Positions 1 through 56,365 of a DNA stretch of 56,365 nt are shown here, piece by piece; position 1 is the first letter of the stretch, and every line of letters begins with the position of its first letter. The stretch comes from an uncultured Leifsonia sp. GTDB taxonomy: Bacteria > Actinomycetota > Actinomycetes > Actinomycetales > Microbacteriaceae. The DNA lies in contig NZ_CAMFLC010000026.1 of the NCBI RefSeq assembly GCF_945957465.1, forward strand, positions 1 to 56,365, read 5' to 3'. Made by a program: the position numbers and the translations under genes. The notes beneath the pieces are model-generated. The model made no database searches and was not told the origin of the DNA. It saw nothing but the letters and a program-made list of their open reading frames with translations.

Positions 1-162
1 CGCGCTGCAGCCGGCCCGGTAGCCCCCTCAGACCGCGCGCGGCCAGTCGTGGATGGCCGCGCGCACCACTCCCGGCCGGGGCGCGCACCGTCGTGGGATG
101 CGCGCCCCGGCCGTAGGAGCGCCTCCGGCCGCACGCGCCGCGCGTGACGCGCGCGCCGCCCG

Positions 163-221
163 CCGAGGGGCACGTTGTCGTCCCTTTCGCGCGCCGAAAG
201 CCACAACAACGTGCCCCTCGG
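163..221. repeat. Long two-tier inverted repeat
   Basis: Arm CCGAGGGGCACGTTGT (163-178) is perfectly complementary to 206-221. Inside the loop a second stem, CTTTCG (184-189) with CGAAAG (195-200), stacks above a small internal loop. The 59-nt element could form a cruciform or an RNA hairpin. There is no T-run, so it is not a classic terminator. It resembles the CCGAGGGGC-based cruciform at 6734-6792. Confidence 0.7.
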
Positions 222-422
222 CACCTCCCGGCACGATGGGTCGGGCGCGAACGCGCGCTAATGCTTGTGTAGCCGCGGGGTGAGATGCGGAATTTCGCAT
301 GGATCATGTATCGTCGTAGCTACGGGTCGGCGTCGAGAAATCCGCCGGCTCGTTGGTAGACGGAGGCGCGAACGGGTACGCACCTCCTGTCGATCACCAT
401 GCTGCTCCTAGTGCAGCGCTTC

Positions 423-458
423 GATGCCCCCAGCCGGTCGGGTTCCGCTGGGGGCATC
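423..458. terminator. Strong hairpin, possible terminator
   Basis: GATGCCCCCAGC (423-434) pairs perfectly with GCTGGGGGCATC (447-458) around a 12-nt loop. No U-tract follows. The shape suits a transcription end or processing site for an unidentified transcript crossing this gap. Confidence 0.4.
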
Positions 459-511
459 ACCCGTTTCCGCTGCGCGGGCGCGCGGCACGCGCCGGCGCCG
501 GTGCCGCGAAG

Positions 512-564
512 ATTCGTGACGAAACCCGACATTCGTGCCACGAATCCCGACATTCGTCACGAAT
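512..564. repeat. Three-palindrome array, ATTCGT family (copy 1)
   Basis: Three modules at about 20-nt pitch: ATTCGTGACGAAA (512-524, one mismatch), ATTCGTGCCACGAAT (531-545, perfect) and ATTCGTCACGAAT (552-564, perfect), separated by CCCGAC. A second array of the same 13-15-13 design lies at 33268-33320, where the middle module is the exact reverse complement of this one. It sits just beyond the 3' end of the aldose epimerase gene. Confidence 0.75.
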
Positions 565-606
565 CCCGCACTCCCGATGCGATGCGCGCGGCGTGCGCGA
601 GGCGGT

Positions 607-1530
607 TCAGAGGGCGGCGATCGACCAGGAGGCGGTCGCCGACTCGCCGGGGGCGAGCACGATGAGGTCGTTCCCCGAGTTGTAGGCGTCGGGCGGGCAG
701 GTCATCGGCTCGACGGCGAGACCCAGTCGGTCGAGCTCCGGGATGTCGTTGTCGGCCGTGTGCACCTGCACCCACGTGCACGCCTCGTCCCACGTCATCG
801 CCACGCCCGTGCCGGCGGCCGAGCGCACCGTGACCGTGGCGCGGCCGTCGGCGTCGCGTCGCAGCCCGGTGAACGCGTGGTCGATGAAGGTGTCGGCGAT
901 CGGCCGAGGCGAGCGGAAGTCGAACACCCCCGCACCCTCCGTCGCCACATCGACCAGCGCGACGGGGATGAGCCGGTCCTCGGTGACCGTCAGCACGTCC
1001 GACGCGGGGAGCTCGAGCGTCCAGTCGTCCACGCGCCCGTCGCCGCCGACGAGATACGGGTGCGGACCGGTTCCCCAGGGCGCGGGCGTCGGCCCCGAGT
1101 TCGTGCCGGTGACGGTGGTGTGGAGGCCGTCCTCGTCCAGCTCGAACGCGACCGCCACCTCCACCCGGTGCGGGTAGCCGGCCTGTGCCTCGATGGTCGC
1201 CGCGAGCGTGACGCTGCTCGCCGAGCGGTCGACGGCGGTGAAGTCGAGCCAGGCGGCGAGGCCGTGGAGGGCGTGACCGCGGGTGGGCTCGGTCAGCGCG
1301 AGCTGGTACTCCTCACCGCCGAACGCGTAGCGTCCGTCGACGACGCGGTTGGGCCACGGCGCGAGCGTGGCGCCACGGAAGGCCGGACGCACTTCGTCGG
1401 CGTCGAACGGGACCACGAGGTGGCGGCCGCGGTGCTCCAGGGTGCGCAGCGAGGCGCCGACCGACGCGATCGTCGCGTGGTAGTCGCCCGCGGTCAGGCC
1501 GTAGTGGGTTCCGGAGATGGGGATGCTCAT
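607..1530 (-). CDS. Aldose 1-epimerase family protein
   Basis: 307 aa, a cytosolic sugar mutarotase-like protein expected to interconvert alpha and beta anomers of an aldohexose. Landmarks match the GalM/YihR superfamily: Asn61-Arg62, the HALHG motif (His86/His89), the GTGPHPYL motif with catalytic-type His157, and a catalytic-type Glu274 in VEP. Length is normal for the family. The start at 1530 is preceded 6 nt upstream by CAGAAT, compatible with a weak -10 of a leaderless transcript; longer frames run into unrelated sequence. It stands alone on the minus strand, so the natural sugar cannot be inferred from context. Confidence 0.93.
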   Translation of the reverse strand: MSIPISGTHYGLTAGDYHATIASVGASLRTLEHRGRHLVVPFDADEVRPAFRGATLAPWPNRVVDGRYAFGGEEYQLALTEPTRGHALHGLAAWLDFTAVDRSASSVTLAATIEAQAGYPHRVEVAVAFELDEDGLHTTVTGTNSGPTPAPWGTGPHPYLVGGDGRVDDWTLELPASDVLTVTEDRLIPVALVDVATEGAGVFDFRSPRPIADTFIDHAFTGLRRDADGRATVTVRSAAGTGVAMTWDEACTWVQVHTADNDIPELDRLGLAVEPMTCPPDAYNSGNDLIVLAPGESATASWSIAAL

Positions 1531-1665
1531 CCGCCCATTCTGGCCGGAACACCGCAGACGGCACGAATTCGTGTGGAAACCGCCGGGAGCGGCGGAGTGC
1601 CCGGCCGTTCCGCTGCTTGTGACGCGCGCGAAACGTGGGGAAACCTGCGGGAAACGGTGCATAGG

Positions 1666-1671
1666 TAGCGT
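1666..1671 (+). promoter_or_regulatory. -10 element of a leaderless promoter
   Basis: TAGCGT ends exactly 6 nt before ATG 1678, placing transcription start at the A of the start codon. No Shine-Dalgarno sequence is needed or present. No convincing -35. Confidence 0.5.
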
Positions 1672-1677
1672 CCTGCC

Positions 1678-3453
1678 ATGGGCGATCTGTTCGGCGGCTA
1701 CGCAGCGCAGGCCACGCGCCGCCGCCGCGGCCGGGCCCGGCCGTTCGACGAGATGTTCACCGACACGCGTGGAGCGGTCGCCGAGCGCACCCGGCCGGCG
1801 TACCGCGAGCTCTACACCGCCCTCGCGGCCCTGACGCAGGAGGAGCTGCGCGGCCGCACCGAGGCGCTCGCCAGTTCGTACCTCGCCCAGGGCGTCACGT
1901 TCGACTTCGCCGGAGAGGAGCGGCCGTTCCCGTTGGACGCCGTCCCGCGCGTGATCGAGCAGGCCGAGTGGTCGCGCATCGAGCACGGAGTGAAGCAGCG
2001 CGTCCGAGCGCTCGAGGCGTTCCTCAGCGACGTCTACGGCGCGCAGAACGCCGTCCGCGACGGCGTCATCCCGGCCGGGCTGATCACGTCGTCCGCGCAT
2101 TTCCATCGGGCGGCGGCCGGGGTGGAGAGCGCCAACGGCGTGCGCATCCACGTGTCGGGCATCGACCTCATCCGCGACGAGCAGGGCGGCTGGCGGGTGC
2201 TGGAGGACAACGTGCGGGTGCCCAGCGGCGTCTCCTACGTGATCTCCAACCGCCGGGTGATGGCGCAGACCCTCCCGGAGCTCTTCACCTCGATGCGTGT
2301 CCGTCCCGTCGGCGACTATCCCTACCGGTTGCTCCAGGCCCTCAAGGCGAGCGCCCCGGGCGGCATGGAGAACCCGAACGTCGTCGTGCTCACCCCGGGC
2401 GTCTACAACTCCGCGTACTTCGAGCACACGCTCCTCGCCCGCTTGATGGGGGTCGAGCTGGTGGAGGGCCGCGACCTGTTCTGCTCGGGCGGGACAGTGT
2501 GGATGCGCACGACCTCCGGGCCACAGCGAGTCGACGTGATCTACCGCCGCATCGACGACGACTTCATCGACCCGCTGCAGTTCCGGGTGGACTCGGTGCT
2601 CGGGACCCCCGGCCTGATGCTCGCGGCCCGGCTCGGCACGGTCACCATCGCCAACGCGGTCGGCAACGGCGTCGCCGACGACAAGCTCGTGTACACCTAC
2701 CTCCCCGACCTGATCCGCTACTACCTGGCCGAGGAGGCGATCCTCCCCAACGTCGACACCTGGCGGCTGGAGGAACCGGAGGCGCTCGCCGAGGTGCTCG
2801 ACCGGCTCGACGAGCTCGTCGTCAAGCCCGTGGACGGTTCCGGCGGCAAGGGGCTCGTGATCGGCCCCGACGCCGATCGGGCGGAGCTGGCCCGGCTGCG
2901 GACGCAGTTGCTGGCGGACCCGCGCGGCTGGATCGCGCAGCCGGTGGTGCAGCTTTCGACGATCCCCACCCTGGTGGACGACGGGATGCGCCCGCGGCAC
3001 GTCGATCTGCGGCCGTTCGCGGTGAACGACGGCCGCGACGTCTGGGTGCTTCCCGGCGGGCTGACCCGGGTCGCGCTGGCGGAGGGGCAACTCGTCGTCA
3101 ACAGCAGTCAGGGCGGCGGGTCCAAGGACACCTGGGTGGTCGGCGCGCCGGGCGCCGATCCCGTCGCCGACGCCCGGGCGGCGGAGCAGCGTCCGCGCGC
3201 GGACGGCAAAGCGAGGGTGGAGGGCAGGGGCGTTCCCGGGCTCGTCGCCGATCAGGCCTCCGCGTCACCGCCACCGCTGCCGGCGCCCGACCACTCCGAG
3301 CAGGACGCCCCCCGCACCGACCAGCAGCAGCAGCAACAGCAGCAGCAACAGCAGCAGCAACGGGAACGGCAGGAACGGCTGCACACACGACGGCGGCGGC
3401 AGCAGGCCGCGACGGCCGCGATCGCCCGGGTCGCGGGAGAGGAGTCCCCCTGA
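1678..3453 (+). CDS. Circularly permuted ATP-grasp type 2 protein with polyglutamine tail
   Basis: 591 aa. Residues about 60-490 match the CP_ATPgrasp_2 family (DUF404/DUF407), a predicted peptide or amide ligase. Family landmarks seen are LEDNVRVPSGVSYV, IYRRIDDDFIDPLQF, GNGVADDKLVYTYLPDLI, VVKPVDGSGGKG and HVDLRPFAV. It is the first gene of the conserved ATP-grasp / alpha-E / transglutaminase operon and its stop overlaps the next start by one base. After the conserved domain comes a low-complexity tail with 13 consecutive glutamines (codons at 3322-3360, CAG broken by three CAA) and then an Arg-rich end. No peptide substrate has been defined that I can name with confidence. Confidence 0.93.
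   Translation: MGDLFGGYAAQATRRRRGRARPFDEMFTDTRGAVAERTRPAYRELYTALAALTQEELRGRTEALASSYLAQGVTFDFAGEERPFPLDAVPRVIEQAEWSRIEHGVKQRVRALEAFLSDVYGAQNAVRDGVIPAGLITSSAHFHRAAAGVESANGVRIHVSGIDLIRDEQGGWRVLEDNVRVPSGVSYVISNRRVMAQTLPELFTSMRVRPVGDYPYRLLQALKASAPGGMENPNVVVLTPGVYNSAYFEHTLLARLMGVELVEGRDLFCSGGTVWMRTTSGPQRVDVIYRRIDDDFIDPLQFRVDSVLGTPGLMLAARLGTVTIANAVGNGVADDKLVYTYLPDLIRYYLAEEAILPNVDTWRLEEPEALAEVLDRLDELVVKPVDGSGGKGLVIGPDADRAELARLRTQLLADPRGWIAQPVVQLSTIPTLVDDGMRPRHVDLRPFAVNDGRDVWVLPGGLTRVALAEGQLVVNSSQGGGSKDTWVVGAPGADPVADARAAEQRPRADGKARVEGRGVPGLVADQASASPPPLPAPDHSEQDAPRTDQQQQQQQQQQQQQRERQERLHTRRRRQQAATAAIARVAGEESP
3322..3360 (+). repeat. CAG/CAA microsatellite encoding 13 glutamines
   Basis: Four CAG, CAA, three CAG, CAA, three CAG, CAA, in frame inside the ATP-grasp gene. 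Length may vary by slippage. Confidence 0.95.
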
Positions 3454-4379
3454 TGCTCAGCAGGATCGCGTCGTCGCTGTTCTGGATCGGCCGCTACGTC
3501 GAACGCGCCGACGGCACGGCCCGGATCCTCGACGTGCACCTGCAGCTGCTGCTGGAGGACCCGTGGATCGACGAGGACACCGCGTGCCGGTCGCTTCTCG
3601 GTGTGATGGGCTCCGCCGCCGTCCCCGGTCCGATCACACGGGAGGACGTGCTGCGCATCCTCGCGGTCGACCGCGGCACCCCGGCCTCCATCGGGTATTC
3701 GCTGACCTCGGCTCGCGAGAACGCGCGGCGCGCCCGCGAGATCGTCTCGAGCGAACTGTGGGAGTGCCTGAACACGACGGCCGCGCGGGTGCCGCGGCGC
3801 GTCGCCGGCGACAAGGTGCACGACTTCTTCACCTGGGTGCGCGAGCGCACGGCGCTCGCGGTGGGCATCGTGGACTCCGGCACGAGCCGCGACGAGGCGT
3901 TCCACTTCTTCACGCTCGGCCGCAGCCTGGAGCGCGCCGACATGACCGCCCGGCTGCTCGCGACCCGTTCGCTGACCGAGGCCAGCGGGCCCAGCTGGAC
4001 GACGATCCTGCGGTCGTGCGGCGCCTACGAGGCGTACCTGCGCACGTACCGCGGCGTGCCGTCCACGCGCAACGCCGCCGAGTTCCTGCTGCACGACCGT
4101 CTGTTCCCGCGGTCGATCCTGTACGCGGTGTCGCGCGCGGTGGACAGCCTGCGCGACATCGAGCCGCGCCACGAGCGGGCCGGCGTGTCCGACCGCGCGG
4201 TGCGGTTGCTGGGTCAGGTGCAGAGCGAACTGGAGTTCCGCCCGGTCGCGGAGGTGCTCGACGACCTCCCGGCGTACATGTCGACGATCCAGGACGCGAC
4301 GAGCGCCGCGACGTCCGCGATCACCCACCGCTATTTCCCCGAGAATGCTGCGCCGAGCTGGACGGGGGAGCGGCTGTGA
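3453..4379 (+). CDS. Alpha-E domain protein (DUF403)
   Basis: 308 aa, almost entirely helical. The N-terminus (MLSRIASSLFWIGRYVERAD) is the signature of the alpha-E family, and a second family-like stretch, FFTLGRSLERADMTARLL, lies at about residue 150. The biochemical role is unknown. The family occurs almost invariably with CP-ATP-grasp and transglutaminase-like genes and is thought to act with them in making or processing a peptide-like product. Its ATG shares one base with the upstream stop (TGATG) and its own stop overlaps the next GTG by 4 nt, so the three genes are translationally coupled. Confidence 0.93.
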   Translation: MLSRIASSLFWIGRYVERADGTARILDVHLQLLLEDPWIDEDTACRSLLGVMGSAAVPGPITREDVLRILAVDRGTPASIGYSLTSARENARRAREIVSSELWECLNTTAARVPRRVAGDKVHDFFTWVRERTALAVGIVDSGTSRDEAFHFFTLGRSLERADMTARLLATRSLTEASGPSWTTILRSCGAYEAYLRTYRGVPSTRNAAEFLLHDRLFPRSILYAVSRAVDSLRDIEPRHERAGVSDRAVRLLGQVQSELEFRPVAEVLDDLPAYMSTIQDATSAATSAITHRYFPENAAPSWTGERL

Positions 4380-5221
4380 AGCGGCTGCGTGTGACGCACT
4401 CCACCGGCTACCGGTACGGCGCCGAGGTGTCGGCCTCCTACAACGAGGCTCGGATGCTGCCCGTCAGCGGTGACCGGCAGCTGGTGCTGCACGCGACCCT
4501 CGACGTGCAGCCGGTGTCGTCGCACCACCAGTACACCGACTACTGGGGCACCCGGGTGCTCGCGTTCGACGTGCTGAACCCGCATCGCGAGCTCGCCATC
4601 ACGGCGACCAGCCTCGTGGAGGTGCTGGAGACTGCCCACGCAGCGGAGCCGCTGGGATGGCAGGAGCTCGCCGCCACGGTCGCACGGTCGGGGGAGTGCG
4701 TCCAGCAACTGCGGCAGACCGCGCTGACCGAGCCCCCGGCGTCGCTCGTCGCCATGGCGGCGGAGGCCGGTGCCGCGGGCGAGGACCCCTGCGCCGCGGC
4801 GCACGCGATCGCGGTCGCGGTGGGGGAGGCGATGGCCTACGAGAGCGGCGTCACCGGGGTCCGCACGACGGCCGGCGAGGCGTGGGAGGTTCGCCGGGGG
4901 GTCTGCCAGGACATCGCACACGTCGCGATCGGCGCGCTGCGGTCGGCGGGGATCCCGGCCCGGTACGTCTCCGGCTACCTGCATCCCAAGGCCGACGCGG
5001 CCGTCGGCGAGACGGTGGTCGGGGAGTCGCACGCGTGGGTCGAGTGGTTCTGCGGCGAGTGGCACGGCTACGACCCGACGAACGGGATCGAGATCGGCGA
5101 CCAGCACGTGCGTGTCGGTCACGGCCGCGACTACACCGACGTCGCTCCGCTGCGCGGCGTGTACTCTGGGGCGGCCGGGTCGGAGCTGTTCGTGTCGGTG
5201 TCGATCACGCGGGAGGGGTGA
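4376..5221 (+). CDS. Transglutaminase-like cysteine peptidase family protein
   Basis: 281 aa. An N-terminal beta domain (residues 1-90, starting LRVTHSTGYRYG) precedes a papain-fold transglutaminase-like core. The catalytic triad is visible: Cys177 in RRGVCQDIAH, His219 in ESHAWVEW and Asp233 in YDPTN. No signal peptide, so probably cytoplasmic. Members of this family are mostly predicted peptidases or amidases; true protein cross-linking is not established for them. It ends the ATP-grasp / alpha-E operon. Starts at GTG 4376 overlapping the upstream stop (GTGA). Confidence 0.93.
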   Translation: MKRLRVTHSTGYRYGAEVSASYNEARMLPVSGDRQLVLHATLDVQPVSSHHQYTDYWGTRVLAFDVLNPHRELAITATSLVEVLETAHAAEPLGWQELAATVARSGECVQQLRQTALTEPPASLVAMAAEAGAAGEDPCAAAHAIAVAVGEAMAYESGVTGVRTTAGEAWEVRRGVCQDIAHVAIGALRSAGIPARYVSGYLHPKADAAVGETVVGESHAWVEWFCGEWHGYDPTNGIEIGDQHVRVGHGRDYTDVAPLRGVYSGAAGSELFVSVSITREG

Positions 5222-5241
5222 GCGTTCCCGTCCTGTCGCTG

Positions 5242-6246
<1,005 letters not shown>

Positions 6247-6308
6247 CCCGCTACCTGAACGACCTGTAACGATCGGCCCGTCGGGGTTGCTCCGGAGGCG
6301 GGGGCCGC

Positions 6309-6314
6309 TTGAAT
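6309..6314 (+). promoter_or_regulatory. Possible -10 of a leaderless promoter deciding the start
   Basis: TTGAAT ends 6 nt before ATG 6321. This favours 6321 over the in-frame ATG at 6309, which would lie within the -10. Confidence 0.3.
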
Positions 6315-6320
6315 GGGGTC

Positions 6321-6599
6321 ATGCGTAGTGTCGGCTGGTCGTTGTTCGGGTTCGCGCTGGTGGTCGGCGCGGTGGCGCTGGGCGCGCTCACGACTCCCGC
6401 GGTCGACCACGGCCTGGCCACCGTCGCCGTGGAGCACCATGCCGGGCTCACCCGCCGGCAGTGGGTCGATCTGGCGATCGCCGCGCTGTTCTTCATCGCC
6501 GCCGCCGCGGCGGCGGGCGCCCTCATCGTCACCCGCCTGCGCGCCTCCCGCCGCGACCGGCACCCGCAAGCCCCCTACCCCGCCACCGCCGACGCCTGA
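6321..6599 (+). CDS. Small two-helix membrane protein, unknown function
   Basis: 92 aa. Two hydrophobic segments (about residues 5-24 and 51-72) flank a loop containing VEHHAGLTRRQW, and the C-terminus is basic (RLRASRRDRH), so both ends are probably cytoplasmic. I recognise no family. The start is chosen because a -10-like hexamer sits 6 nt upstream; the alternative ATG at 6309 adds only four residues. It is followed by a long repeat-filled gap before a convergent gene. Confidence 0.65.
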   Translation: MRSVGWSLFGFALVVGAVALGALTTPAVDHGLATVAVEHHAGLTRRQWVDLAIAALFFIAAAAAAGALIVTRLRASRRDRHPQAPYPATADA

Positions 6600-6882
6600 C
6601 CCCGCCGCGCGCACCCAAGGGCCCCCGAGGGGCCCCCGAAGTGCTCCCGAGGGGCCCCCGAAGTGCCCCCGAAGTGCCCCCGAAGGGCGTCCGAGGGGCA
6701 CCCGAGGGGCCCCGAAGCGCTCCCGAGGGGCCGCCGAGGGGCGTCTAACGGCCCCTAAAGTGCCCGAATAGGGGCGCTAAGACGCCCCTCGGGCGCCCCT
6801 CGTCGGCCCTTCGCGCACCCCTCGGACGCCCCTCGGGTGCCCCTCGGGGGCCCCTCGGCGGCCCTCGAACGGAAGGGGCGGC
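6600..6882. repeat. Giant imperfect palindrome of GCCCCCGAGG-type units between convergent genes
   Basis: The left half (about 6615-6745) carries around ten degenerate direct units of the form CCCCGAGGGGC / CCCCGAAGTGC at roughly 10-13-nt pitch. The right half (about 6780-6870) carries about seven units of the reverse complement (GCCCCTCGG). They meet at a clean cruciform (6734-6792). No coding potential is supported. It fills the whole gap between the membrane protein and the PucR gene, both of which end here. Confidence 0.8.
6734..6792. repeat. Central cruciform of the repeat block
   Basis: CCGAGGGGCGTCT (6734-6746) pairs perfectly with 6780-6792; inside it GCCCCTA (6751-6757) pairs with TAGGGGC (6769-6775) around an 11-nt loop. 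Likely a bidirectional transcription-end structure. Confidence 0.7.
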
Positions 6883-8334
6883 TCACCCGGCGGCGCGGAG
6901 CGCCGCGTAGAGGTCCGCGCGCGCAGCGAAGCCGCCGAGGTCGCGGCCGAGCAGCCGCTCGGCGTCGGCGACGCGCGCCCGCAGGGTGTGCCGGTGCATG
7001 CCGAGCCGGCGCGCCGCCACGTCGTAGACGCCGTCGGCGTCCAGCCAGGTGCGCAGGATGCCGGGCAGCGCCGGGTCGGCCTCCGCCAACGGCGCCAGCG
7101 CGGTCGCCGCCACCGCTCGCGCGTCCGGCGTCTGCAGGAGGGCGAGCATCCCGGCCGCCGCCACGTCGTCGAACGACGGGACCGGCTCGTCGGGCGTCGA
7201 CCGTCGTGCCGCGACGTCCGCCTGCGTCACGCCGGCCGCCAGCGCGTCGAGCGCGACCGGCGCCGAGGAGCCGCCGCGCAGCTCGAACCGCGCGGCGAGC
7301 TCGCCTACGGTCTCGGGTGTCGCGCCGACGACGACCAGGTTCTGGCCGTCGCGCGCGAAGAAGCCGTCGCCGTCGGCTTCCAGCCAGTCGGCCGCAGAGG
7401 CGCCCGCGGAGCCGTGCAGCACGGTCACCCGCACGGGCCCGGCGGGCAGGGCGCCGAGCACGGGTTCCGCGATCGTCTCGGCCAGGGCACGTTCGCCGGC
7501 CAGGAGGGCGCGCCAGACGGCCGTGCGCAGCCGGGAGCGCGCCGCGTCGGTCGCGCGGCTCTGCTCGAGTGCGAGCCCGGCGAGCGCGACCACGCCGGTG
7601 ACGACCTGCTGGGCGGCCTGATCGAGGCCCTCCGATCCGACGGCGAGCACCCCGCGCAGGCGCCCGGCGGCGCCGAGCGTCTGCAAGGCGAACGGGCCGG
7701 CGGCGGTGCCGGCGGTCCCCGCGGCGCGGCGGCGGCTCCGCAGCAGCGGCTCGGCCGCTTCGGTCAGCGAAGCGCGGGCGGCCGTGTCGAGAGCACCGGA
7801 CGGCGCGATGCGGTCGAGCGTTCCGTCGGCACCGAACAACGCGACGGGCCGCTCGAGCTGGCGCGCCAGCTCGCCGAGCACGGCGCCGAGGGCGTCCGGC
7901 CGCAGCGCCGCGAGCGAGATCGCCCGGGAGGCGCGCAGCGCCCAGGTGTTGCGGGCGTAGGCGTCCGCCGCGACGCGGTCGGCGACGAACCGGGCGACGG
8001 CGATGAACGGCGTGCGGTAGGGCACCTCGAAGAGCGGGAGGCCGTGCCGGGTGCAGGCCTCCACGAGCGGTTCGGGGGTCTCCCGCAGCACCTCCGTCCC
8101 GAACCCGAGCCCGGCGATCCCGTGCGCCACCAGCCGGGACACGTACGGGTCGACGTCGTCCGGCGTCTCGGTCACCAGCAGGACCTGCCCGGGCGACAGG
8201 AAGGGCGTCGGGTCCGGGAGGTCGGAGCTGTGCGCCCACGCCAGCGGCGCGTCGAGGTCGCCGCTGTCGGCCGGGGTGAGCAGCCGGAGGCCGAGCTCCG
8301 GTCGCGCGAGGAGCTGGGCGAGGGTCGCGGGCAT
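6883..8334 (-). CDS. PucR-family transcriptional regulator, probable regulator of gabTD
   Basis: 483 aa. Residues about 1-125 form the PucR N-terminal domain (LAQLLARPELGLRLLTP, VLLVTETPDDVDPYVSRLVAHGIAGLGFG). A GAF/GGDEF-like middle follows, and the last 60 residues are a PucR-type helix-turn-helix (LRTWLDADGVYDVAARRLGMHRHTLRARV). Such proteins sense a small ligand and usually control the neighbouring catabolic operon; here the divergent partner is gabT-gabD. Start 8334 is chosen because GGAG sits 6 nt upstream; the in-frame ATG at 8346 is less well placed. Confidence 0.9.
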   Translation of the reverse strand: MPATLAQLLARPELGLRLLTPADSGDLDAPLAWAHSSDLPDPTPFLSPGQVLLVTETPDDVDPYVSRLVAHGIAGLGFGTEVLRETPEPLVEACTRHGLPLFEVPYRTPFIAVARFVADRVAADAYARNTWALRASRAISLAALRPDALGAVLGELARQLERPVALFGADGTLDRIAPSGALDTAARASLTEAAEPLLRSRRRAAGTAGTAAGPFALQTLGAAGRLRGVLAVGSEGLDQAAQQVVTGVVALAGLALEQSRATDAARSRLRTAVWRALLAGERALAETIAEPVLGALPAGPVRVTVLHGSAGASAADWLEADGDGFFARDGQNLVVVGATPETVGELAARFELRGGSSAPVALDALAAGVTQADVAARRSTPDEPVPSFDDVAAAGMLALLQTPDARAVAATALAPLAEADPALPGILRTWLDADGVYDVAARRLGMHRHTLRARVADAERLLGRDLGGFAARADLYAALRAAG

Positions 8335-8364
8335 CGGGCACTCCATCCGCCAGGGTGTCGAATC

Positions 8365-8379
8365 CAGTTTCTGAAATTG
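8365..8379. promoter_or_regulatory. Candidate operator between pucR-type gene and gabT
   Basis: CAGTTTCTGAAATTG is a 7-1-7 dyad with one mismatch, an AT-rich island in a GC-rich gap, positioned to control both divergent genes. Assignment to the PucR protein is inference. Confidence 0.35.
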
Positions 8380-8415
8380 TACGGTCCGTCCAGGCGGCGG
8401 GCATGCCCCGCTCCT

Positions 8416-8421
8416 TACGAT
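8416..8421 (+). promoter_or_regulatory. -10 element of a leaderless promoter for gabT
   Basis: TACGAT ends 6 nt before ATG 8428. Confidence 0.5.
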
Positions 8422-8427
8422 TCCGCC

Positions 8428-9789
8428 ATGACCATCGTTTCTCCCGCCTCCGCAACCCTCGTCGGCGGACCCTCGCTCCCGCAGGAGCGCCGGCTCGTCA
8501 CCCCCATCCCCGGACCGGAGTCGCGCAAGCGCGCCGAGCGCAAGGCCCAGGCCGTCGCGGCCGGTGTCGGTGCGACCATCCCGGTCTACACCGTCGCAGC
8601 GGGCGGGGGTGTGCTCGTCGATGTCGACGGCAACTCGCTCATCGACTTCGGCTCCGGCATCGCCGTGACCGGTGTCGGCAACGCCGCCCCCCGCGTCGTC
8701 GAGGCCGTCACGCAGCAGGTCGCCGCGTTCACCCACACGTGCTTCACCGTCGCGCCGTACGACTCCTACGTCGATGTCGCCGAGGCGCTCAACCGGCTCA
8801 CCCCTGGCGACTTCGCCAAGCGCAGCGCCCTCTTCAACTCGGGGGCGGAGGCCGTGGAGAACGCGGTCAAGATCGCCCGTCACTACACGGGCAAGCAGGC
8901 CGTCGTCGCGTTCGACCACGCCTACCACGGCCGCACCAACCTCACCATGGGCCTCACCGCGAAGAACCAGCCGTACAAGAACGGCTTCGGCCCGTTCGCG
9001 CCCGAGATCTACCGCGCGCCGCTCAGCTACCCGCTGCGCGACGGCGGCCTCTCCGGCGCCGAGGCGGCCAAGCGTGCCATCACGATGATCGAGAAGCAGG
9101 TCGGCGCCTCCAACCTGGCCGCCCTCATCATCGAGCCCATCCAGGGCGAGGGCGGCTTCATCGTCCCGGCCGACGGCTTCCTCCCGGCTCTGCAGGCCTG
9201 GGCGAACGAGAACGGCGTCGTGTTCATCGCCGACGAGGTGCAGACCGGCTTCGCCCGCACCGGCACCCTGTTCGCGTCCGAGCAGTTCGGCATCGTCCCC
9301 GACCTGATCGTCACCGCCAAGGGCATCGCCGGCGGCCTCCCGCTGTCGGCCGTCACCGGCCGTGCCGAGATCATGGACGCCCCGCAGGTCGGCGGCCTCG
9401 GCGGCACCTACGGCGGCAACCCGCTCGCATGTGTGGCCGCGCTGGCCGCGATCGAGACCTACGAGCAGGAGGACCTGGCCGCGCGCGCCCGCGCCATCGG
9501 CGAGATCCTCTTCGAGAAGCTGGGTGCCCTGCGCGACGCCGACGCGCGCGTCGCCGAGGTGCGCGGCAAGGGCGCGATGGTCGCCATCGAGCTGGTGGAC
9601 CCCGAGACCGGTGAGCCGGATGCCGCGCTCACCGCCAAGGTCGCCGCCGCCGCGCACGCCGCGGGCGTCGTCCTGCTGACCTGCGGCACCTTCGGCAACG
9701 TGATCCGGTTCCTGCCGCCGCTGAGCATCCCCGACCACCTCCTCATCGAGGGGCTGGACGTCGTCGCGGAGGCGGTGGCCAACGCATGA
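8428..9789 (+). CDS. gabT: 4-aminobutyrate aminotransferase
   Basis: 453 aa class-III, PLP-dependent aminotransferase. It should move the amino group of GABA to 2-oxoglutarate, giving succinate semialdehyde and glutamate. Seen: FNSGAEAVENAVKIAR, FDHAYHGRT, IIEPIQGEGGF, PLP-contacting Asp269 in IADEVQTGFARTG and the Schiff-base Lys298 in TAKGIAGGLP. The downstream gabD start overlaps its stop (ATGA), which makes the GABA assignment firm: the two enzymes complete the GABA shunt into succinate. The leaderless -10 fixes the start. Confidence 0.95.
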   Translation: MTIVSPASATLVGGPSLPQERRLVTPIPGPESRKRAERKAQAVAAGVGATIPVYTVAAGGGVLVDVDGNSLIDFGSGIAVTGVGNAAPRVVEAVTQQVAAFTHTCFTVAPYDSYVDVAEALNRLTPGDFAKRSALFNSGAEAVENAVKIARHYTGKQAVVAFDHAYHGRTNLTMGLTAKNQPYKNGFGPFAPEIYRAPLSYPLRDGGLSGAEAAKRAITMIEKQVGASNLAALIIEPIQGEGGFIVPADGFLPALQAWANENGVVFIADEVQTGFARTGTLFASEQFGIVPDLIVTAKGIAGGLPLSAVTGRAEIMDAPQVGGLGGTYGGNPLACVAALAAIETYEQEDLAARARAIGEILFEKLGALRDADARVAEVRGKGAMVAIELVDPETGEPDAALTAKVAAAAHAAGVVLLTCGTFGNVIRFLPPLSIPDHLLIEGLDVVAEAVANA

Positions 9790-11276
9790 GCGCCGTCGAC
9801 ACCACCACCGGCACGCAGCTGGGCGCCCGCGAGGCGGATCTCCTCTCGCGCGTCCCCGACGGACTCTTCATCGGCGGGGCCTGGGAGCAGGGGAGCCGCC
9901 CGCAGATCCAGGTGCAGGACCCGGCGACCGGCCGCGTCATCAAGCGCATCGCCAACGCGACACCCGAGGACGGCATCCGCGCCCTCGACGCCGCCGTCGA
10001 AGCACAGGAGGCCTGGGCGGCGACCCCGCCGCGCACCCGTGCTGAAATCCTGCGCCGCGCGTTCGACCTCCTGCAGGAGCGACGCGACGACTTCGCGCTG
10101 CTGATGACGCTGGAGATGGGCAAGCCGCTGGCCGAGGCGAACGGCGAGGTCACCTACGGCGGTGAGTTCCTCCGCTGGTTCTCCGAGGAGGCCGTGCGCA
10201 TCGCGGGCCGCTACGGGCAGAACCCGGAGGGCACCGGCACGATGGTCGTCTCCCAGCGGCCGGTGGGTCCGTGCTTCTTCATCACGCCGTGGAACTTCCC
10301 GTTGGCGATGGCGACGCGCAAGATCGCGCCGGCGCTGGCCGCGGGCTGCACGGTCGTCGTGAAGCCGGCGGAGCTGACGCCGCTGACCACGCTGTTCTTC
10401 GCCCAGCTGCTGGCCGATGCCGGGGTGCCGGCCGGTGTCGTGAACGTCGTTCAGACCAACACCTCCGGTGCCGTCTCCGCCCCGATCATCGCCGACCCGC
10501 GGCTGCGCAAGCTGTCGTTCACCGGCTCGACTCCGGTCGGCCGCGCGCTGCTCGCGCAGGCCGCTCAGAACGTGCTGCGCACCTCCATGGAGCTCGGCGG
10601 CAACGCGCCGTTCGTCGTGTTCGACGACGCCGACCTCGACAAGGCCGTCGAAGGCGCCCTGCTGGCGAAGTACCGCAACGTCGGCCAGGCCTGCACCGCC
10701 GCCAACCGCTTCATCGTGCACGAGTCGGTCGCCGACGAGTTCGCGAAGCGGGTGGCCGCGAAGGTCGCCGCGATGCGCGTCGGCCCCGGAACCGAGGACG
10801 GCGTCGCGATCGGCCCGCTCATCGACGACCGGGCGGTCGCGACGATGGAGACTCTGGTCGGCGACGCGGTCCGGCGCGGCGCCCGCGTCCTCACCGGCGG
10901 CAAGGCGCCCGAAGGCGACGGCTTCTTCTACGAGCCGACGGTGATCGTGGACGTGCAGCCCGGCAGCGAGATCCTCCGCGAGGAGATCTTCGGGCCGGTG
11001 CTGGCGATCACCACGTTCGCCACCGAGGACGAGGCCGTCGCGCGCGCCAACGAGACCGAGTACGGCCTGGTCGGCTACGTGTTCACGCAGGATCTCGCCC
11101 GCGGTCAGCGCATGATCGACCGCATCGACACCGGGATGATGGGCCTCAACACCGGGCTCGTCTCCAACGCGGCCGCTCCGTTCGGCGGCGTCAAGCAGTC
11201 GGGTCTGGGCCGCGAGGGCGGCTTGGAGGGCATCCACGAGTACCTGAGCACGAAGTACACGCTCATCCCCGCCTGA
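9786..11276 (+). CDS. gabD: NAD(P)+-dependent succinate-semialdehyde dehydrogenase
   Basis: 496 aa aldehyde dehydrogenase that oxidises the succinate semialdehyde made by GabT to succinate. Catalytic residues are in place: Asn170 in TPWNFPLAM, Glu269 in MELGGNAPFVVFDDADL and nucleophile Cys303 in NVGQACTAANRF. NAD(P)-binding FTGSTPVGR is at 246-253, and the C-terminal KQSGLGREGG matches the SSADH subgroup. Overlaps gabT by 4 nt, so the pair is co-translated. Cofactor preference cannot be read safely. Confidence 0.95.
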   Translation: MSAVDTTTGTQLGAREADLLSRVPDGLFIGGAWEQGSRPQIQVQDPATGRVIKRIANATPEDGIRALDAAVEAQEAWAATPPRTRAEILRRAFDLLQERRDDFALLMTLEMGKPLAEANGEVTYGGEFLRWFSEEAVRIAGRYGQNPEGTGTMVVSQRPVGPCFFITPWNFPLAMATRKIAPALAAGCTVVVKPAELTPLTTLFFAQLLADAGVPAGVVNVVQTNTSGAVSAPIIADPRLRKLSFTGSTPVGRALLAQAAQNVLRTSMELGGNAPFVVFDDADLDKAVEGALLAKYRNVGQACTAANRFIVHESVADEFAKRVAAKVAAMRVGPGTEDGVAIGPLIDDRAVATMETLVGDAVRRGARVLTGGKAPEGDGFFYEPTVIVDVQPGSEILREEIFGPVLAITTFATEDEAVARANETEYGLVGYVFTQDLARGQRMIDRIDTGMMGLNTGLVSNAAAPFGGVKQSGLGREGGLEGIHEYLSTKYTLIPA

Positions 11277-11313
11277 TCCAGCGAACCGAATCCCGACCAC
11301 GAGAGAAGTCACC

Positions 11314-12171
11314 ATGACCAGCACCCCGCGCATCCTCGTGTGCTACACCGCGACCCCGGCGGGCGAGGACGCCCTCGCCGCCGGGGCCGCGTTGGCCGCC
11401 TCGTTCGGGGCCGACCTCGACGTGGTCCTGGTGATGCCGGACACGTCGCGGCGCGGCAACGTGCCGAACGACCCGGCATACGACGCCCTCCTGCGCGACA
11501 CCGCGGAGGGCTGGCTGGCGGAGGCGCGCACCCGCGTGCCCTCGTCGGTCGCCTTCAGCGGGCGGGTCGCCTACGGCGACTCGCTCGCGGAAGGGCTGCT
11601 GAGCTCCGCCGAGGAGCTCGGATCGACGCTGATCGTCGTCGGCGCAGCACGCGGCGGCCTGCTCGGCCGGTTCACCGTCGGCTCGGTCGCCGGCGCGCTG
11701 CTGCACGCGTCGCCGATCCCCGTGCTGCTGGCGCCCGAGGGATGGCGGGAGCACGCTCCGGGGCTCACGCGCGTGACCAGCATGGTCGGCACGCGGGCGG
11801 GTGCGGAGGCCGTGCTCGCCACGGGCGAGCGGCTGTCGGCCGCCGCGGGCGTACCGCTGCGGCTGGTGTCGCTGCTCGCGCTCGACCTGCCGGGGGACGC
11901 GCAGGCGCCCAAGCAGAACGTCGGCGAGCACCACGCGGCCAGCGTGCTGCAGGAGGTCAGTGCGGCGACCGGTGTCGTCGCGACGGCGGTCGTGGCGAAG
12001 GGCGACAGCATCCAGGACGCGGTGTCGCGGCTGGACTGGGAGCCCGGCGAGGTCGTGGTGGTGGGTTCGAGCCGGCTGGCGCAGCCCTCCCGGCTGTTCC
12101 TCGGCTCGACGGCCGCGGCGATGCTGCGCGAGCTGCCGGTTCCGATGATCGTGGTGCCGCGCCCGGAGTGA
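11314..12171 (+). CDS. Universal stress protein, tandem UspA domains
   Basis: 285 aa with two UspA folds (about 1-140 and 145-285). The first ends in an ATP-binding-type loop VVGAARGGLLGRFTVGSVAGALLHASPIPVLLAP. The second ends in VVGSSRLAQPSRLFLGSTAAAMLRELPVPMIVVP, where the usual G-2x-G-9x-G motif is partly degenerate. It follows gabD by 37 nt in the same direction and may be cotranscribed. Role in stress or dormancy is inferred from family only; no DNA-binding or kinase domain is present. Confidence 0.9.
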   Translation: MTSTPRILVCYTATPAGEDALAAGAALAASFGADLDVVLVMPDTSRRGNVPNDPAYDALLRDTAEGWLAEARTRVPSSVAFSGRVAYGDSLAEGLLSSAEELGSTLIVVGAARGGLLGRFTVGSVAGALLHASPIPVLLAPEGWREHAPGLTRVTSMVGTRAGAEAVLATGERLSAAAGVPLRLVSLLALDLPGDAQAPKQNVGEHHAASVLQEVSAATGVVATAVVAKGDSIQDAVSRLDWEPGEVVVVGSSRLAQPSRLFLGSTAAAMLRELPVPMIVVPRPE

Positions 12172-12193
12172 GGCTCCCTGCGACTCTTCACAG

Positions 12194-12223
12194 TTGAATC
12201 TGTGTAAGGCGAGGCTTACCTTA
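12194..12223 (+). promoter_or_regulatory. Promoter with DtxR/IdeR-type iron box upstream of the ZIP gene
   Basis: TAAGGCGAGGCTTACCTTA (12205-12223) matches the 19-bp DtxR/IdeR consensus TWAGGTWAGSCTWACCTWA at 17 positions. A plausible promoter, TTGAAT (12194-12199), 17-nt spacer, TACCTT (12217-12222), is almost wholly covered by the box, so a metal-loaded repressor would block it. This implies induction under iron (or manganese) shortage. Confidence 0.7.
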
Positions 12224-12282
12224 CAATCGAATCCGGTCGGAACCCGCCGACCGTGATCCGCCCGCCTCCGCAAAGGAACCTC

Positions 12283-13212
12283 ATGTCCCCCTTGGGTGTC
12301 GCCGCTCTCGGCGCCGTCGCCGGCCTCACGATCTTCCTCGGCCTCCCGGTGGGCAGGATCCGCTCCAACGGCGTCACCCTCAAAGCCGCGCTGAACGCGC
12401 TGGCGACGGGCATCCTGATCTTCCTCCTGTGGGATGTGCTCTCGCAGGCGTGGGAGCCGGTCGACACGGCGCTCACGTCGCACCGGCTGGGTCCGGCGCT
12501 CGGGCAGGGGCTGCTGATGACCGCGTGCATCGGCGTCGGCCTGCTGAGCCTGACGTACCTCGACCGGTACCTGAAGCGCCGCGCGCTCGCGATGGCATCT
12601 CCCGTGCGACCTCCGGCGGGGTCCGGCCCGGTGCCGCACGTGCACGCGCTGGGCGCGGCGCACACCCCGGGCGCCGGGCACGCGCCGGGCGCGGGTGCGG
12701 CCGGCGTCGCCACGACCACGGGCGTCGCGATCGTCGCGGCGACCGAGGCGGAGTCGCGGGCCGGCGCGCGCCGCCTCGCGCTCACGATCGCGATCGGGAT
12801 CGGCCTCCACAACTTCGCCGAAGGCCTCGCGATCGGCACCGCGGCAGCGCAGGGTGAGCTCGCGTTCGCCGTGCTGCTCATCATCGGGTTCGGCCTTCAC
12901 AACGCCACCGAGGGCTTCGGGATCGTCGCGCCGCTGAGCGGCACGCGACCCTCGTGGGGCTACCTGGCCCTGCTCGGGCTGATCGGGGGAGGACCGACCT
13001 TTCTCGGCACGGTCATCGGCCAGGCGTTCAGCAGCGACATCGTCTCGATCGCGTTCCTCGGCCTCGCGGCCGGCTCGATCCTCTACGTGATCATCGAGAT
13101 GCTCGCCGTCGCGCGTCGCACCGGACTGAAGACGCTCGTCGCCTGGTTCATCCTGGCGGGCATCGTCGCCGGGTTCGCCACCGACGCGATCGTCACCGCT
13201 GCCGGCGCCTGA
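12283..13212 (+). CDS. ZIP-family divalent metal transporter
   Basis: 309 aa, about eight membrane helices, expected to import a divalent metal across the cytoplasmic membrane. Metal-site motifs of the family are clear: GLHNFAEGLAIG and GLHNATEGFGI in helices 4 and 5, separated from the N-terminal helices by a His/Gly/Ala-rich loop (about 118-145: HVHALGAAHTPGAGH) that may bind metal. AAAGGA lies just upstream of ATG 12283, which is preferred over an upstream in-frame ATG at 12253. The iron box over the promoter suggests iron or manganese rather than zinc as the physiological cargo. Confidence 0.92.
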   Translation: MSPLGVAALGAVAGLTIFLGLPVGRIRSNGVTLKAALNALATGILIFLLWDVLSQAWEPVDTALTSHRLGPALGQGLLMTACIGVGLLSLTYLDRYLKRRALAMASPVRPPAGSGPVPHVHALGAAHTPGAGHAPGAGAAGVATTTGVAIVAATEAESRAGARRLALTIAIGIGLHNFAEGLAIGTAAAQGELAFAVLLIIGFGLHNATEGFGIVAPLSGTRPSWGYLALLGLIGGGPTFLGTVIGQAFSSDIVSIAFLGLAAGSILYVIIEMLAVARRTGLKTLVAWFILAGIVAGFATDAIVTAAGA

Positions 13213-13245
13213 TTCCGCTCGCCCCGGCGTGGTGATTCAGTAGGG

Positions 13246-13371
13246 GTGACCCGCACCCGAAAGGGAGGGCGCGCAGCCGCCGGGCTGTCGGCGTTCACAT
13301 TCGCACGGCAGAAGTCGAAGCTCGCGGGCACCATCCGAGGCGCGCGCGTCGTGATCACGGGCGGGTGCTGA
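13246..13371 (+). pseudogene. Possible N-terminal fragment of a short-chain dehydrogenase
   Basis: A 41-codon frame starting at GTG 13246 ends RGARVVITGGC then TGA. The tail looks like the first beta strand and the start of the TGxxxGxG cofactor loop of SDR enzymes, interrupted right at the glycine-rich loop. Nothing downstream continues the SDR fold before the convergent gene at 13390. Seen: the frame and motif. Inferred: that this is a deletion remnant. A short real peptide or chance cannot be excluded. Confidence 0.35.
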
Positions 13372-13389
13372 GGCTCCGCCCCGCGTTCG

Positions 13390-13665
13390 TCAGGTCTGCG
13401 GCTCCACCTGGGCGGCGAGCTCGCGCTTGACGTCGTGTTCGATCAGCACGGGGATGAAGTCGCGCACCGGCGCGCCCGTGTAGTCCAGGTGGCGCTCGTG
13501 CACCAGGTCGACGATTCGGTCGCGCGGGACGAGCGGGAACCGCTGCGCCAGGCGGTCGACGGCGTGGCCGATCGCGATCTCCTCGTCGGCCTTCTCGCCG
13601 GGCGGTGCCGCAGCGGTGATGTCGTCGTCCAGGGGTGGCACGGAGGCGGCTGGTTCGTCGCTCAT
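13390..13665 (-). CDS. Three-helix bundle dimerisation domain protein (DUF3562-like)
   Basis: 91 aa. An acidic, disordered N-terminus precedes a conserved-looking helical core, AVDRLAQRFPLVPRDRIVDLVHERHLDYTGAPVRDFIPVLIEHDVKREL, which resembles the small actinobacterial family annotated as three-helix bundle dimerisation proteins. Function unknown. GATAAT sits 6 nt upstream of the start, so the mRNA is probably leaderless. It is divergent from the PhzF gene. Confidence 0.8.
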   Translation of the reverse strand: MSDEPAASVPPLDDDITAAAPPGEKADEEIAIGHAVDRLAQRFPLVPRDRIVDLVHERHLDYTGAPVRDFIPVLIEHDVKRELAAQVEPQT

Positions 13666-13671
13666 GGCGAG

Positions 13672-13677
13672 ATTATC
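13672..13677 (-). promoter_or_regulatory. -10 element of a leaderless promoter
   Basis: On the minus strand GATAAT (5 of 6 to TATAAT) ends 6 nt before the ATG at 13665. Confidence 0.45.
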
Positions 13678-13700
13678 GCGCGCGTGACAGGGTGGAGGCT

Positions 13701-14396
13701 ATGGATGAGATCGAGGTAGTGGTCGTCCGCGTCTTCACCGACGAACGGGGCGCCAACGGGAACGAGCTGGGCATCGTGACGAGCTCGCCGGTGACGGCGC
13801 GGCGCGAGCAGGAGATCGCCGCAGCTCTGGGGTTCAGCGAGACGGTGTTCATCGACGAGCTGGACGAGCCCGCGGGCCTCGCGACCATCCGCATCTTCAC
13901 GCCGGCCGCCGAACTGCCGTTCGCCGGCCACCCGAGCGTCGGCACCGCGTGGTGGCTCGCCCACGAGCGCACGCCGGTCGGCGCGCTGGCCGAGAAGGCC
14001 GGCGATGTGGCTGTCTCGGTCGACCTCGACGCCGACGCGGCCTCCATCGACGCACGCGCCGAGTGGGCGCCCGCCTTCACCTGGCTGCCGCTGGAGACCC
14101 CCGCCGATGTCGACGCCCTCGACCCGTTCGCCTTCACCGAGGGGCAGCACTACGCCTACGCCTGGATCGACGAGGGGGCCGGGACCCTGCGCGCCCGCAT
14201 GTTCGCGCCGGCCATGGGCATCGTGGAGGACGAGGCGACCGGTGCCGCCGCGGTCGCCATCACCGCCAAGCTCGGGCGCGCGCTGCGCATCCGCCAGGGC
14301 GAAGGCTCCGAGCTGGTCACGGAGCCGCTCGGCGACGGGCTGATCCGCGTCGGCGGCACGGTCGTGTACGACCGCACCATCGACGCCACGCTGTGA
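13701..14396 (+). CDS. PhzF-family isomerase-like protein
   Basis: 231 aa. Family marks: early FTDERGANGNELGIV, catalytic-type Glu in GFSETVF (about residue 49), PFAGHPSVGTAWWL and EDEATGAAAVAI. PhzF enzymes isomerise small hydroxylated substrates; the substrate here is unknown and no phenazine genes are nearby. It is shorter than typical members (about 260-290 aa), the middle being reduced, but both half-domains look complete. Overlaps the next gene by 4 nt (GTGA). ATG 13701 follows GGTGGAGG; an upstream extension would run into the divergent gene. Confidence 0.88.
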   Translation: MDEIEVVVVRVFTDERGANGNELGIVTSSPVTARREQEIAAALGFSETVFIDELDEPAGLATIRIFTPAAELPFAGHPSVGTAWWLAHERTPVGALAEKAGDVAVSVDLDADAASIDARAEWAPAFTWLPLETPADVDALDPFAFTEGQHYAYAWIDEGAGTLRARMFAPAMGIVEDEATGAAAVAITAKLGRALRIRQGEGSELVTEPLGDGLIRVGGTVVYDRTIDATL

Positions 14397-15286
14397 ACGT
14401 CGAGACGATCGTCGTCGGACGCCCGGAGGACGACCTCGTCGGCGTCGCGGCGACCGAAGACGGCGCCGTCTGGTGCACCATGGCCGCCGGGCGCGTGGGG
14501 AGGATCGGGCCGGACGGCGACGTCGCGATCCTCGACCTCGGCGAGGCGGCCACCCCCACGGGCGTGACGGCTGTGACGGAGTCGACGGTGTGGGTGGTCG
14601 ACAGCACGGGAGGCCGGCTCCTGTACGTCGGCGCGGACCTGACCGTGGACCACGAGGTGGTGGTCCCGACCCCCGACGCCCACCCGCTGGCCGCGGTCAC
14701 CCTCCCCGATGGAACGACCTGGTTCACGGAGCAGTTCGGCCAGGCGCTCGGCCGCGTCGGCATCCTGGGCCGGGTGGAGGAGTTCCCGGTCGGCGCCGAC
14801 GGCGGCCCGTCGGGCATCACGGCGGCGGGTGACAACGTCTGGTTCTCGCTGCAGGGGCATCGGCCGGCGCTCGGTCACGTCCGCGGCGGCGACGCCGCGA
14901 TCGAGTTCGTCGAGCTGCCGCTGGGCTCCGGCCCGGGCGGCGTCGCCGTCGCCGACGACGGTGCGGTGTGGACCGCCCTGCACGCGGCCGATGCGCTCGC
15001 TCGTGTGGCGCGCGACCGCACGGTCGCGGTGATCCCGCTCGACGAGGGCGCGAGCCCGTGGGCAGTGGTCGCCGACGGCGACGGTGTGTGGGCGTCGCTG
15101 TGGGGAGCCGACGCCCTGGTGCGCGTGACGGCCTCCGGGGAGACCGAGCGGGTCGGGCTGCCGGCCGGGCCGCGCGGTCTGACGGTGGCGCCGGACGGCA
15201 CCCTGTGGGCGTCGCTGGTCTCGGGCGCGCTCGCGCGCGTCGCCAGCGGAGGAGTTTCGGCCGCGCACCCCGCTGAAACGCAGTGA
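14393..15286 (+). CDS. Vgb-like seven-bladed beta-propeller protein
   Basis: 297 aa made of seven repeats of about 40 residues, each with a G.VW or similar turn (GAVWCT, STVWVV, GTTWFT, DNVWFS, GAVWTA, DGVWAS, GTLWAS). Repeat number and length match virginiamycin B lyase (Vgb), a streptogramin B-opening enzyme. However I find no Glu-x-His pair equivalent to the Vgb active site (His228, Glu268, His270), so lyase activity is doubtful. No signal peptide. Translationally coupled to the PhzF gene through GTGA. Its TGA is immediately followed by an inverted-repeat hairpin. Confidence 0.8.
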   Translation: MNVETIVVGRPEDDLVGVAATEDGAVWCTMAAGRVGRIGPDGDVAILDLGEAATPTGVTAVTESTVWVVDSTGGRLLYVGADLTVDHEVVVPTPDAHPLAAVTLPDGTTWFTEQFGQALGRVGILGRVEEFPVGADGGPSGITAAGDNVWFSLQGHRPALGHVRGGDAAIEFVELPLGSGPGGVAVADDGAVWTALHAADALARVARDRTVAVIPLDEGASPWAVVADGDGVWASLWGADALVRVTASGETERVGLPAGPRGLTVAPDGTLWASLVSGALARVASGGVSAAHPAETQ

Positions 15287-15426
15287 ACGGAGGAGATCCG
15301 GGCGGTCCTGACCCGGATCTCCTCCGTTCGCCCGCGGTCGGCAACGGAGGAGTCCTGCCCGATCCGAGCCCGGATCTCCTCCGTTACCCGACGCACGCGG
15401 GCGTGTCGCGTCGGATCTCCTCCGTT
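15286..15426. repeat. AACGGAGGAGATCCG repeat array filling a convergent junction
   Basis: AACGGAGGAGATCCGGG (15286-15302) pairs perfectly with 15312-15328 around a 9-nt loop. A second, degenerate unit (15343-15355) pairs with another perfect CCCGGATCTCCTCCGTT (15369-15385), and a fifth half-unit lies at 15412-15426. The array begins on the last base of one stop codon and ends 2 nt before the convergent catalase stop. Likely a two-way terminator; sequence family unknown to me. Confidence 0.85.
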
Positions 15427-15428
15427 GC

Positions 15429-16922
15429 CTACTCGCCCACCCCGACGAACTCCGCCGCCTGGTCGGCATCCCGTACGCCGGACTCCAGCCGCGCCCGCAG
15501 CGCCGCACCGAGCGCCGCGTCCACGTTCGTCCAGTACTGGATCGCCCGCTCTCGGATGTCCTCACGGGTCACGCCGCCGACGGCTCCCGCGATGGTGTCG
15601 AGGAAGCGCTCACGCGCGGCGTCGTCGAAGACCTCGCGGTAGAGCGTGCCCGCCTGACCGAAGTCGTCGTCCTCTGCGTGCAGGGTCGCCGCTGCGCGCA
15701 CGAGCGCACCGTCCGACTCCCACGATCCCTCGCCGGCGGCAGCGGCCGAGGCCGACGGTCCGCCGAACGAGTTCGGCGCGTACACCGGGGCGGAGGCCGG
15801 CTTGAAGCCGTGGCGACCCGCGCCGTCCTGCGAATAGTTGTTCACCGGCGCCACGGGCGCGTTGACCGGCAGCTCGTTGTAGTTCGTGCCCACGCGGTAA
15901 CGCTGCGCGTCGGGGTACGAGAACACGCGCGCCATCAGCATCTTGTCGGGGCTGATGTCGATGCCCGGCACGGTGTTGGCCGGCGAGAACGCCGCCTGCT
16001 CGATCTGCGCGAAGAAGTTCTCCGGGTTCTCGTTGAGGGTGTGCACGCCCACCTCGATGAGCGGGTAGTCGCTGTGCGGCCAGACCTTGGTGAGGTCGAA
16101 CGGGTTGAACCGGTAGCTCGTGGCGTCCTCGTACGGCATCACCTGCACGCTCACCTTCCATGCCGGGAAGTCGCCGCGTTCGATGGCCTCGTACAGGTCG
16201 CGACGGTAGTAGTCGGCGTCCTCGCCCGCGATGCGCTCGGCCTCGGCTCCGTGCATCTCGTCGTTGCCCTGCAGCGCGTGGAAGTGGTACTTGACCCAGA
16301 ACCGTTCGCCGGCCGCGTTGATCCACTGGTAGGTGTGCGAGCCGTAGCCCGGCATGGTGCGCCAGGAGCGCGGGAGGCCGCGGTCGCCCATGAGGTAGGT
16401 GACCTGGTGCGCCGACTCGGGCGACAGGGTCCAGAAGTCCCACTGCATGTCGGCGTCGCGGAGGCCGGAGCCGGGCAGGCGCTTCTGCGAGTGGATGAAG
16501 TCGGGGAACTTGATGCCGTCGCGGATGAAGAACACCGGGGTGTTGTTGCCGACGATGTCGTAGTTGCCCTCGGTCGTGTAGAACTTCACCGAGAAGCCGC
16601 GCACGTCGCGCCAGGTGTCGGGCGAACCCTGCTCCCCGGCGACCGACGAGAACCGCTGCAGCGTACGCGTGGTGGTGCCCGGCTGGAACACGGCGGCCTT
16701 CGTGTAGGCGGTCACGTCGCCGGTGACGACGAACTCGCCGAACGCGCCGCCGCCCTTGGCGTGCACGATCCGCTCCGGGATGCGCTCGCGGTTGAACTGC
16801 GCGAGCTTCTCCACGAGGTACCGGTCGTGGAGGGCGGTCACGCCGTCGTGCCCTGCCGTCAGCGAGTGCGCGTCGCTTCCGACCGGGGTGCCGGTCTGGG
16901 TGGTCGTGTGGTTGTGCGTCAT
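15429..16922 (-). CDS. katA: Heme catalase
   Basis: 497 aa monofunctional catalase, splitting hydrogen peroxide to water and oxygen in the cytoplasm. Active-site His54 ([12 protein letters not shown]), the Asn in [12 protein letters not shown] (126/127), distal residues and the heme-ligand Tyr in [13 protein letters not shown] are all present. Small-subunit length, clade 3 type. Start 16922 follows AGGAGAACC; the longer frame to 16967 would overlap furA. Only 13 nt separate it from the upstream furA stop, giving a furA-katA operon under peroxide/metal control. Confidence 0.97.
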
Positions 16923-16935
16923 GGTTCTCCTCACC

Positions 16936-17382
16936 TCATTCGGCGCGCGACGGGGCTTTCGCCGCACGCTCCTGACAGGACGGGCACAGTCCCCAGAAGG
17001 TCACCTCGGCCGTATCGACCACGAACCCGCCCGCATCCGACGGATGCAGGCAGGGGGCGTGACCGACGACGCAGTCGACGTCGGCGACCGCCCCGCACGA
17101 CGTGCATACGACGTGGTGGTGGTTGTCGCCGACGCGACGCTCGTAGAGCGCCGGCGAGTGCGCCGGCTCGATCCGGCGGAGGAGACCGGCGACCGTGAGG
17201 TCGCCGAGCACATTGTGGATGTTCTGGATCGAGGTGCCGGGCAGTGCGGGTAACACCGCGCGGTACACCGATTCGGCATCCACATGGGGGTGCGTGTCGA
17301 GGACGCGGAGGACGGCGAGCCGCCCCTGCGTCACACGGAGCCCGGCCGCGCGCAGCGCGTCCTCGTGCTGTGCCGTGTCCAT
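16936..17382 (-). CDS. furA: Fur-family regulator of catalase (FurA/PerR-like)
   Basis: 148 aa. Winged-helix N-terminus with recognition region about 18-70, the regulatory metal motif [11 protein letters not shown] near residue 87, a second CxxC (LCPSCQ) near 132 that completes a structural zinc site. Position directly upstream of katA, and a perfect dyad over its own promoter, indicate an autoregulated peroxide sensor like mycobacterial FurA. The mRNA is predicted leaderless (TAGCGT ends 6 nt before ATG), though GGAGGG also lies in those 6 nt. Confidence 0.93.
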
Positions 17383-17388
17383 CCCTCC

Positions 17389-17420
17389 ACGCTATCGGAA
17401 TGGTTTTGACTTATTCAAAA
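17389..17420 (-). promoter_or_regulatory. furA-katA promoter with FurA-type operator
   Basis: Minus-strand promoter TTGAAT (17413-17418), 18-nt spacer, TAGCGT (17389-17394). Perfect dyad TTTTGACTTATTCAAAA (17404-17420) covers the -35. It contains a TTGACT-ATTC core resembling the FurA operator upstream of mycobacterial furA-katG. Confidence 0.7.
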
Positions 17421-17465
17421 CAACCTGCCGTCCCGGGCGTGGCGCGAACGGTGCACGCGCACCGC

Positions 17466-17807
17466 TCAGCGCAGGATCGACTCCATCTTCTTGCCCCGGG
17501 CCACCTCATCGACGAGCTTGTCCATGTACCGCAGCTTCTGCATCATCGGGTCGTCGATCTCCTCGACCCGAACGCCGCAGATCACTCCCGTGATGAGCGA
17601 GGCGCGCGCATTCAGCCCCGGCGCCTCGTCGAAGAAGGTCTTCAGGTCGACACCGCGGTCGATCGCCGACCTCAGCCCCTTCTCGTCATAGCCGGTCAGC
17701 CACCGCACGACCGTGTCGACGTCGGCGCCCGTGCGGCCTTTGCGCTCGACCTTGGCGACGTAGAGCGGATAGATGCTCGCGAAGCTCGTGGCGAAGATCT
17801 TGTGCAT
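17466..17807 (-). CDS. DUF2200 family protein
   Basis: 113 aa soluble protein of the DUF2200 family, recognised from MHKIFATSFASIYPLYVAKVERKGR-like start (residues 1-24), DTVVRWLTGYDEKGL and the conserved MMQKLRYMDKLVDEVARGKKMESILR end. Function unknown; structural genomics members have no assigned activity that I know. It is transcribed in the same direction as furA but 83 nt upstream of it, with its own leaderless promoter. Confidence 0.93.
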   Translation of the reverse strand: MHKIFATSFASIYPLYVAKVERKGRTGADVDTVVRWLTGYDEKGLRSAIDRGVDLKTFFDEAPGLNARASLITGVICGVRVEEIDDPMMQKLRYMDKLVDEVARGKKMESILR

Positions 17808-17813
17808 GACCTC

Positions 17814-17819
17814 AGGGTA
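17814..17819 (-). promoter_or_regulatory. -10 element of a leaderless promoter
   Basis: Minus-strand TACCCT ends 6 nt before the ATG at 17807. Confidence 0.45.
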
Positions 17820-17907
17820 GCTCTCGGGGTGGCACCCGTCTCGGGTGCAGCCGTGCTCTCCCGTACGCTTTCATGAGACATATCACCAAGACGGAAGACG
17901 GTTTCCC

Positions 17908-19125
17908 ATGACGCACGATTTCGTCGTCGACGCGCTGGGTGTCGGGCTGCGAGTGGAGGTCGACGGGATGTCCCGCGACGACTTCCGACGGCTGCGCGCC
18001 CAGTGGAGCCGGGTGTCGGCCCCGCGGAGCCGGGTAGCGGCCCCGCGGAGCCGGGTGACGGCTCAGCGAGCGCCGTCGGGCACGATCTCCGCCGTCCTCG
18101 GAGAACCGGCCCACGGTGCAGACGTGTCCGGCCGGGACTTCGACGAGGTCAGCGTCGCCCTGCGGCAGATGATCAACCTCCGGGCGATCGAGAGCAGGCG
18201 GGAGGAGCTCCTGATGTTCCACGCCGCGGGTCTGGCCGATCCCACGACCGGCCACGTCATCGCCTTGATCGGCCCCTCGGGCGCGGGTAAGACGACGGCC
18301 GCATCGACGCTCGGCAGGGTCCTGGGCTATGTATCGGATGAAACGGTCGCCGTCGATGCGTCGGGCGAAGTGCACCCTTTCCCCAAGCCGCTCGCGGTCA
18401 AGCAGCGCAACACCCCGCGCAAGTCCATCGCCGGCCCCGACGCGCTCGGACTGGTCGACGTGCGCGCTCCGCTGCAGCTCACCCGCCTCGCCCTCCTCGA
18501 CCGTCGCGAGGAGCCCGTCGCCCCGGCGATCACGACGCTGGGGATGGGGGAGGTCCTGGCCCAGGTCATCGAGCAGACCAGCTACTTCGCCTCGCTTCCC
18601 CGAGCGTTGAGGCGGCTGGAAGCCCGGATCCGGATCTCCGGCGGGGTGCACGTGATCCGCTATCACCGAGCGGCCGACCTGCACGACCCGGTTTGCGAGC
18701 TGCTCCGGCGGCCCGCGGCCCATCTCGCGCAGGAAGAGGGCCCGGCTGTGCGTGACGTCGAGGCCGTGGCCGGCGCCCTCCCGCCGGGCGCGTACGGGCG
18801 CCAGGAGGTCGACGACTGGATCGATACCGGTAGGGAGGTCCTGATCCTGGTCGGGGGCAAGACCTCCCGGCTCTCGCCTCTCGGCTCGGTGCTCTGGAAC
18901 GCCCTGGAGACCCCGCTGCCGCTGGACGACCTCGTCGCTCGGGCCGAGGCCGTATTCGGACCGGCGCCCGAGGACGCCGCCCGGATCACCGTCCAGTCGA
19001 TGCTGGACGAGTTCGTCGCTGCCGGGTTCGTCAGACGGAACGGGAAGGACGCGCAGGGCGGATCGGCCGAGAACGACACCGAAGGCGACGGGCTCCCCAG
19101 CGACGTGGCCTCGCTCTCGAGCTGA
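17908..19125 (+). CDS. HprK-like P-loop kinase fused to a PqqD-like winged-helix domain
   Basis: 405 aa. Residues about 90-330 resemble the C-terminal domain of HPr kinase: LLMFHAAGLADP, Walker A GPSGAGKTT (122-130), YVSDETVAVD and PFPKPLAVK. Residues about 320-400 look like a PqqD/RRE-type domain (TSRLSPLGSVLWNAL..PLPLDDLVARA..FVAAGFV). The N-terminus carries three near-identical heptads SRVSAPR/SRVAAPR/SRVTAQR (34-54). It is a paralogue of 44356-45468, sharing the same motif order. HprK-like kinases of this type occur in lasso-peptide and EPS loci; no partner gene is next to it here. No leaderless -10 is seen; the ATG is preceded by GGAAGACGG. Confidence 0.8.
   Translation: MTHDFVVDALGVGLRVEVDGMSRDDFRRLRAQWSRVSAPRSRVAAPRSRVTAQRAPSGTISAVLGEPAHGADVSGRDFDEVSVALRQMINLRAIESRREELLMFHAAGLADPTTGHVIALIGPSGAGKTTAASTLGRVLGYVSDETVAVDASGEVHPFPKPLAVKQRNTPRKSIAGPDALGLVDVRAPLQLTRLALLDRREEPVAPAITTLGMGEVLAQVIEQTSYFASLPRALRRLEARIRISGGVHVIRYHRAADLHDPVCELLRRPAAHLAQEEGPAVRDVEAVAGALPPGAYGRQEVDDWIDTGREVLILVGGKTSRLSPLGSVLWNALETPLPLDDLVARAEAVFGPAPEDAARITVQSMLDEFVAAGFVRRNGKDAQGGSAENDTEGDGLPSDVASLSS
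18002..18064 (+). repeat. Three 21-bp tandem repeats within the HprK-like gene
   Basis: In-frame copies around GGAGCCGGGT (18006, 18027, 18048) encode three Ser-Arg-Val heptads. Copy number may vary between strains. Confidence 0.85.
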
Positions 19126-19288
19126 ACCGTGTGGTTTCACCCGCCGCCGGGTGGAGGAGTGTGGACGAATCCCCGTGGATCACCGCATCCCGAGCCCCGG
19201 TTCCTGTCCGACTCACGCGGTTCGCTCGAGCATTCACCACCGCGCAATGCGCCACCGCGCGGCGCCACCGTGCGGCACCACCGCGCCA
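19126..19288. repeat. Convergent gap with CCACCGCGC tandem repeat
   Basis: No gene seen. Near its right end CCACCGCGC recurs at 19237, 19252, 19265 (one change) and 19278, with a fifth variant at 19289 running into the antiporter stop codon; pitch 11-15 nt. The left part also holds CCGCCGCCGGGTGG. It separates the ends of two convergent genes. Confidence 0.6.
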
Positions 19289-21016
19289 CTACCGCGCGCG
19301 TGACCGCAGCCGGGTCTCCTCGATGTCGAGCATCGACTGTGCCTCGGTGAGGATGCGCGACGGGTACGCCCCCCGAGCGCGCTCGAGGAGCAGTCGGTTG
19401 CGCTCGGCGTCGACCACGGCGAGCCGCAGCGTGCGGTAGATGTGGTGCGGGCGGCTCTCCGGGGGCGCGTCATAGAGCACGATGCGTTCCCATGCCGACT
19501 CGGCGCGCAGGTACGTCGTCTGCCGCACGCGCTCGACGACCTCGGGGTCGACGGGGGACGGGGTGCCCGCCGCGGTCTCGGGATCGTCCAGGACCGCCAG
19601 TCCGGCCTCGCTGAGGTCGTCGAGGAGCTGCGCGAGCAGCCGCCTGTCGTCTTTGATGTCGACGCCCTGGAGCCCGAGGACCCGGATCAGCCAGGGCAGT
19701 GTGCCGCCCTGGACGACCAGGCTGACGAACGCGACCGTGAAGGCGATGAGGATGAGTTGCGGACGGTAGGGGATGTCGCCGGGCAGCGACTGCGCGGCCG
19801 CGAGGGTGACGACGCCGCGCATCCCGGACCAGCCGAGAACGACGCCGCCCTTCCAGTCGATCGCCTCCTGGCGGAACTCTTCGAGGTCGCTGCGGTGGCG
19901 TTCGTAACGCAGCTCGGCGCGATGCTTGCGTTGCGCCTGCCAGCGGTAGCGCACCGGATGGTCGCGGAAGTAGCTGATCATCAGCCACTCGCGCAGCACG
20001 TGCTTCTCGGCCCGTTCGCCGCGTCTTCGCAGGAAGAAGATGAGCGGGCCGATCAGGATGAACCGGATCACGACCAGGGACGCCATCGCGATCAGCCCGA
20101 TCCCGACCGCATCCCACACGCTCAGGATCTCGGGGTGCTCGACGTCGGCGATGAGCGTGCGCAGCTCGAGGCCGATGAGCAGGAAGACGCCGTTCTCGAG
20201 CAGGAACTGGATGGTGCGCCAGTTGATCTGGTCGCTGATGCGGGCCTGGGCGCTGAACTGCCGGGGTGCGGCGTGCCCGGTGTAGAGGCCGGTGATGACG
20301 ACGGCGAGGACTCCCGAGCCGTGCAGCGCCTCCGTCGGCGCGAAGGCGGCGAACGGAACGATCACCGACAACGCGGTGTCGAGGACCGGGTCGTTCAGCT
20401 TGGAGCGCACCCACACCGAGACGAAGCCGACGACCAGGCCGATCACGAGCGCGATGACGACGGCCGAGAAGAAGTCCAGCACGCCGGCGATCGGCGTCGC
20501 GAGGGCGCCGACGGCCGCTGCGAGCGCGGTGCGCAGCAGCACCAGGGCGGTGGCGTCGTTGACGAGCCCCTCGCCCTCCAGCACGGTGAGCAGCCGCGGC
20601 GGCAGGCCGAGCTTGCGGCCGATGGAGGTGGCGGCGACGGCGTCGGGCGGGCTGATGATCGCGCCGAGCGCGATGGCCGCAGCCAGGTTGAGGTCGGGCA
20701 GCATCGTGTAGAGCACGAAGCCGGAGGCGAAGGCCGTGACGACCACGAGGAAGACCGACAGGCCGGCGATCGGCGCCAGGTTCCGGCGGAAGTCGGTGAG
20801 CGGGACGCTGATCGCGGCTGCGTAGAGGATGGGAGGCAGCAGGCCGTCGAGGATGATCTCGGGCGGGACCTCGACCTCGGGCACACCGGGCAGGCCGGAC
20901 AGGGTGACGCCGACGATCACGAGGATGATGGGCGCGGCGACGCCGAGCTTGCGGGCGGAGGCGGCTACCCCGACGATCACCGCGACGGCGATCACTGCAT
21001 AGACACCGAGCTCCAT
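19289..21016 (-). CDS. Na+/H+ antiporter, CPA1 (NhaP-like) family
   Basis: 575 aa. About twelve membrane helices (1-420) followed by a cytoplasmic tail of some 150 residues with coiled-coil character. The ion-binding helix motif AAIALGAIISPPDAVAATSIGRKLGLP with the ND/DD-type acidic pair replaced by P-P-D, and GLVNDATALVLLR, are typical of CPA1 exchangers. Expected to expel Na+ (or K+) in exchange for protons. Start at 21016 is supported by TAGGCT 6 nt upstream (GGAGGA occupies the gap, so either leaderless or SD-led initiation works). Confidence 0.92.
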   Translation of the reverse strand: MELGVYAVIAVAVIVGVAASARKLGVAAPIILVIVGVTLSGLPGVPEVEVPPEIILDGLLPPILYAAAISVPLTDFRRNLAPIAGLSVFLVVVTAFASGFVLYTMLPDLNLAAAIALGAIISPPDAVAATSIGRKLGLPPRLLTVLEGEGLVNDATALVLLRTALAAAVGALATPIAGVLDFFSAVVIALVIGLVVGFVSVWVRSKLNDPVLDTALSVIVPFAAFAPTEALHGSGVLAVVITGLYTGHAAPRQFSAQARISDQINWRTIQFLLENGVFLLIGLELRTLIADVEHPEILSVWDAVGIGLIAMASLVVIRFILIGPLIFFLRRRGERAEKHVLREWLMISYFRDHPVRYRWQAQRKHRAELRYERHRSDLEEFRQEAIDWKGGVVLGWSGMRGVVTLAAAQSLPGDIPYRPQLILIAFTVAFVSLVVQGGTLPWLIRVLGLQGVDIKDDRRLLAQLLDDLSEAGLAVLDDPETAAGTPSPVDPEVVERVRQTTYLRAESAWERIVLYDAPPESRPHHIYRTLRLAVVDAERNRLLLERARGAYPSRILTEAQSMLDIEETRLRSRAR

Positions 21017-21022
21017 TCCTCC

Positions 21023-21028
21023 AGCCTA
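21023..21028 (-). promoter_or_regulatory. -10 element of a leaderless promoter
   Basis: Minus-strand TAGGCT ends 6 nt before ATG 21016. Confidence 0.45.
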
Positions 21029-21065
21029 GGGAACGGAACGGCCTGGTCTGAACGCTCTCTCAGGT

Positions 21066-21632
21066 TCAGCGAGCGCGCAGTCCGTCGATCGCCATCGCGA
21101 TCACCCGGTCGCGCTGCTCGTCGTCGTCGAAGGCGACTCCGGCGATGCCGGACACCATGCGGATGACGTCGCCGATCGAGGCGTCCGGCCGCAGTTCGCC
21201 GGCCTCCTGGGCGCGGCGGACCAGCGGTTCGCCGGCCGCGTAGAGCGAGGTGCGGCAGCTCAGCAGCACGGGGGAGTCCTTGTTGAGGCCCTCCAGCAGC
21301 GCCTTCTTGGTGCCGACATAGAGGAGGAACCGGCGCAGCCAGGCCTGCACGGCCTCCCAGGGCTCGAGCGTGGTGGCATCGTCCGCTGCGCGGACGACGG
21401 CCTCGACCTCTTCGACGTAGACCGCCTCCACCAGGGCGTCGCGGGTGGGGAAGTTGCGGTAGAGCGTGCCGATGCCGACGCCCGCCCGCCGCGCGATGTC
21501 CTCGAGGGAGGCGCCGGCGCCGTCTGCCGCGAACGCGTCGCGCGCTGCGGCGAGCAGCGCGTCGAAGTTGCGGCGGGCGTCGGCGCGCTGGGGGCGCGCG
21601 ATGAGGGGAGTGGCGGTGTCGGTGCCGGTCAC
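21066..21632 (-). CDS. TetR-family repressor of the adjacent efflux gene
   Basis: 188 aa. N-terminal helix-turn-helix ADARRNFDALLAAARDAFAADG...SLEDIARRAGVGIGTLYRNFPTRDALVEAVY is textbook TetR; the C-terminal ligand domain has LYAAGEPLVRRAQEAGELRPD as in the SBP/TetR_C_33-like group. Start taken at GTG 21632, with GGAAGG about 10 nt upstream; the open frame continues to 21743 but would run through the operators. Divergent from the MFS gene, which it very likely represses through the two dyads at 21677 and 21711. Confidence 0.9.
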   Translation of the reverse strand: MTGTDTATPLIARPQRADARRNFDALLAAARDAFAADGAGASLEDIARRAGVGIGTLYRNFPTRDALVEAVYVEEVEAVVRAADDATTLEPWEAVQAWLRRFLLYVGTKKALLEGLNKDSPVLLSCRTSLYAAGEPLVRRAQEAGELRPDASIGDVIRMVSGIAGVAFDDDEQRDRVIAMAIDGLRAR

Positions 21633-21668
21633 GGCAGTGGTTCCTTCCAAGGTTGCGCAGATCACGGG

Positions 21669-21698
21669 TTGCGAAACGGAGGCACCCTCCGGTATTGT
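21669..21698 (+). promoter_or_regulatory. MFS promoter with operator O1 in its spacer
   Basis: TTGCGA (21669-21674), 18-nt spacer, TATTGT (21693-21698). The perfect dyad CGGAGGCACCCTCCG (21677-21691) lies entirely in the spacer, an ideal repressor position. Confidence 0.6.
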
Positions 21699-21710
21699 CT
21701 TACCTGTAAC

Positions 21711-21725
21711 CGGAGGCAGCCTCCG
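21711..21725. promoter_or_regulatory. Second TetR operator O2
   Basis: CGGAGGCAGCCTCCG is a perfect 7-1-7 dyad sharing CGGAGGCA with O1, 34 bp centre to centre. A further palindrome CTCCGATCGGAG (21721-21732) overlaps it. Confidence 0.6.
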
Positions 21726-21832
21726 ATCGGAGCCTCCCTCCAATTGTAGCTCTCCGCAGCGAAAAGAACACCGTCAGAAAGTCATCCGGTCGGCCATGCG
21801 CCGCCCTCCCATTCGAGAAGAAAGCCGTAGCC

Positions 21833-23395
21833 GTGTCTCGATCCCGTCCCTCCGCCACCTTCGCCGTTCTGGCTCTCAGCGTGGCCTCCTTCGCGACTCT
21901 CCAGTCGCTCGTCGTCCCCGTCCTGCCGGTCATCCAGCAGGACCTCCACACCACCACCGCCGGCGTCACCTGGACCATGACCGCGTGGCTGATCGCCGCG
22001 GCGGTCGCCACGCCGCTGCTCGGCCGCGTCGGCGACCTCGTCGGCAAGCGACGGGTGTTCGTGCTCGCCCTGCTGGCCGTGGCCGTCGGCAGCGTCATCG
22101 CCGCCGTCGCGCCCTCCATCGGCGTACTCATCGCCGGCCGTGTCGTCCAGGGCCTCGGCGGTGCCATGTTCCCGCTCGCGTTCGGCATCATCCGCGACGA
22201 GTTCCCCGCCCACCGGCTGCCGTCGGCGATCGGCGCCATCGCGTCGATCATCGCGGTGGGCAGCGGTCTCGGGACCGTGCTCGCCGGCCCCCTCGCCGAC
22301 CTCCTCAGCTGGCGCGGGCTCTTCCTCGTACCGGTCGCCCTCACCGTGACCGCGGCCGTGCTCGCCCTCGCCATCGTCCCCGAGTCGCCGACCCGGGCGA
22401 CGGGAGGCGTCAACCCGTGGTCGGCCGCGCTGCTCTCCGGCTGGCTCATCGCCCTCCTGCTGCCGCTCAGCACCGGCGCACAGTGGGGCTGGTCGTCGCC
22501 GCTGGTGATCGCGCTGTTCGCGCTGGCCGCCGTGCTTCTCGCCGCGTGGGTGGTCGTGGAGTTGCGCTCCCGCCACCCGCTGGTGGACATGCGTCTGATG
22601 CGCGAGCCCGGCGTCTGGTCGATGAACGCCGCCGCCGTCTTCATCGGAGCCGCCATGTTCGCGGTCTTCGCGTTCTTCCCGCGGTTCGTGCAGACTCCGG
22701 CCTCCACCGGCTACGGACTGGGCGCGAGTGTGGCCGAGTCGGGGCTCCTGATGCTCCCGATGCTCGTGACGATGGCGGTGACCGGTTTCATCAGCGGACC
22801 CCTCGAGCGCTGGCTCGGCTTCCGCACGCAGATCGTGATCGCCGCGGTCGTCATGGCGGCGTCGAGCCTGTCGATCGCGTTCTTCCACGGCTCGCTCTTC
22901 GCGGTCGCAGCGGCATCGGGCGTGTTCGGCATCGGCCTCGGTCTCATCTACGCGGCGATCACCAGCGTCGTGGTGCAGAGCGTCCCCGCGACGCAGACCG
23001 GGATCGCGAGCGGGATGAACGCGAACCTCCGCACCGTCGGCTCGGCCATCGGGGCCGCGGTGATGACCGCGCTCGTGACCGGCACGACCGGCGTGGGCGG
23101 TTTGCCGGCGGAGTCGGGTTACACCGAGGGTTTCGCGACGGCCGGGGTGCTCGCGTTCGGCGCGGCCGGCGTCACGGTCGCCGCGGCGATCGTGATCCGC
23201 TCGCGCACCCGCGCGGCTGCCGACCTCGCCGCCGTCGCCGGGCTCGCCCGGCTCGACGCGGAGGCCCGCATCGCCGAGGCGGATCCGCTGCGGGCGGCCG
23301 CCGAAGCCGCCGCCGTCGAAGCCGCCGAGATGGCTCGACTCGTCGAGAAGGTGGAGGCCGACCGCCCGACCGAGCCGGTCACCTCCGCCGCGTAG
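21833..23395 (+). CDS. MFS multidrug efflux transporter, DHA2 (14-TM) type
   Basis: 520 aa, about 14 hydrophobic helices. Proton-antiport signatures GRVGDLVGKRRVF (between TM2 and TM3) and the motif-C-like GSGLGTVLAGPLADLLSW are present, as in EmrB/QacA pumps. The C-terminal 60 residues are a charged Ala/Glu-rich cytoplasmic tail. Expected to expel hydrophobic drugs or host metabolites using the proton gradient. GTG 21833 follows GAAGAAAG. Controlled by the divergent TetR gene. Confidence 0.92.
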   Translation: MSRSRPSATFAVLALSVASFATLQSLVVPVLPVIQQDLHTTTAGVTWTMTAWLIAAAVATPLLGRVGDLVGKRRVFVLALLAVAVGSVIAAVAPSIGVLIAGRVVQGLGGAMFPLAFGIIRDEFPAHRLPSAIGAIASIIAVGSGLGTVLAGPLADLLSWRGLFLVPVALTVTAAVLALAIVPESPTRATGGVNPWSAALLSGWLIALLLPLSTGAQWGWSSPLVIALFALAAVLLAAWVVVELRSRHPLVDMRLMREPGVWSMNAAAVFIGAAMFAVFAFFPRFVQTPASTGYGLGASVAESGLLMLPMLVTMAVTGFISGPLERWLGFRTQIVIAAVVMAASSLSIAFFHGSLFAVAAASGVFGIGLGLIYAAITSVVVQSVPATQTGIASGMNANLRTVGSAIGAAVMTALVTGTTGVGGLPAESGYTEGFATAGVLAFGAAGVTVAAAIVIRSRTRAAADLAAVAGLARLDAEARIAEADPLRAAAEAAAVEAAEMARLVEKVEADRPTEPVTSAA

Positions 23396-23504
23396 TCGCG
23401 CGGGCAACTCCGGAGCCCGCCCCCGGAACGCCCCGGATCTCCGGAACCCACGGACATCCACACGGCGTGTCGCCCGCGAGCTCCGGAGTCGCCGACCGAC
23501 CCGT
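23396..23504. repeat. CTCCGGAG three-module array in a convergent junction
   Basis: CTCCGGAG (23408-23415), CTCCGGAA (23439-23446) and CTCCGGAG (23481-23488), each embedded in a longer GC-rich inverted context (GGGC..GCCC; GCGA..TCGC). Sits between the stops of the MFS and zinc-ribbon genes. Same three-module layout as the ATTCGT arrays, but a different sequence. Confidence 0.6.
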
Positions 23505-24038
23505 TCACGCGCGGGCCGCGGCCTCGCTGCGCCAGCGCGCGAGCAGCTGCCACGGGTCCGGCGTCCGCAGCGATGCGACGTGCCCGAGCAGCGCGTCGTC
23601 GGTCTCGAACCACTCCGTCCCCGGGATGCGCAGGGCGGCGAACTGCGCATGCCTGCGCTGCTCGACCGTGCGGTCGCCGCGCTCGAACGCCAGCACCTCG
23701 TCGTGCGGGAGGCTCGCGAACCGCCGGGCAGGATTGGCCGACGTGCCGATCTTGATGCGGTCGCGGAACCGCAGGTAGTAGACGACGTCGACGCGCGAGG
23801 CCGTCGTCCCGTCGGGAGGCAGCTCACCGACGCTCCACTCGCAGACGGCGCACAGCCATCCCGACGGGTAGCGCACCCCGAGCCGCGACCCGCAGAACGC
23901 GCAGGGCGACGGCAGCAGGTCCGTCTGCCCGTACTCCGCCTCCACCCACTCGTGCGCTTCGAGCAGGTGCGCCAGGCACAGCGCGACCGGCGCTCCGGGA
24001 TGTGCGGGAGCGCCGCAGAGCGAACACGACGCGGTCAC
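23505..24038 (-). CDS. Zinc-ribbon protein with T5orf172/MUG113 (GIY-YIG-like) domain
   Basis: 177 aa. Two CxxC pairs plus later cysteines (CSLCGAP..LCLAHL near 5-25; CAFCG..WLCAVC near 50-70) suggest zinc binding. Residues about 88-160, VYYLRFRDRIKIGTSANPARRFASL...VEQRRHAQFAALRIPGTEWFE, fit the T5orf172/MUG113 group of the GIY-YIG nuclease superfamily, where YYL and KIG replace GIY and YIG. Nuclease activity is predicted only. Start is GTG 24038, fixed by TACGGT 6 nt upstream. Confidence 0.8.
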   Translation of the reverse strand: MTASCSLCGAPAHPGAPVALCLAHLLEAHEWVEAEYGQTDLLPSPCAFCGSRLGVRYPSGWLCAVCEWSVGELPPDGTTASRVDVVYYLRFRDRIKIGTSANPARRFASLPHDEVLAFERGDRTVEQRRHAQFAALRIPGTEWFETDDALLGHVASLRTPDPWQLLARWRSEAAARA

Positions 24039-24044
24039 GTCGCG

Positions 24045-24050
24045 ACCGTA
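24045..24050 (-). promoter_or_regulatory. -10 element of a leaderless promoter
   Basis: Minus-strand TACGGT ends 6 nt before GTG 24038 and selects this GTG in a frame open much further upstream. Confidence 0.5.
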
Positions 24051-24164
24051 CCGCCCGCCGCCGACAGGCGACGAACGGCCGGTCTCGCCCCGCGCGGGTG
24101 GGCAGCGCGCCCGAGCGACGCGCGGCGAATCGTCGCGGCGCGCGGTGATTGCGCACGCGCACGC

Positions 24165-24170
24165 TAGGTT
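24165..24170 (+). promoter_or_regulatory. -10 element of a leaderless promoter
   Basis: TAGGTT ends 6 nt before ATG 24177, first gene of the ABC exporter operon. Confidence 0.5.
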
Positions 24171-24176
24171 GAGGGA

Positions 24177-27100
24177 ATGCGTGCGAGGGAGGGCCGTGCG
24201 GCGCCGGGGGTGCGCCGGCCGCGGTCGTTCTGGCTGCAGCGCAGCCGCGCGCAGAGCGGGACCCTCGTGGCGACCGGGCTGGTCATCGTGGTGGTCGCCG
24301 CGCTCGCCGGCGCGATGTCCGGTCTGGCCTTCCGTTCGCCGACGGCCGCCGTTCGCGCCACGCTCGCCGACGAGCCGGCGGCGGTGACCTCCCTGGCCCT
24401 CGAGTCTTCGGCGCTGTCGGACCTCGAGGCGCAGGACGCGGAGGTGCGCCGGGCGCTCGAGCACCGGTTCTCCCACCTGCCGGTGAGCGTCGCAGGCACG
24501 TTCTCCGCGCCGCAGGTCGCTGTCGCGGGAGGCGGCTCCGCCCTCCTCCTTGTGGCCGACGGCGCCCTCCGCTCCCGGGTCGTCGTCTCTGCCGGCCGCT
24601 GGCCCGCCTCGACCGGAGAGGCCGCCGTCGATGAGGCGTTCGCCCGCGCGCACGCGATCCGCGTCGGCGACCGGGTGCAGTTGCAGGGTGGCGCGGCGCC
24701 CGTTCCGGTCGAGGTGACCGGCGTGTGGCGTCCGGTCGACGCGTCGGCCCCCGCCTGGCTCGGCATCACCGACGGCCAGGGCGGCACCGACGGCCGTGTC
24801 GTGGTGGTTGCCGCGACCGCGATCGCGGCGAGCGACGGGCTGACCGGTCGATGGGTGGTGACCCCGGACGGCCGGCGCACGTCGGCCGCGCACCTGCCCC
24901 GCCTCCATGCAGCGCTCGCGGGCGCCGCCGACGAGCTGAGCCGGGACTCCGCAGCGGGCAGCAGCCCGTTCTCCACGCAGGGCGACGCGGTCGCGACCGT
25001 CGCGGCGATGCAGCGGTCGGTGGTGGCGCTGCACGCCGTCATCCCGGTTCCGCTCGCCGTGCTGGCCGTCTGCTCGGCGATCGCGCTCGTGCTGCTCGCA
25101 CAGTTGCTCGCGGGCGCCCGACGCGTCGAGACCCGGCTGTTGCGCTCGCGCGGCTTCACCATCCCGGCGCTCGCCCGCGCGACCGCCGTCGAGTCGGGTG
25201 TGGTGGCGGTGCTCGGTGCCGTGGTGGGCACCGTCGCGGCCCAGCTCGTGCTGCTTTCCGCGGTCGCGCCGCCCGCGCAGGCGCTCGACGTGCTGCTGCC
25301 GCCCGCGCTGACCGTCGTCGTCGCCGTCGTGGCGTCGACGCTCACTGCCGTCGTGTCGGCCCGAGCGGCCTCCGACTCGCCGGGGGCCGTGGAGGCCGGC
25401 CGCAGCCGGACGGTCGTGTCGGGAGGTCTCACCGTCCTGGCGGTGATCGCCGCCGCCGTCACGCTCTGGCGCTTCGTCGCCTTCGGCCCGGCGGTGGGCG
25501 GTGGTTCGGACGCGGTCGATCCGACGGGGGTCGTCGCACCCGCGGCCGTCCTCTGCGCGATCGCGTTGGTGGGGCTGCTGTTGTTCGGCCCGGCGGCGGC
25601 CCTCGTGGAACGTGTCGCGGGCCGCGGTCGCGGCGTCGGCGGTGTGCTGCCCGCGCGGCAGGTGGGGCGCGGTGTCGCCCTGTTCGCCGGGCCGGTCGCG
25701 CTCATCGTCCTCGCGGTCGGCTCCCTCACCTTCGCCGCAGGCTACGCCGGGACGTTCGGCGGGTTCCTGCGCGACTCCGCCCTGCTCGTGACGGGCGCGG
25801 ACGTGCGCGCCGACCTCGGGGTGAGCGGCTCTCCACACGGCCCGGACGACATCTCCGGCGCTGCGCGTCTGGCCGCCGTCCACGGCGTGACGGCCCTGTC
25901 GCCCGCTATCGTCGACGACGGGACGGTCGGTGACTCCGACGTCGTGGTGGTCGCCGCCGATGCCAGTGCGCTGCCGACGCTGCTGCCGGTGGGGGGTTAC
26001 CTGCTCGACGCGGCCGACCTGGCCCGGCGGGTGCAGGTGGGCGGGGCGCTCGCCGGCGCGACGGTGCCGCCGGGATCGCGCGAGCTGACGGCCACCGCGG
26101 CGGTGACCGCCGGGGTGGGGACGGTCGGCCTCGCCGGCGCGACAGCCTGGCTGGCCACCCGGGAGGGTGAGGTGGTGCCGGTGAGCGGCTCGCTCCGGGC
26201 CGAGACGATCACCTTCCCCGTCCCCGACGGCGCCGACCGGCTGGTCGCGCTCGACGTGGAGCTGGAGGCGGCGGACGGCGCAGCCGACTTCGCCGTGCGG
26301 GTGTCGGGTCTGCCCGCCGGCGCGGAACGCTGGGTATCGGCGCCGGCGGCGTTCGGCCAGGCCGGAGCGTTCCGCCCCGACGGCGCGCTCGCCGCGCGAG
26401 GAGGGTCCCTCGACGGGGACGCCTCGATACGCTTCGTCCCGCCGGGCGGCTCGGACCTCCCGCTCGCCGTCACGACGGCGCTCGCACAGGACGACGCGCT
26501 CCGGGTGGGCCAGAAGATCGAGGTGCGCAGCCCGGTCGGCGACCTGCAAGGACGCGTCGCAGCGATCGTGCCCGCACTGCCCGGCACCTCGGCCGAGCGC
26601 GCGGTCTTCGCCGACCTGCCCGCCCTCACCGGCCGGTTGTTGCGGACGTCGGCCTCGGTTTCGCGCGCATCGTCGGTGTGGCTGGCGGCCGAGGGCGGCA
26701 CGGAACAGGCCGTCGCGAGCGCGGTGCGCGCGGAGGTCGGCCCGGACGCGACGGTGACCACCGCGTCCGGTGCGTTCGTCTCCCGCTTCCTCTCCGGGGC
26801 GGTCCTCAGCACCTGGCTGGGAGCCGCGGGCTGCGCGCTGCTGGCGGTCGCGGCGGTGGTGGCGGCCGTCACCGCGGCGCTCGGGCGGCGGCGCGGCGAG
26901 GTCGTCGTGTTGCGAGCGATCGGGCTCTCGGGTCGTCAGCAGGCGCGGGCGCGCCGGTTGGAGGTCATCGGCGTCGCCGTCGCCGCCGGTCTCTTCGGCC
27001 TCCTCGGCGGTGTCGTGGTGGTGCTCCTGGTCGGCAACACCCTCGCTCGGCTCTCGGTCGTCACCGCGCCGACCACCCTCTCGGTGCAGGGCCGCGTCGA

Positions 27101-27224
27101 CCCGCTCGGGATGGCGCTCGGCGTCGTCGCGCTGGTGGCGGCGCTCGCGATCGTCGTCTGGGGCTACGGGGCGGGTGTGCGCCGCCAGGCCGCCGACACC
27201 GCGTACCGGGAGGAGACCCGATGA
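24177..27224 (+). CDS. FtsX-type ABC transporter permease (first)
   Basis: 1015 aa. One N-terminal membrane helix (about 38-58) leads into a large extracytoplasmic domain, then clusters of helices around 290-460 and 480-530, a second external domain, and three C-terminal helices (about 865-1000). This duplicated FtsX/MacB-like arrangement matches large actinobacterial permeases that export lipids, peptides or drugs. The C-terminal GRRRGEVVVLRAIGLSGRQQARARRLE is the FtsX-domain coupling motif. Stop overlaps the next gene (ATGA). Confidence 0.9.
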   Translation: MRAREGRAAPGVRRPRSFWLQRSRAQSGTLVATGLVIVVVAALAGAMSGLAFRSPTAAVRATLADEPAAVTSLALESSALSDLEAQDAEVRRALEHRFSHLPVSVAGTFSAPQVAVAGGGSALLLVADGALRSRVVVSAGRWPASTGEAAVDEAFARAHAIRVGDRVQLQGGAAPVPVEVTGVWRPVDASAPAWLGITDGQGGTDGRVVVVAATAIAASDGLTGRWVVTPDGRRTSAAHLPRLHAALAGAADELSRDSAAGSSPFSTQGDAVATVAAMQRSVVALHAVIPVPLAVLAVCSAIALVLLAQLLAGARRVETRLLRSRGFTIPALARATAVESGVVAVLGAVVGTVAAQLVLLSAVAPPAQALDVLLPPALTVVVAVVASTLTAVVSARAASDSPGAVEAGRSRTVVSGGLTVLAVIAAAVTLWRFVAFGPAVGGGSDAVDPTGVVAPAAVLCAIALVGLLLFGPAAALVERVAGRGRGVGGVLPARQVGRGVALFAGPVALIVLAVGSLTFAAGYAGTFGGFLRDSALLVTGADVRADLGVSGSPHGPDDISGAARLAAVHGVTALSPAIVDDGTVGDSDVVVVAADASALPTLLPVGGYLLDAADLARRVQVGGALAGATVPPGSRELTATAAVTAGVGTVGLAGATAWLATREGEVVPVSGSLRAETITFPVPDGADRLVALDVELEAADGAADFAVRVSGLPAGAERWVSAPAAFGQAGAFRPDGALAARGGSLDGDASIRFVPPGGSDLPLAVTTALAQDDALRVGQKIEVRSPVGDLQGRVAAIVPALPGTSAERAVFADLPALTGRLLRTSASVSRASSVWLAAEGGTEQAVASAVRAEVGPDATVTTASGAFVSRFLSGAVLSTWLGAAGCALLAVAAVVAAVTAALGRRRGEVVVLRAIGLSGRQQARARRLEVIGVAVAAGLFGLLGGVVVVLLVGNTLARLSVVTAPTTLSVQGRVDPLGMALGVVALVAALAIVVWGYGAGVRRQAADTAYREETR

Positions 27225-30028
27225 CGGCCGGCTCCCGTGGCGCAGCCGCCCGCGAGCCGGGTCCCGGCCCGGGCGGGGCGGCCACCGCATCGCGGCGGAC
27301 CTCCCGTCTCAGCGACGCCGGTCTCGCCCTGCGCGCCGTGACGGCCTTCCGGGGCGGCCTGCTGCTGCTCGCCCTCGTGACCGTCGTCGTCGCCGTCGCC
27401 CTCGCCGCCTGGCCGCGGGTGGCGAGCGGCCTGCTCACTGCCGAACTGCGGCACGAACTCGCACAGGCGGGCGCCGGCGGCCGCGACCTGACGACGGCGA
27501 TCCGCACCGGTGGCTTCACCTCGGGTCCGGTGCTCGATCCCGCCGCCGTCTGGAGCGGTCTCCCGGGCATCGTCACCTCGGTGCGGGCGGGGTTGAAGCC
27601 TCCGCTGAGGGAGGTGGTGGCCGCCGGTGACACGGCGATGAGGAGCACGGATGTCGCCGTCGAGCCGCCTGCCGGCGCCGCGGCGAACAGCCGGTTCACC
27701 GTCGGTGTTGAGGCGTACCGCGGTCTGCGGGAGCAGGCACGACTCGTCGAGGGGTCGTGGCCGGCCCCGGTCTCCGCCACGGCTGCGCAGGGCGCGGTGG
27801 TGGAGGTCGTGCTCAGCAGCGACGCAGCGCACCTGTTCGGCTGGAGCGTCGGCGCCGAACGCCGCACGGCCACGGAGGCGGGGCTGCGGCTGAAGCTCGT
27901 CGGAATCGTGGCGCCGAAGAGTCCCGACAGCGACTTCTGGAGCCTCGACGCCGTGCGCGCGCGGGGCCACTTCGTCGATGCGGGCGACGCGGGCAAGCAG
28001 TTCGGCGCCGTGGTCTGGCTCGACCCGGCGTCCTGGCCGCGGGTCGCATCGGCGTTCGACGGCGCGGTCGCGGCCCTGTGGTTCCCCGTCGTCCCGGCGT
28101 CGTTCGAGGTGGCGGACCTGCCGGCGGTGCGCAGCGCGCTCGGCGGCTTCCTGGCGCTCCCTCCCGTCGCGTCCGTCGGCGGTGTCCCGGTGCCGCTCAC
28201 GGTCAGCACCAGCCTGCACGGACCGCTCGACGACTTCCAGAGTCGCGCGCAACCGGCGAACACGCTGTTCGCGATCCTCGCGGCCGGTCCGCTCGTGGTC
28301 GCGCTCACGGTGCTCGCGCTGGGGGCCCGGCTGGTCGTGGGGCGCCGCGGGGATGCGCTCGCCCTGATGGCGGCGCGCGGCGCGTCCCCCGGGCGGCTGC
28401 GCGGAAGCCTCGCCCTCGACGGCGCGCTGGCGTCCGTCCCGGCGTCGTTCGTCGGCCTCGTCCTGGCATTCGCCCTGACGCCGGGAGCGACTCCGGTCCT
28501 GCTGCCTGTCGTGCTCGCTCTGCTCTGCGCAATGGCGCCGCCGGCGGCCCTGGTGATCGCCGCCGGGTCGCTCGCCCCGCGAGCCGCGGGGCCGACCGCC
28601 CGGTCGCGGTGGTTGTGGGTCGCCGAGGTGACCGTGGTGGGGCTCGCCGTGCTCAGTGTCGTGCTCCTGACCCGTCGCGGGCTCTCGGCCTCGGGCGGAG
28701 GCCTGGAGGTCGATCCGCTGACGGCGCTGACTCCGGTCCTCGTCGCCCTGGCCGCCTGCGTCCTCGTGCTGCGGGTGACGGGCGTCCCTCTCGGCTGGCT
28801 CGCCGGGGTGTTCCGCCGCGGTCGCGGAGCGGTCGCGTTCCTCGGCGCCTCCGGCGCGCGCGGAACCGGCACGAGGGGTGGCCGAGGCGCCGTGCTCTGG
28901 CCGGTGTTCGCGCTGGTCGCCGGTGTCAGCATCGCGCTGTTCTCGGTCAGTGTGCTGGCGACGGCGCGCGACGGCCTCGACCAGGGCGCCCGCGCCCGGG
29001 TCGGCTCGGATCTGTCGCTGACCGCGGCCTCCACCCTGAGCCGCGAACAGCTGGCCGAGGTCGGGCGCATCCCCGGCGTCGCGGCGACCGCGACCGTCGA
29101 CTGGGCCGGCGGGATCGCCGTCACCGCGGGTGGGACGGGCGAGGTCGTCTCCGGCTACCTCGTCGATCCGCGGCAGCTGGCGGCCGTGCAGCGCGGGCTG
29201 CCGGTCGCCGCGCGGCTCTCGACGCTCCTGACCGGGGGCCTTCCGGGTCGCACGGGCGCGGTGCTCGGGGGCTGGGAGAGCCGGATCCCGGTCACGAGCG
29301 CCCTCATCGTCGGCGAGGGCACCAACGTCCACCTCGCCGTGACGCAGCTGGACTTCGCTCCGGGCGTGTACGTGCGCGACTCCCAGTGGGTCATCGTCGA
29401 CCGCACGACGCTTCCGGCGTCGAGTGGGATCACCGGCTCCCCGCAGACGGTGCTGGTGGCGCTGGCCCCGGGCGCGGACGCTTCGCGGGTCCATGCCGAG
29501 CTGGCGCGGATCGGCGGCACCGGCGCCCTCGTGGGTGATGCGGTCGCCGAGCGCGCCGCCCTCCGCGCCTCGCCGCTGGTCGCCGGCACCGAGGCGATCG
29601 CGCTGCTCTCGATCGCCCTCACCGTCCTGCTGTGCATCGCGGCGCTCGTGCTCACGCTGGTGATGAACACCGCGTCGCGGATCCGGCTGGTCGCGACGCT
29701 GCGCACCGTCGGCTTCAGCGCACGCCAGACCGCCGGTGTGCTGGCGTGGGAGCTCGGCCCGGTGCTCGTCATCGGCTTGCTGGCCGGCGCGATCGTCGGA
29801 CTGCTGCTGCCCTGGATCGTGCTCGCACCCCTCGATCTCCGCGGGTTCACCGGCAGTCCCGTGCAGCCGGCGGTCGCCCGAGACCCGTGGCTGACCTCCG
29901 CGGCGCTCGCCGGGTTCGCAGCGGTGGCGGCGGTGGCGACGGTGGTGGCGCTGGCGGGCGCTCGGCGTTCGTCGCCCACCGCCGTGCTGCGCGCCGCCGG
30001 AGACCTGCCATCGACAGGAGGACAATGA
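27221..30028 (+). CDS. FtsX-type ABC transporter permease (second)
   Basis: 935 aa with the same plan as the first permease: helix at about 43-65, external domain, helix clusters around 345-450 and 470-600, and three C-terminal helices. Coupling motif RIRLVATLRTVGFSARQTAGVLAWE near residue 820 is followed by the final helices. The N-terminal 30 residues are Gly/Pro/Ala-rich. Probably forms a heteromeric channel with the first permease. Overlaps both neighbours by 4 nt. Confidence 0.9.
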   Translation: MTAGSRGAAAREPGPGPGGAATASRRTSRLSDAGLALRAVTAFRGGLLLLALVTVVVAVALAAWPRVASGLLTAELRHELAQAGAGGRDLTTAIRTGGFTSGPVLDPAAVWSGLPGIVTSVRAGLKPPLREVVAAGDTAMRSTDVAVEPPAGAAANSRFTVGVEAYRGLREQARLVEGSWPAPVSATAAQGAVVEVVLSSDAAHLFGWSVGAERRTATEAGLRLKLVGIVAPKSPDSDFWSLDAVRARGHFVDAGDAGKQFGAVVWLDPASWPRVASAFDGAVAALWFPVVPASFEVADLPAVRSALGGFLALPPVASVGGVPVPLTVSTSLHGPLDDFQSRAQPANTLFAILAAGPLVVALTVLALGARLVVGRRGDALALMAARGASPGRLRGSLALDGALASVPASFVGLVLAFALTPGATPVLLPVVLALLCAMAPPAALVIAAGSLAPRAAGPTARSRWLWVAEVTVVGLAVLSVVLLTRRGLSASGGGLEVDPLTALTPVLVALAACVLVLRVTGVPLGWLAGVFRRGRGAVAFLGASGARGTGTRGGRGAVLWPVFALVAGVSIALFSVSVLATARDGLDQGARARVGSDLSLTAASTLSREQLAEVGRIPGVAATATVDWAGGIAVTAGGTGEVVSGYLVDPRQLAAVQRGLPVAARLSTLLTGGLPGRTGAVLGGWESRIPVTSALIVGEGTNVHLAVTQLDFAPGVYVRDSQWVIVDRTTLPASSGITGSPQTVLVALAPGADASRVHAELARIGGTGALVGDAVAERAALRASPLVAGTEAIALLSIALTVLLCIAALVLTLVMNTASRIRLVATLRTVGFSARQTAGVLAWELGPVLVIGLLAGAIVGLLLPWIVLAPLDLRGFTGSPVQPAVARDPWLTSAALAGFAAVAAVATVVALAGARRSSPTAVLRAAGDLPSTGGQ

Positions 30029-30969
30029 CCAGGATGACGACGCAGGAGACCGCGCACAGCGCTCCCGGTCCCGCACGCGCCGATGCAGCCATCCGCTGCT
30101 CCGACCTCGTGCGGATCTTCACCGCGGACGGAGTCGAGGTGCAGGCACTGCAGGGCCTCACCCTCAGCGTCGACAGCGGCGAGCTGGTCGCGATCGTCGG
30201 TGCCTCCGGGTCGGGCAAGTCCACCCTCCTCGGTATCCTGTCGGGGCTCGACAAGCCGACAGCGGGCTCCGTATCGGTCGCCGGCCGCGACCTCCTGTCG
30301 CTGTCGTCACGGGAGCGCGTGGACTATCGGCGTCGCACGGTCGGTTTCGTCTGGCAGCAGACGTCCCGCAACCTCCTCGGCTACCTGACCGCACGCGAGA
30401 ACCTGGCGCTCGCCATGTCGCTGGCCCGGAGCCCCGACCGGGAGCGCCGCTCGGCCGACCTGCTCGATCTCCTCGAGGTCGGGCACTGCGCCGACCGCAC
30501 GCCGTCGGAGATGTCCGGCGGAGAGCAGCAGCGGGTCGCCATCGCCGTCGGGCTCGCCAACGAGCCGCGCGTGCTGCTCGCCGACGAGCCGACCGGAGAG
30601 CTCGACGAGGCGACCAGCGCCGAAGTGCTGGAGGCCATGCGCGGGGTCAACCGCGAGCTCGGAGTCACGACGCTGATCGTCACCCACGATCCGACGGTGT
30701 CGGACCACGTCGCCCGCACCGTTCAGATCCGCGACGGCCGCACCGCGACCGAGGTCCTGCGCCGCGCGGGAGTCACCGCCGAGGGCGATGAGCACATGAT
30801 CGCGGAGGAGTACGCGGTCCTCGACCGGGTCGGCCGGCTTCAGCTGCCCCAGGAGTATCTCACCTCGCTCGGGATGCGCGAGCGGGTTCGCCTCGCGCTC
30901 GAGACCGACCACGTGGGCGTCTGGCCGCACGGGCACCACGAGAAGGAGGCCGCGGATGACGACCGTTGA
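30025..30969 (+). CDS. ABC transporter ATP-binding protein with C-terminal extension
   Basis: 314 aa, LolD/MacB-type. Walker A GASGSGKST (about 59-67), Q-loop VWQQTSRN, signature MSGGEQQRVAIAVGL, Walker B VLLADEPTGELDE and H-loop VTHDPT are complete. About 70 extra residues after the H-loop (EEYAVLDRVGRLQLPQEYL..) are unusual for this class and may be regulatory. Start ATG 30025 overlaps the permease stop; an alternative ATG lies at 30034. Confidence 0.93.
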   Translation: MTRMTTQETAHSAPGPARADAAIRCSDLVRIFTADGVEVQALQGLTLSVDSGELVAIVGASGSGKSTLLGILSGLDKPTAGSVSVAGRDLLSLSSRERVDYRRRTVGFVWQQTSRNLLGYLTARENLALAMSLARSPDRERRSADLLDLLEVGHCADRTPSEMSGGEQQRVAIAVGLANEPRVLLADEPTGELDEATSAEVLEAMRGVNRELGVTTLIVTHDPTVSDHVARTVQIRDGRTATEVLRRAGVTAEGDEHMIAEEYAVLDRVGRLQLPQEYLTSLGMRERVRLALETDHVGVWPHGHHEKEAADDDR

Positions 30970-31711
30970 GGCTCTCGCCGAACGGCCCGGCCCCGCGGAC
31001 GATACGCCGCTGCTGGTCGCCGAAGGAGTGAGCCGGGTGTTCGAGACCTCGGCGGGTCCGGTGATCGCCCTCGCCGAGGCGACGCTCCAGGTGCGCCCGG
31101 GCGAACTCGTCGTGGTCACGGGGCGCTCGGGCTCCGGCAAGACCACGCTCCTCAATGTGCTCGGCGGGCTCGACCGCCCGACGTCCGGGCGCGTGGTCGT
31201 CGACGGCGTGGACGTCGGGACGGCCGACGAGGCCGCTCTCGTCGCGGTGCGCCGGCGCAGTGTGGGTTTCGTGTTCCAGTCGTTCGGTCTCATCCCTGTG
31301 CTGTCGGCCGCCGAGAACGTGGAGGTGCCGCTCCGGCTGCTGGGTACGCCGTCCGCCGACCGCGACGCCCGCGTCGCCGAGCTGCTCGACAGGGTGGGGC
31401 TCGCCGCCCACGCGAAGCAGCGGCCGACCGAGCTGTCGGGAGGGCAGCAGCAGCGGGTGGGAATCGCCCGTGCTCTCGCGGCCGACCCTCCGCTGTTGTT
31501 CGCCGACGAACCGACCGGTCAGCTCGACAGCGTCACCGGGCGCCAGATCATGGACCTCCTGGTCGAGCTGGTGCACGGCAGCGGGGTGGCGGCGGTGGTG
31601 ACGACGCACGACCCGCTGCTGATGGCGAGGGCCGATCGCGTGCTCGAACTCCACGACGGCCGGCTCGGCGGCGGAGCGCCGCGGAGAGGCCGTCACGCGG
31701 CGGAGGGCTGA
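30956..31711 (+). CDS. ABC transporter ATP-binding protein (second)
   Basis: 251 aa. Walker A GRSGSGKTT, Q-loop VFQSFGLIPVLSA, signature LSGGQQQRVGIARAL, Walker B LLFADEPTGQLD and H-loop TTHDP are complete. It overlaps the first ATPase gene by 14 nt, so the four-gene cassette is tightly coupled. Two unlike ATPases with two unlike permeases point to a fully heteromeric exporter. Its last 19 nt overlap the 3' end of the convergent DUF4386 gene. Confidence 0.93.
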   Translation: MTTVEALAERPGPADDTPLLVAEGVSRVFETSAGPVIALAEATLQVRPGELVVVTGRSGSGKTTLLNVLGGLDRPTSGRVVVDGVDVGTADEAALVAVRRRSVGFVFQSFGLIPVLSAAENVEVPLRLLGTPSADRDARVAELLDRVGLAAHAKQRPTELSGGQQQRVGIARALAADPPLLFADEPTGQLDSVTGRQIMDLLVELVHGSGVAAVVTTHDPLLMARADRVLELHDGRLGGGAPRRGRHAAEG

Positions 31712-32475
31712 GGGCTTTTCCGGGCGAGCCGGTTCGCGGCGCGTCTGCGCTGCCCGGCCGTGAGCGTCACGAAGGTCAGGGCGATCCCCAGGTAGGCCTC
31801 CCACACGATCTCCGGGAGGGTCGCGACCGCGGAGACCGGCGATCCTTGGCTCCACAGACCGAAGAGCACGCCGATGCCCGACAGTGCGACCAGCGAGCCG
31901 CCGGCGATTCCCACGACCGCCAGGGCGCGGGGCACCAGCCCTGCCCGCAGCAGCAGCCAGCCCAGCAGAACACCGTTGCCGAGGCCGGCGACGAAGCCGG
32001 GGCCGAGCAGGAAGGTCCAGTTGCGCAGGGCGACCAGCGTCTGTGCCGACACGCTCACGACGTCGGGGCCGGCGCCGGACGCGGCGAGTTCGCCGGCGTG
32101 GAGGCGCAGGGTCACGACGGTCAGCACGCAGAGCATTCCCACGGCGATGAAGACGCACTCGATGACGCGCGCCACGACGTAGCCGAGCGCGAGCCCCTCG
32201 GTGCGGCGGCGGAGCAACGGGTAGAGCGCGAGTGCCGTGCCCACGTTGGCGACGATCAGCACGACTTCGCAGAGCACGCCCAGGACGACCTGCGTGTCGG
32301 CTCCCGCGCCCAGGACGTAGCCGGGGCCGTCGAGCACCGGGGCGTAGAGCTGCACCCCGGCGATGGCGGAGACGAACGTGACCAGGAAGAGCACGCCGGC
32401 CGTGAGGACGCGGTGGCGGTCGGCTGAGGCGGGTTCTGTGGATGCGGGTTCGGTGGATGCGGGTTCCGTGGGCAT
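31693..32475 (-). CDS. DUF4386 family membrane protein
   Basis: 260 aa with seven or so hydrophobic helices, of the DUF4386 family (ALALYPLLRRRTEGLALGYVVARVIECVFIAVGML is the recognisable core). Function unknown. The N-terminus has three ASTEP/ASADR pentad-like repeats. Divergent from a TetR gene and behind a promoter whose spacer is a perfect operator, so it is almost certainly the repressor target. ATG 32475 is the first Met with a sensible N-terminus; no strong ribosome binding site. Confidence 0.88.
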   Translation of the reverse strand: MPTEPASTEPASTEPASADRHRVLTAGVLFLVTFVSAIAGVQLYAPVLDGPGYVLGAGADTQVVLGVLCEVVLIVANVGTALALYPLLRRRTEGLALGYVVARVIECVFIAVGMLCVLTVVTLRLHAGELAASGAGPDVVSVSAQTLVALRNWTFLLGPGFVAGLGNGVLLGWLLLRAGLVPRALAVVGIAGGSLVALSGIGVLFGLWSQGSPVSAVATLPEIVWEAYLGIALTFVTLTAGQRRRAANRLARKSPQPSAA

Positions 32476-32507
32476 GACGGTCTCGATTCGAAGGACGCGA
32501 CTAGGAT

Positions 32508-32557
32508 GGTGTACGCCGTACACCTGAACGATAGGTGTACGGCGTACACCTTGTCAA
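32508..32557 (-). promoter_or_regulatory. DUF4386 promoter with two TetR operators
   Basis: Minus-strand TTGACA (32552-32557), 18-nt spacer, TATCGT (32528-32533). Operator AGGTGTACGGCGTACACCT (32533-32551) fills the spacer; GGTGTACGCCGTACACC (32508-32524) covers the start point. Both are perfect dyads, 26 bp apart. Confidence 0.75.
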
Positions 32558-32596
32558 GACCGAATGGCGCCGCGTGTGCGCCCGGAGGGAGACAGC

Positions 32597-33250
32597 ATGC
32601 CGGAGGGGACCCGTCCGCGCCTGACCCGCGACGCCGTCCTGCAGCGAGCGCTCGAACGCGCCGACGCCGCGGGACTCGACTCGCTCACGATGCGGTCGCT
32701 CGCGGCCGAGCTCGGCGTGGTGCCGATGGCCCTGTACAAGCACGTCGCCAGCAAGGACGAGCTCGTCGACGGGATGGTCGACCGGGTCTGGGCGGAGGTC
32801 GAGCCGCCCACCGGCCCGACCTGGCGTGCGGCGATGCGCGCGAGGGCGGTGTCGCTGCGCTCGGCGCTCCTCCGGCATCCCTGGGCCGTCGGCCTGCTGG
32901 AGTCGCGGATGAGCCCGGGCCCGGCCAACCTCGCCGCCCACGACGCGATGATGGGCTGCCTGCGCGAGGCCGGCTTCCCGTTCCGCACCACCGTGCACGT
33001 CACATCGGTGCTCGACGCCTACGTCTACGGGTTCGCCCTGCAAGAGAAGACGCTCCCGTTCGACAGCGCAGCGGAGTCGGGCGCGGTCGCGGCTGAGAAG
33101 GAGCGATCCGTCCCTCCCGAGCTGGCGCAGCGTTTCCCGTACCTGCTGGAGGTCGTGGCCGAGCTCGCGCGGGCCGGCTACGACTACGACGAGGAATTCG
33201 CCACCGGCCTCGACCTCATCCTCGACGGCGTGGAGCGTCGCTGGCCTTGA
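32597..33250 (+). CDS. TetR-family regulator (TetR_C_1-like)
   Basis: 217 aa. The N-terminal helix-turn-helix reads LTRDAVLQRALERADAAGLDSLTMRSLAAELGVVPMALYKHVASKDELVDGMV. The C-terminal part (HPWAVGLLESR, GPANLAAHDAMMGCLREAGF, VLDAYVYGFALQE) resembles the tetracycline-repressor ligand domain. It is expected to bind the two GTGTACGxCGTACAC dyads in the divergent promoter and so repress itself and the DUF4386 gene. GGAGGGAG 5 nt upstream supports ATG 32597 over 32564. Confidence 0.92.
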   Translation: MPEGTRPRLTRDAVLQRALERADAAGLDSLTMRSLAAELGVVPMALYKHVASKDELVDGMVDRVWAEVEPPTGPTWRAAMRARAVSLRSALLRHPWAVGLLESRMSPGPANLAAHDAMMGCLREAGFPFRTTVHVTSVLDAYVYGFALQEKTLPFDSAAESGAVAAEKERSVPPELAQRFPYLLEVVAELARAGYDYDEEFATGLDLILDGVERRWP

Positions 33251-33267
33251 CGCCGGCTACCTCCGAC

Positions 33268-33320
33268 ATTCGTGACGAATCACGACATTCGTGGCACGAA
33301 TCGCGACATTCGTGACGAAT
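33268..33320. repeat. Three-palindrome array, ATTCGT family (copy 2)
   Basis: ATTCGTGACGAAT (33268-33280), ATTCGTGGCACGAAT (33287-33301) and ATTCGTGACGAAT (33308-33320), joined by short CACGAC / CGCGAC linkers. Fills the 90-nt gap between two convergent genes and mirrors the array at 512-564. Confidence 0.8.
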
Positions 33321-33340
33321 ATCGCGGCGGATGTCTTCCC

Positions 33341-34264
33341 TCAGTCCAGGTGGTCGAGGTAGCGCAGGATGATTCCCTCGCGCAGCGCCCACGGGCACAC
33401 CTCGAGCTCGGCGACGTCGAGCGCGCGCATGGCCTCGCGGAGCACGACGCCGCCCGCGACGATCTGGAAGGTGCGGTCGGCGGTGATCCCCGGCAGCGCG
33501 GTACGCGCCTCGGCGGGGAGCTGCGCCAGGCGCGGCACCCAATCCGCCAGCTCCGACCGGCGCAGGAGGCTGCGCTCCGTGCCTCCGGGGCCGGGCGTCG
33601 TCGAGCCGGCCAGTCGCGCGAGCGACCGGATCGTCTTGGAGGTCCCGATGACGTGCTCGCGACCGCGACCGGTGAACTGCTCGACGGCCTGGGCGAGGGT
33701 CGTCCTGGCGTGGTCGCGCAAGGCGGCGAGCTGTTCGTCCGTCGGCGGATCGTCGTGCAGGAAGCCGATCGTGCTGCGTCCCGCCCCGAGCGGGAGGGAC
33801 ACCGCGGTGTCGGGGTACTCGTCGGCGCCCGACGCGATCTCGAGCGAGCCGCCCCCGATGTCCAGCAGCAGCAGCGAGCCGGACGACCATCCCGACCAGC
33901 GCCGGACGGCGAGGAACGTCAGCCGCGCCTCGTCCGCCCCCGAGAGCACCTGCAGTTCGACGCCGGTCTCCTCGCGGATGCGCTCCAGGATCGCCGGTCC
34001 GTTCGCGGCCTCGCGGATGGCGGATGTGGCGAACGGCAGCAGCTCGTCGATCCCCTCGGCCTCGCCGACCTCGACGGCCGATCGGATGGCCTCCAGGATC
34101 GCAGCCTCGCCCTCGGCGCTGATCGACCCGTCGTCGGTGATGTAGCGCATCAGGCGCAGCACCGACTTGTGCGTCGCCGCGGGAAGCGGCCGGGCGCCGG
34201 GGTGCGCATCGACGACGAGCAGATGGATGGTGTTCGATCCCACGTCGAGGACTCCGAGTCGCAT
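33341..34264 (-). CDS. Ppx/GppA-family phosphatase
   Basis: 307 aa of the sugar-kinase/actin fold, acting on polyphosphate or pppGpp. Phosphate-binding loops are present: LDVGSNTIHLLVVD (5-18), ATSAIREAANG with the catalytic-type Glu region, and LLDIGGGSLEIASG (about 140). The C-terminal HD extension of longer Ppx proteins is absent, as in actinobacterial Ppx1/Ppx2. Start 34264 is given by TACTCT 6 nt upstream, not the in-frame ATG at 34312. Confidence 0.92.
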   Translation of the reverse strand: MRLGVLDVGSNTIHLLVVDAHPGARPLPAATHKSVLRLMRYITDDGSISAEGEAAILEAIRSAVEVGEAEGIDELLPFATSAIREAANGPAILERIREETGVELQVLSGADEARLTFLAVRRWSGWSSGSLLLLDIGGGSLEIASGADEYPDTAVSLPLGAGRSTIGFLHDDPPTDEQLAALRDHARTTLAQAVEQFTGRGREHVIGTSKTIRSLARLAGSTTPGPGGTERSLLRRSELADWVPRLAQLPAEARTALPGITADRTFQIVAGGVVLREAMRALDVAELEVCPWALREGIILRYLDHLD

Positions 34265-34270
34265 AGTCAG

Positions 34271-34276
34271 AGAGTA
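34271..34276 (-). promoter_or_regulatory. -10 element of a leaderless promoter
   Basis: Minus-strand TACTCT ends 6 nt before ATG 34264. Confidence 0.5.
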
Positions 34277-34424
34277 GCGGCCGGCGCGTCGGCCGCCGAC
34301 ACGCCGTGACACGCCGGCCGACGACGCGACACGCCGTGCCGATTCCCCCCTTTCGGAGGGGGCGATGTCGGTGGTTCCGCGTAATCTCGCAGGCAGACGG
34401 CACCGGGGCGAAAAAATCCCGAAA

Positions 34425-34473
34425 ACACTACATGTAGTGGAATGACAATCGTGTCATTCGGGTTATATAGTGG
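34425..34473 (+). promoter_or_regulatory. Mini-gene promoter with NrdR-box-like pair and a central dyad
   Basis: ACACTACATGTAGTGG (34425-34440) contains a perfect 14-bp palindrome and matches 13 of 16 positions of the NrdR-box consensus acaCwAtATaTwGtgt. A second site (34458-34473) has only the right half, TATAGTGG, well conserved; centres are 33 bp apart. Exactly between them lies the perfect dyad AATGACAATCGTGTCATT (34441-34458). Promoter hexamers ATGACA (34442-34447) and TATAGT (34466-34471), 18-nt spacer, overlap all three sites. NrdR is inference; the palindromes are seen. Confidence 0.6.
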
Positions 34474-34480
34474 GTAAACA

Positions 34481-34495
34481 CCGCGAGACACGCGG
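34481..34495 (+). promoter_or_regulatory. Leader hairpin of the mini-gene mRNA
   Basis: CCGCG AGACA CGCGG, a 5-bp stem with 5-nt loop in the predicted 5' leader of about 55 nt. Confidence 0.4.
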
Positions 34496-34534
34496 CGAAA
34501 CAGACTTCAGTTCTAGTGAATCGGGGAGGCCATC

Positions 34535-34618
34535 ATGGACTACGAAAACGACACCGTCGGCGGCTACGCAGTTCCCGTCGACCCGATGGATCTGCTGCAG
34601 TGCGACAGCTGCCAGTAA
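34535..34618 (+). CDS. 27-residue peptide ending in CxxC-Gln, unknown function
   Basis: Codes for a 27-aa acidic peptide beginning MDYENDTVGGYA and ending LLQCDSCQ, with PVDPMD in the middle. It has every mark of a real gene: strong promoter, GGGGAGG 5 nt before ATG, third-position G/C bias, TAA stop, and a perfect terminator 18 nt later. No signal peptide or membrane segment. The CxxC near the C-terminus could be a redox pair, a metal ligand or a modification site. Options: orphan redox tail (ribonucleotide reductase alpha subunits end in such cysteines, and the promoter looks NrdR-like), modified/secreted signal peptide, or leader peptide for attenuation of hadAB-murB. I recognise no family. 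Confidence 0.7.
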   Translation: MDYENDTVGGYAVPVDPMDLLQCDSCQ

Positions 34619-34636
34619 TCCGCTGACACAGCTTCG

Positions 34637-34674
34637 AGAGCCCCGGCGCTTCTGCGCCGGGGCTCTTCTGTTCG
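34637..34674 (+). terminator. Rho-independent terminator of the mini-gene
   Basis: AGAGCCCCGGCGC (34637-34649) pairs perfectly with 34654-34666 around TTCT, followed by the T-rich TCTGTTCG. Separates the mini-gene from hadA. Confidence 0.85.
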
Positions 34675-34680
34675 TAGAAT
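34675..34680 (+). promoter_or_regulatory. -10 element of a leaderless promoter for hadA
   Basis: TAGAAT ends 6 nt before GTG 34687. It lies 8 nt beyond the terminator stem; its -35 position would fall inside the stem and shows no match. Confidence 0.5.
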
Positions 34681-34686
34681 CGTCGG

Positions 34687-35133
34687 GTGCCAGTGAATCC
34701 AGAGCTCGTCGGGCGCAGTTTCCCGCCGACCCCTCCCTACCTCGTCGGTCGTGAGAAGGTGCGCGAGTTCGCCGCGGCCGTGCTCGCGACGGATCCGATC
34801 AGTTTCGATGTGGCCGCCGCGCAGGCCGCCGGGCATGCCGACCTCGTCGCACCTCCGACCTTCGCGGTCGTGGTGCAGCAGCTGACCCTCGATCAGCTGC
34901 TCGCCGACCCGGAGGCGGGCATCGACTTCAGCCGCGTCGTCCACGGCGATCAGCGGTTCACTTTCACCCGGCCGGTCGTCGCAGGCGACGAGCTCACCGC
35001 GACGCTCACCGTGACCTCGGTCAAGTCGCTCGGCGCGCACTCGATGGTCACCGCCGAGACCGTCATCGTCGACGATTCCGGCGAGCACGTCGTCACGACC
35101 GTGTCCACCCTGGTCGTTCGAGGAGACGAGTGA
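34687..35133 (+). CDS. FAS1-like/MaoC-like hydratase subunit (HadA/HadC type)
   Basis: 148 aa hot-dog fold of the N-terminal MaoC dehydratase family: PELVGRSFPPTPPYLVGREKVREFAAAV at the start, APPTFAVVV in the middle and VHGDQRFTFTRPVVAGDELTATLTV. HadA-like subunits lack the catalytic Asp/His and pair with a HadB-like catalytic subunit, here the next gene (1-nt overlap). Together they should dehydrate (R)-3-hydroxyacyl thioesters in fatty-acid elongation. Start GTG is fixed by the leaderless -10. Confidence 0.9.
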   Translation: MPVNPELVGRSFPPTPPYLVGREKVREFAAAVLATDPISFDVAAAQAAGHADLVAPPTFAVVVQQLTLDQLLADPEAGIDFSRVVHGDQRFTFTRPVVAGDELTATLTVTSVKSLGAHSMVTAETVIVDDSGEHVVTTVSTLVVRGDE

Positions 35134-35558
35134 TGCCCGCACCCGATTTCGAGTCCCTCGCCGTCGGCGACATCGTCGCCGAGCGCACCTTCGAACTCAG
35201 CAGGGATGCGCTGGTCCGCTACGCGGGTGCGTCCGGCGACTTCAATCCGATCCACTACCGCGATGACGTCGCCACATCGGTCGGTCTCCCCGGTGTCATC
35301 GCGCACGGCATGCTCACGATGGGGCTGTCGGTGCAGCCGGTCGTCGACTGGGCGGGCGACCCCGCTCGCGTCGTCGACTACCAGGTGCGCTTCACACGTC
35401 CCGTCGTCGTCGACCCGGTGAGCGGCGCGAGCGTGCAGGTCACGGCCACGGTCGGTCAGCTCGATGCGGAGGCCCGAGTGGCGCGCATCGACCTCACGAC
35501 GACGTTCAATGCCGAGACCGTCCTCGGCAAGGCGCAGGTCCGCGTCTCGCTCGCATGA
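35133..35558 (+). CDS. MaoC-like (R)-3-hydroxyacyl hydratase/dehydratase, catalytic subunit (HadB type)
   Basis: 141 aa. Catalytic hydratase-2 motif YAGASGDFNPIHYRDD supplies Asp and His; GVIAHGMLTMGL follows as expected. Partner of the upstream HadA-like subunit. ATG 35133 has AGGAG 7 nt upstream; GTG 35130, one codon earlier, is an alternative. Overlaps murB by 4 nt (ATGA). Confidence 0.92.
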   Translation: MPAPDFESLAVGDIVAERTFELSRDALVRYAGASGDFNPIHYRDDVATSVGLPGVIAHGMLTMGLSVQPVVDWAGDPARVVDYQVRFTRPVVVDPVSGASVQVTATVGQLDAEARVARIDLTTTFNAETVLGKAQVRVSLA

Positions 35559-36703
35559 CGGAGGCGACGACCGGCATCCCCGCGCTCGCGGAGCTCACGA
35601 CGATGCGGGTGGGGGGCGTTCCGGAGAACCTGGTGGCTCCCTCGGACACCGCAGCGCTCATCGCGGCCGTACGGGACATCTGGGCGACCGGAGAGGAGTG
35701 GCTCCTCCTCGGCGGCGGCTCGAACACCGTCGCGAGCGACGACGGGTTCGAGGGCACGGTCATCCACGTGGTGACGCACGGCATCGAACGCCTCGACGCT
35801 CCCGAGGGGCGGGTGCGGCTCCGCGCACAGGCGGGCGAGCCGTGGGACGAGCTCGTCGCTCTGACTGTTCGGAACGGATGGTCGGGCATCGAGGCGCTCT
35901 CGGGCATCCCGGGTTCGACGGGCGCCGCGCCGGTCCAGAACATCGGGGCGTACGGGCAGGAACTGGAGGCCGCGCTGGTCGGCGTCGAGTTCCTCGACGC
36001 GGCGACGGGCGAGGTGACGTGGGTGTCGCGCTCCGAGCTGGAGCTCGGCTATCGCACGTCCGCGCTCAAACGCGGCCGGCCGGGCGTCGTGCTCGCGGTG
36101 GACCTGGAGCTGTCGGACAACACGGTGCCTGGCGCCGTGGGGGCGCCGCTCAGCGCGCCGGTCGCCTATGCGCAGTTGGCCGACTCGCTCGGCGTCTCGC
36201 TCGGCTCGCGCGTGCCGGTCGCGGAACTCCGCCGGGCGGTTCTCGCCCTACGGGCTTCGAAGGGCATGGTGCTGGACCCGGACGACCCGGATTCCGTCAG
36301 CTCGGGCAGCTTCTTCACGAATCCGATCGTCTCCGAGTCGTTCGCGCGCAGCCTCCCCGCGAACGCGCCGCGCTGGCCGGTCACCCCTCCCGAGCCGGAT
36401 GTCGTGATCGGCCTCCCTGCGGACGGCGTGCACCCTCTCGATATCCCGCCGCTGGCCGACGGACCGTACGACGTCAAGCTGTCGGCCGCGTGGTTGATCG
36501 AGAACGCCGGCATCCGCCGCGGCTTCGCGCTCCCGGGCTCCGGAGCGGCGATCTCGTCGAAGCACACGCTCGCGATCGTCAACCGTGGCGGAGCCAGCGC
36601 CGCAGACGTCGTGCAGTTGGCCTCGTTCATCCAGGCGCGCGTGCAGTCCGAGTTCGGAGTGCTGCTGCGCCCGGAACCGGTGCTGGTGGGGCTCTCTCTG
36701 TAG
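35555..36703 (+). CDS. murB: UDP-N-acetylmuramate dehydrogenase
   Basis: 382 aa flavoenzyme reducing UDP-GlcNAc-enolpyruvate to UDP-MurNAc with NADPH, an essential cytoplasmic step of peptidoglycan synthesis. FAD-binding LLGGGSNTVASDDGF (about 50-64), ALSGIPGSTGAAPVQNIGAYGQE, YRTSALKRG, the catalytic Ser in SSGSFFTNPIV and a C-terminal catalytic-type Glu (LRPEPVLVG) are all present; type I enzyme with full-length insertion. Coupled to hadAB by ATGA overlap. Confidence 0.96.
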   Translation: MTEATTGIPALAELTTMRVGGVPENLVAPSDTAALIAAVRDIWATGEEWLLLGGGSNTVASDDGFEGTVIHVVTHGIERLDAPEGRVRLRAQAGEPWDELVALTVRNGWSGIEALSGIPGSTGAAPVQNIGAYGQELEAALVGVEFLDAATGEVTWVSRSELELGYRTSALKRGRPGVVLAVDLELSDNTVPGAVGAPLSAPVAYAQLADSLGVSLGSRVPVAELRRAVLALRASKGMVLDPDDPDSVSSGSFFTNPIVSESFARSLPANAPRWPVTPPEPDVVIGLPADGVHPLDIPPLADGPYDVKLSAAWLIENAGIRRGFALPGSGAAISSKHTLAIVNRGGASAADVVQLASFIQARVQSEFGVLLRPEPVLVGLSL

Positions 36704-36747
36704 GCGAGCTGATGGACTTCTCTGAGAGGACTCTCACGCTCGGTTCC

Positions 36748-36753
36748 TAGGCT
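36748..36753 (+). promoter_or_regulatory. -10 element of a leaderless promoter
   Basis: TAGGCT ends 7 nt before ATG 36761. Confidence 0.4.
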
Positions 36754-36760
36754 GTGCCCC

Positions 36761-37483
36761 ATGGGATTCCTCGATCGCCTCCTGGGCCGCGACGAGCCGC
36801 AGGATCAACGCGCTCAGCAGCACCCGCCCGCGCAGGCTCCGGCGTCGCCGCGCACGCCGGGCACGCCGTCCGCGCAGCGTACCGACGATGAGATCGCAGT
36901 GGAGCGCTATCGCTACCTCCTGCGCACCGCGCCGCCCGAAACCATCGAGCAGGTGCACGAGGAGGCTTTCGCCGCGCTGACACCGCAGCAGCGTCGGCTC
37001 GTCTTCGAGCAGCTCAGCGCGAACGCGCCGTCGGGCGAGCAGCCGCGAGCCGACGACCCGCGCTCGCTCGCTCAGGCAGCCACCCGCTCCGAGCTCCGCC
37101 AACCGGGAACCCTCGAGGGCTCGCTCGGCGGTCGTACCAGCGGCATGGGCACCGGCGGCATGGGCACCGGCGGCATGGGCTTCGGCGGGATGTTCGCGAG
37201 CTCGCTCCTCGGAAGCGTGGCAGGCTACGTCATCGCCTCCAGCCTCGTCAGCGCTTTCCTGCCCGCACCGGGCTTGGAGCAGACCCCCACCGATGGCGGA
37301 GCGGCCGATACCGCTGCGGACGGCGCGGTCCCGGGCGACGGCGGTTCCGGCTGGGACGGAGGCACGGGCTGGGACGGAGGCACGGGCGGTGACAGCGGTT
37401 CTGGCGGGGACATCGGATCCGGGGGATTCGGCGACTTCGGTGGTGGCGACTTCGGTGGTGGCGACTTCGGCGGCTTCATCTGA
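36761..37483 (+). CDS. Gly/Asp-rich protein with one membrane segment, unknown function
   Basis: 240 aa. A Pro/Gln-rich start (to about 45) is followed by a conserved-looking helical block, DEIAVERYRYLLRTAPPETIEQVHEEAFAALTPQQRRLVFEQL. Then comes a GMGTGGMGTGGMGFGGM repeat leading into a hydrophobic segment (about 140-168) and a very Gly/Asp/Trp-rich tail ending DFGGGDFGGGDFGGF. Similar architectures are common and unassigned in actinobacteria. It ends 12 nt before the convergent recQ stop. Leaderless-type start with a 7-nt gap. Confidence 0.8.
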   Translation: MGFLDRLLGRDEPQDQRAQQHPPAQAPASPRTPGTPSAQRTDDEIAVERYRYLLRTAPPETIEQVHEEAFAALTPQQRRLVFEQLSANAPSGEQPRADDPRSLAQAATRSELRQPGTLEGSLGGRTSGMGTGGMGTGGMGFGGMFASSLLGSVAGYVIASSLVSAFLPAPGLEQTPTDGGAADTAADGAVPGDGGSGWDGGTGWDGGTGGDSGSGGDIGSGGFGDFGGGDFGGGDFGGFI

Positions 37484-37495
37484 TCGTGCCGTCGG

Positions 37496-39613
37496 TCACG
37501 CCCGAAGGGCGGCGGCGAACGGCAGCACGGAATCGGCTCCCGCTCGCCTCAGCTCGCGCCCGGCGACCGTGATCGTCCACCGACTGTCGATCAGGTCGTC
37601 CACGAGCAGCACGCGTGCCCTGGGCGGAACGTCGACCGCGCCGGCATCGAAGCGATCCCACACCCCCGCCAGCCGGTAGGTGCTGTTGCCACCGGGGCTT
37701 CCCGAGGGACCGCCGCGCCGGAGGCTCAGAGCCCCGAGGTAGGGCAGCCGGCCGATCTCGGCCAGCCCGCGTGCAAGGCTCTCCGTGAAGAGCGGCCGGC
37801 TCCGTGACGGGAGCGCGACCACCGCGTTCGGCCGCTGTGCCCAGTCCCATTGCGCGAGCACCTGGACGCACGCCCTCAGCACCTCGGGCGGGCACTCCGC
37901 GTCCGGCGCCTCCGGCGCCAGCAGACCGCGGAGCCGCCCACCCCAGCCCAGGTCGGTCATTCGGGCGAGAACCCGCCCGGTCTCCACCTGTTCGTCCGGC
38001 GCGATTCTGCCGCGGACCGGTACGCCGACGGCGTCTGCGCCGGTGGGCCAGAGCTTGCGGGATTCGACCGGGACGCCGGCGCGATCGAGCTCCGAGGCGA
38101 TCGCGTCCGCCGCGTCGGCCCTCACGTCGCTCGGATACCACACGCCCGCGCACCGGTCGCATCGTCCGCACGGCCCGGCGTCCGGATCGTCGAGCTGACG
38201 CTGCAGGAACTCCATCCGGCAGCCCGGAGTGCGCTCGTACTCGATCATCGCAGCCTGCTCGGCCTCGCGCGCCGCGGCGATGCGCTCGTATCTTTCGCGG
38301 TCGTACGTCCAGGGCCTCCCGGTCGCGATCCAGCCGCCGGGCACGCGGCGCACAGCGCCGTCCACGTCGAGCACTTTGAGCAGGAGTTCGAGCGTGGACG
38401 CCCGCAGATCGACGCGGCTCTCGAGGACCCGCGTCGACTGCGCGTGTTCGCTGAGGGCGCCGAGCAACGCCGACGCCTTCTCCTCCGTCGGCATGGCGGC
38501 GGTGGCGAAGTAGTGCCAGATCGCGCGGTCCTCCGGCCCGGGAAGCAGGAGCACGTCCGCCGTCTCGGTGGCGCGGCCGGCGCGTCCCACCTGCTGATAG
38601 TAGGCGACCGGCGACGAGGGCGCGCCCAGATGCACCACGAATCCCAGGTCGGGCTTGTTGAACCCCATGCCCAGGGCGCTCGTGGCCACGAGGGCTTTGA
38701 TCTCATTCCGTTTGAGGCGCCCTTCGAGCTCCTCCCGCTCGGCCGGGTCGGTCTGCCCGGTGTACGACGCGACGTCGTGCCCGGCCTGTCGCAGGACGCG
38801 AGCGGTGTCGTCGGCCGCCGACACCGTCAGCGTGTAGACGATGCCGCTGCCGTCGAGGTCGGTGAGGTGGCCGGCGAGCCAGGCGAGCCGGGCGGTGGCG
38901 TCGTCGAGCGTGAGCACGCCGAGTCGTAGCGACCGCCGCGCCAGCGGCCCTCTGATCGTCCGCACGGAACCGGCGCCCGCCGTGCCGCCCAACTGTTCCT
39001 CGACGTCGGCGACCACCCGCCGGTTGGCCGTGGCCGTCGTCGCGAGCACGGGCACGCCGTCGGGCAGAGCGCGCACCAGCTCACGCAGGCGCCGGTAGTC
39101 GGGCCGGAAGTCGTGGCCCCAATCGGAGATGCAGTGCGCCTCGTCGATGACGAGGAGCCCGCACCGATCCACGAGCGCGGGCAGCTGCTGATCGCGGAAG
39201 TCGGGGTTGTTCAGCCGCTCGGGCGAGACCAGGAGCACGTCGACCGTGTCGTCGTCGAGCCGGGCGACCACGTCGTCCCACTCGTGGCGGTTCGCGGAGT
39301 TGATCGACAGTGCCCGCACGCCTGCGCGCCCGGCGGCCTCCACCTGGTCGCGCATCAGTGCGAGCAGCGGTGAGACCAGGATGGTCGGGCCGGCTCCGCG
39401 CTCGCGCAGCAGCATCGTCGCGACGAAGTAGACCGCGGACTTGCCCCACCCGGTCCGCTGCACGACGAGCGCCTTGCTGCGGTCGTCGACGAGCGCCTCG
39501 ATGGCCTCGAACTGGCCGTCGTGGAACTCGGCCCCCGGGCGACCGACGAGAGCGCGGAGGCGGGACAGGGCTCGGTCGCGGGTGGTCTCGGACGCGGTGT
39601 CGGTGGTGCTCAT
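37496..39613 (-). CDS. recQ: RecQ-family DNA helicase with C-terminal phosphoribosyltransferase-like segment
   Basis: 705 aa ATP-dependent 3'-5' helicase. Walker A QRTGWGKS (52-59), DEAHCISDWGHDFRPDYR (about 138), ATTATANRRV, and the C-terminal helicase motifs SALGMGFNKPDLGFVVH and QQVGRAGR are intact. A zinc-binding C-x16-C-x2-C-x2-C follows (CRMEF..CGRCDRC). The tail adds RVLLVDDLIDSRWTI (about 667-681), the PRPP-binding loop of type I phosphoribosyltransferases, instead of an HRDC domain. AACGAT lies 6 nt upstream of the ATG. Confidence 0.93.
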   Translation of the reverse strand: MSTTDTASETTRDRALSRLRALVGRPGAEFHDGQFEAIEALVDDRSKALVVQRTGWGKSAVYFVATMLLRERGAGPTILVSPLLALMRDQVEAAGRAGVRALSINSANRHEWDDVVARLDDDTVDVLLVSPERLNNPDFRDQQLPALVDRCGLLVIDEAHCISDWGHDFRPDYRRLRELVRALPDGVPVLATTATANRRVVADVEEQLGGTAGAGSVRTIRGPLARRSLRLGVLTLDDATARLAWLAGHLTDLDGSGIVYTLTVSAADDTARVLRQAGHDVASYTGQTDPAEREELEGRLKRNEIKALVATSALGMGFNKPDLGFVVHLGAPSSPVAYYQQVGRAGRATETADVLLLPGPEDRAIWHYFATAAMPTEEKASALLGALSEHAQSTRVLESRVDLRASTLELLLKVLDVDGAVRRVPGGWIATGRPWTYDRERYERIAAAREAEQAAMIEYERTPGCRMEFLQRQLDDPDAGPCGRCDRCAGVWYPSDVRADAADAIASELDRAGVPVESRKLWPTGADAVGVPVRGRIAPDEQVETGRVLARMTDLGWGGRLRGLLAPEAPDAECPPEVLRACVQVLAQWDWAQRPNAVVALPSRSRPLFTESLARGLAEIGRLPYLGALSLRRGGPSGSPGGNSTYRLAGVWDRFDAGAVDVPPRARVLLVDDLIDSRWTITVAGRELRRAGADSVLPFAAALRA

Positions 39614-39788
39614 GCAGCCATCGTTTCAGAAGCGACCGACGGAGAGCGGCCCATGGCCCGATCTGTGGATGACTCCCACGCGAAAGCGCTTGTGAGGGAA
39701 AGCCGCCGTGGGTGACGGTCAGGATGAAATGCCCGCAGCGATCCGCGGATCGGCGGAGAACGGCGGGCCGTGCATGGGTTCCGGCACC

Positions 39789-39794
39789 TACAGT
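39789..39794 (+). promoter_or_regulatory. -10 element of a leaderless promoter deciding a start
   Basis: TACAGT ends 6 nt before GTG 39801, selecting it over in-frame ATG codons at 39708 and 39774 which lack ribosome binding sites. Confidence 0.5.
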
Positions 39795-39800
39795 TCCACC

Positions 39801-39974
39801 GTGTCCACTACTACCCGCACCCACCCGCACTCCGCGCTCCGACCCTTCGAGCTCCGGCTCCGCCTTCCGAACGGCACCGCCGCCGTCGTCGTCATGGACG
39901 CGCGCAACATCGGCGAGGCCCTCGACAAGGCCCGCAACGCTCTCGGCGACGTCCAGGTCATCGACCCCAACTGA
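39801..39974 (+). CDS. Small hypothetical protein
   Basis: 57 aa, starting STTTRTHPHSALRPFELRL. The pattern FELRLRLPNGTAAVVVMDARNIGEALDKARNALGD suggests a small beta-beta-alpha fold. No family recognised. It ends 1 nt before the glycosyltransferase ATG and may be its cotranscribed leader gene. Longer starts at 39708 or 39774 are possible but less supported. Confidence 0.65.
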   Translation: MSTTTRTHPHSALRPFELRLRLPNGTAAVVVMDARNIGEALDKARNALGDVQVIDPN

Positions 39975-39975
39975 G

Positions 39976-41055
39976 ATGGCGTCGGCATCCGCCGCTGACG
40001 ACCCGCTCCGTGTGATGCACGTGGTCGACAACCTGGGGCAGGGGGGCGCGCAACAGGTCGTCGTCGATCTCTCCAACTGGCTCGCGCGCCAGAACGGGAT
40101 CGACGTCACCGTCTTCGGCGAGCGGGGGAGCGCCGTCGACCTGCTGGAGCGCTCCGTACGCTTCATCCCCGCAGCACGCAGCGGCTTCCTCGGCCAGACG
40201 AAAGAGCTCCTGGCAGCGACCCGGGAGGTCCGCCCTCACGTTCTTCACGCCCACCAGCGTCGAGAAGCGCTGCAGGCGCTTCTCGTGGGCCGGGCACTGG
40301 GCATCCCCGTCGTCGAGCATGCGCATACGCGTCTCCCGAGCGTTCGCCCGCGCGCGCTCTCCTTCCGGAGCCGAACGATCTTCGCCGTCGGGCCGGCCGT
40401 CGCCGATATGGTCGTGAACGAAGCAGGCCGGCCCCGCGAACTCGTGCAGATCGTGGGGAACGCACCGGCACAGCGGCAGGCGGGAGCGCCGTCGGCCCCG
40501 AACGACACCACATCGACGCTCCGCGTGCTCGCGATCGGACGTTTGACCGAGCAGAAGGATCCCCTCCGCTTCGTGCGCGTCATCGCGCGGCTCTCTCGCG
40601 ACGTCGCTGTGGAGGCGACCTGGGCCGGCGACGGTGAGCTGAGCGCCTCCGCGCGACGGCTGGCGCGCGAGCTCGGAGCGCCCATCCACTTCATCGGCCA
40701 CGTCGACGACATCTCAGCCCGACTCGACGAGGCGCATTGCCTGGTCATGACCTCACGGTGGGAGGGCACCTCGCTGGCGGTGCTGGAGGCATTCGATCGA
40801 CGCCGCCCCGTCGTGGCGACCGTGTCGGCCTCGAACGGTCTGCTCGCCGGCGGACGCGGCTTCGAAGTCGCCGACGACGCCTCGGACGCACAGTTCGCGG
40901 CGACGATCGGCCACCTCTTCGAGAACGACGAGGAGCGGATGAGAGCGATCGATGCCGCGAAGCGCTGGGTCGACGCGGAGGCCTCGCCCGAGCGCGTGTT
41001 CGGACCGGTTCTTGCGGCCTACCGCCGCCTCTGCGACCCGGCGCGACGGTCGTGA
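39976..41055 (+). CDS. GT4-family glycosyltransferase
   Basis: 359 aa, GT-B fold. N-terminal VMHVVDNLGQGGAQQVVVDLSNWL binds acceptor; C-terminal LAIGRLTEQKDPLRFVRVIARL (about 190) and the donor-binding SRWEGTSLAVLEAFDRRRPVVAT (about 262-285, the E-x7-E motif) mark retaining GT4 enzymes. Cytoplasmic, adding a sugar to a lipid-linked EPS repeat unit; sugar unknown. Its stop overlaps the polymerase start by 4 nt, making it part of the EPS operon. Confidence 0.92.
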   Translation: MASASAADDPLRVMHVVDNLGQGGAQQVVVDLSNWLARQNGIDVTVFGERGSAVDLLERSVRFIPAARSGFLGQTKELLAATREVRPHVLHAHQRREALQALLVGRALGIPVVEHAHTRLPSVRPRALSFRSRTIFAVGPAVADMVVNEAGRPRELVQIVGNAPAQRQAGAPSAPNDTTSTLRVLAIGRLTEQKDPLRFVRVIARLSRDVAVEATWAGDGELSASARRLARELGAPIHFIGHVDDISARLDEAHCLVMTSRWEGTSLAVLEAFDRRRPVVATVSASNGLLAGGRGFEVADDASDAQFAATIGHLFENDEERMRAIDAAKRWVDAEASPERVFGPVLAAYRRLCDPARRS

Positions 41056-42326
41056 ACCCCGTCTTGCTGGTCTCTCTCGCGGGGGGCCTTCTCGGCGCCG
41101 TCGCGCTCATGCTCCTGGTGCCCCCGCGGTTGATCCGGGGCGTAGCCGTGGGGATCGCCATCTTCGTCATCGCGTTCGGCTTCCAGGGCGGCGCGCCCCC
41201 GGCTGTCTGGCAGACGAGCGGACTGGTCGCGATCTCCGTTCTGGTCCTGGCTCTCATCCGCGCGCGCGCGGCCCGTTCCGGCGGGGTCCGGTACTGGGCC
41301 GTCAGCGCATGGCTCGGCTACATCTCGCTCGGCATCGTGCTGACGGGCAGCTGGCCGCTCGCGTTCGCGGTGATGTACTTCGGCCTGGCGGGCCTCCTCG
41401 CGTGGGTCGTATCGACCGTCGATCCGACAGAGCTCCGGATCGTCTATGCGTTCATCGCGGCCACCGCCGCGTTCCAGGTCGCGCTGGCCGGCCTCGAACT
41501 CACTGTCCTGCCCGAACCGATCTGGGGCTACGTCGGCGGTGCGCGCGACAATCCGTTCGTCAACAACGAACTCATCCGCACGCAAGGCACGTTCGGCCAC
41601 CCCATCCCCTTCGCCGTCTTCTGCGGGTTCTCGCTCCTCATCGCGTGGTCGAACCCGGGTGGGTGGTCACAGAAATGGCGGCTGATCAACCTGAGCATCG
41701 CGGTCACGGGACTCGCGTTCTCCGGTACGCGCAGTGCTGTCTTCTCGATCGCCATCGGGCTGCTCGTACACATCGCGCTGAGTGCCTCGCTGGCCCGCTG
41801 GTTGCGGTCGGTCGTGGTCCTCGCTGCGATCGGGGTCCTTCTGATCAACATCGACGTCGGCATCGCCAGGGTGATGACAGAACTGTTTCAATCCGGCTCC
41901 TTCTCCCACCGCCTCGGCGGCCTCGAGTCGGTGCCCGCTCTGCTGGATAAGCGTCCGCCCCTCGAGGTGTGGTTCGGCAACGGCTTCGGAAGTGCGGGGC
42001 AACTCTACGACCGTCACCTCATGCACCAGATCTACATGCGGACCGTCGACAACATGCTCGTGTATGCGCTCGGGACGATGGGGATCGTCGGCCTCAGCGC
42101 ACTCCTCGCACTCTCCGTCGTGACAGCTGCGCTCGCCGACCGCACGGGTCGTGCGATCCTGGCGATGGTCTTCGCCATGTATTTCTCGTTCGACTTGTGG
42201 ACGTGGTTCAACATCGGCGCGTTCACGTGCATGTTCATGGCGATGCCGCGCTCCGACCGCACCGTTGACGGACTCGTGATCTCGCGTCAGGCGTTGGTGT
42301 CCGCCACCCCACGCATGAGGTCATGA
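41052..42326 (+). CDS. O-antigen ligase/Wzy-like EPS polymerase
   Basis: 424 aa with about eleven membrane helices and one larger external loop (about 290-345, containing HRLGGLESVPALLDKRPPLEVWFGNGFGSAG), the layout of Wzy/WaaL proteins. The GTRSAVFSIAIGL and GNGFGSA stretches are typical. Expected to polymerise lipid-linked repeat units outside the membrane. Coupled to the glycosyltransferase by GTGA. A hairpin follows its stop. Confidence 0.85.
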   Translation: MNPVLLVSLAGGLLGAVALMLLVPPRLIRGVAVGIAIFVIAFGFQGGAPPAVWQTSGLVAISVLVLALIRARAARSGGVRYWAVSAWLGYISLGIVLTGSWPLAFAVMYFGLAGLLAWVVSTVDPTELRIVYAFIAATAAFQVALAGLELTVLPEPIWGYVGGARDNPFVNNELIRTQGTFGHPIPFAVFCGFSLLIAWSNPGGWSQKWRLINLSIAVTGLAFSGTRSAVFSIAIGLLVHIALSASLARWLRSVVVLAAIGVLLINIDVGIARVMTELFQSGSFSHRLGGLESVPALLDKRPPLEVWFGNGFGSAGQLYDRHLMHQIYMRTVDNMLVYALGTMGIVGLSALLALSVVTAALADRTGRAILAMVFAMYFSFDLWTWFNIGAFTCMFMAMPRSDRTVDGLVISRQALVSATPRMRS

Positions 42327-42341
42327 GGCTCGACGAAACGG

Positions 42342-42370
42342 AACGGCCCGGTCGTGCTGACCGGGACGTT
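42342..42370. terminator. Hairpin between convergent EPS genes
   Basis: AACGGCCCGGTC (42342-42353) and GACCGGGACGTT (42359-42370) form a 12-bp stem with one mismatch and a 5-nt loop. No U-run. Could end both transcripts. Confidence 0.5.
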
Positions 42371-42408
42371 CGGAATGCGCCTCGGCGCGTGCTTCGACGG
42401 CTTTCCTC

Positions 42409-43998
42409 TTAGCGCCCGCTGCGGAGCTCCTTGCGCGAGCGGATCGACCGCGGTGCATCCTGGCCGGGCGCGGCCGCGTCGTCGTGATCGGTCTCCTCGG
42501 CACGTCCCTCTGCGCTTCCCGGATCCATCGCCTCGACGGGTGCCGCAGCGTGCGAGTCGTTGCTCGTGGCCTCGTCGGAGATGTAGTAATCGGTGCGGTA
42601 ATAGCCGTAATCGTGCGAATCGACGCCCTTCGGCGGGATCTTGTTGAGCACGGCGCCGAGGACCTTGCCGTTGACGCGTGTCACCGAGCGGTAGGCCTTG
42701 TCCAGCTGCTCGCCGGTGACCTGCCGGGCGCCGACCGTGATCAGAATGCCGTCCGCGATGGTCCCGAGGATGGCCGCGTCGGTGACCGACAGCAAGGGTG
42801 GTGCGTCGAGGATCACGGTCGCCACCTCCGACAGGGCGCTCACGAGTTCCTTCATCGTGCGTGAACCCAGCAGCTCGCTCGGATTCGGCGGAACGCGACC
42901 GGAGGACAGGACGCGGAGATGCGCGTTGCCCGAGGGCGCCTGGAGCGCATCGTTGAGCGGGACCCGTCCGCTCAAGACGTCTGTGAGCCCGACGCCGCCA
43001 CGCAAGGAGAAGAGCGAGGACTGCACGGGGCGCCGGAGGTCGCAATCGATCACCACCACATTGGCGCCGGCGGACGCGATCGCGTCGGCCAGGTTCGCGG
43101 TCAGCGTCGACTTCCCCTCTCCGGGGATCGTGCTCGTGACGACGATGACCCTGGGCGGATGGTCGACGTCGATGTAGCTCAAGTTCGTGCGGAGCTCGCG
43201 AAGCGCCTCGGCGATCGTGAACAGCTCGGCCGCGTCCGCGCCCGATTCGTGTTCGATGACGCGCTGGCGGTCACCGAGGATCGGGCTGGCCGGGATCGTG
43301 CCGATCACCGGAGAGTCGAGCAGGCGCTCGATCTGCTCCACCGTTCGCACCCGGCGGTCGAAATGAGCTCGGAGCAGGGCGTAGACAAAGGCGAGCGCGA
43401 CACTGGCGAGCACAGCCAGGATGAGCGCTGTCTGCACATTGGGCGACGACGGCAGGTACGGTGCGCGCGCGGATGCGAGCGGCACGAACGAGATCGCGGG
43501 CTCCGCGACCGCCCCCTGCGGGGTCTCGAGCTCCTTCACCTGTTCCGCCAGTGCGGCGATCCAGGCGTTCGCGAGCTTCGCCGCACCCTCGGCGGTATTG
43601 GACGTGGCCGTGATCTCGATCACGGCCGTGTCGGGCGGGAGGACCGCTCGTACGCTGCCGAGCAGGCTTCCGATGGATCGGTCGGTGCCGAGGGCCTTCT
43701 GAGCCCGCTTCGCCACGACGTCCGATGTCGCGAGGCGCACGTAGGACTCCGCTCGCGACTTGGCGAGGCTCTCGCCGGCCATCGCCATCGACAGGCTCTC
43801 ACCGGTCGCCGCCTGGGTCAGCCCGGTCGCCGTCGACTGATACGCCCTGGGCTGCACCGCCGTGAACAGCGCCACCGCCGCGATCGTCAGGAGGACGATG
43901 GCTACCTCGCCGAGCCAGTATCGCCGGATCATCTGGACGAGGTCGCGCAGATCGCGCCCCCGTCCGCGAGACTCAGCGGTGTCGGTCTGCGAAGTCAT
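42409..43998 (-). CDS. Wzz-type chain-length regulator fused to BY-family tyrosine kinase
   Basis: 529 aa. Wzz domain with two membrane helices (about 32-52 and 188-208) flanking an external loop, then a cytoplasmic BY-kinase: Walker A STIPGEGKSTLTANL (about 288), Walker A' VVIDCDLRRP, Walker B VILDAPP. The C-terminus has a tyrosine cluster, DYGYYRTDYY (about 467-476), for autophosphorylation. Cycles with the Wzb-like phosphatase at 45753 to control EPS chain length. Long acidic tail after the cluster. 1 nt after the PqqD-like gene stop. Confidence 0.94.
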   Translation of the reverse strand: MTSQTDTAESRGRGRDLRDLVQMIRRYWLGEVAIVLLTIAAVALFTAVQPRAYQSTATGLTQAATGESLSMAMAGESLAKSRAESYVRLATSDVVAKRAQKALGTDRSIGSLLGSVRAVLPPDTAVIEITATSNTAEGAAKLANAWIAALAEQVKELETPQGAVAEPAISFVPLASARAPYLPSSPNVQTALILAVLASVALAFVYALLRAHFDRRVRTVEQIERLLDSPVIGTIPASPILGDRQRVIEHESGADAAELFTIAEALRELRTNLSYIDVDHPPRVIVVTSTIPGEGKSTLTANLADAIASAGANVVVIDCDLRRPVQSSLFSLRGGVGLTDVLSGRVPLNDALQAPSGNAHLRVLSSGRVPPNPSELLGSRTMKELVSALSEVATVILDAPPLLSVTDAAILGTIADGILITVGARQVTGEQLDKAYRSVTRVNGKVLGAVLNKIPPKGVDSHDYGYYRTDYYISDEATSNDSHAAAPVEAMDPGSAEGRAEETDHDDAAAPGQDAPRSIRSRKELRSGR

Positions 43999-43999
43999 C

Positions 44000-44368
44000 T
44001 CACAGCCCCCTTCTGCCGTTGGACGGCTTCACGTCACCCGGCTGGGGCCGGGTCGATTCGAGCAGGCCGAGCTGCTCGAGTTCTTCGATCAAGGCGGCGC
44101 AGTCGTCGGCCGCGGTCTCCGGGTGGTCGGGATACAGCGAGAGGACGGTCGCGATCACGACAGCGTCGCTCCGCTGGCCGTCGAAGTGCTTCCAGAGTTG
44201 CGCGGAGGCGCCGCTGAGCTCGAACTGACGGAAATCCCGGGTGTCTGCGACGACGCAGCCGTTCATGACCGTTTCGACCCAGACGATGGTCTGCCTGTGC
44301 CGATGCTGCGCGATTCCGAATTCACCCGTGCCGTCACCCGAAGCAGCATCGCCGGTCAGGTCCGCCAT
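44000..44368 (-). CDS. PqqD-like peptide-recognition protein
   Basis: 122 aa. The core VETVMNGCVVADTRDFRQFELSGASAQLWKHFDGQRSDAVVIATVLSLYPDHPETAADDCAALIEELEQLGLL has the PqqD/RRE winged-helix pattern (…L…GA..LW….G……V…..Y………..V..L….L..LGL). Such proteins bind peptide substrates for modifying enzymes. No precursor peptide or radical SAM enzyme is nearby; it is sandwiched between the HprK-like gene (13-nt overlap) and the BY-kinase, so a role in EPS control is more likely. Confidence 0.8.
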   Translation of the reverse strand: MADLTGDAASGDGTGEFGIAQHRHRQTIVWVETVMNGCVVADTRDFRQFELSGASAQLWKHFDGQRSDAVVIATVLSLYPDHPETAADDCAALIEELEQLGLLESTRPQPGDVKPSNGRRGL

Positions 44369-45468
44369 TCGAGTACTCCTGCCTCGATCAGCTCGTGGAT
44401 GACGCGCTCGAAGTGCTCCTCGTCGTCGGGTACGCGACCGTGTTCGGCGCGCAGCCGATCCAGGAGGACGGCTGCGGGCGTCGGCCGAGCGGTCTCGCGC
44501 CAGACCGTCATGGCGATTCCGGACAGGTGCGTCACCTCGCCTCCGCGCGCGGTCAGCAGCGCATCGGAGAACTCGATGGCGTCATCCACCGGCGCCTGCA
44601 GAAGCCCCCGTCCGCCGGCTTCGTGCGGGTGGCGCCGCGGAGCGAGGCGATACGCGAGGTCGCCGTCAGCCAGCGGGGGAGAGGCAGGGGGGCCCGAGGC
44701 CGGGTCGATGTCACGGGCATCGCGGTAGACGAGCCGCTCGAACCCCCCGATGCGCCGGTTGAGCCGAGCGAGCGCCACCAGCGGCGCAGGGAGCGAGCTC
44801 AAGTCCGAGAGCTGCGGAATCACCGCGAGGATCCCCTCGACGGACCCCAGCCGGGTCACCGTCGGCGGGCCCGCCGCCTGTTCGTCCCGGCGGTCGATGA
44901 CCAGCACCCGCGCAACCGGCGCGGTGCGGGAAGGGTGGATCGCGAGTCCGAGTTCGGCCGGGGATGTCTGCGCCTTCTCGAGTCCGGCACGGACCACGGA
45001 CAGCGGTTTCGGATACGGGACGACCCCGCCGTCGTCATCGACGAGGCACGTCTCGTCCGAGAGATAGGAGGTCCGGCCCGCGAGATGCGAAACCGCAGTC
45101 GTCTTGCCGGCGCCAGACGGACCGACAAGCAGGACGGCCGCACCGCGGGCATCGGCGCAGGCCGCCGCATGGAAGAGCAGGCCCTGGCCCGCGCTCAGCC
45201 CGATGAGCGCGAGCGTGATAAGTGCCGAGGCTCGGGCCTGGGCTGCCGCGATCGATTCCGCGTCGTCGGTCCGGACGTCGATCGTCAGCTCACGATCGAC
45301 GTCCAGGCCGTCCTCCTCAGAGCACAGAAGATGGCCCCACGCCGTCGAGAACCGGGCCGCCGCCGCCACCGCACCGCCGCCGACCATCAGGATGCGCAGC
45401 CGATGGCGGAGCGTCGCGATGACGAAAGCCGTGCGCGGCGGGCGCAGATCGCTCGGGTTGGCGAGCAT
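44356..45468 (-). CDS. HprK-like P-loop kinase family protein with C-terminal helical domain
   Basis: 370 aa. GLLFHAAA, Walker A GPSGAGKTT (116-124), TSYLSDETCLVD and PYPKPLSVVR match HPr-kinase-like proteins; the last 70 residues (RPTPAAVLLDRLRAEHGRVPDDEEHFERVIHELIEAGVLEW) look like a second small winged-helix/PqqD-like piece. Paralogue of 17908-19125. First gene of the minus-strand EPS sub-operon HprK-PqqD-Wzz/BY. GAGGAG upstream of ATG. Kinase substrate unknown: serine on a protein or peptide, or a sugar, are all possible. Confidence 0.82.
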   Translation of the reverse strand: MLANPSDLRPPRTAFVIATLRHRLRILMVGGGAVAAAARFSTAWGHLLCSEEDGLDVDRELTIDVRTDDAESIAAAQARASALITLALIGLSAGQGLLFHAAACADARGAAVLLVGPSGAGKTTAVSHLAGRTSYLSDETCLVDDDGGVVPYPKPLSVVRAGLEKAQTSPAELGLAIHPSRTAPVARVLVIDRRDEQAAGPPTVTRLGSVEGILAVIPQLSDLSSLPAPLVALARLNRRIGGFERLVYRDARDIDPASGPPASPPLADGDLAYRLAPRRHPHEAGGRGLLQAPVDDAIEFSDALLTARGGEVTHLSGIAMTVWRETARPTPAAVLLDRLRAEHGRVPDDEEHFERVIHELIEAGVLEWRT

Positions 45469-45752
45469 GGGTCTCCTCGGGACGTGAGCGGGTGCAGACC
45501 AGTATCGGGCGATCGCTTTTCATCGCGACGACCAGCGTCTGGGAGGGCGTGGCGCGGTGCCGTCCCACCGATCAGGTGACGAGCGACTCCTGATGCCGGC
45601 AGGTCAGCCGAAATCCCGGGTGAAGCGAGGCCGCGCTGCCCGAGAGATCCCGGCGGGAGCCCCCGGCGACGCCGTCGGCGAGAGGCATCCTTACTCACCT
45701 GCCAGGCAAGCCGCGGCCGGTGCCGCGCCGCCATCGATCGAGGGGAGAACCG
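45469..45752. promoter_or_regulatory. Divergent control region of the EPS locus
   Basis: 284 nt between the minus-strand HprK-like operon and the plus-strand phosphatase-LCP-transferase operon. No gene is supported. It should hold both promoters, but I cannot assign hexamers confidently. Confidence 0.4.
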
Positions 45753-46328
45753 ATGCCCGACCTGCCCTTCTCCATCCTCTTCGTCTGCACGGGGAACATC
45801 TGCCGATCGGCGATGGCGGAACGCCTGCTCGTGTCACGCCTCGACGCGTCCGCCAGGAACGCCGTCGCGGTGACCAGCGGAGGGACCCGGGCGGTCGTGG
45901 GGCGCCCGATGTCGTCCCAGACGCGCCTGCGTCTTCGAGCGCTGGGTGGAGATCCGGGCGGCTTCGTCGCCACCCAGTTGACCGAGGCCCGGATCGCCTC
46001 CGCCGACCTCATTCTCGGGATGGCGGCCGAGCACACCGACCGCGTCCTGTATCTCGACCCGGGGGCGTTCGCGCGCACGTTCCTGTTCTCCGAGTTCGGT
46101 CGCGCGGTCGAAGCCCTCGGCGGATCCCCGCATCCCGGCGACCCCGCTCGATGGCGCCGACTCGCGGATCAGGCGATGGAGGCGCGCCGCCAGGGCCTCG
46201 TGCCGCCACGTGACGACGACGACATCGCCGATCCCTACGCCCGCGACGACGCGGCGTTCGACGCGATGGCCCGCCGCCTCGTTCCGCTCGTGGACCTCCT
46301 CGTCGGGCGCCCGATGGTCGGGCGATGA
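45753..46328 (+). CDS. Low-molecular-weight protein-tyrosine phosphatase (Wzb-like)
   Basis: 191 aa. P-loop FVCTGNICRSAMAE (catalytic Cys about 11) at the N-terminus; the general-acid region is DDDIADPYARDD (DPY-type). Expected to dephosphorylate the tyrosine cluster of the BY-kinase. AGGGGAG upstream of ATG 45753 favours it over the frame start at 45720. The insert around 125-150 (RWRRLADQAMEARRQGLVPPRDD) makes it longer than the minimal family. Overlaps the LCP gene by 4 nt. Confidence 0.93.
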   Translation: MPDLPFSILFVCTGNICRSAMAERLLVSRLDASARNAVAVTSGGTRAVVGRPMSSQTRLRLRALGGDPGGFVATQLTEARIASADLILGMAAEHTDRVLYLDPGAFARTFLFSEFGRAVEALGGSPHPGDPARWRRLADQAMEARRQGLVPPRDDDDIADPYARDDAAFDAMARRLVPLVDLLVGRPMVGR

Positions 46329-47404
46329 GCACAGCGTTCGACGAACTCGGCCTCGTGGCTCCGCCCGGGGGTGATCGATCCGCACGAAAACAGGGCGAGC
46401 GGAAGAAGAGACGCCGACGGCGCGTGTGGATCGCGGTCTTCGCCTGCCTTGTGGTCGTCGTCCTGCCGCTCGCCCTGGTCGGGGGTTACCTCGGCTGGAT
46501 CGGCTCATCCTTCGACGACAACGTCGGCCGGATCGCCGACGCCTTCCCTCCCGCGGAGGGGCGGCCCGCCGGTGTCCCGGGTGCCACGAACATCCTGCTC
46601 ATCGGCTCGGACTCGCGCACGGGCCTCGGCGACGCGCTGAGCGGCGCCGCAACGGGCGACCGATCGGACACTCTGATGCTGGTCAACATCCCCGCCGATC
46701 GTTCGGGGGTCAGCATCATCTCGCTGATGCGGGACTCGTGGGTGCCGATCCCCGGTCATGGCGAAGCTAAGCTGAACGCCGCGTTCAGCTGGGGAGGCGC
46801 CCCGCTGGTCGTGCAGACCGTCGAAGGCCTTCTCGGCGCGCGGATCGACCACGTCATGGTGGTGGACTTCGGAGGCTTCGGATCGCTGGCAACCGCGCTG
46901 GGAGGCGTCGAGGTCTGGTCCGCGCACGCATTCACGACGAAGAACATGCCCGGCTACAGCTTCACCGAGGGCCTCAACCGGGTCGAGGGGTCTGCAGCAC
47001 TCGCTTTCGTCCGGGAGCGCTACGCATTCGCGGACGCCGACTTCCAACGCGTCCGCAATCAGCAGGCGTTCATCCGGGGCGCCCTGAACGGCTTCATCTC
47101 GGCCGGCACGCTGCTGAACCCGATGCGCGCGCACGACGCGGTCACGACGCTCGCCCGGCACCTCGTCGTCGACTCCGGGCTGACGGCGGCTGCGGCCGGG
47201 CGGCTGGCGTTCGAGCTGCGAGGCCTGAAGCCGGAGGGCATCCTCACGTTCACGCTCCCGACCGCGGGGACCGGGACCTCGCCCGACGGCCAATCGATCG
47301 TCCGACTCGACGAGACGCGGATGTCGGTTCTGAAGAACGCGCTCGCCCACGACGACCTCATCAGAGTTTTCACCAGCGGCGCGCTGGGTGACGGGAGGAA
47401 ATGA
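46325..47404 (+). CDS. LytR-CpsA-Psr (LCP) family cell-wall polymer transferase
   Basis: 359 aa. Basic N-terminus and one membrane helix (about 34-56), then the external LCP domain: NILLIGSDSRTG, SDTLMLVNIPADRSGVSIISLMRDSWVPIPG with the catalytic-type Arg/Asp set, and VEGSAALAFVRERYAFADADFQRVRNQQAFI. LCP enzymes move lipid-linked glycans onto peptidoglycan, here probably the EPS made by this locus. Overlaps both neighbours by 4 nt. Confidence 0.94.
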   Translation: MSTAFDELGLVAPPGGDRSARKQGERKKRRRRRVWIAVFACLVVVVLPLALVGGYLGWIGSSFDDNVGRIADAFPPAEGRPAGVPGATNILLIGSDSRTGLGDALSGAATGDRSDTLMLVNIPADRSGVSIISLMRDSWVPIPGHGEAKLNAAFSWGGAPLVVQTVEGLLGARIDHVMVVDFGGFGSLATALGGVEVWSAHAFTTKNMPGYSFTEGLNRVEGSAALAFVRERYAFADADFQRVRNQQAFIRGALNGFISAGTLLNPMRAHDAVTTLARHLVVDSGLTAAAAGRLAFELRGLKPEGILTFTLPTAGTGTSPDGQSIVRLDETRMSVLKNALAHDDLIRVFTSGALGDGRK

Positions 47405-48810
47405 TGCTGCGAACCGACGTCCCGCGACCGCACCGACCGGATTCTCTGAGCCTGCGCGAGCGCAACATCATCGCCCTCGCGGTCACCGACGCGATCGCCA
47501 TCGGTGGCGCGCTCGCCGCGGCGCACACCATCCGTTTCGGCGGAGGCGGCGACCTGCTGTTCGCGCTCGATACGTCGTACGTCGTGTTCTCCGCCATTCT
47601 CGGCGTCGCATGGCTCATCGCACTCGCCGCCAGCGGCGCATACGTCACCTGGCCGAAGCGGCTTGAAGGGCCGTCGTACCGGGCGCCGCTTCGGGCGACG
47701 ATCAAGCTCGTCGCGATCCTTGCGGTCGCATCCCTCGCCCTTCAGCTCGATCTGTCACGCGCCTACCTCGCGTTCGCCATTCCGAGCGGGCTCGTCGCGC
47801 TCCTGCTGATCCGGCTCGTGTGCCGCTCCTGGATCTACGCCCACCGCAGCCGCGGCCACTACATCCGCCGGGCGCTCGTCGTCGGGACGCCCGAGCGTGT
47901 CGCCGAGCTCGCCCGCGCCTTCGGGGAGCGCGCGGCACCCGTCGCGGTCGACGTCGTGGCGACGACGGGCATCGAGAATGCGAGAGGCCCGCACCTGCGC
48001 TCGTTGGTCGCGCAGCACCGTGTCGACATCGTCGTGCTGACCGAGGAGCGGGAGGGCGCCAACGTCCGGCAGCTGCTTTGGGACATGGAGGGGGCCGGGG
48101 CCGTCGTCTGGCTTTCGATCGACGTTCCCGAGCTCGCCGCGCCGCGTGCCGCGTACCATCCCATCGACCGCCTGCCGATCATCGAAGTGGAGCCGGCCGA
48201 CCGCTCGATCAGCAGCAGACGGGTGAAGCGCGTGTTCGACATCGTGTTGAGCTCGATCGCGCTGTTCCTCCTGCTGCCGGTCATCCTCGTCGTGGCGATC
48301 CTGATCAAGCTCGACAGCCCCGGGCCGGCCTTCTTCCGTCAGTCGCGCATCGGCCGCGACGGTGCGACCTTCGGGATCGTGAAGCTGCGGACGATGCGCG
48401 TCTCCGCCGAGGAGGAGCTCGCCGACCTTCTGCACCGAAACGAAGGAGCGGGCCCTCTCTTCAAGCTGAAGGACGATCCGCGCGTCACGCGTGTCGGGGC
48501 TTTCCTCCGTCGGACATCGATCGACGAGCTCCCCCAGCTGTGGAACGTGCTGAAGGGTGAGATGAGCCTGGTGGGTCCGCGCCCGCCGCTCCCGTCCGAA
48601 GTCGCGGAGTACGACGGTCCGAGTCATCGCCGGCTCATCGTCAAACCGGGAATGACCGGCCTCTGGCAGGTGAGCGGTCGTTCCGACCTGACGTGGGAGC
48701 AGGGCGTGCGCCTCGACTTGTTCTACGTCGAGAACTGGTCGGTGGCCGGAGACATCCGCATCCTGTTCCAGACCGTGGGTGTGATCTTCCGACCGAATGG
48801 AGCGTACTGA
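47401..48810 (+). CDS. Undecaprenyl-phosphate sugar phosphotransferase (EPS initiation)
   Basis: 469 aa, polyprenyl-phosphate glycosyl-1-phosphate transferase. Four N-terminal helices and a CoA-binding-like middle precede a reentrant helix (about 280-300) and the catalytic domain: KLDSPGPAFFRQSRIGRDGATFGIVKLRTM, DDPRVTRVGAFLRRTSIDELPQLWNVLKGEMSLVGPRPPLPSEV and KPGMTGLWQVSGRSDLTWEQGVRLDLFYVENWS. It starts the repeat unit by placing a sugar phosphate on the lipid carrier. ATG 47401 overlaps the LCP stop; ATG 47404 also possible. Confidence 0.95.
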   Translation: MMLRTDVPRPHRPDSLSLRERNIIALAVTDAIAIGGALAAAHTIRFGGGGDLLFALDTSYVVFSAILGVAWLIALAASGAYVTWPKRLEGPSYRAPLRATIKLVAILAVASLALQLDLSRAYLAFAIPSGLVALLLIRLVCRSWIYAHRSRGHYIRRALVVGTPERVAELARAFGERAAPVAVDVVATTGIENARGPHLRSLVAQHRVDIVVLTEEREGANVRQLLWDMEGAGAVVWLSIDVPELAAPRAAYHPIDRLPIIEVEPADRSISSRRVKRVFDIVLSSIALFLLLPVILVVAILIKLDSPGPAFFRQSRIGRDGATFGIVKLRTMRVSAEEELADLLHRNEGAGPLFKLKDDPRVTRVGAFLRRTSIDELPQLWNVLKGEMSLVGPRPPLPSEVAEYDGPSHRRLIVKPGMTGLWQVSGRSDLTWEQGVRLDLFYVENWSVAGDIRILFQTVGVIFRPNGAY

Positions 48811-48845
48811 GCCGCTCCGGCCCCTGCGGCGTCAGCGACTCCCGG

Positions 48846-49757
48846 TCAGCGACCCCTGCGCGGCGCACGCGCGAGCATGACGAGCCCGCGAGGCAGCACC
48901 CGGAGTCCTCGTGCCCACCGGGCAAGGTAGCTCGCGACCAGCTCGCCGGGTCTCAGGCTCTGGCGGGTGCTCTGTTTCACCAGGGCGGAGACGGGCGGGA
49001 AGAGGGCGTGCCGGAGCTTCGTCAGACGCTCGCGAGGGGTCGCCTGCTTCCAGAGCAGGGCCCGGCGATCGATCGCCTCGGGGAACTCCGTTCGAATACG
49101 CCACTCCGCGGACGGCGTGCCCCAGTCGAGCTCGGTGTGCATCGGCAGGAGGCGTTCCAGGAACGGCCGGCTCGTCGCGAGCGCCCCGAGTTCACGTGCC
49201 CGCCCGACCAGGAGGTCGATGTCCATGTGCCGGCACCGCTTGACGAGATAGGAGAACTCGGCACGATGGTTCGCAGCCCAGAGCGACCGGATGGAATGGA
49301 CGGCGCCGATCAGGATCGCGTCCGCCAGCCCCGGTATCAGGACCGGCTGATTGCCGCACCAGTACGTGGTCCGCTGCGCCCACAGCCGCTCGAAGACGAC
49401 GTCCGCGTCCTCCTCGAGACCGGGATAACGGAAGTGCACGTCGATGTCCGCCGCCCAATGGGGGTGGTAGACGCTGACGCTGTGCACCGGAAAGGTCTCG
49501 GTGTCGGGGTCGTGCGCGCGTCTCACCCACCCCCGGACTTCGAGCGTCGCGACGAAGGCCTCGTAGTCGTCGGGAGACACGATGACGTCGACATCGCTGC
49601 TCGCCCGCGGGAGCCTGAGGTTGTACTCGGTGGCGGCGACGCCCTTGATGATCAGCACTCGAACCCCCTCGAACGCGGCGAGACGGGCGACGGCGGCCGT
49701 CAGGAGCAGCGTGGACGGGGCTAACGGGGAGGGCCGGGGCCCGACGTGCTTCACCAT
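48846..49757 (-). CDS. Nucleotidyltransferase family protein (NTP_transf_5-like)
   Basis: 303 aa. N-terminal GVRVLIIKGVAATEYNLRLPRASSDVDVIV contains the Gly-x-Ser/Asp-x-Asp type nucleotidyltransferase motif (SDVDVIV, about 49-55); DIDVHF near 104 supplies a third acidic residue. Proteins of this family occur in lasso-peptide and EPS loci beside HprK-like kinases, as here; their acceptor is unclear. Converges on the sugar transferase gene with a 35-nt gap. ATG 49757 chosen; GTG 49766, three codons upstream behind GGAGG, is an alternative, and the frame is open to 50141. Confidence 0.85.
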   Translation of the reverse strand: MVKHVGPRPSPLAPSTLLLTAAVARLAAFEGVRVLIIKGVAATEYNLRLPRASSDVDVIVSPDDYEAFVATLEVRGWVRRAHDPDTETFPVHSVSVYHPHWAADIDVHFRYPGLEEDADVVFERLWAQRTTYWCGNQPVLIPGLADAILIGAVHSIRSLWAANHRAEFSYLVKRCRHMDIDLLVGRARELGALATSRPFLERLLPMHTELDWGTPSAEWRIRTEFPEAIDRRALLWKQATPRERLTKLRHALFPPVSALVKQSTRQSLRPGELVASYLARWARGLRVLPRGLVMLARAPRRGR

Positions 49758-50214
49758 GCTTTTCACTCCACCTCCCGCGGCCGGCTGCCGCGCAGTCGGC
49801 TGTCGACGCGGGGAGCCTCGACGTCTGACCGGCGGGTTCGCCGCCGACAGCCGAGGATCCGCGTAGCTCGCGCGTGTCTTCTCCTCATAGTCACCCGGGT
49901 CGGCGTGCCGCAGGACAGCGCCGTGTCCCGGTGGGAGAACAGGGCCGGAGGTGACGATCGGCCCGGTGGAGGTGAACTCCGCGGCGAAGAGTGATCGCCG
50001 GAATGCGGTGCGCTCGGCTTTCCTCGTGAACGCGTCCGATCGCGTCGTGCACGATTGCCGGATCGCGATACGTCGAAGGGGGACCACGTCGATGGGCAAC
50101 AGGACGAAAGCCGGACCCGGCCACACCGAAGTGCACACCATGGCAGAGACCGGCCGGACGATTCGGGTGCTCTGTCTCTGCGACCGCGGCAGCGATCACC
50201 GCTACCGCGACCGC
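49758..50214. other. 457-nt gap without a supported gene
   Basis: Open frames exist on both strands, including a 128-codon upward extension of the nucleotidyltransferase frame, but none shows a known domain or a good ribosome binding site. Presumably the nucleotidyltransferase promoter region and the 3' side of the membrane-protein operon. No repeats seen. Confidence 0.5.
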
Positions 50215-50637
50215 TCAGAGGGAACGGCGACGGCGATTGCGCTGGGCGGCGCCGATAGCGCCCAGCAGCGCTGACACGACGATCACGAGACCGAGCAGCG
50301 CGACCCACAGTGCCCACGCCGCGCCCGGCGTCAGCGAGGCGATCCACACGGTCACGCCCGCCAGTCGTATGGGCGACGAGACCACGATCAGAGTCACGGT
50401 CGCGAACGCGACGAGCAGGATGCCCCAGACGATTCCGGCCCAGCGCACCGGCGGCCGCCCGGCGGGCGCGCTCGCCGAGACCGGGAGTGTCGCAGTGGAC
50501 AGGGGCGGGTGCAGGGGAGGCGCGGGGGTGGCGGAGCCGGACTGTGCAGCGTCCTCCAGCGAGATCGTGTCGGGCGCGTCCGGTCCGCTGCCCGGCGCCG
50601 TGGGTTCGGTGGCGGGGTGGTCCGCGTTCGTGGGCAT
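50215..50637 (-). CDS. Small two-helix membrane protein downstream of PspC gene
   Basis: 140 aa. Acidic, Pro/Thr-rich cytoplasmic start (1-65), two hydrophobic helices (about 68-88 and 106-130), and a basic end (QRNRRRRSL). No family recognised. AAGGAG precedes the ATG and only 11 nt separate it from the PspC gene stop, so the two are cotranscribed and probably serve the same envelope-stress response. Confidence 0.75.
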   Translation of the reverse strand: MPTNADHPATEPTAPGSGPDAPDTISLEDAAQSGSATPAPPLHPPLSTATLPVSASAPAGRPPVRWAGIVWGILLVAFATVTLIVVSSPIRLAGVTVWIASLTPGAAWALWVALLGLVIVVSALLGAIGAAQRNRRRRSL

Positions 50638-50648
50638 CTCGTTCTCCT

Positions 50649-52250
50649 TCACTTCTGGACTCGTTCGACGTGGATGTCGTCGATCTGTGCGATCCGGACG
50701 ACGACCTGCGGGGAGGACCCGGGTCCGACGAGCAGGTCCGTGCTGCAGCCGCCGAAGAACGCGGGGTCGCAGCGGTGCACCTGGTCGTCCCCCGACGGGG
50801 CCGTGACGACCACGGCTGAGACCGTCGCTGCCTGCAGCCGCACAGTCGCGTCGGCGGGGACGACGACCGTCGTCGCACCCGGCCCTTTCGCGAGGTTCAC
50901 GACGGGTGTTCCGGACGCGGTGAGGTCGCGGGACAGGTCGATGGTCGTCTCGCCCCAGCCTTGCAGGCAGTTGGCGCTGCCGGTCGGGCTGACCGACAGC
51001 TGCGATCCGTTGCTCGCGCCCGCATCCAACCGCACTCCGGGCGACGTCGGCAGCAGCGCCGCGAGCGCTGTGAGGGCGGCGAGCAGGATGCCGAGGAAGA
51101 TCAGGAAGCCGCTCCTGCGCCGTGCGATACCGGCGATGAGCACCGTCACGCCGAAGACGAGCGTCGCCGCGGCGAGCGATGCCGTCAGGGCGTAACCGGG
51201 CAGCCCGGTGAGCGTTCCCCAGAGCGCGCCGGCGAGGGAGCCGGCGACCAGTGCCAGGCCCACGGCGAGCCAGCCGATGGCCGCGCCCACGCGCGGATTG
51301 GCGGCGCGATAGGACGCCCGGCGGGCCTCGGCCTCCGCGTTCGCAGCGGACGCCTGCGCCCGCAGCTCGGCGGAACGCTGCGCCTTCACGGCGCGCATGT
51401 CGTCGGCCAGCCGCTGCTTCCATTGATCGTGCTCGGCCCTCCACTGCGCCTGGCGCTCACGCCAGTCGGCGACCTCCTCCTCGGTCGCCGCCGCACCGGG
51501 CGCCGGGGGCGCCGGCGGCTCGGAACCGATGGCGACGGCGGGCGGCGGGGGAGCGGACGCGCTCGCCGCAGCGGCCGGAGCGGCCGGAGCGGACGGAGCG
51601 GCTGCAGCGGCCGGAGCGGCTGTCGTGCCACCCGCCGGTGCCGGGCCGCCCCTGCCCGCTCGTCTGTCGGCATTGCGCACGGCGACGACGATGAGCGCGG
51701 CGGCCGCGCCGAGAACGACGAGAGTCCAGAAGATGCGCCCGACGATGTCGAACCAGCCGGGGTCGTGCCCGAACGGGCTGCCGAACCACCAGACCCCGTT
51801 GGTCCAGGGCAGCAGCGAGAGCACGATCAGCACGCCGATCGCGACGATCGGAGCCTCGAACTCGCCCTCGAACAGGCGCTGCAGGTGGATGCGGCCTTCT
51901 CGATCGGGGAGGAGCGCCCAGGCGATCGCGTAGAGCAGCACCACCGGGGCGCCGAGAAGGGCGGCGACCACCGCGATTCCCCGGACGATCAGCGGATCGA
52001 TGCCGATCCGGTACGCGATGCCCGCGCAGACCCCGCCGACCCAGCCGTCGGTGCGTGTAACCCCGAGGCTGCGCATCCAGTCGAAGAACCGGGTGCCGCG
52101 TCCGGAGAAGCCGGTCTGCGGGCCGCCGTAGGGGCCGGCCGGGTTCTGTGCTGCGCCGGGCGTCGCCGCGCCGGGCGTCGGTGCGCCGGGAGTCGCCGCG
52201 CCGGGCGTCGGTGCGCCGGGAGGGGGAGGGGTCGTACTGTCGTTCGCCAT
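50649..52250 (-). CDS. PspC-domain membrane protein
   Basis: 533 aa. N-terminal Pro-Gly-Ala-Thr repeats (TPGA units, about 10-34) lead to a PspC domain (about 64-120: GWVGGVCAGIAYRIGIDPLIVRGIAVVAALLG..LLYAIAWALLPD). Further helices, an Ala/Pro linker with a coiled coil (WRERQAQWRAEHDQWKQRL, about 262-305), three more helices and a beta-rich C-terminal domain (about 415-533) like the LiaI-LiaF/DUF4097 adhesin-like folds follow. Divergent from a PspC-kinase, it is the likely sensor or target of that system. CACGAT lies 6 nt before ATG. Confidence 0.88.
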   Translation of the reverse strand: MANDSTTPPPPGAPTPGAATPGAPTPGAATPGAAQNPAGPYGGPQTGFSGRGTRFFDWMRSLGVTRTDGWVGGVCAGIAYRIGIDPLIVRGIAVVAALLGAPVVLLYAIAWALLPDREGRIHLQRLFEGEFEAPIVAIGVLIVLSLLPWTNGVWWFGSPFGHDPGWFDIVGRIFWTLVVLGAAAALIVVAVRNADRRAGRGGPAPAGGTTAAPAAAAAPSAPAAPAAAASASAPPPPAVAIGSEPPAPPAPGAAATEEEVADWRERQAQWRAEHDQWKQRLADDMRAVKAQRSAELRAQASAANAEAEARRASYRAANPRVGAAIGWLAVGLALVAGSLAGALWGTLTGLPGYALTASLAAATLVFGVTVLIAGIARRRSGFLIFLGILLAALTALAALLPTSPGVRLDAGASNGSQLSVSPTGSANCLQGWGETTIDLSRDLTASGTPVVNLAKGPGATTVVVPADATVRLQAATVSAVVVTAPSGDDQVHRCDPAFFGGCSTDLLVGPGSSPQVVVRIAQIDDIHVERVQK

Positions 52251-52365
52251 GACTCGATCGTGGCGTGCAGCGAGCGCACGGCGCTATCGGGGGTCCCCCT
52301 GAGCCGACCCTGATTCCGGCGACCCGCGCTGTCGGGCCGCCCCGCCGTCTGCTTGGATTCCAGGT

Positions 52366-53568
52366 ATGGCCTCTGCACCCCTGCCCGGCGAGCGCGTGAA
52401 GCGCCCGCCGCTGGCCCGACCCCGCGACTGCGTGGTCGGCGGTGTGAGCGTCGCGCTCGCCGACCACCTGGGCTGGCCGGTCGCGGCCGTGCGCTGGATC
52501 CTGGTCGGCACCACCCTCCTCGGTGGCGCCGGCGTCCTCTTCTACCTCTGGCTGTGGGCGCTCACCCCGCTGCGCGACCCCGCTCCGGGCAGCTCGGACG
52601 AACGTGTCACCCGGCGGGTCGACGTGCCGTGGGTGCTGGCGATGGGCGGTGCGGTGTCCGGCGTCGTGTCGATCGTCCTGGTCGCCGCCGGTGCCGCGAA
52701 CGGGGCGTTCGGCGCCGTCGTCGCGTCGATCGTGCTGCTGGTGGCGGCCGTGCTCTGGCAGCAGCTCGTGGACGACGAGACCCCCGCACCGTCACGGCTC
52801 ACCCCGACCGGGTTCCGGCTCGCGTCCGGCGGGTTTCTGGTCGCGCTGGCCCTCGTGCTCAGCGGGATGCAGGGCGGCCGTTCGTCCGGCCTGCTGTGGC
52901 TCGCCATCATCGGGGCGACCTTCGCGGGAGCAGCGGTGATGGTGGGGCCCTGGGCGCTCCGGCTCTGGACGGAGCTGATCGCCGAGCGCACCGCGCGCGT
53001 CCGCGAGGAGCAGCGCGCCGAGATGGCCGCGCATCTGCACGACTCCGTCCTGCAGACGCTCGCCCTCATCCAGAACCGGGCGGGGGCCTCCAGCGAGGTC
53101 GGCAGGATCGCGCGCGCCCAGGAACGCGAGCTGCGCGACTGGCTGTACGCGGAGGCGGGGGAGGGCGCCGTGCCCGACGCCGAGGATCTCGCGATCGAGC
53201 TGCGCTCCGTGGCCGCAGCGCTGGAGGTCGACCACGCCGTGCACTTCGACGTCGTGAGCGCGGGGGAGCCGGTGCGGCGTGCGCCGGCGGAGCTGGCGGC
53301 CGCCGCCCGCGAGGCGATGCTCAACGCGGCCAGGCACGCGGGAGGCGATGTCTCGGTGTACATCGAGTCCGGAGGGGGCTCCGTCGACGTCTTCGTGCGC
53401 GATCGCGGCCCCGGCTTCGACATCGACGCGCTCCCGGAGGGGCGCCTGGGCGTGCGCGAGTCGATCATCGGCCGGATGCGCCGGGCGGGAGGCCGGGCGA
53501 CGGTCACAGCGCGCGACTCGGGAACCGAGGTCCACCTGACGGTCGAGCTGCCCGGCGAGCGAGAATGA
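52366..53568 (+). CDS. PspC-domain sensor histidine kinase
   Basis: 400 aa. N-terminal PspC domain (about 15-70: RDCVVGGVSVALADHLGWPVAAVRWILVGTTLLG) is followed by about four more helices, then a HisKA_3 dimerisation domain with the phospho-acceptor His in MAAHLHDSVLQTL (about 225), and a HATPase_c domain with AAREAMLNAARHAGG (N box) and VRDRGPGFD (G1 box). LiaS/NarL-type kinase probably sensing membrane state through PspC. Partner regulator starts 4 nt after its stop. Confidence 0.93.
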   Translation: MASAPLPGERVKRPPLARPRDCVVGGVSVALADHLGWPVAAVRWILVGTTLLGGAGVLFYLWLWALTPLRDPAPGSSDERVTRRVDVPWVLAMGGAVSGVVSIVLVAAGAANGAFGAVVASIVLLVAAVLWQQLVDDETPAPSRLTPTGFRLASGGFLVALALVLSGMQGGRSSGLLWLAIIGATFAGAAVMVGPWALRLWTELIAERTARVREEQRAEMAAHLHDSVLQTLALIQNRAGASSEVGRIARAQERELRDWLYAEAGEGAVPDAEDLAIELRSVAAALEVDHAVHFDVVSAGEPVRRAPAELAAAAREAMLNAARHAGGDVSVYIESGGGSVDVFVRDRGPGFDIDALPEGRLGVRESIIGRMRRAGGRATVTARDSGTEVHLTVELPGERE

Positions 53569-53572
53569 AGGC

Positions 53573-54241
53573 ATGACCGACGAGACGCCGCGTCCGATCA
53601 CCGTCGTGATCGTCGACGACCATTCGATCTTCCGCTCCGGGCTGCGGGCCGACCTCGACGACCGCCTCCGGGTGCTCGCCGAGGCGCAGGACGTCGACGG
53701 GGCCGTGGAGGCCATCCTCCGCACGCGCCCGGAGGTCGTGCTGCTCGACGTGCACCTCCCGGGCGGGGCAGGCGGAGGCGGCGCCGAAGTCGTGCGCCGC
53801 ACGGTGGCCGAGAACCCCGGCACGCGCTTCCTGGCCCTGAGCGTGTCCGACGCCGCCGAGGACGTGGTCGGCGTGATCCGCGCCGGGGCGCGCGGCTACC
53901 TGACGAAGGGGAGCTCAGGGCGTCAGGTGAGCGACGCCGTCGTGGCGGTCGCGGGCGGCGACGCGGTATTCTCGCCGAAGCTCGCCGGCTTCGTGCTCGA
54001 CGCCTTCGGGGCGACCGCCGGGGAGCAGGCGGAGACCACGGACGAGCTCGACCGGCTGTCCGCCCGCGAGCGGGAGGTCATGCGTCTGATCGCCCGCGGC
54101 TACTCGTACAAGGAGGTCGCGGCCGAGCTCTTCATCTCGGTCAAGACCGTCGAGACCCACGTCTCGGCGGTGCTCCGCAAGCTCCAGCTCTCGTCGCGTC
54201 ACGAGCTCACCGCCTGGGCGCTGGAGCGCAAGCTCCTGTAG
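53573..54241 (+). CDS. LuxR/NarL-type response regulator
   Basis: 222 aa. Receiver domain with acidic pocket VVIVDDHSIFRSGLRADL, phospho-acceptor Asp in VLLDVHLPGG (about 59) and the conserved Lys in YLTKGSSG. C-terminal LuxR helix-turn-helix LSAREREVMRLIARGYSYKEVAAELFISVKTVETHVSAVLRKLQL (about 157-201). Pairs with the PspC kinase immediately upstream; its likely targets include the divergent PspC operon. Confidence 0.95.
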   Translation: MTDETPRPITVVIVDDHSIFRSGLRADLDDRLRVLAEAQDVDGAVEAILRTRPEVVLLDVHLPGGAGGGGAEVVRRTVAENPGTRFLALSVSDAAEDVVGVIRAGARGYLTKGSSGRQVSDAVVAVAGGDAVFSPKLAGFVLDAFGATAGEQAETTDELDRLSAREREVMRLIARGYSYKEVAAELFISVKTVETHVSAVLRKLQLSSRHELTAWALERKLL

Positions 54242-54253
54242 CCCGCGGCGTTT

Positions 54254-54282
54254 TTGCGAGGGGGTCGTGCGTCCCGTACACT
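54254..54282 (+). promoter_or_regulatory. Promoter of the tRNA-Trp / secE transcript
   Basis: TTGCGA (54254-54259), 17-nt spacer, TACACT (54277-54282). A hairpin (CGCGAAGCC with GGTTTCGCG, about 54332-54354) lies between it and the tRNA and may guide processing. Confidence 0.55.
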
Positions 54283-54362
54283 GGATCGCGGTGGTTGAAT
54301 CTGCCAAGCTTTTCTGCGCCTATTTTCGCGAAGCCAGGAGGGTTTCGCGGTTCACAATCCCT

Positions 54363-54435
<73 letters not shown>

Positions 54436-54477
54436 CAAACCGGCATTCCGATGCCGGTCCACGAAAGGTGTAACGAG

Positions 54478-54750
54478 GTGGCCCGAAAGGTAATCGACGA
54501 GCCGAGCGAGGAAATCGTCGCCAACGCCAAGAAGGACCGCGCCGCCAGGCGCAACCCCTTCGCGCGGATCGCCCTGTTCATCCGGCAGGTCATCGGCGAG
54601 CTCAAGAAGGTCGTCACGCCGACGCGCAAGGAGCTTCTGAGCTACACCGGCGTCGTGCTCGTCTTCGTGGTGATCATGATGGCGATCGTGTCCCTGCTCG
54701 ACTGGGTGTTCGGTCTCGGCGTCGTGTGGGTCTTCGGCAACCCGAAGTAA
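54478..54750 (+). CDS. secE: Preprotein translocase subunit SecE
   Basis: 90 aa. A charged N-terminus is followed by the conserved amphipathic helix FIRQVIGELKKVVTPTRKELLSYTGVVLVFVVIMM and one membrane helix (about 54-80). Essential small subunit of the SecYEG channel. GTG 54478 is taken as start (AAGG 9 nt upstream, VARKVIDEPSEE); the open frame before it runs through the tRNA. Followed by nusG, the usual order. Confidence 0.95.
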   Translation: MARKVIDEPSEEIVANAKKDRAARRNPFARIALFIRQVIGELKKVVTPTRKELLSYTGVVLVFVVIMMAIVSLLDWVFGLGVVWVFGNPK

Positions 54751-54804
54751 GCCCCGCCAGCCGACCGGCCGCACGGCCATACCGACAGAAATGGAATGAA
54801 TTCA

Positions 54805-55725
54805 GTGTCTGAGACGAACCGCGACGACGTGGACTGGGCGACCGCCGCCGAGCAGTCCTCCGAAGACGACGAGGCGCAGACGGGCAACGTCCTGGAGCGC
54901 GACGAGGAGTCGTCCGACCCCGCGGAGCACGAGGCGCTGCACATCGTCTCCGAAGACGGCACCGAGATCGATCTCGACGCCGTGCTCGACGCGATGGCCG
55001 AGGCCGTCGACCCCGAGGCCGACCGCGCCGTCGACGAAGCGCTCGAGGTCGACTCGGCCGAGGAAGCCGAGGCCGCTCAGGAGGCCGTCGAGGACGAGGA
55101 CGAGGTCGCTGCGGACCCCTACGAGGAGTTCCGCGCAGAACTGCGCGCCAAGTTCGGCAAGTGGTACGTCATCCACTCCTACGCGGGCTTCGAGCGCCGC
55201 GTGAAGTCCAACATCGAGAACCGCATGGTCTCCATGAACATGGAGGACTTCATCTTCGAGGTCCAGGTCCCCATGGAGGACGTGGTCGAGATCAAGAACG
55301 GCCAGCGCAAGATGGTCAACCGCGTGCGCATCCCCGGCTACGTGCTGGTGCGCATGGACCTCAACGAGGACAGCTGGTCGGTCGTCCGCCACACGCCCGG
55401 CGTCACCGGCTTCGTCGGCAACGCGCACAACCCGACGCCGCTTCGCTTCGAGGAGGCCTTCTCGATGCTGAAGAGCCTCGTGCAGGTCGACCAGGCTCCG
55501 GCCAAGGGCGCCGCCAAGGGCCAGAAGGCCGCCGCGCGGGTCATCCCGGCCGAGGTCGACTTCGAGATCGGCGAGACCATCACGATCAAGGAGGGCTCGT
55601 TCGCGGGTCTGCCTGGCTCGATCAGCGAGATCAAGCCGGAGAGCGGCAAGCTCACCGTCCTGGTCTCCCTCTTCGAGCGCGAGACGCCGGTCGAGCTCAG
55701 CTTCGACCAGGTCACGAAGCTCTGA
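54805..55725 (+). CDS. nusG: Transcription termination/antitermination protein NusG
   Basis: 306 aa. The first 105 residues are an acidic, low-complexity extension (Glu/Asp/Ala-rich) seen in actinobacterial NusG. The NGN domain starts at KWYVIHSYAGFERRVKSNIENR and contains GYVLVRMDLNEDSWSVVRHTPGVTGFVG; the KOW domain ends the protein (ETITIKEGSFAGLPGSISEIKPESGKLTVLVSLFERETPVEL). Binds RNA polymerase, Rho and ribosome. GTG 54805 assumed; ATG 54796, three codons upstream, is possible. Confidence 0.96.
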   Translation: MSETNRDDVDWATAAEQSSEDDEAQTGNVLERDEESSDPAEHEALHIVSEDGTEIDLDAVLDAMAEAVDPEADRAVDEALEVDSAEEAEAAQEAVEDEDEVAADPYEEFRAELRAKFGKWYVIHSYAGFERRVKSNIENRMVSMNMEDFIFEVQVPMEDVVEIKNGQRKMVNRVRIPGYVLVRMDLNEDSWSVVRHTPGVTGFVGNAHNPTPLRFEEAFSMLKSLVQVDQAPAKGAAKGQKAAARVIPAEVDFEIGETITIKEGSFAGLPGSISEIKPESGKLTVLVSLFERETPVELSFDQVTKL

Positions 55726-55847
55726 CGGGAAACATACAGGGCCTCCCCACTGTTTTACGCACCACCGGGTCTCGGAAGGGCCGAGAAACCGGGAGAGCGC
55801 CGCGGGCCTGACGCCCACGTGCTCGAATACACAAAGAAGGAAGAGAC
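55726..55847 (+). promoter_or_regulatory. Leader between nusG and rplK
   Basis: 122 nt. TCTCGG (55771-55776 region) can pair with CCGAGA around AAGGG, followed by an A/G-rich ribosome binding site (GAAGGAAGAG) before rplK. May carry the rplKA promoter or autoregulatory leader. Confidence 0.35.
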
Positions 55848-56279
55848 ATGGCACCGAAGAAGAAGGTCACCGGTCTGATCAAGCTTCAGATCAACGCCGG
55901 CGCTGCCAACCCGGCCCCGCCGATCGGCCCGGCCCTGGGTCAGCACGGCGTGAACATCATGGAGTTCTGCAAGGCGTACAACGCAGCGACCGAGTCGCAG
56001 CGCGGCAACGTCATCCCGGTCGAGATCACCGTGTACGAGGACCGCTCGTTCACGTTCGTCCTGAAGACGCCGCCCGCGGCCGAGCTGATCAAGAAGGCGG
56101 CAGGCGTCGCCAAGGGCTCCGGCGTCCCGCACACCACCAAGGTCGGCAAGCTGACCCAGGAGCAGGTGCGTTCCATCGCCGAGCAGAAGATGGTCGACCT
56201 CAACGCCAACGACATCGACGCGGCGTCGAAGATCATCGCAGGCACCGCCCGTTCGATGGGCATCACGGTCGAGGCCTGA
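55848..56279 (+). CDS. rplK: 50S ribosomal protein L11
   Basis: 143 aa, normal length. N-terminal [37 protein letters not shown] and C-terminal [29 protein letters not shown] are diagnostic. Binds 23S rRNA at the GTPase-associated centre; target site region of thiopeptides. GAAGGAAGAG upstream of ATG. Confidence 0.99.
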
Positions 56280-56359
56280 GCCCCGACCCCCACGTCATCC
56301 AGACATCACCGTGGCAGAGCCGGCCAGGCTCGCACCACATTCTCGTTAGGAGAAATCTC

Positions 56360-56365
56360 ATGGCA
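56360..56365 (+). CDS. rplA: 50S ribosomal protein L1, first two codons only
   Basis: ATG GCA at the very end of the window, preceded by TTAGGAGAAATCTC, a good ribosome binding site. Identity is inferred from the universal rplK-rplA order. Confidence 0.7.

Follow-up and report, generated by a model that had tools for sequence, protein, structure and literature searches.

Few enzymes have been studied as closely as the essential ribonucleotide reductase (RNR), whose swinging C-terminal tail has been described as part of the alpha chain. NrdH-redoxin and glutaredoxin, small CxxC donors for RNR that have the thioredoxin fold and are often co-regulated with the enzyme, act on this tail, one step upstream. 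According to the account in PMC5704485, a C-terminal cysteine pair on the flexible tail of class I enzymes returns the active site to its reduced state and receives its own electrons from thioredoxin or glutaredoxin; the same account reports that mixing an active-site mutant with a C-terminal mutant of a class II enzyme restored activity, the cysteine pair serving another subunit. The CxxC tail motif is given for 1737 of 2022 class I sequences (PMC9531940). In Pseudomonas aeruginosa, the detached NrdJb (229 residues) is described as carrying out disulfide exchange for NrdJa and as needed in vivo (PMC4520616), and phage RNR genes are reported to be split by introns, inteins or homing endonucleases (PMC3653736).

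Here we analysed a stretch of 56,365 nucleotides (the window) from an uncultured Leifsonia sp. of the family Microbacteriaceae. It contains a 27-codon gene, MDYENDTVGGYAVPVDPMDLLQCDSCQ, at positions 34535-34618 of the forward strand (ATG at 34535, TAA at 34618), which very probably supplies a split class I RNR with an electron-shuttle subunit that acts in trans under NrdR control, that is, a free RNR tail. The closest precedent is NrdJb of the split class II enzyme, in which a separate polypeptide likewise provides the thiol-disulfide exchange that is absent from the catalytic chain. NrdJb, however, is a cysteine-rich class II protein of 229 residues whose gene shares an operon with that of its partner, whereas the peptides considered here have about 25-27 residues, two cysteines and a class I nrdAB partner, are encoded at several loci, one type with its own NrdR-type promoter, and have phage and plasmid copies. 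With the CxxC tail of class I NrdA the 27-mer shares sequence homology and presumably its chemistry, but that tail is covalent in NrdA and a separate ORF here. Phage split RNRs are also RNRs in pieces; there the cuts lie in the gene body, whereas in the present case the functional tail has been separated, duplicated and dispersed over the genome. In contrast to NrdH-redoxin and glutaredoxin, the 27-mer does not qualify as a thioredoxin-fold protein, as hmmscan of its 27 residues gave only a chance zinc-finger match in Pfam (E 0.31) and none in NCBIfam. In our best reading it works like NrdJb and is homologous to the class I tail, while being a member of neither group as strictly defined. What is new relative to known split RNRs is the unusual dispersal, the size and the phage carriage; a free RNR tail was not found described in the openly licensed PubMed Central literature, nor was any paper there that joins ribonucleotide reductase and NrdA with Microbacteriaceae.

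Sequence homology links the peptide to the CxxC tail at the C-terminus of NrdA, the class I RNR alpha chain, and like these redox tails it carries its CxxC at the extreme C-terminus (CDSCQ). The genome encodes a single RNR alpha chain with the PF02867 domain, a PRK06539-type NrdA of 830 residues with ATP cone, all-alpha and barrel domains, which ends in ...ARRGFGFGGLTSNTTAGGESK and is cysteine-free over its last 79 residues. Since its catalytic motifs NLCTEI, VCNL and KTTYYL align with the solved alpha chain 5im3, which we take to be Pseudomonas NrdA, the barrel looks intact and the tail appears to be the missing part. A sequence-only reading of the locus had proposed an orphan redox or metal peptide linked to ribonucleotide reduction and had suggested a comparison with the RNR alpha tails of the same genome. 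This comparison proved decisive, as the sole alpha chain lacks the very tail to which the peptide is homologous. The redox link was thereby supported; nothing was found in support of a metal peptide, and the gene is no orphan, for the genome (4.06 Mb, 112 contigs) holds six copies of the tail peptide. One of these sits behind nrdA as an overlapping ORF, VNSTKIEEYYVPVDPMDDLQCESCQ, that starts on the nrdA stop (GTGA) and is followed by nrdB. A search of the PDB with the tail profile A1 returned no match at E-values up to 10, so the search by sequence gave no solved structure of such a tail.

In the linkers of NrdA proteins (e.g. L036:6200-6320; also the fused homologs L051 and L055), (R/K)(R/K)GFG motifs are repeated, and the C-termini of many split NrdAs lie in or near RRGFGFGGL or RRGFGGL, a sequence at which the free tail might dock. 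A plasmid-like contig (L039:8209-8511, reverse strand; G000:C32) encodes a 100-aa protein with the tail end AAEYVVPIDPMEALQCDSCQ. The N-terminal part of this protein has no Pfam match, and similar longer forms are found in the Schumannella contigs L338 and L412.

At 34425-34672, the 27-codon gene forms a compact transcription unit with two NrdR-type boxes, a promoter, a ribosome-binding site and a terminator, all on the forward strand. Box 1 (ACACTACATGTAGTGG, 34425-34440) scores 19 of 22 against a working consensus. Box 2 (TCGGGTTATATAGTGG, 34458-34473) follows after a 17-bp spacer and lies over the -10 element; with 13 of 22 points against this consensus it does no better than another 16-mer of the region, so that it rests on position and conservation rather than on score. 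The promoter ATGACA-18-TATAGT (34442-34471) was found once where 0.1 occurrences are expected, and its -35 element is overlapped by the left arm of a perfect dyad, GAATGACA-ATCG-TGTCATTC (34440-34459), with one match in the window against 0.04 expected. By eye, the 8-bp arms of the dyad are retained at most same-genus loci and partly decayed outside the genus, and a second regulator acting there is possible. A short candidate leader hairpin, CCGCG..CGCGG, was likewise seen by eye. The ribosome-binding site GGGGAGG (34523-34529) was read from the sequence and recurs at same-genus loci. The intrinsic terminator (34638-34672), read in the same way, consists of a perfect 12-bp stem (34638-34665) followed by TTCTGTT; a terminator scanner gives a smaller, different stem at 34638-34665, and by eye the stems of relatives have different letters. 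Of the control apparatus claimed in the sequence-only reading, box 1, the dyad, the promoter, the GGGGAGG and the 12-bp terminator thus stood, while the second box came out weak. A Pfam scan of six neighbouring proteins identified a Ppx/GppA phosphatase, two MaoC/FAS1-type dehydratases, MurB, a DEAD/DEAH-box helicase and one protein without a Pfam match. We take the two dehydratases to be hadA and hadB; the hadA-like gene lies downstream of the 27-codon gene, at 34687.

Together, the ORF and box 1 recur in all 28 same-genus (Leifsonia) genomes, each of which has at least two tail matches. Over 29 loci of the window type (28 from the genus plus G035), dN/dS was 0.125, indicating purifying selection; 26 of these loci are of equal length, 19 sequences are distinct, and only residues 2, 3, 5, 7, 12 and 20 of the 27 vary. 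This recurrence and the low dN/dS place the 27-codon gene beyond chance. The predicted ORF ending in CDSCQ is therefore confirmed as a conserved gene, and the loss of the reading frame in relatives, named beforehand as what would speak against it, was not observed. Among the 18 hand-picked tails of profile A1, the proline, the DP pair, both cysteines and the final glutamine are invariant.

These data also bear on two further ideas of the sequence-only reading. A regulatory leader, i.e. an attenuator or leader peptide for the downstream gene, would suit the position upstream of the hadA-like gene and the presence of a terminator. It is, however, the amino-acid sequence that is conserved and not the RNA alone, and copies occur in unrelated contexts (nrdAB, plasmids, phages), which makes this explanation highly improbable. 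We give as little credence to a modified peptide (RiPP), a signal or a metal-binding peptide: the product is indeed short and conserved with a CxxC end, but no recognised maturation or export gene was present among the six neighbours scanned, and the homology to the RNR tail already accounts for the conserved residues. The homology to an enzyme tail, together with a terminator belonging to the gene itself, counts against the signal-peptide and leader readings alike.

We compared free and fused tails across taxa. In an order-level sample of 149 genomes, all 27 NrdA homologs other than the genome's own are fused and end in CxxC(Q/E); ten of them share 73-75% identity with it, and their ends include VGGVACPVDPMERLQCESCQ (e.g. 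in an NrdA of 74% identity). Within the Microbacteriaceae, by contrast, none of 87 NrdA 3' ends is fused: 81 have a separate tail ORF behind nrdA, five have none and one is cut by a contig end. These 87 were inspected out of 88, the gene of G197 being cut by a contig end; a script located 79 of the 81 operon tail ORFs and visual inspection the other two (L247 and L251), and for 77 the start of nrdB was recognised immediately downstream. In L251 (G036), the nrdA frame itself continues past the tail ORF, which lies in another frame. In a class-wide search of 394 genomes, 24 outside the family matched, their open frames spanning 851-1153 residues. Exceptions are two frames, in G565 and G450:C28, that run off the stretch and both read like fused ends, and the match in G594, which is weak and probably due to chance. 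A 16-residue relict-like frame in G311 was left out of the tail count.

A scan of named genomes returned at least 118 stretches, and among the matches listed 13 tails are fused, 98 free and seven cut; 42 of these 98 lie near nrdA or nrdB and 56 apart. Titles were available for 80 of the 118 listed stretches. The titled fused records among them belong to Demequina, Actinotalea, Cellulomonas, Nocardioides, an Aeromicrobium MAG and kin, and the titled free ones mostly to Microbacteriaceae or to MAGs classified no further than higher ranks. MAGs titled Cellulomonadaceae (L358) and Acidobacteria (L364, L385) contribute three free tails, which would lie outside the Microbacteriaceae if the titles are right. 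In a phylogenetic tree of 29 of the 30 split loci tried, 21 fused and 6 outgroup rows (leaving out 58 other split genomes and 8 of 14 distant fused homologs), the split state needs two changes and forms one group in 30% of bootstraps, and the fused state falls on one side of a branch in 84 of 100. The tree allows a single origin of the split state but does not prove it.

The overlap of the tail ORF with the nrdA stop (GTGA) in the Leifsonia genome would fit a programmed frameshift or readthrough that fuses the tail to NrdA, with the free copies as functionless spares. We rejected this explanation, which we consider very unlikely, because the tail can stand in any of the three frames relative to the nrdA stop (74, 84 and 112 nt from nrdA stop to tail stop in L046, L087 and L098, respectively) and because five genomes lack any operon tail ORF. 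Nor do functionless spares agree with the purifying selection on the window-type copies.

Two comparisons proved decisive for the trans-acting tail, namely its joint occurrence with NrdA and the genomes that lack an operon tail. Across 199 genomes of the family, 88 contained both NrdA (E <= 1e-200, 88 genomes) and the tail (E <= 0.01, 93 genomes), none contained NrdA only, five the tail only and 106 neither (Fisher p = 4e-51, without correction for relatedness). All five genomes with the tail only are fragmented, at 120-420 contigs, and belong to genera that have NrdA elsewhere in the sample. This NrdA is the only PF02867-type RNR in nine of ten genomes of the family checked, in addition to the Leifsonia genome itself. 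The five genomes without an operon tail (G228, G294, G345, G308 and G190) all retain the window-type gene, which adjoins hadA in all five and hadB-murB in four, the stretch from G228 showing hadA only; in each, it is preceded by a box-and-promoter-like sequence seen by eye. In G190, a genome of 0.9 Mb, the hadA/hadB-murB neighbours are 37-45% identical, and the assembly of G345 is 88% complete. For four of the five, the window-type gene is the sole tail found, while G294 has a second tail on another contig together with a third, weak match there (E 0.24). Four of the five also have a single PF02867 RNR; the second RNR of G308, with its own cysteine-rich end, is read as class II from its sequence. 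Since these five genomes keep the window-type gene while lacking an operon tail, the tail must act in trans if these organisms make their dNTPs with this enzyme.

A free peptide could alternatively serve as a regulator or inhibitor that fills the tail channel and tunes RNR activity instead of donating electrons. Separate NrdR-type control, several copies per genome and the copies on phages and plasmids would suit such dosage dependence. The invariance of both cysteines and the final glutamine in the hand-picked A1 tails, the fact that the fused homologs are ordinary tails and the four genomes in which the window-type gene is the sole tail found argue against it, and we regard this role as unlikely.

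The electron-shuttle reading leads to the following model. The Microbacteriaceae NrdA stops in the flexible linker (...RRGFGFGGL...) and would thus be without the CxxCQ tail that re-reduces the active-site disulfide after each turnover. This tail would be supplied in trans from two sources, the short ORF behind nrdA in the nrdA-nrdB operon and the window-type gene before hadA/hadB-murB. We infer that the peptide is expressed and binds NrdA, that its two cysteines reduce the active-site pair of NrdA by thiol-disulfide exchange, and that thioredoxin or a similar protein then reduces the oxidised peptide again. In the Leifsonia genome, where the operon copy exists, the window copy may be partly redundant.

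The window promoter fits the features of an NrdR regulon, having two boxes with a spacer in the range of 15-17 bp in a genome where nrdR is present (TIGR00244 above cut-off at G000:C97). For four tested NrdRs, including that of Streptomyces coelicolor, best binding at 15-17 bp spacing is reported (PMC12051234). An exact two-box pattern matched twice in the Leifsonia genome, once ahead of nrdA (C7:29674) and once ahead of the window gene (C26:34426), and the reversed pattern, used as a control in the same genome, gave no match. The pattern was written from these two promoters, both already seen, so the search demonstrates their uniqueness (no third exact match) and not an independent discovery. 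The nrdA boxes are 16 bp apart and score 16 and 13 on the 22-point working consensus. By binding the boxes, NrdR may repress the window gene together with nrdAB when dATP is plentiful; tail dosage would therefore follow RNR dosage.

Tails are also encoded on mobile elements. They were detected on 19 plasmid records (Clavibacter 15, Leifsonia 3, Gryllotalpicola 1), 6 of which are typed as conjugative, and one 33-aa plasmid copy is misnamed 'ribonucleotide-diphosphate reductase subunit beta'. Six phage records representing four cultured phages (CMP1, CN1A, phiPsal1 and Pan2) contain the tail as well, with the weak E-values of a short query (0.009 to 3), each match ending a short frame with CxxCQ; the tail is not annotated in five of these records and is called 'hypothetical protein' in one. 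A pattern search of IMG/VR returned at least 120 viral stretches with a tail. Among the matches listed, 119 of 120 tails occupy short free frames of 25-147 aa from stop to stop; the remaining one is cut. NrdA or NrdB is encoded in three of the 120 listed stretches (L161, L174 and L200), compared to 117 without, within 0.95 Mb in total. The gene order in L161 is tail, nrdA, nrdB, and its NrdA is tail-less, too. The phage nrdA at L161:9955-13317 is interrupted between conserved blocks by an insertion that resembles an intein or intron.

Over the 300 nt up to the end of the phage tail ORFs, candidate NrdR boxes were not convincing, the best scoring 16 of 22. Downstream, box pairs exactly 16 bp apart occur 11-208 nt after the tail ORF in 16 of the 120 listed viral stretches (L121, L123, L131, L136, L138, L150, L153, L178, L182, L189, L195, L212, L220, L222, L223 and L230), against 0.33 expected over all loci (mean of three shuffles). 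Ten of the 16 have TTGAC between the boxes, and some of the contigs are near-duplicates. Single boxes scoring 17 or more were present in 12 of 120 downstream viral pieces versus 10 of 1200 random ones. In all four loci checked (L138, L153, L222 and L150), the gene after the box pair encodes a portal protein; the tail gene of L138 sits between the large terminase and portal genes, and in L178 a terminase gene also lies just upstream. Control of a structural operon of a phage by the dNTP sensor of its host would, to our knowledge, be new.

An RNA-like element of 81-82 nt that matches both tmRNA ends, without the mRNA-like part, lies behind or near the phage tail gene in L138:3057-3137 and L114:3149-3230 (both reverse strand), L222:1433-1513, L136:2764-2844 and L122:1844-1924. 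The Rfam model RF00023 scored above gathering in five of eight loci tested, below it in L131 and not at all in two. ARAGORN reported no tmRNA in 15 of 16 loci and an odd one in L122, and a tmRNA-end pattern of our own matches 14 of the 120 listed viral loci.

Taken together, the Microbacteriaceae appear to operate their class I RNR with a tail that is encoded as a micro-gene of its own. The split makes an old question directly testable, namely tail function in trans, affinity and rate limitation, and it points to a micro-gene family common to host, plasmid and phage that annotation often misses or misnames. The findings suggest that phages modulate the host dNTP supply with about 25 codons. 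The wider interpretation is more tentative, and we place it slightly below an even chance. The Microbacteriaceae RNR tail would then be a diffusible, dosage-controlled subunit, and because the host NrdA lacks its own tail, a gene of some 25 codons, which might be the smallest auxiliary metabolic gene known, could suffice for phages and plasmids to increase host dNTP synthesis or take it over. Some phages would, in addition, have placed their portal-gene promoter under host NrdR boxes, which may tie virion assembly to dNTP levels.
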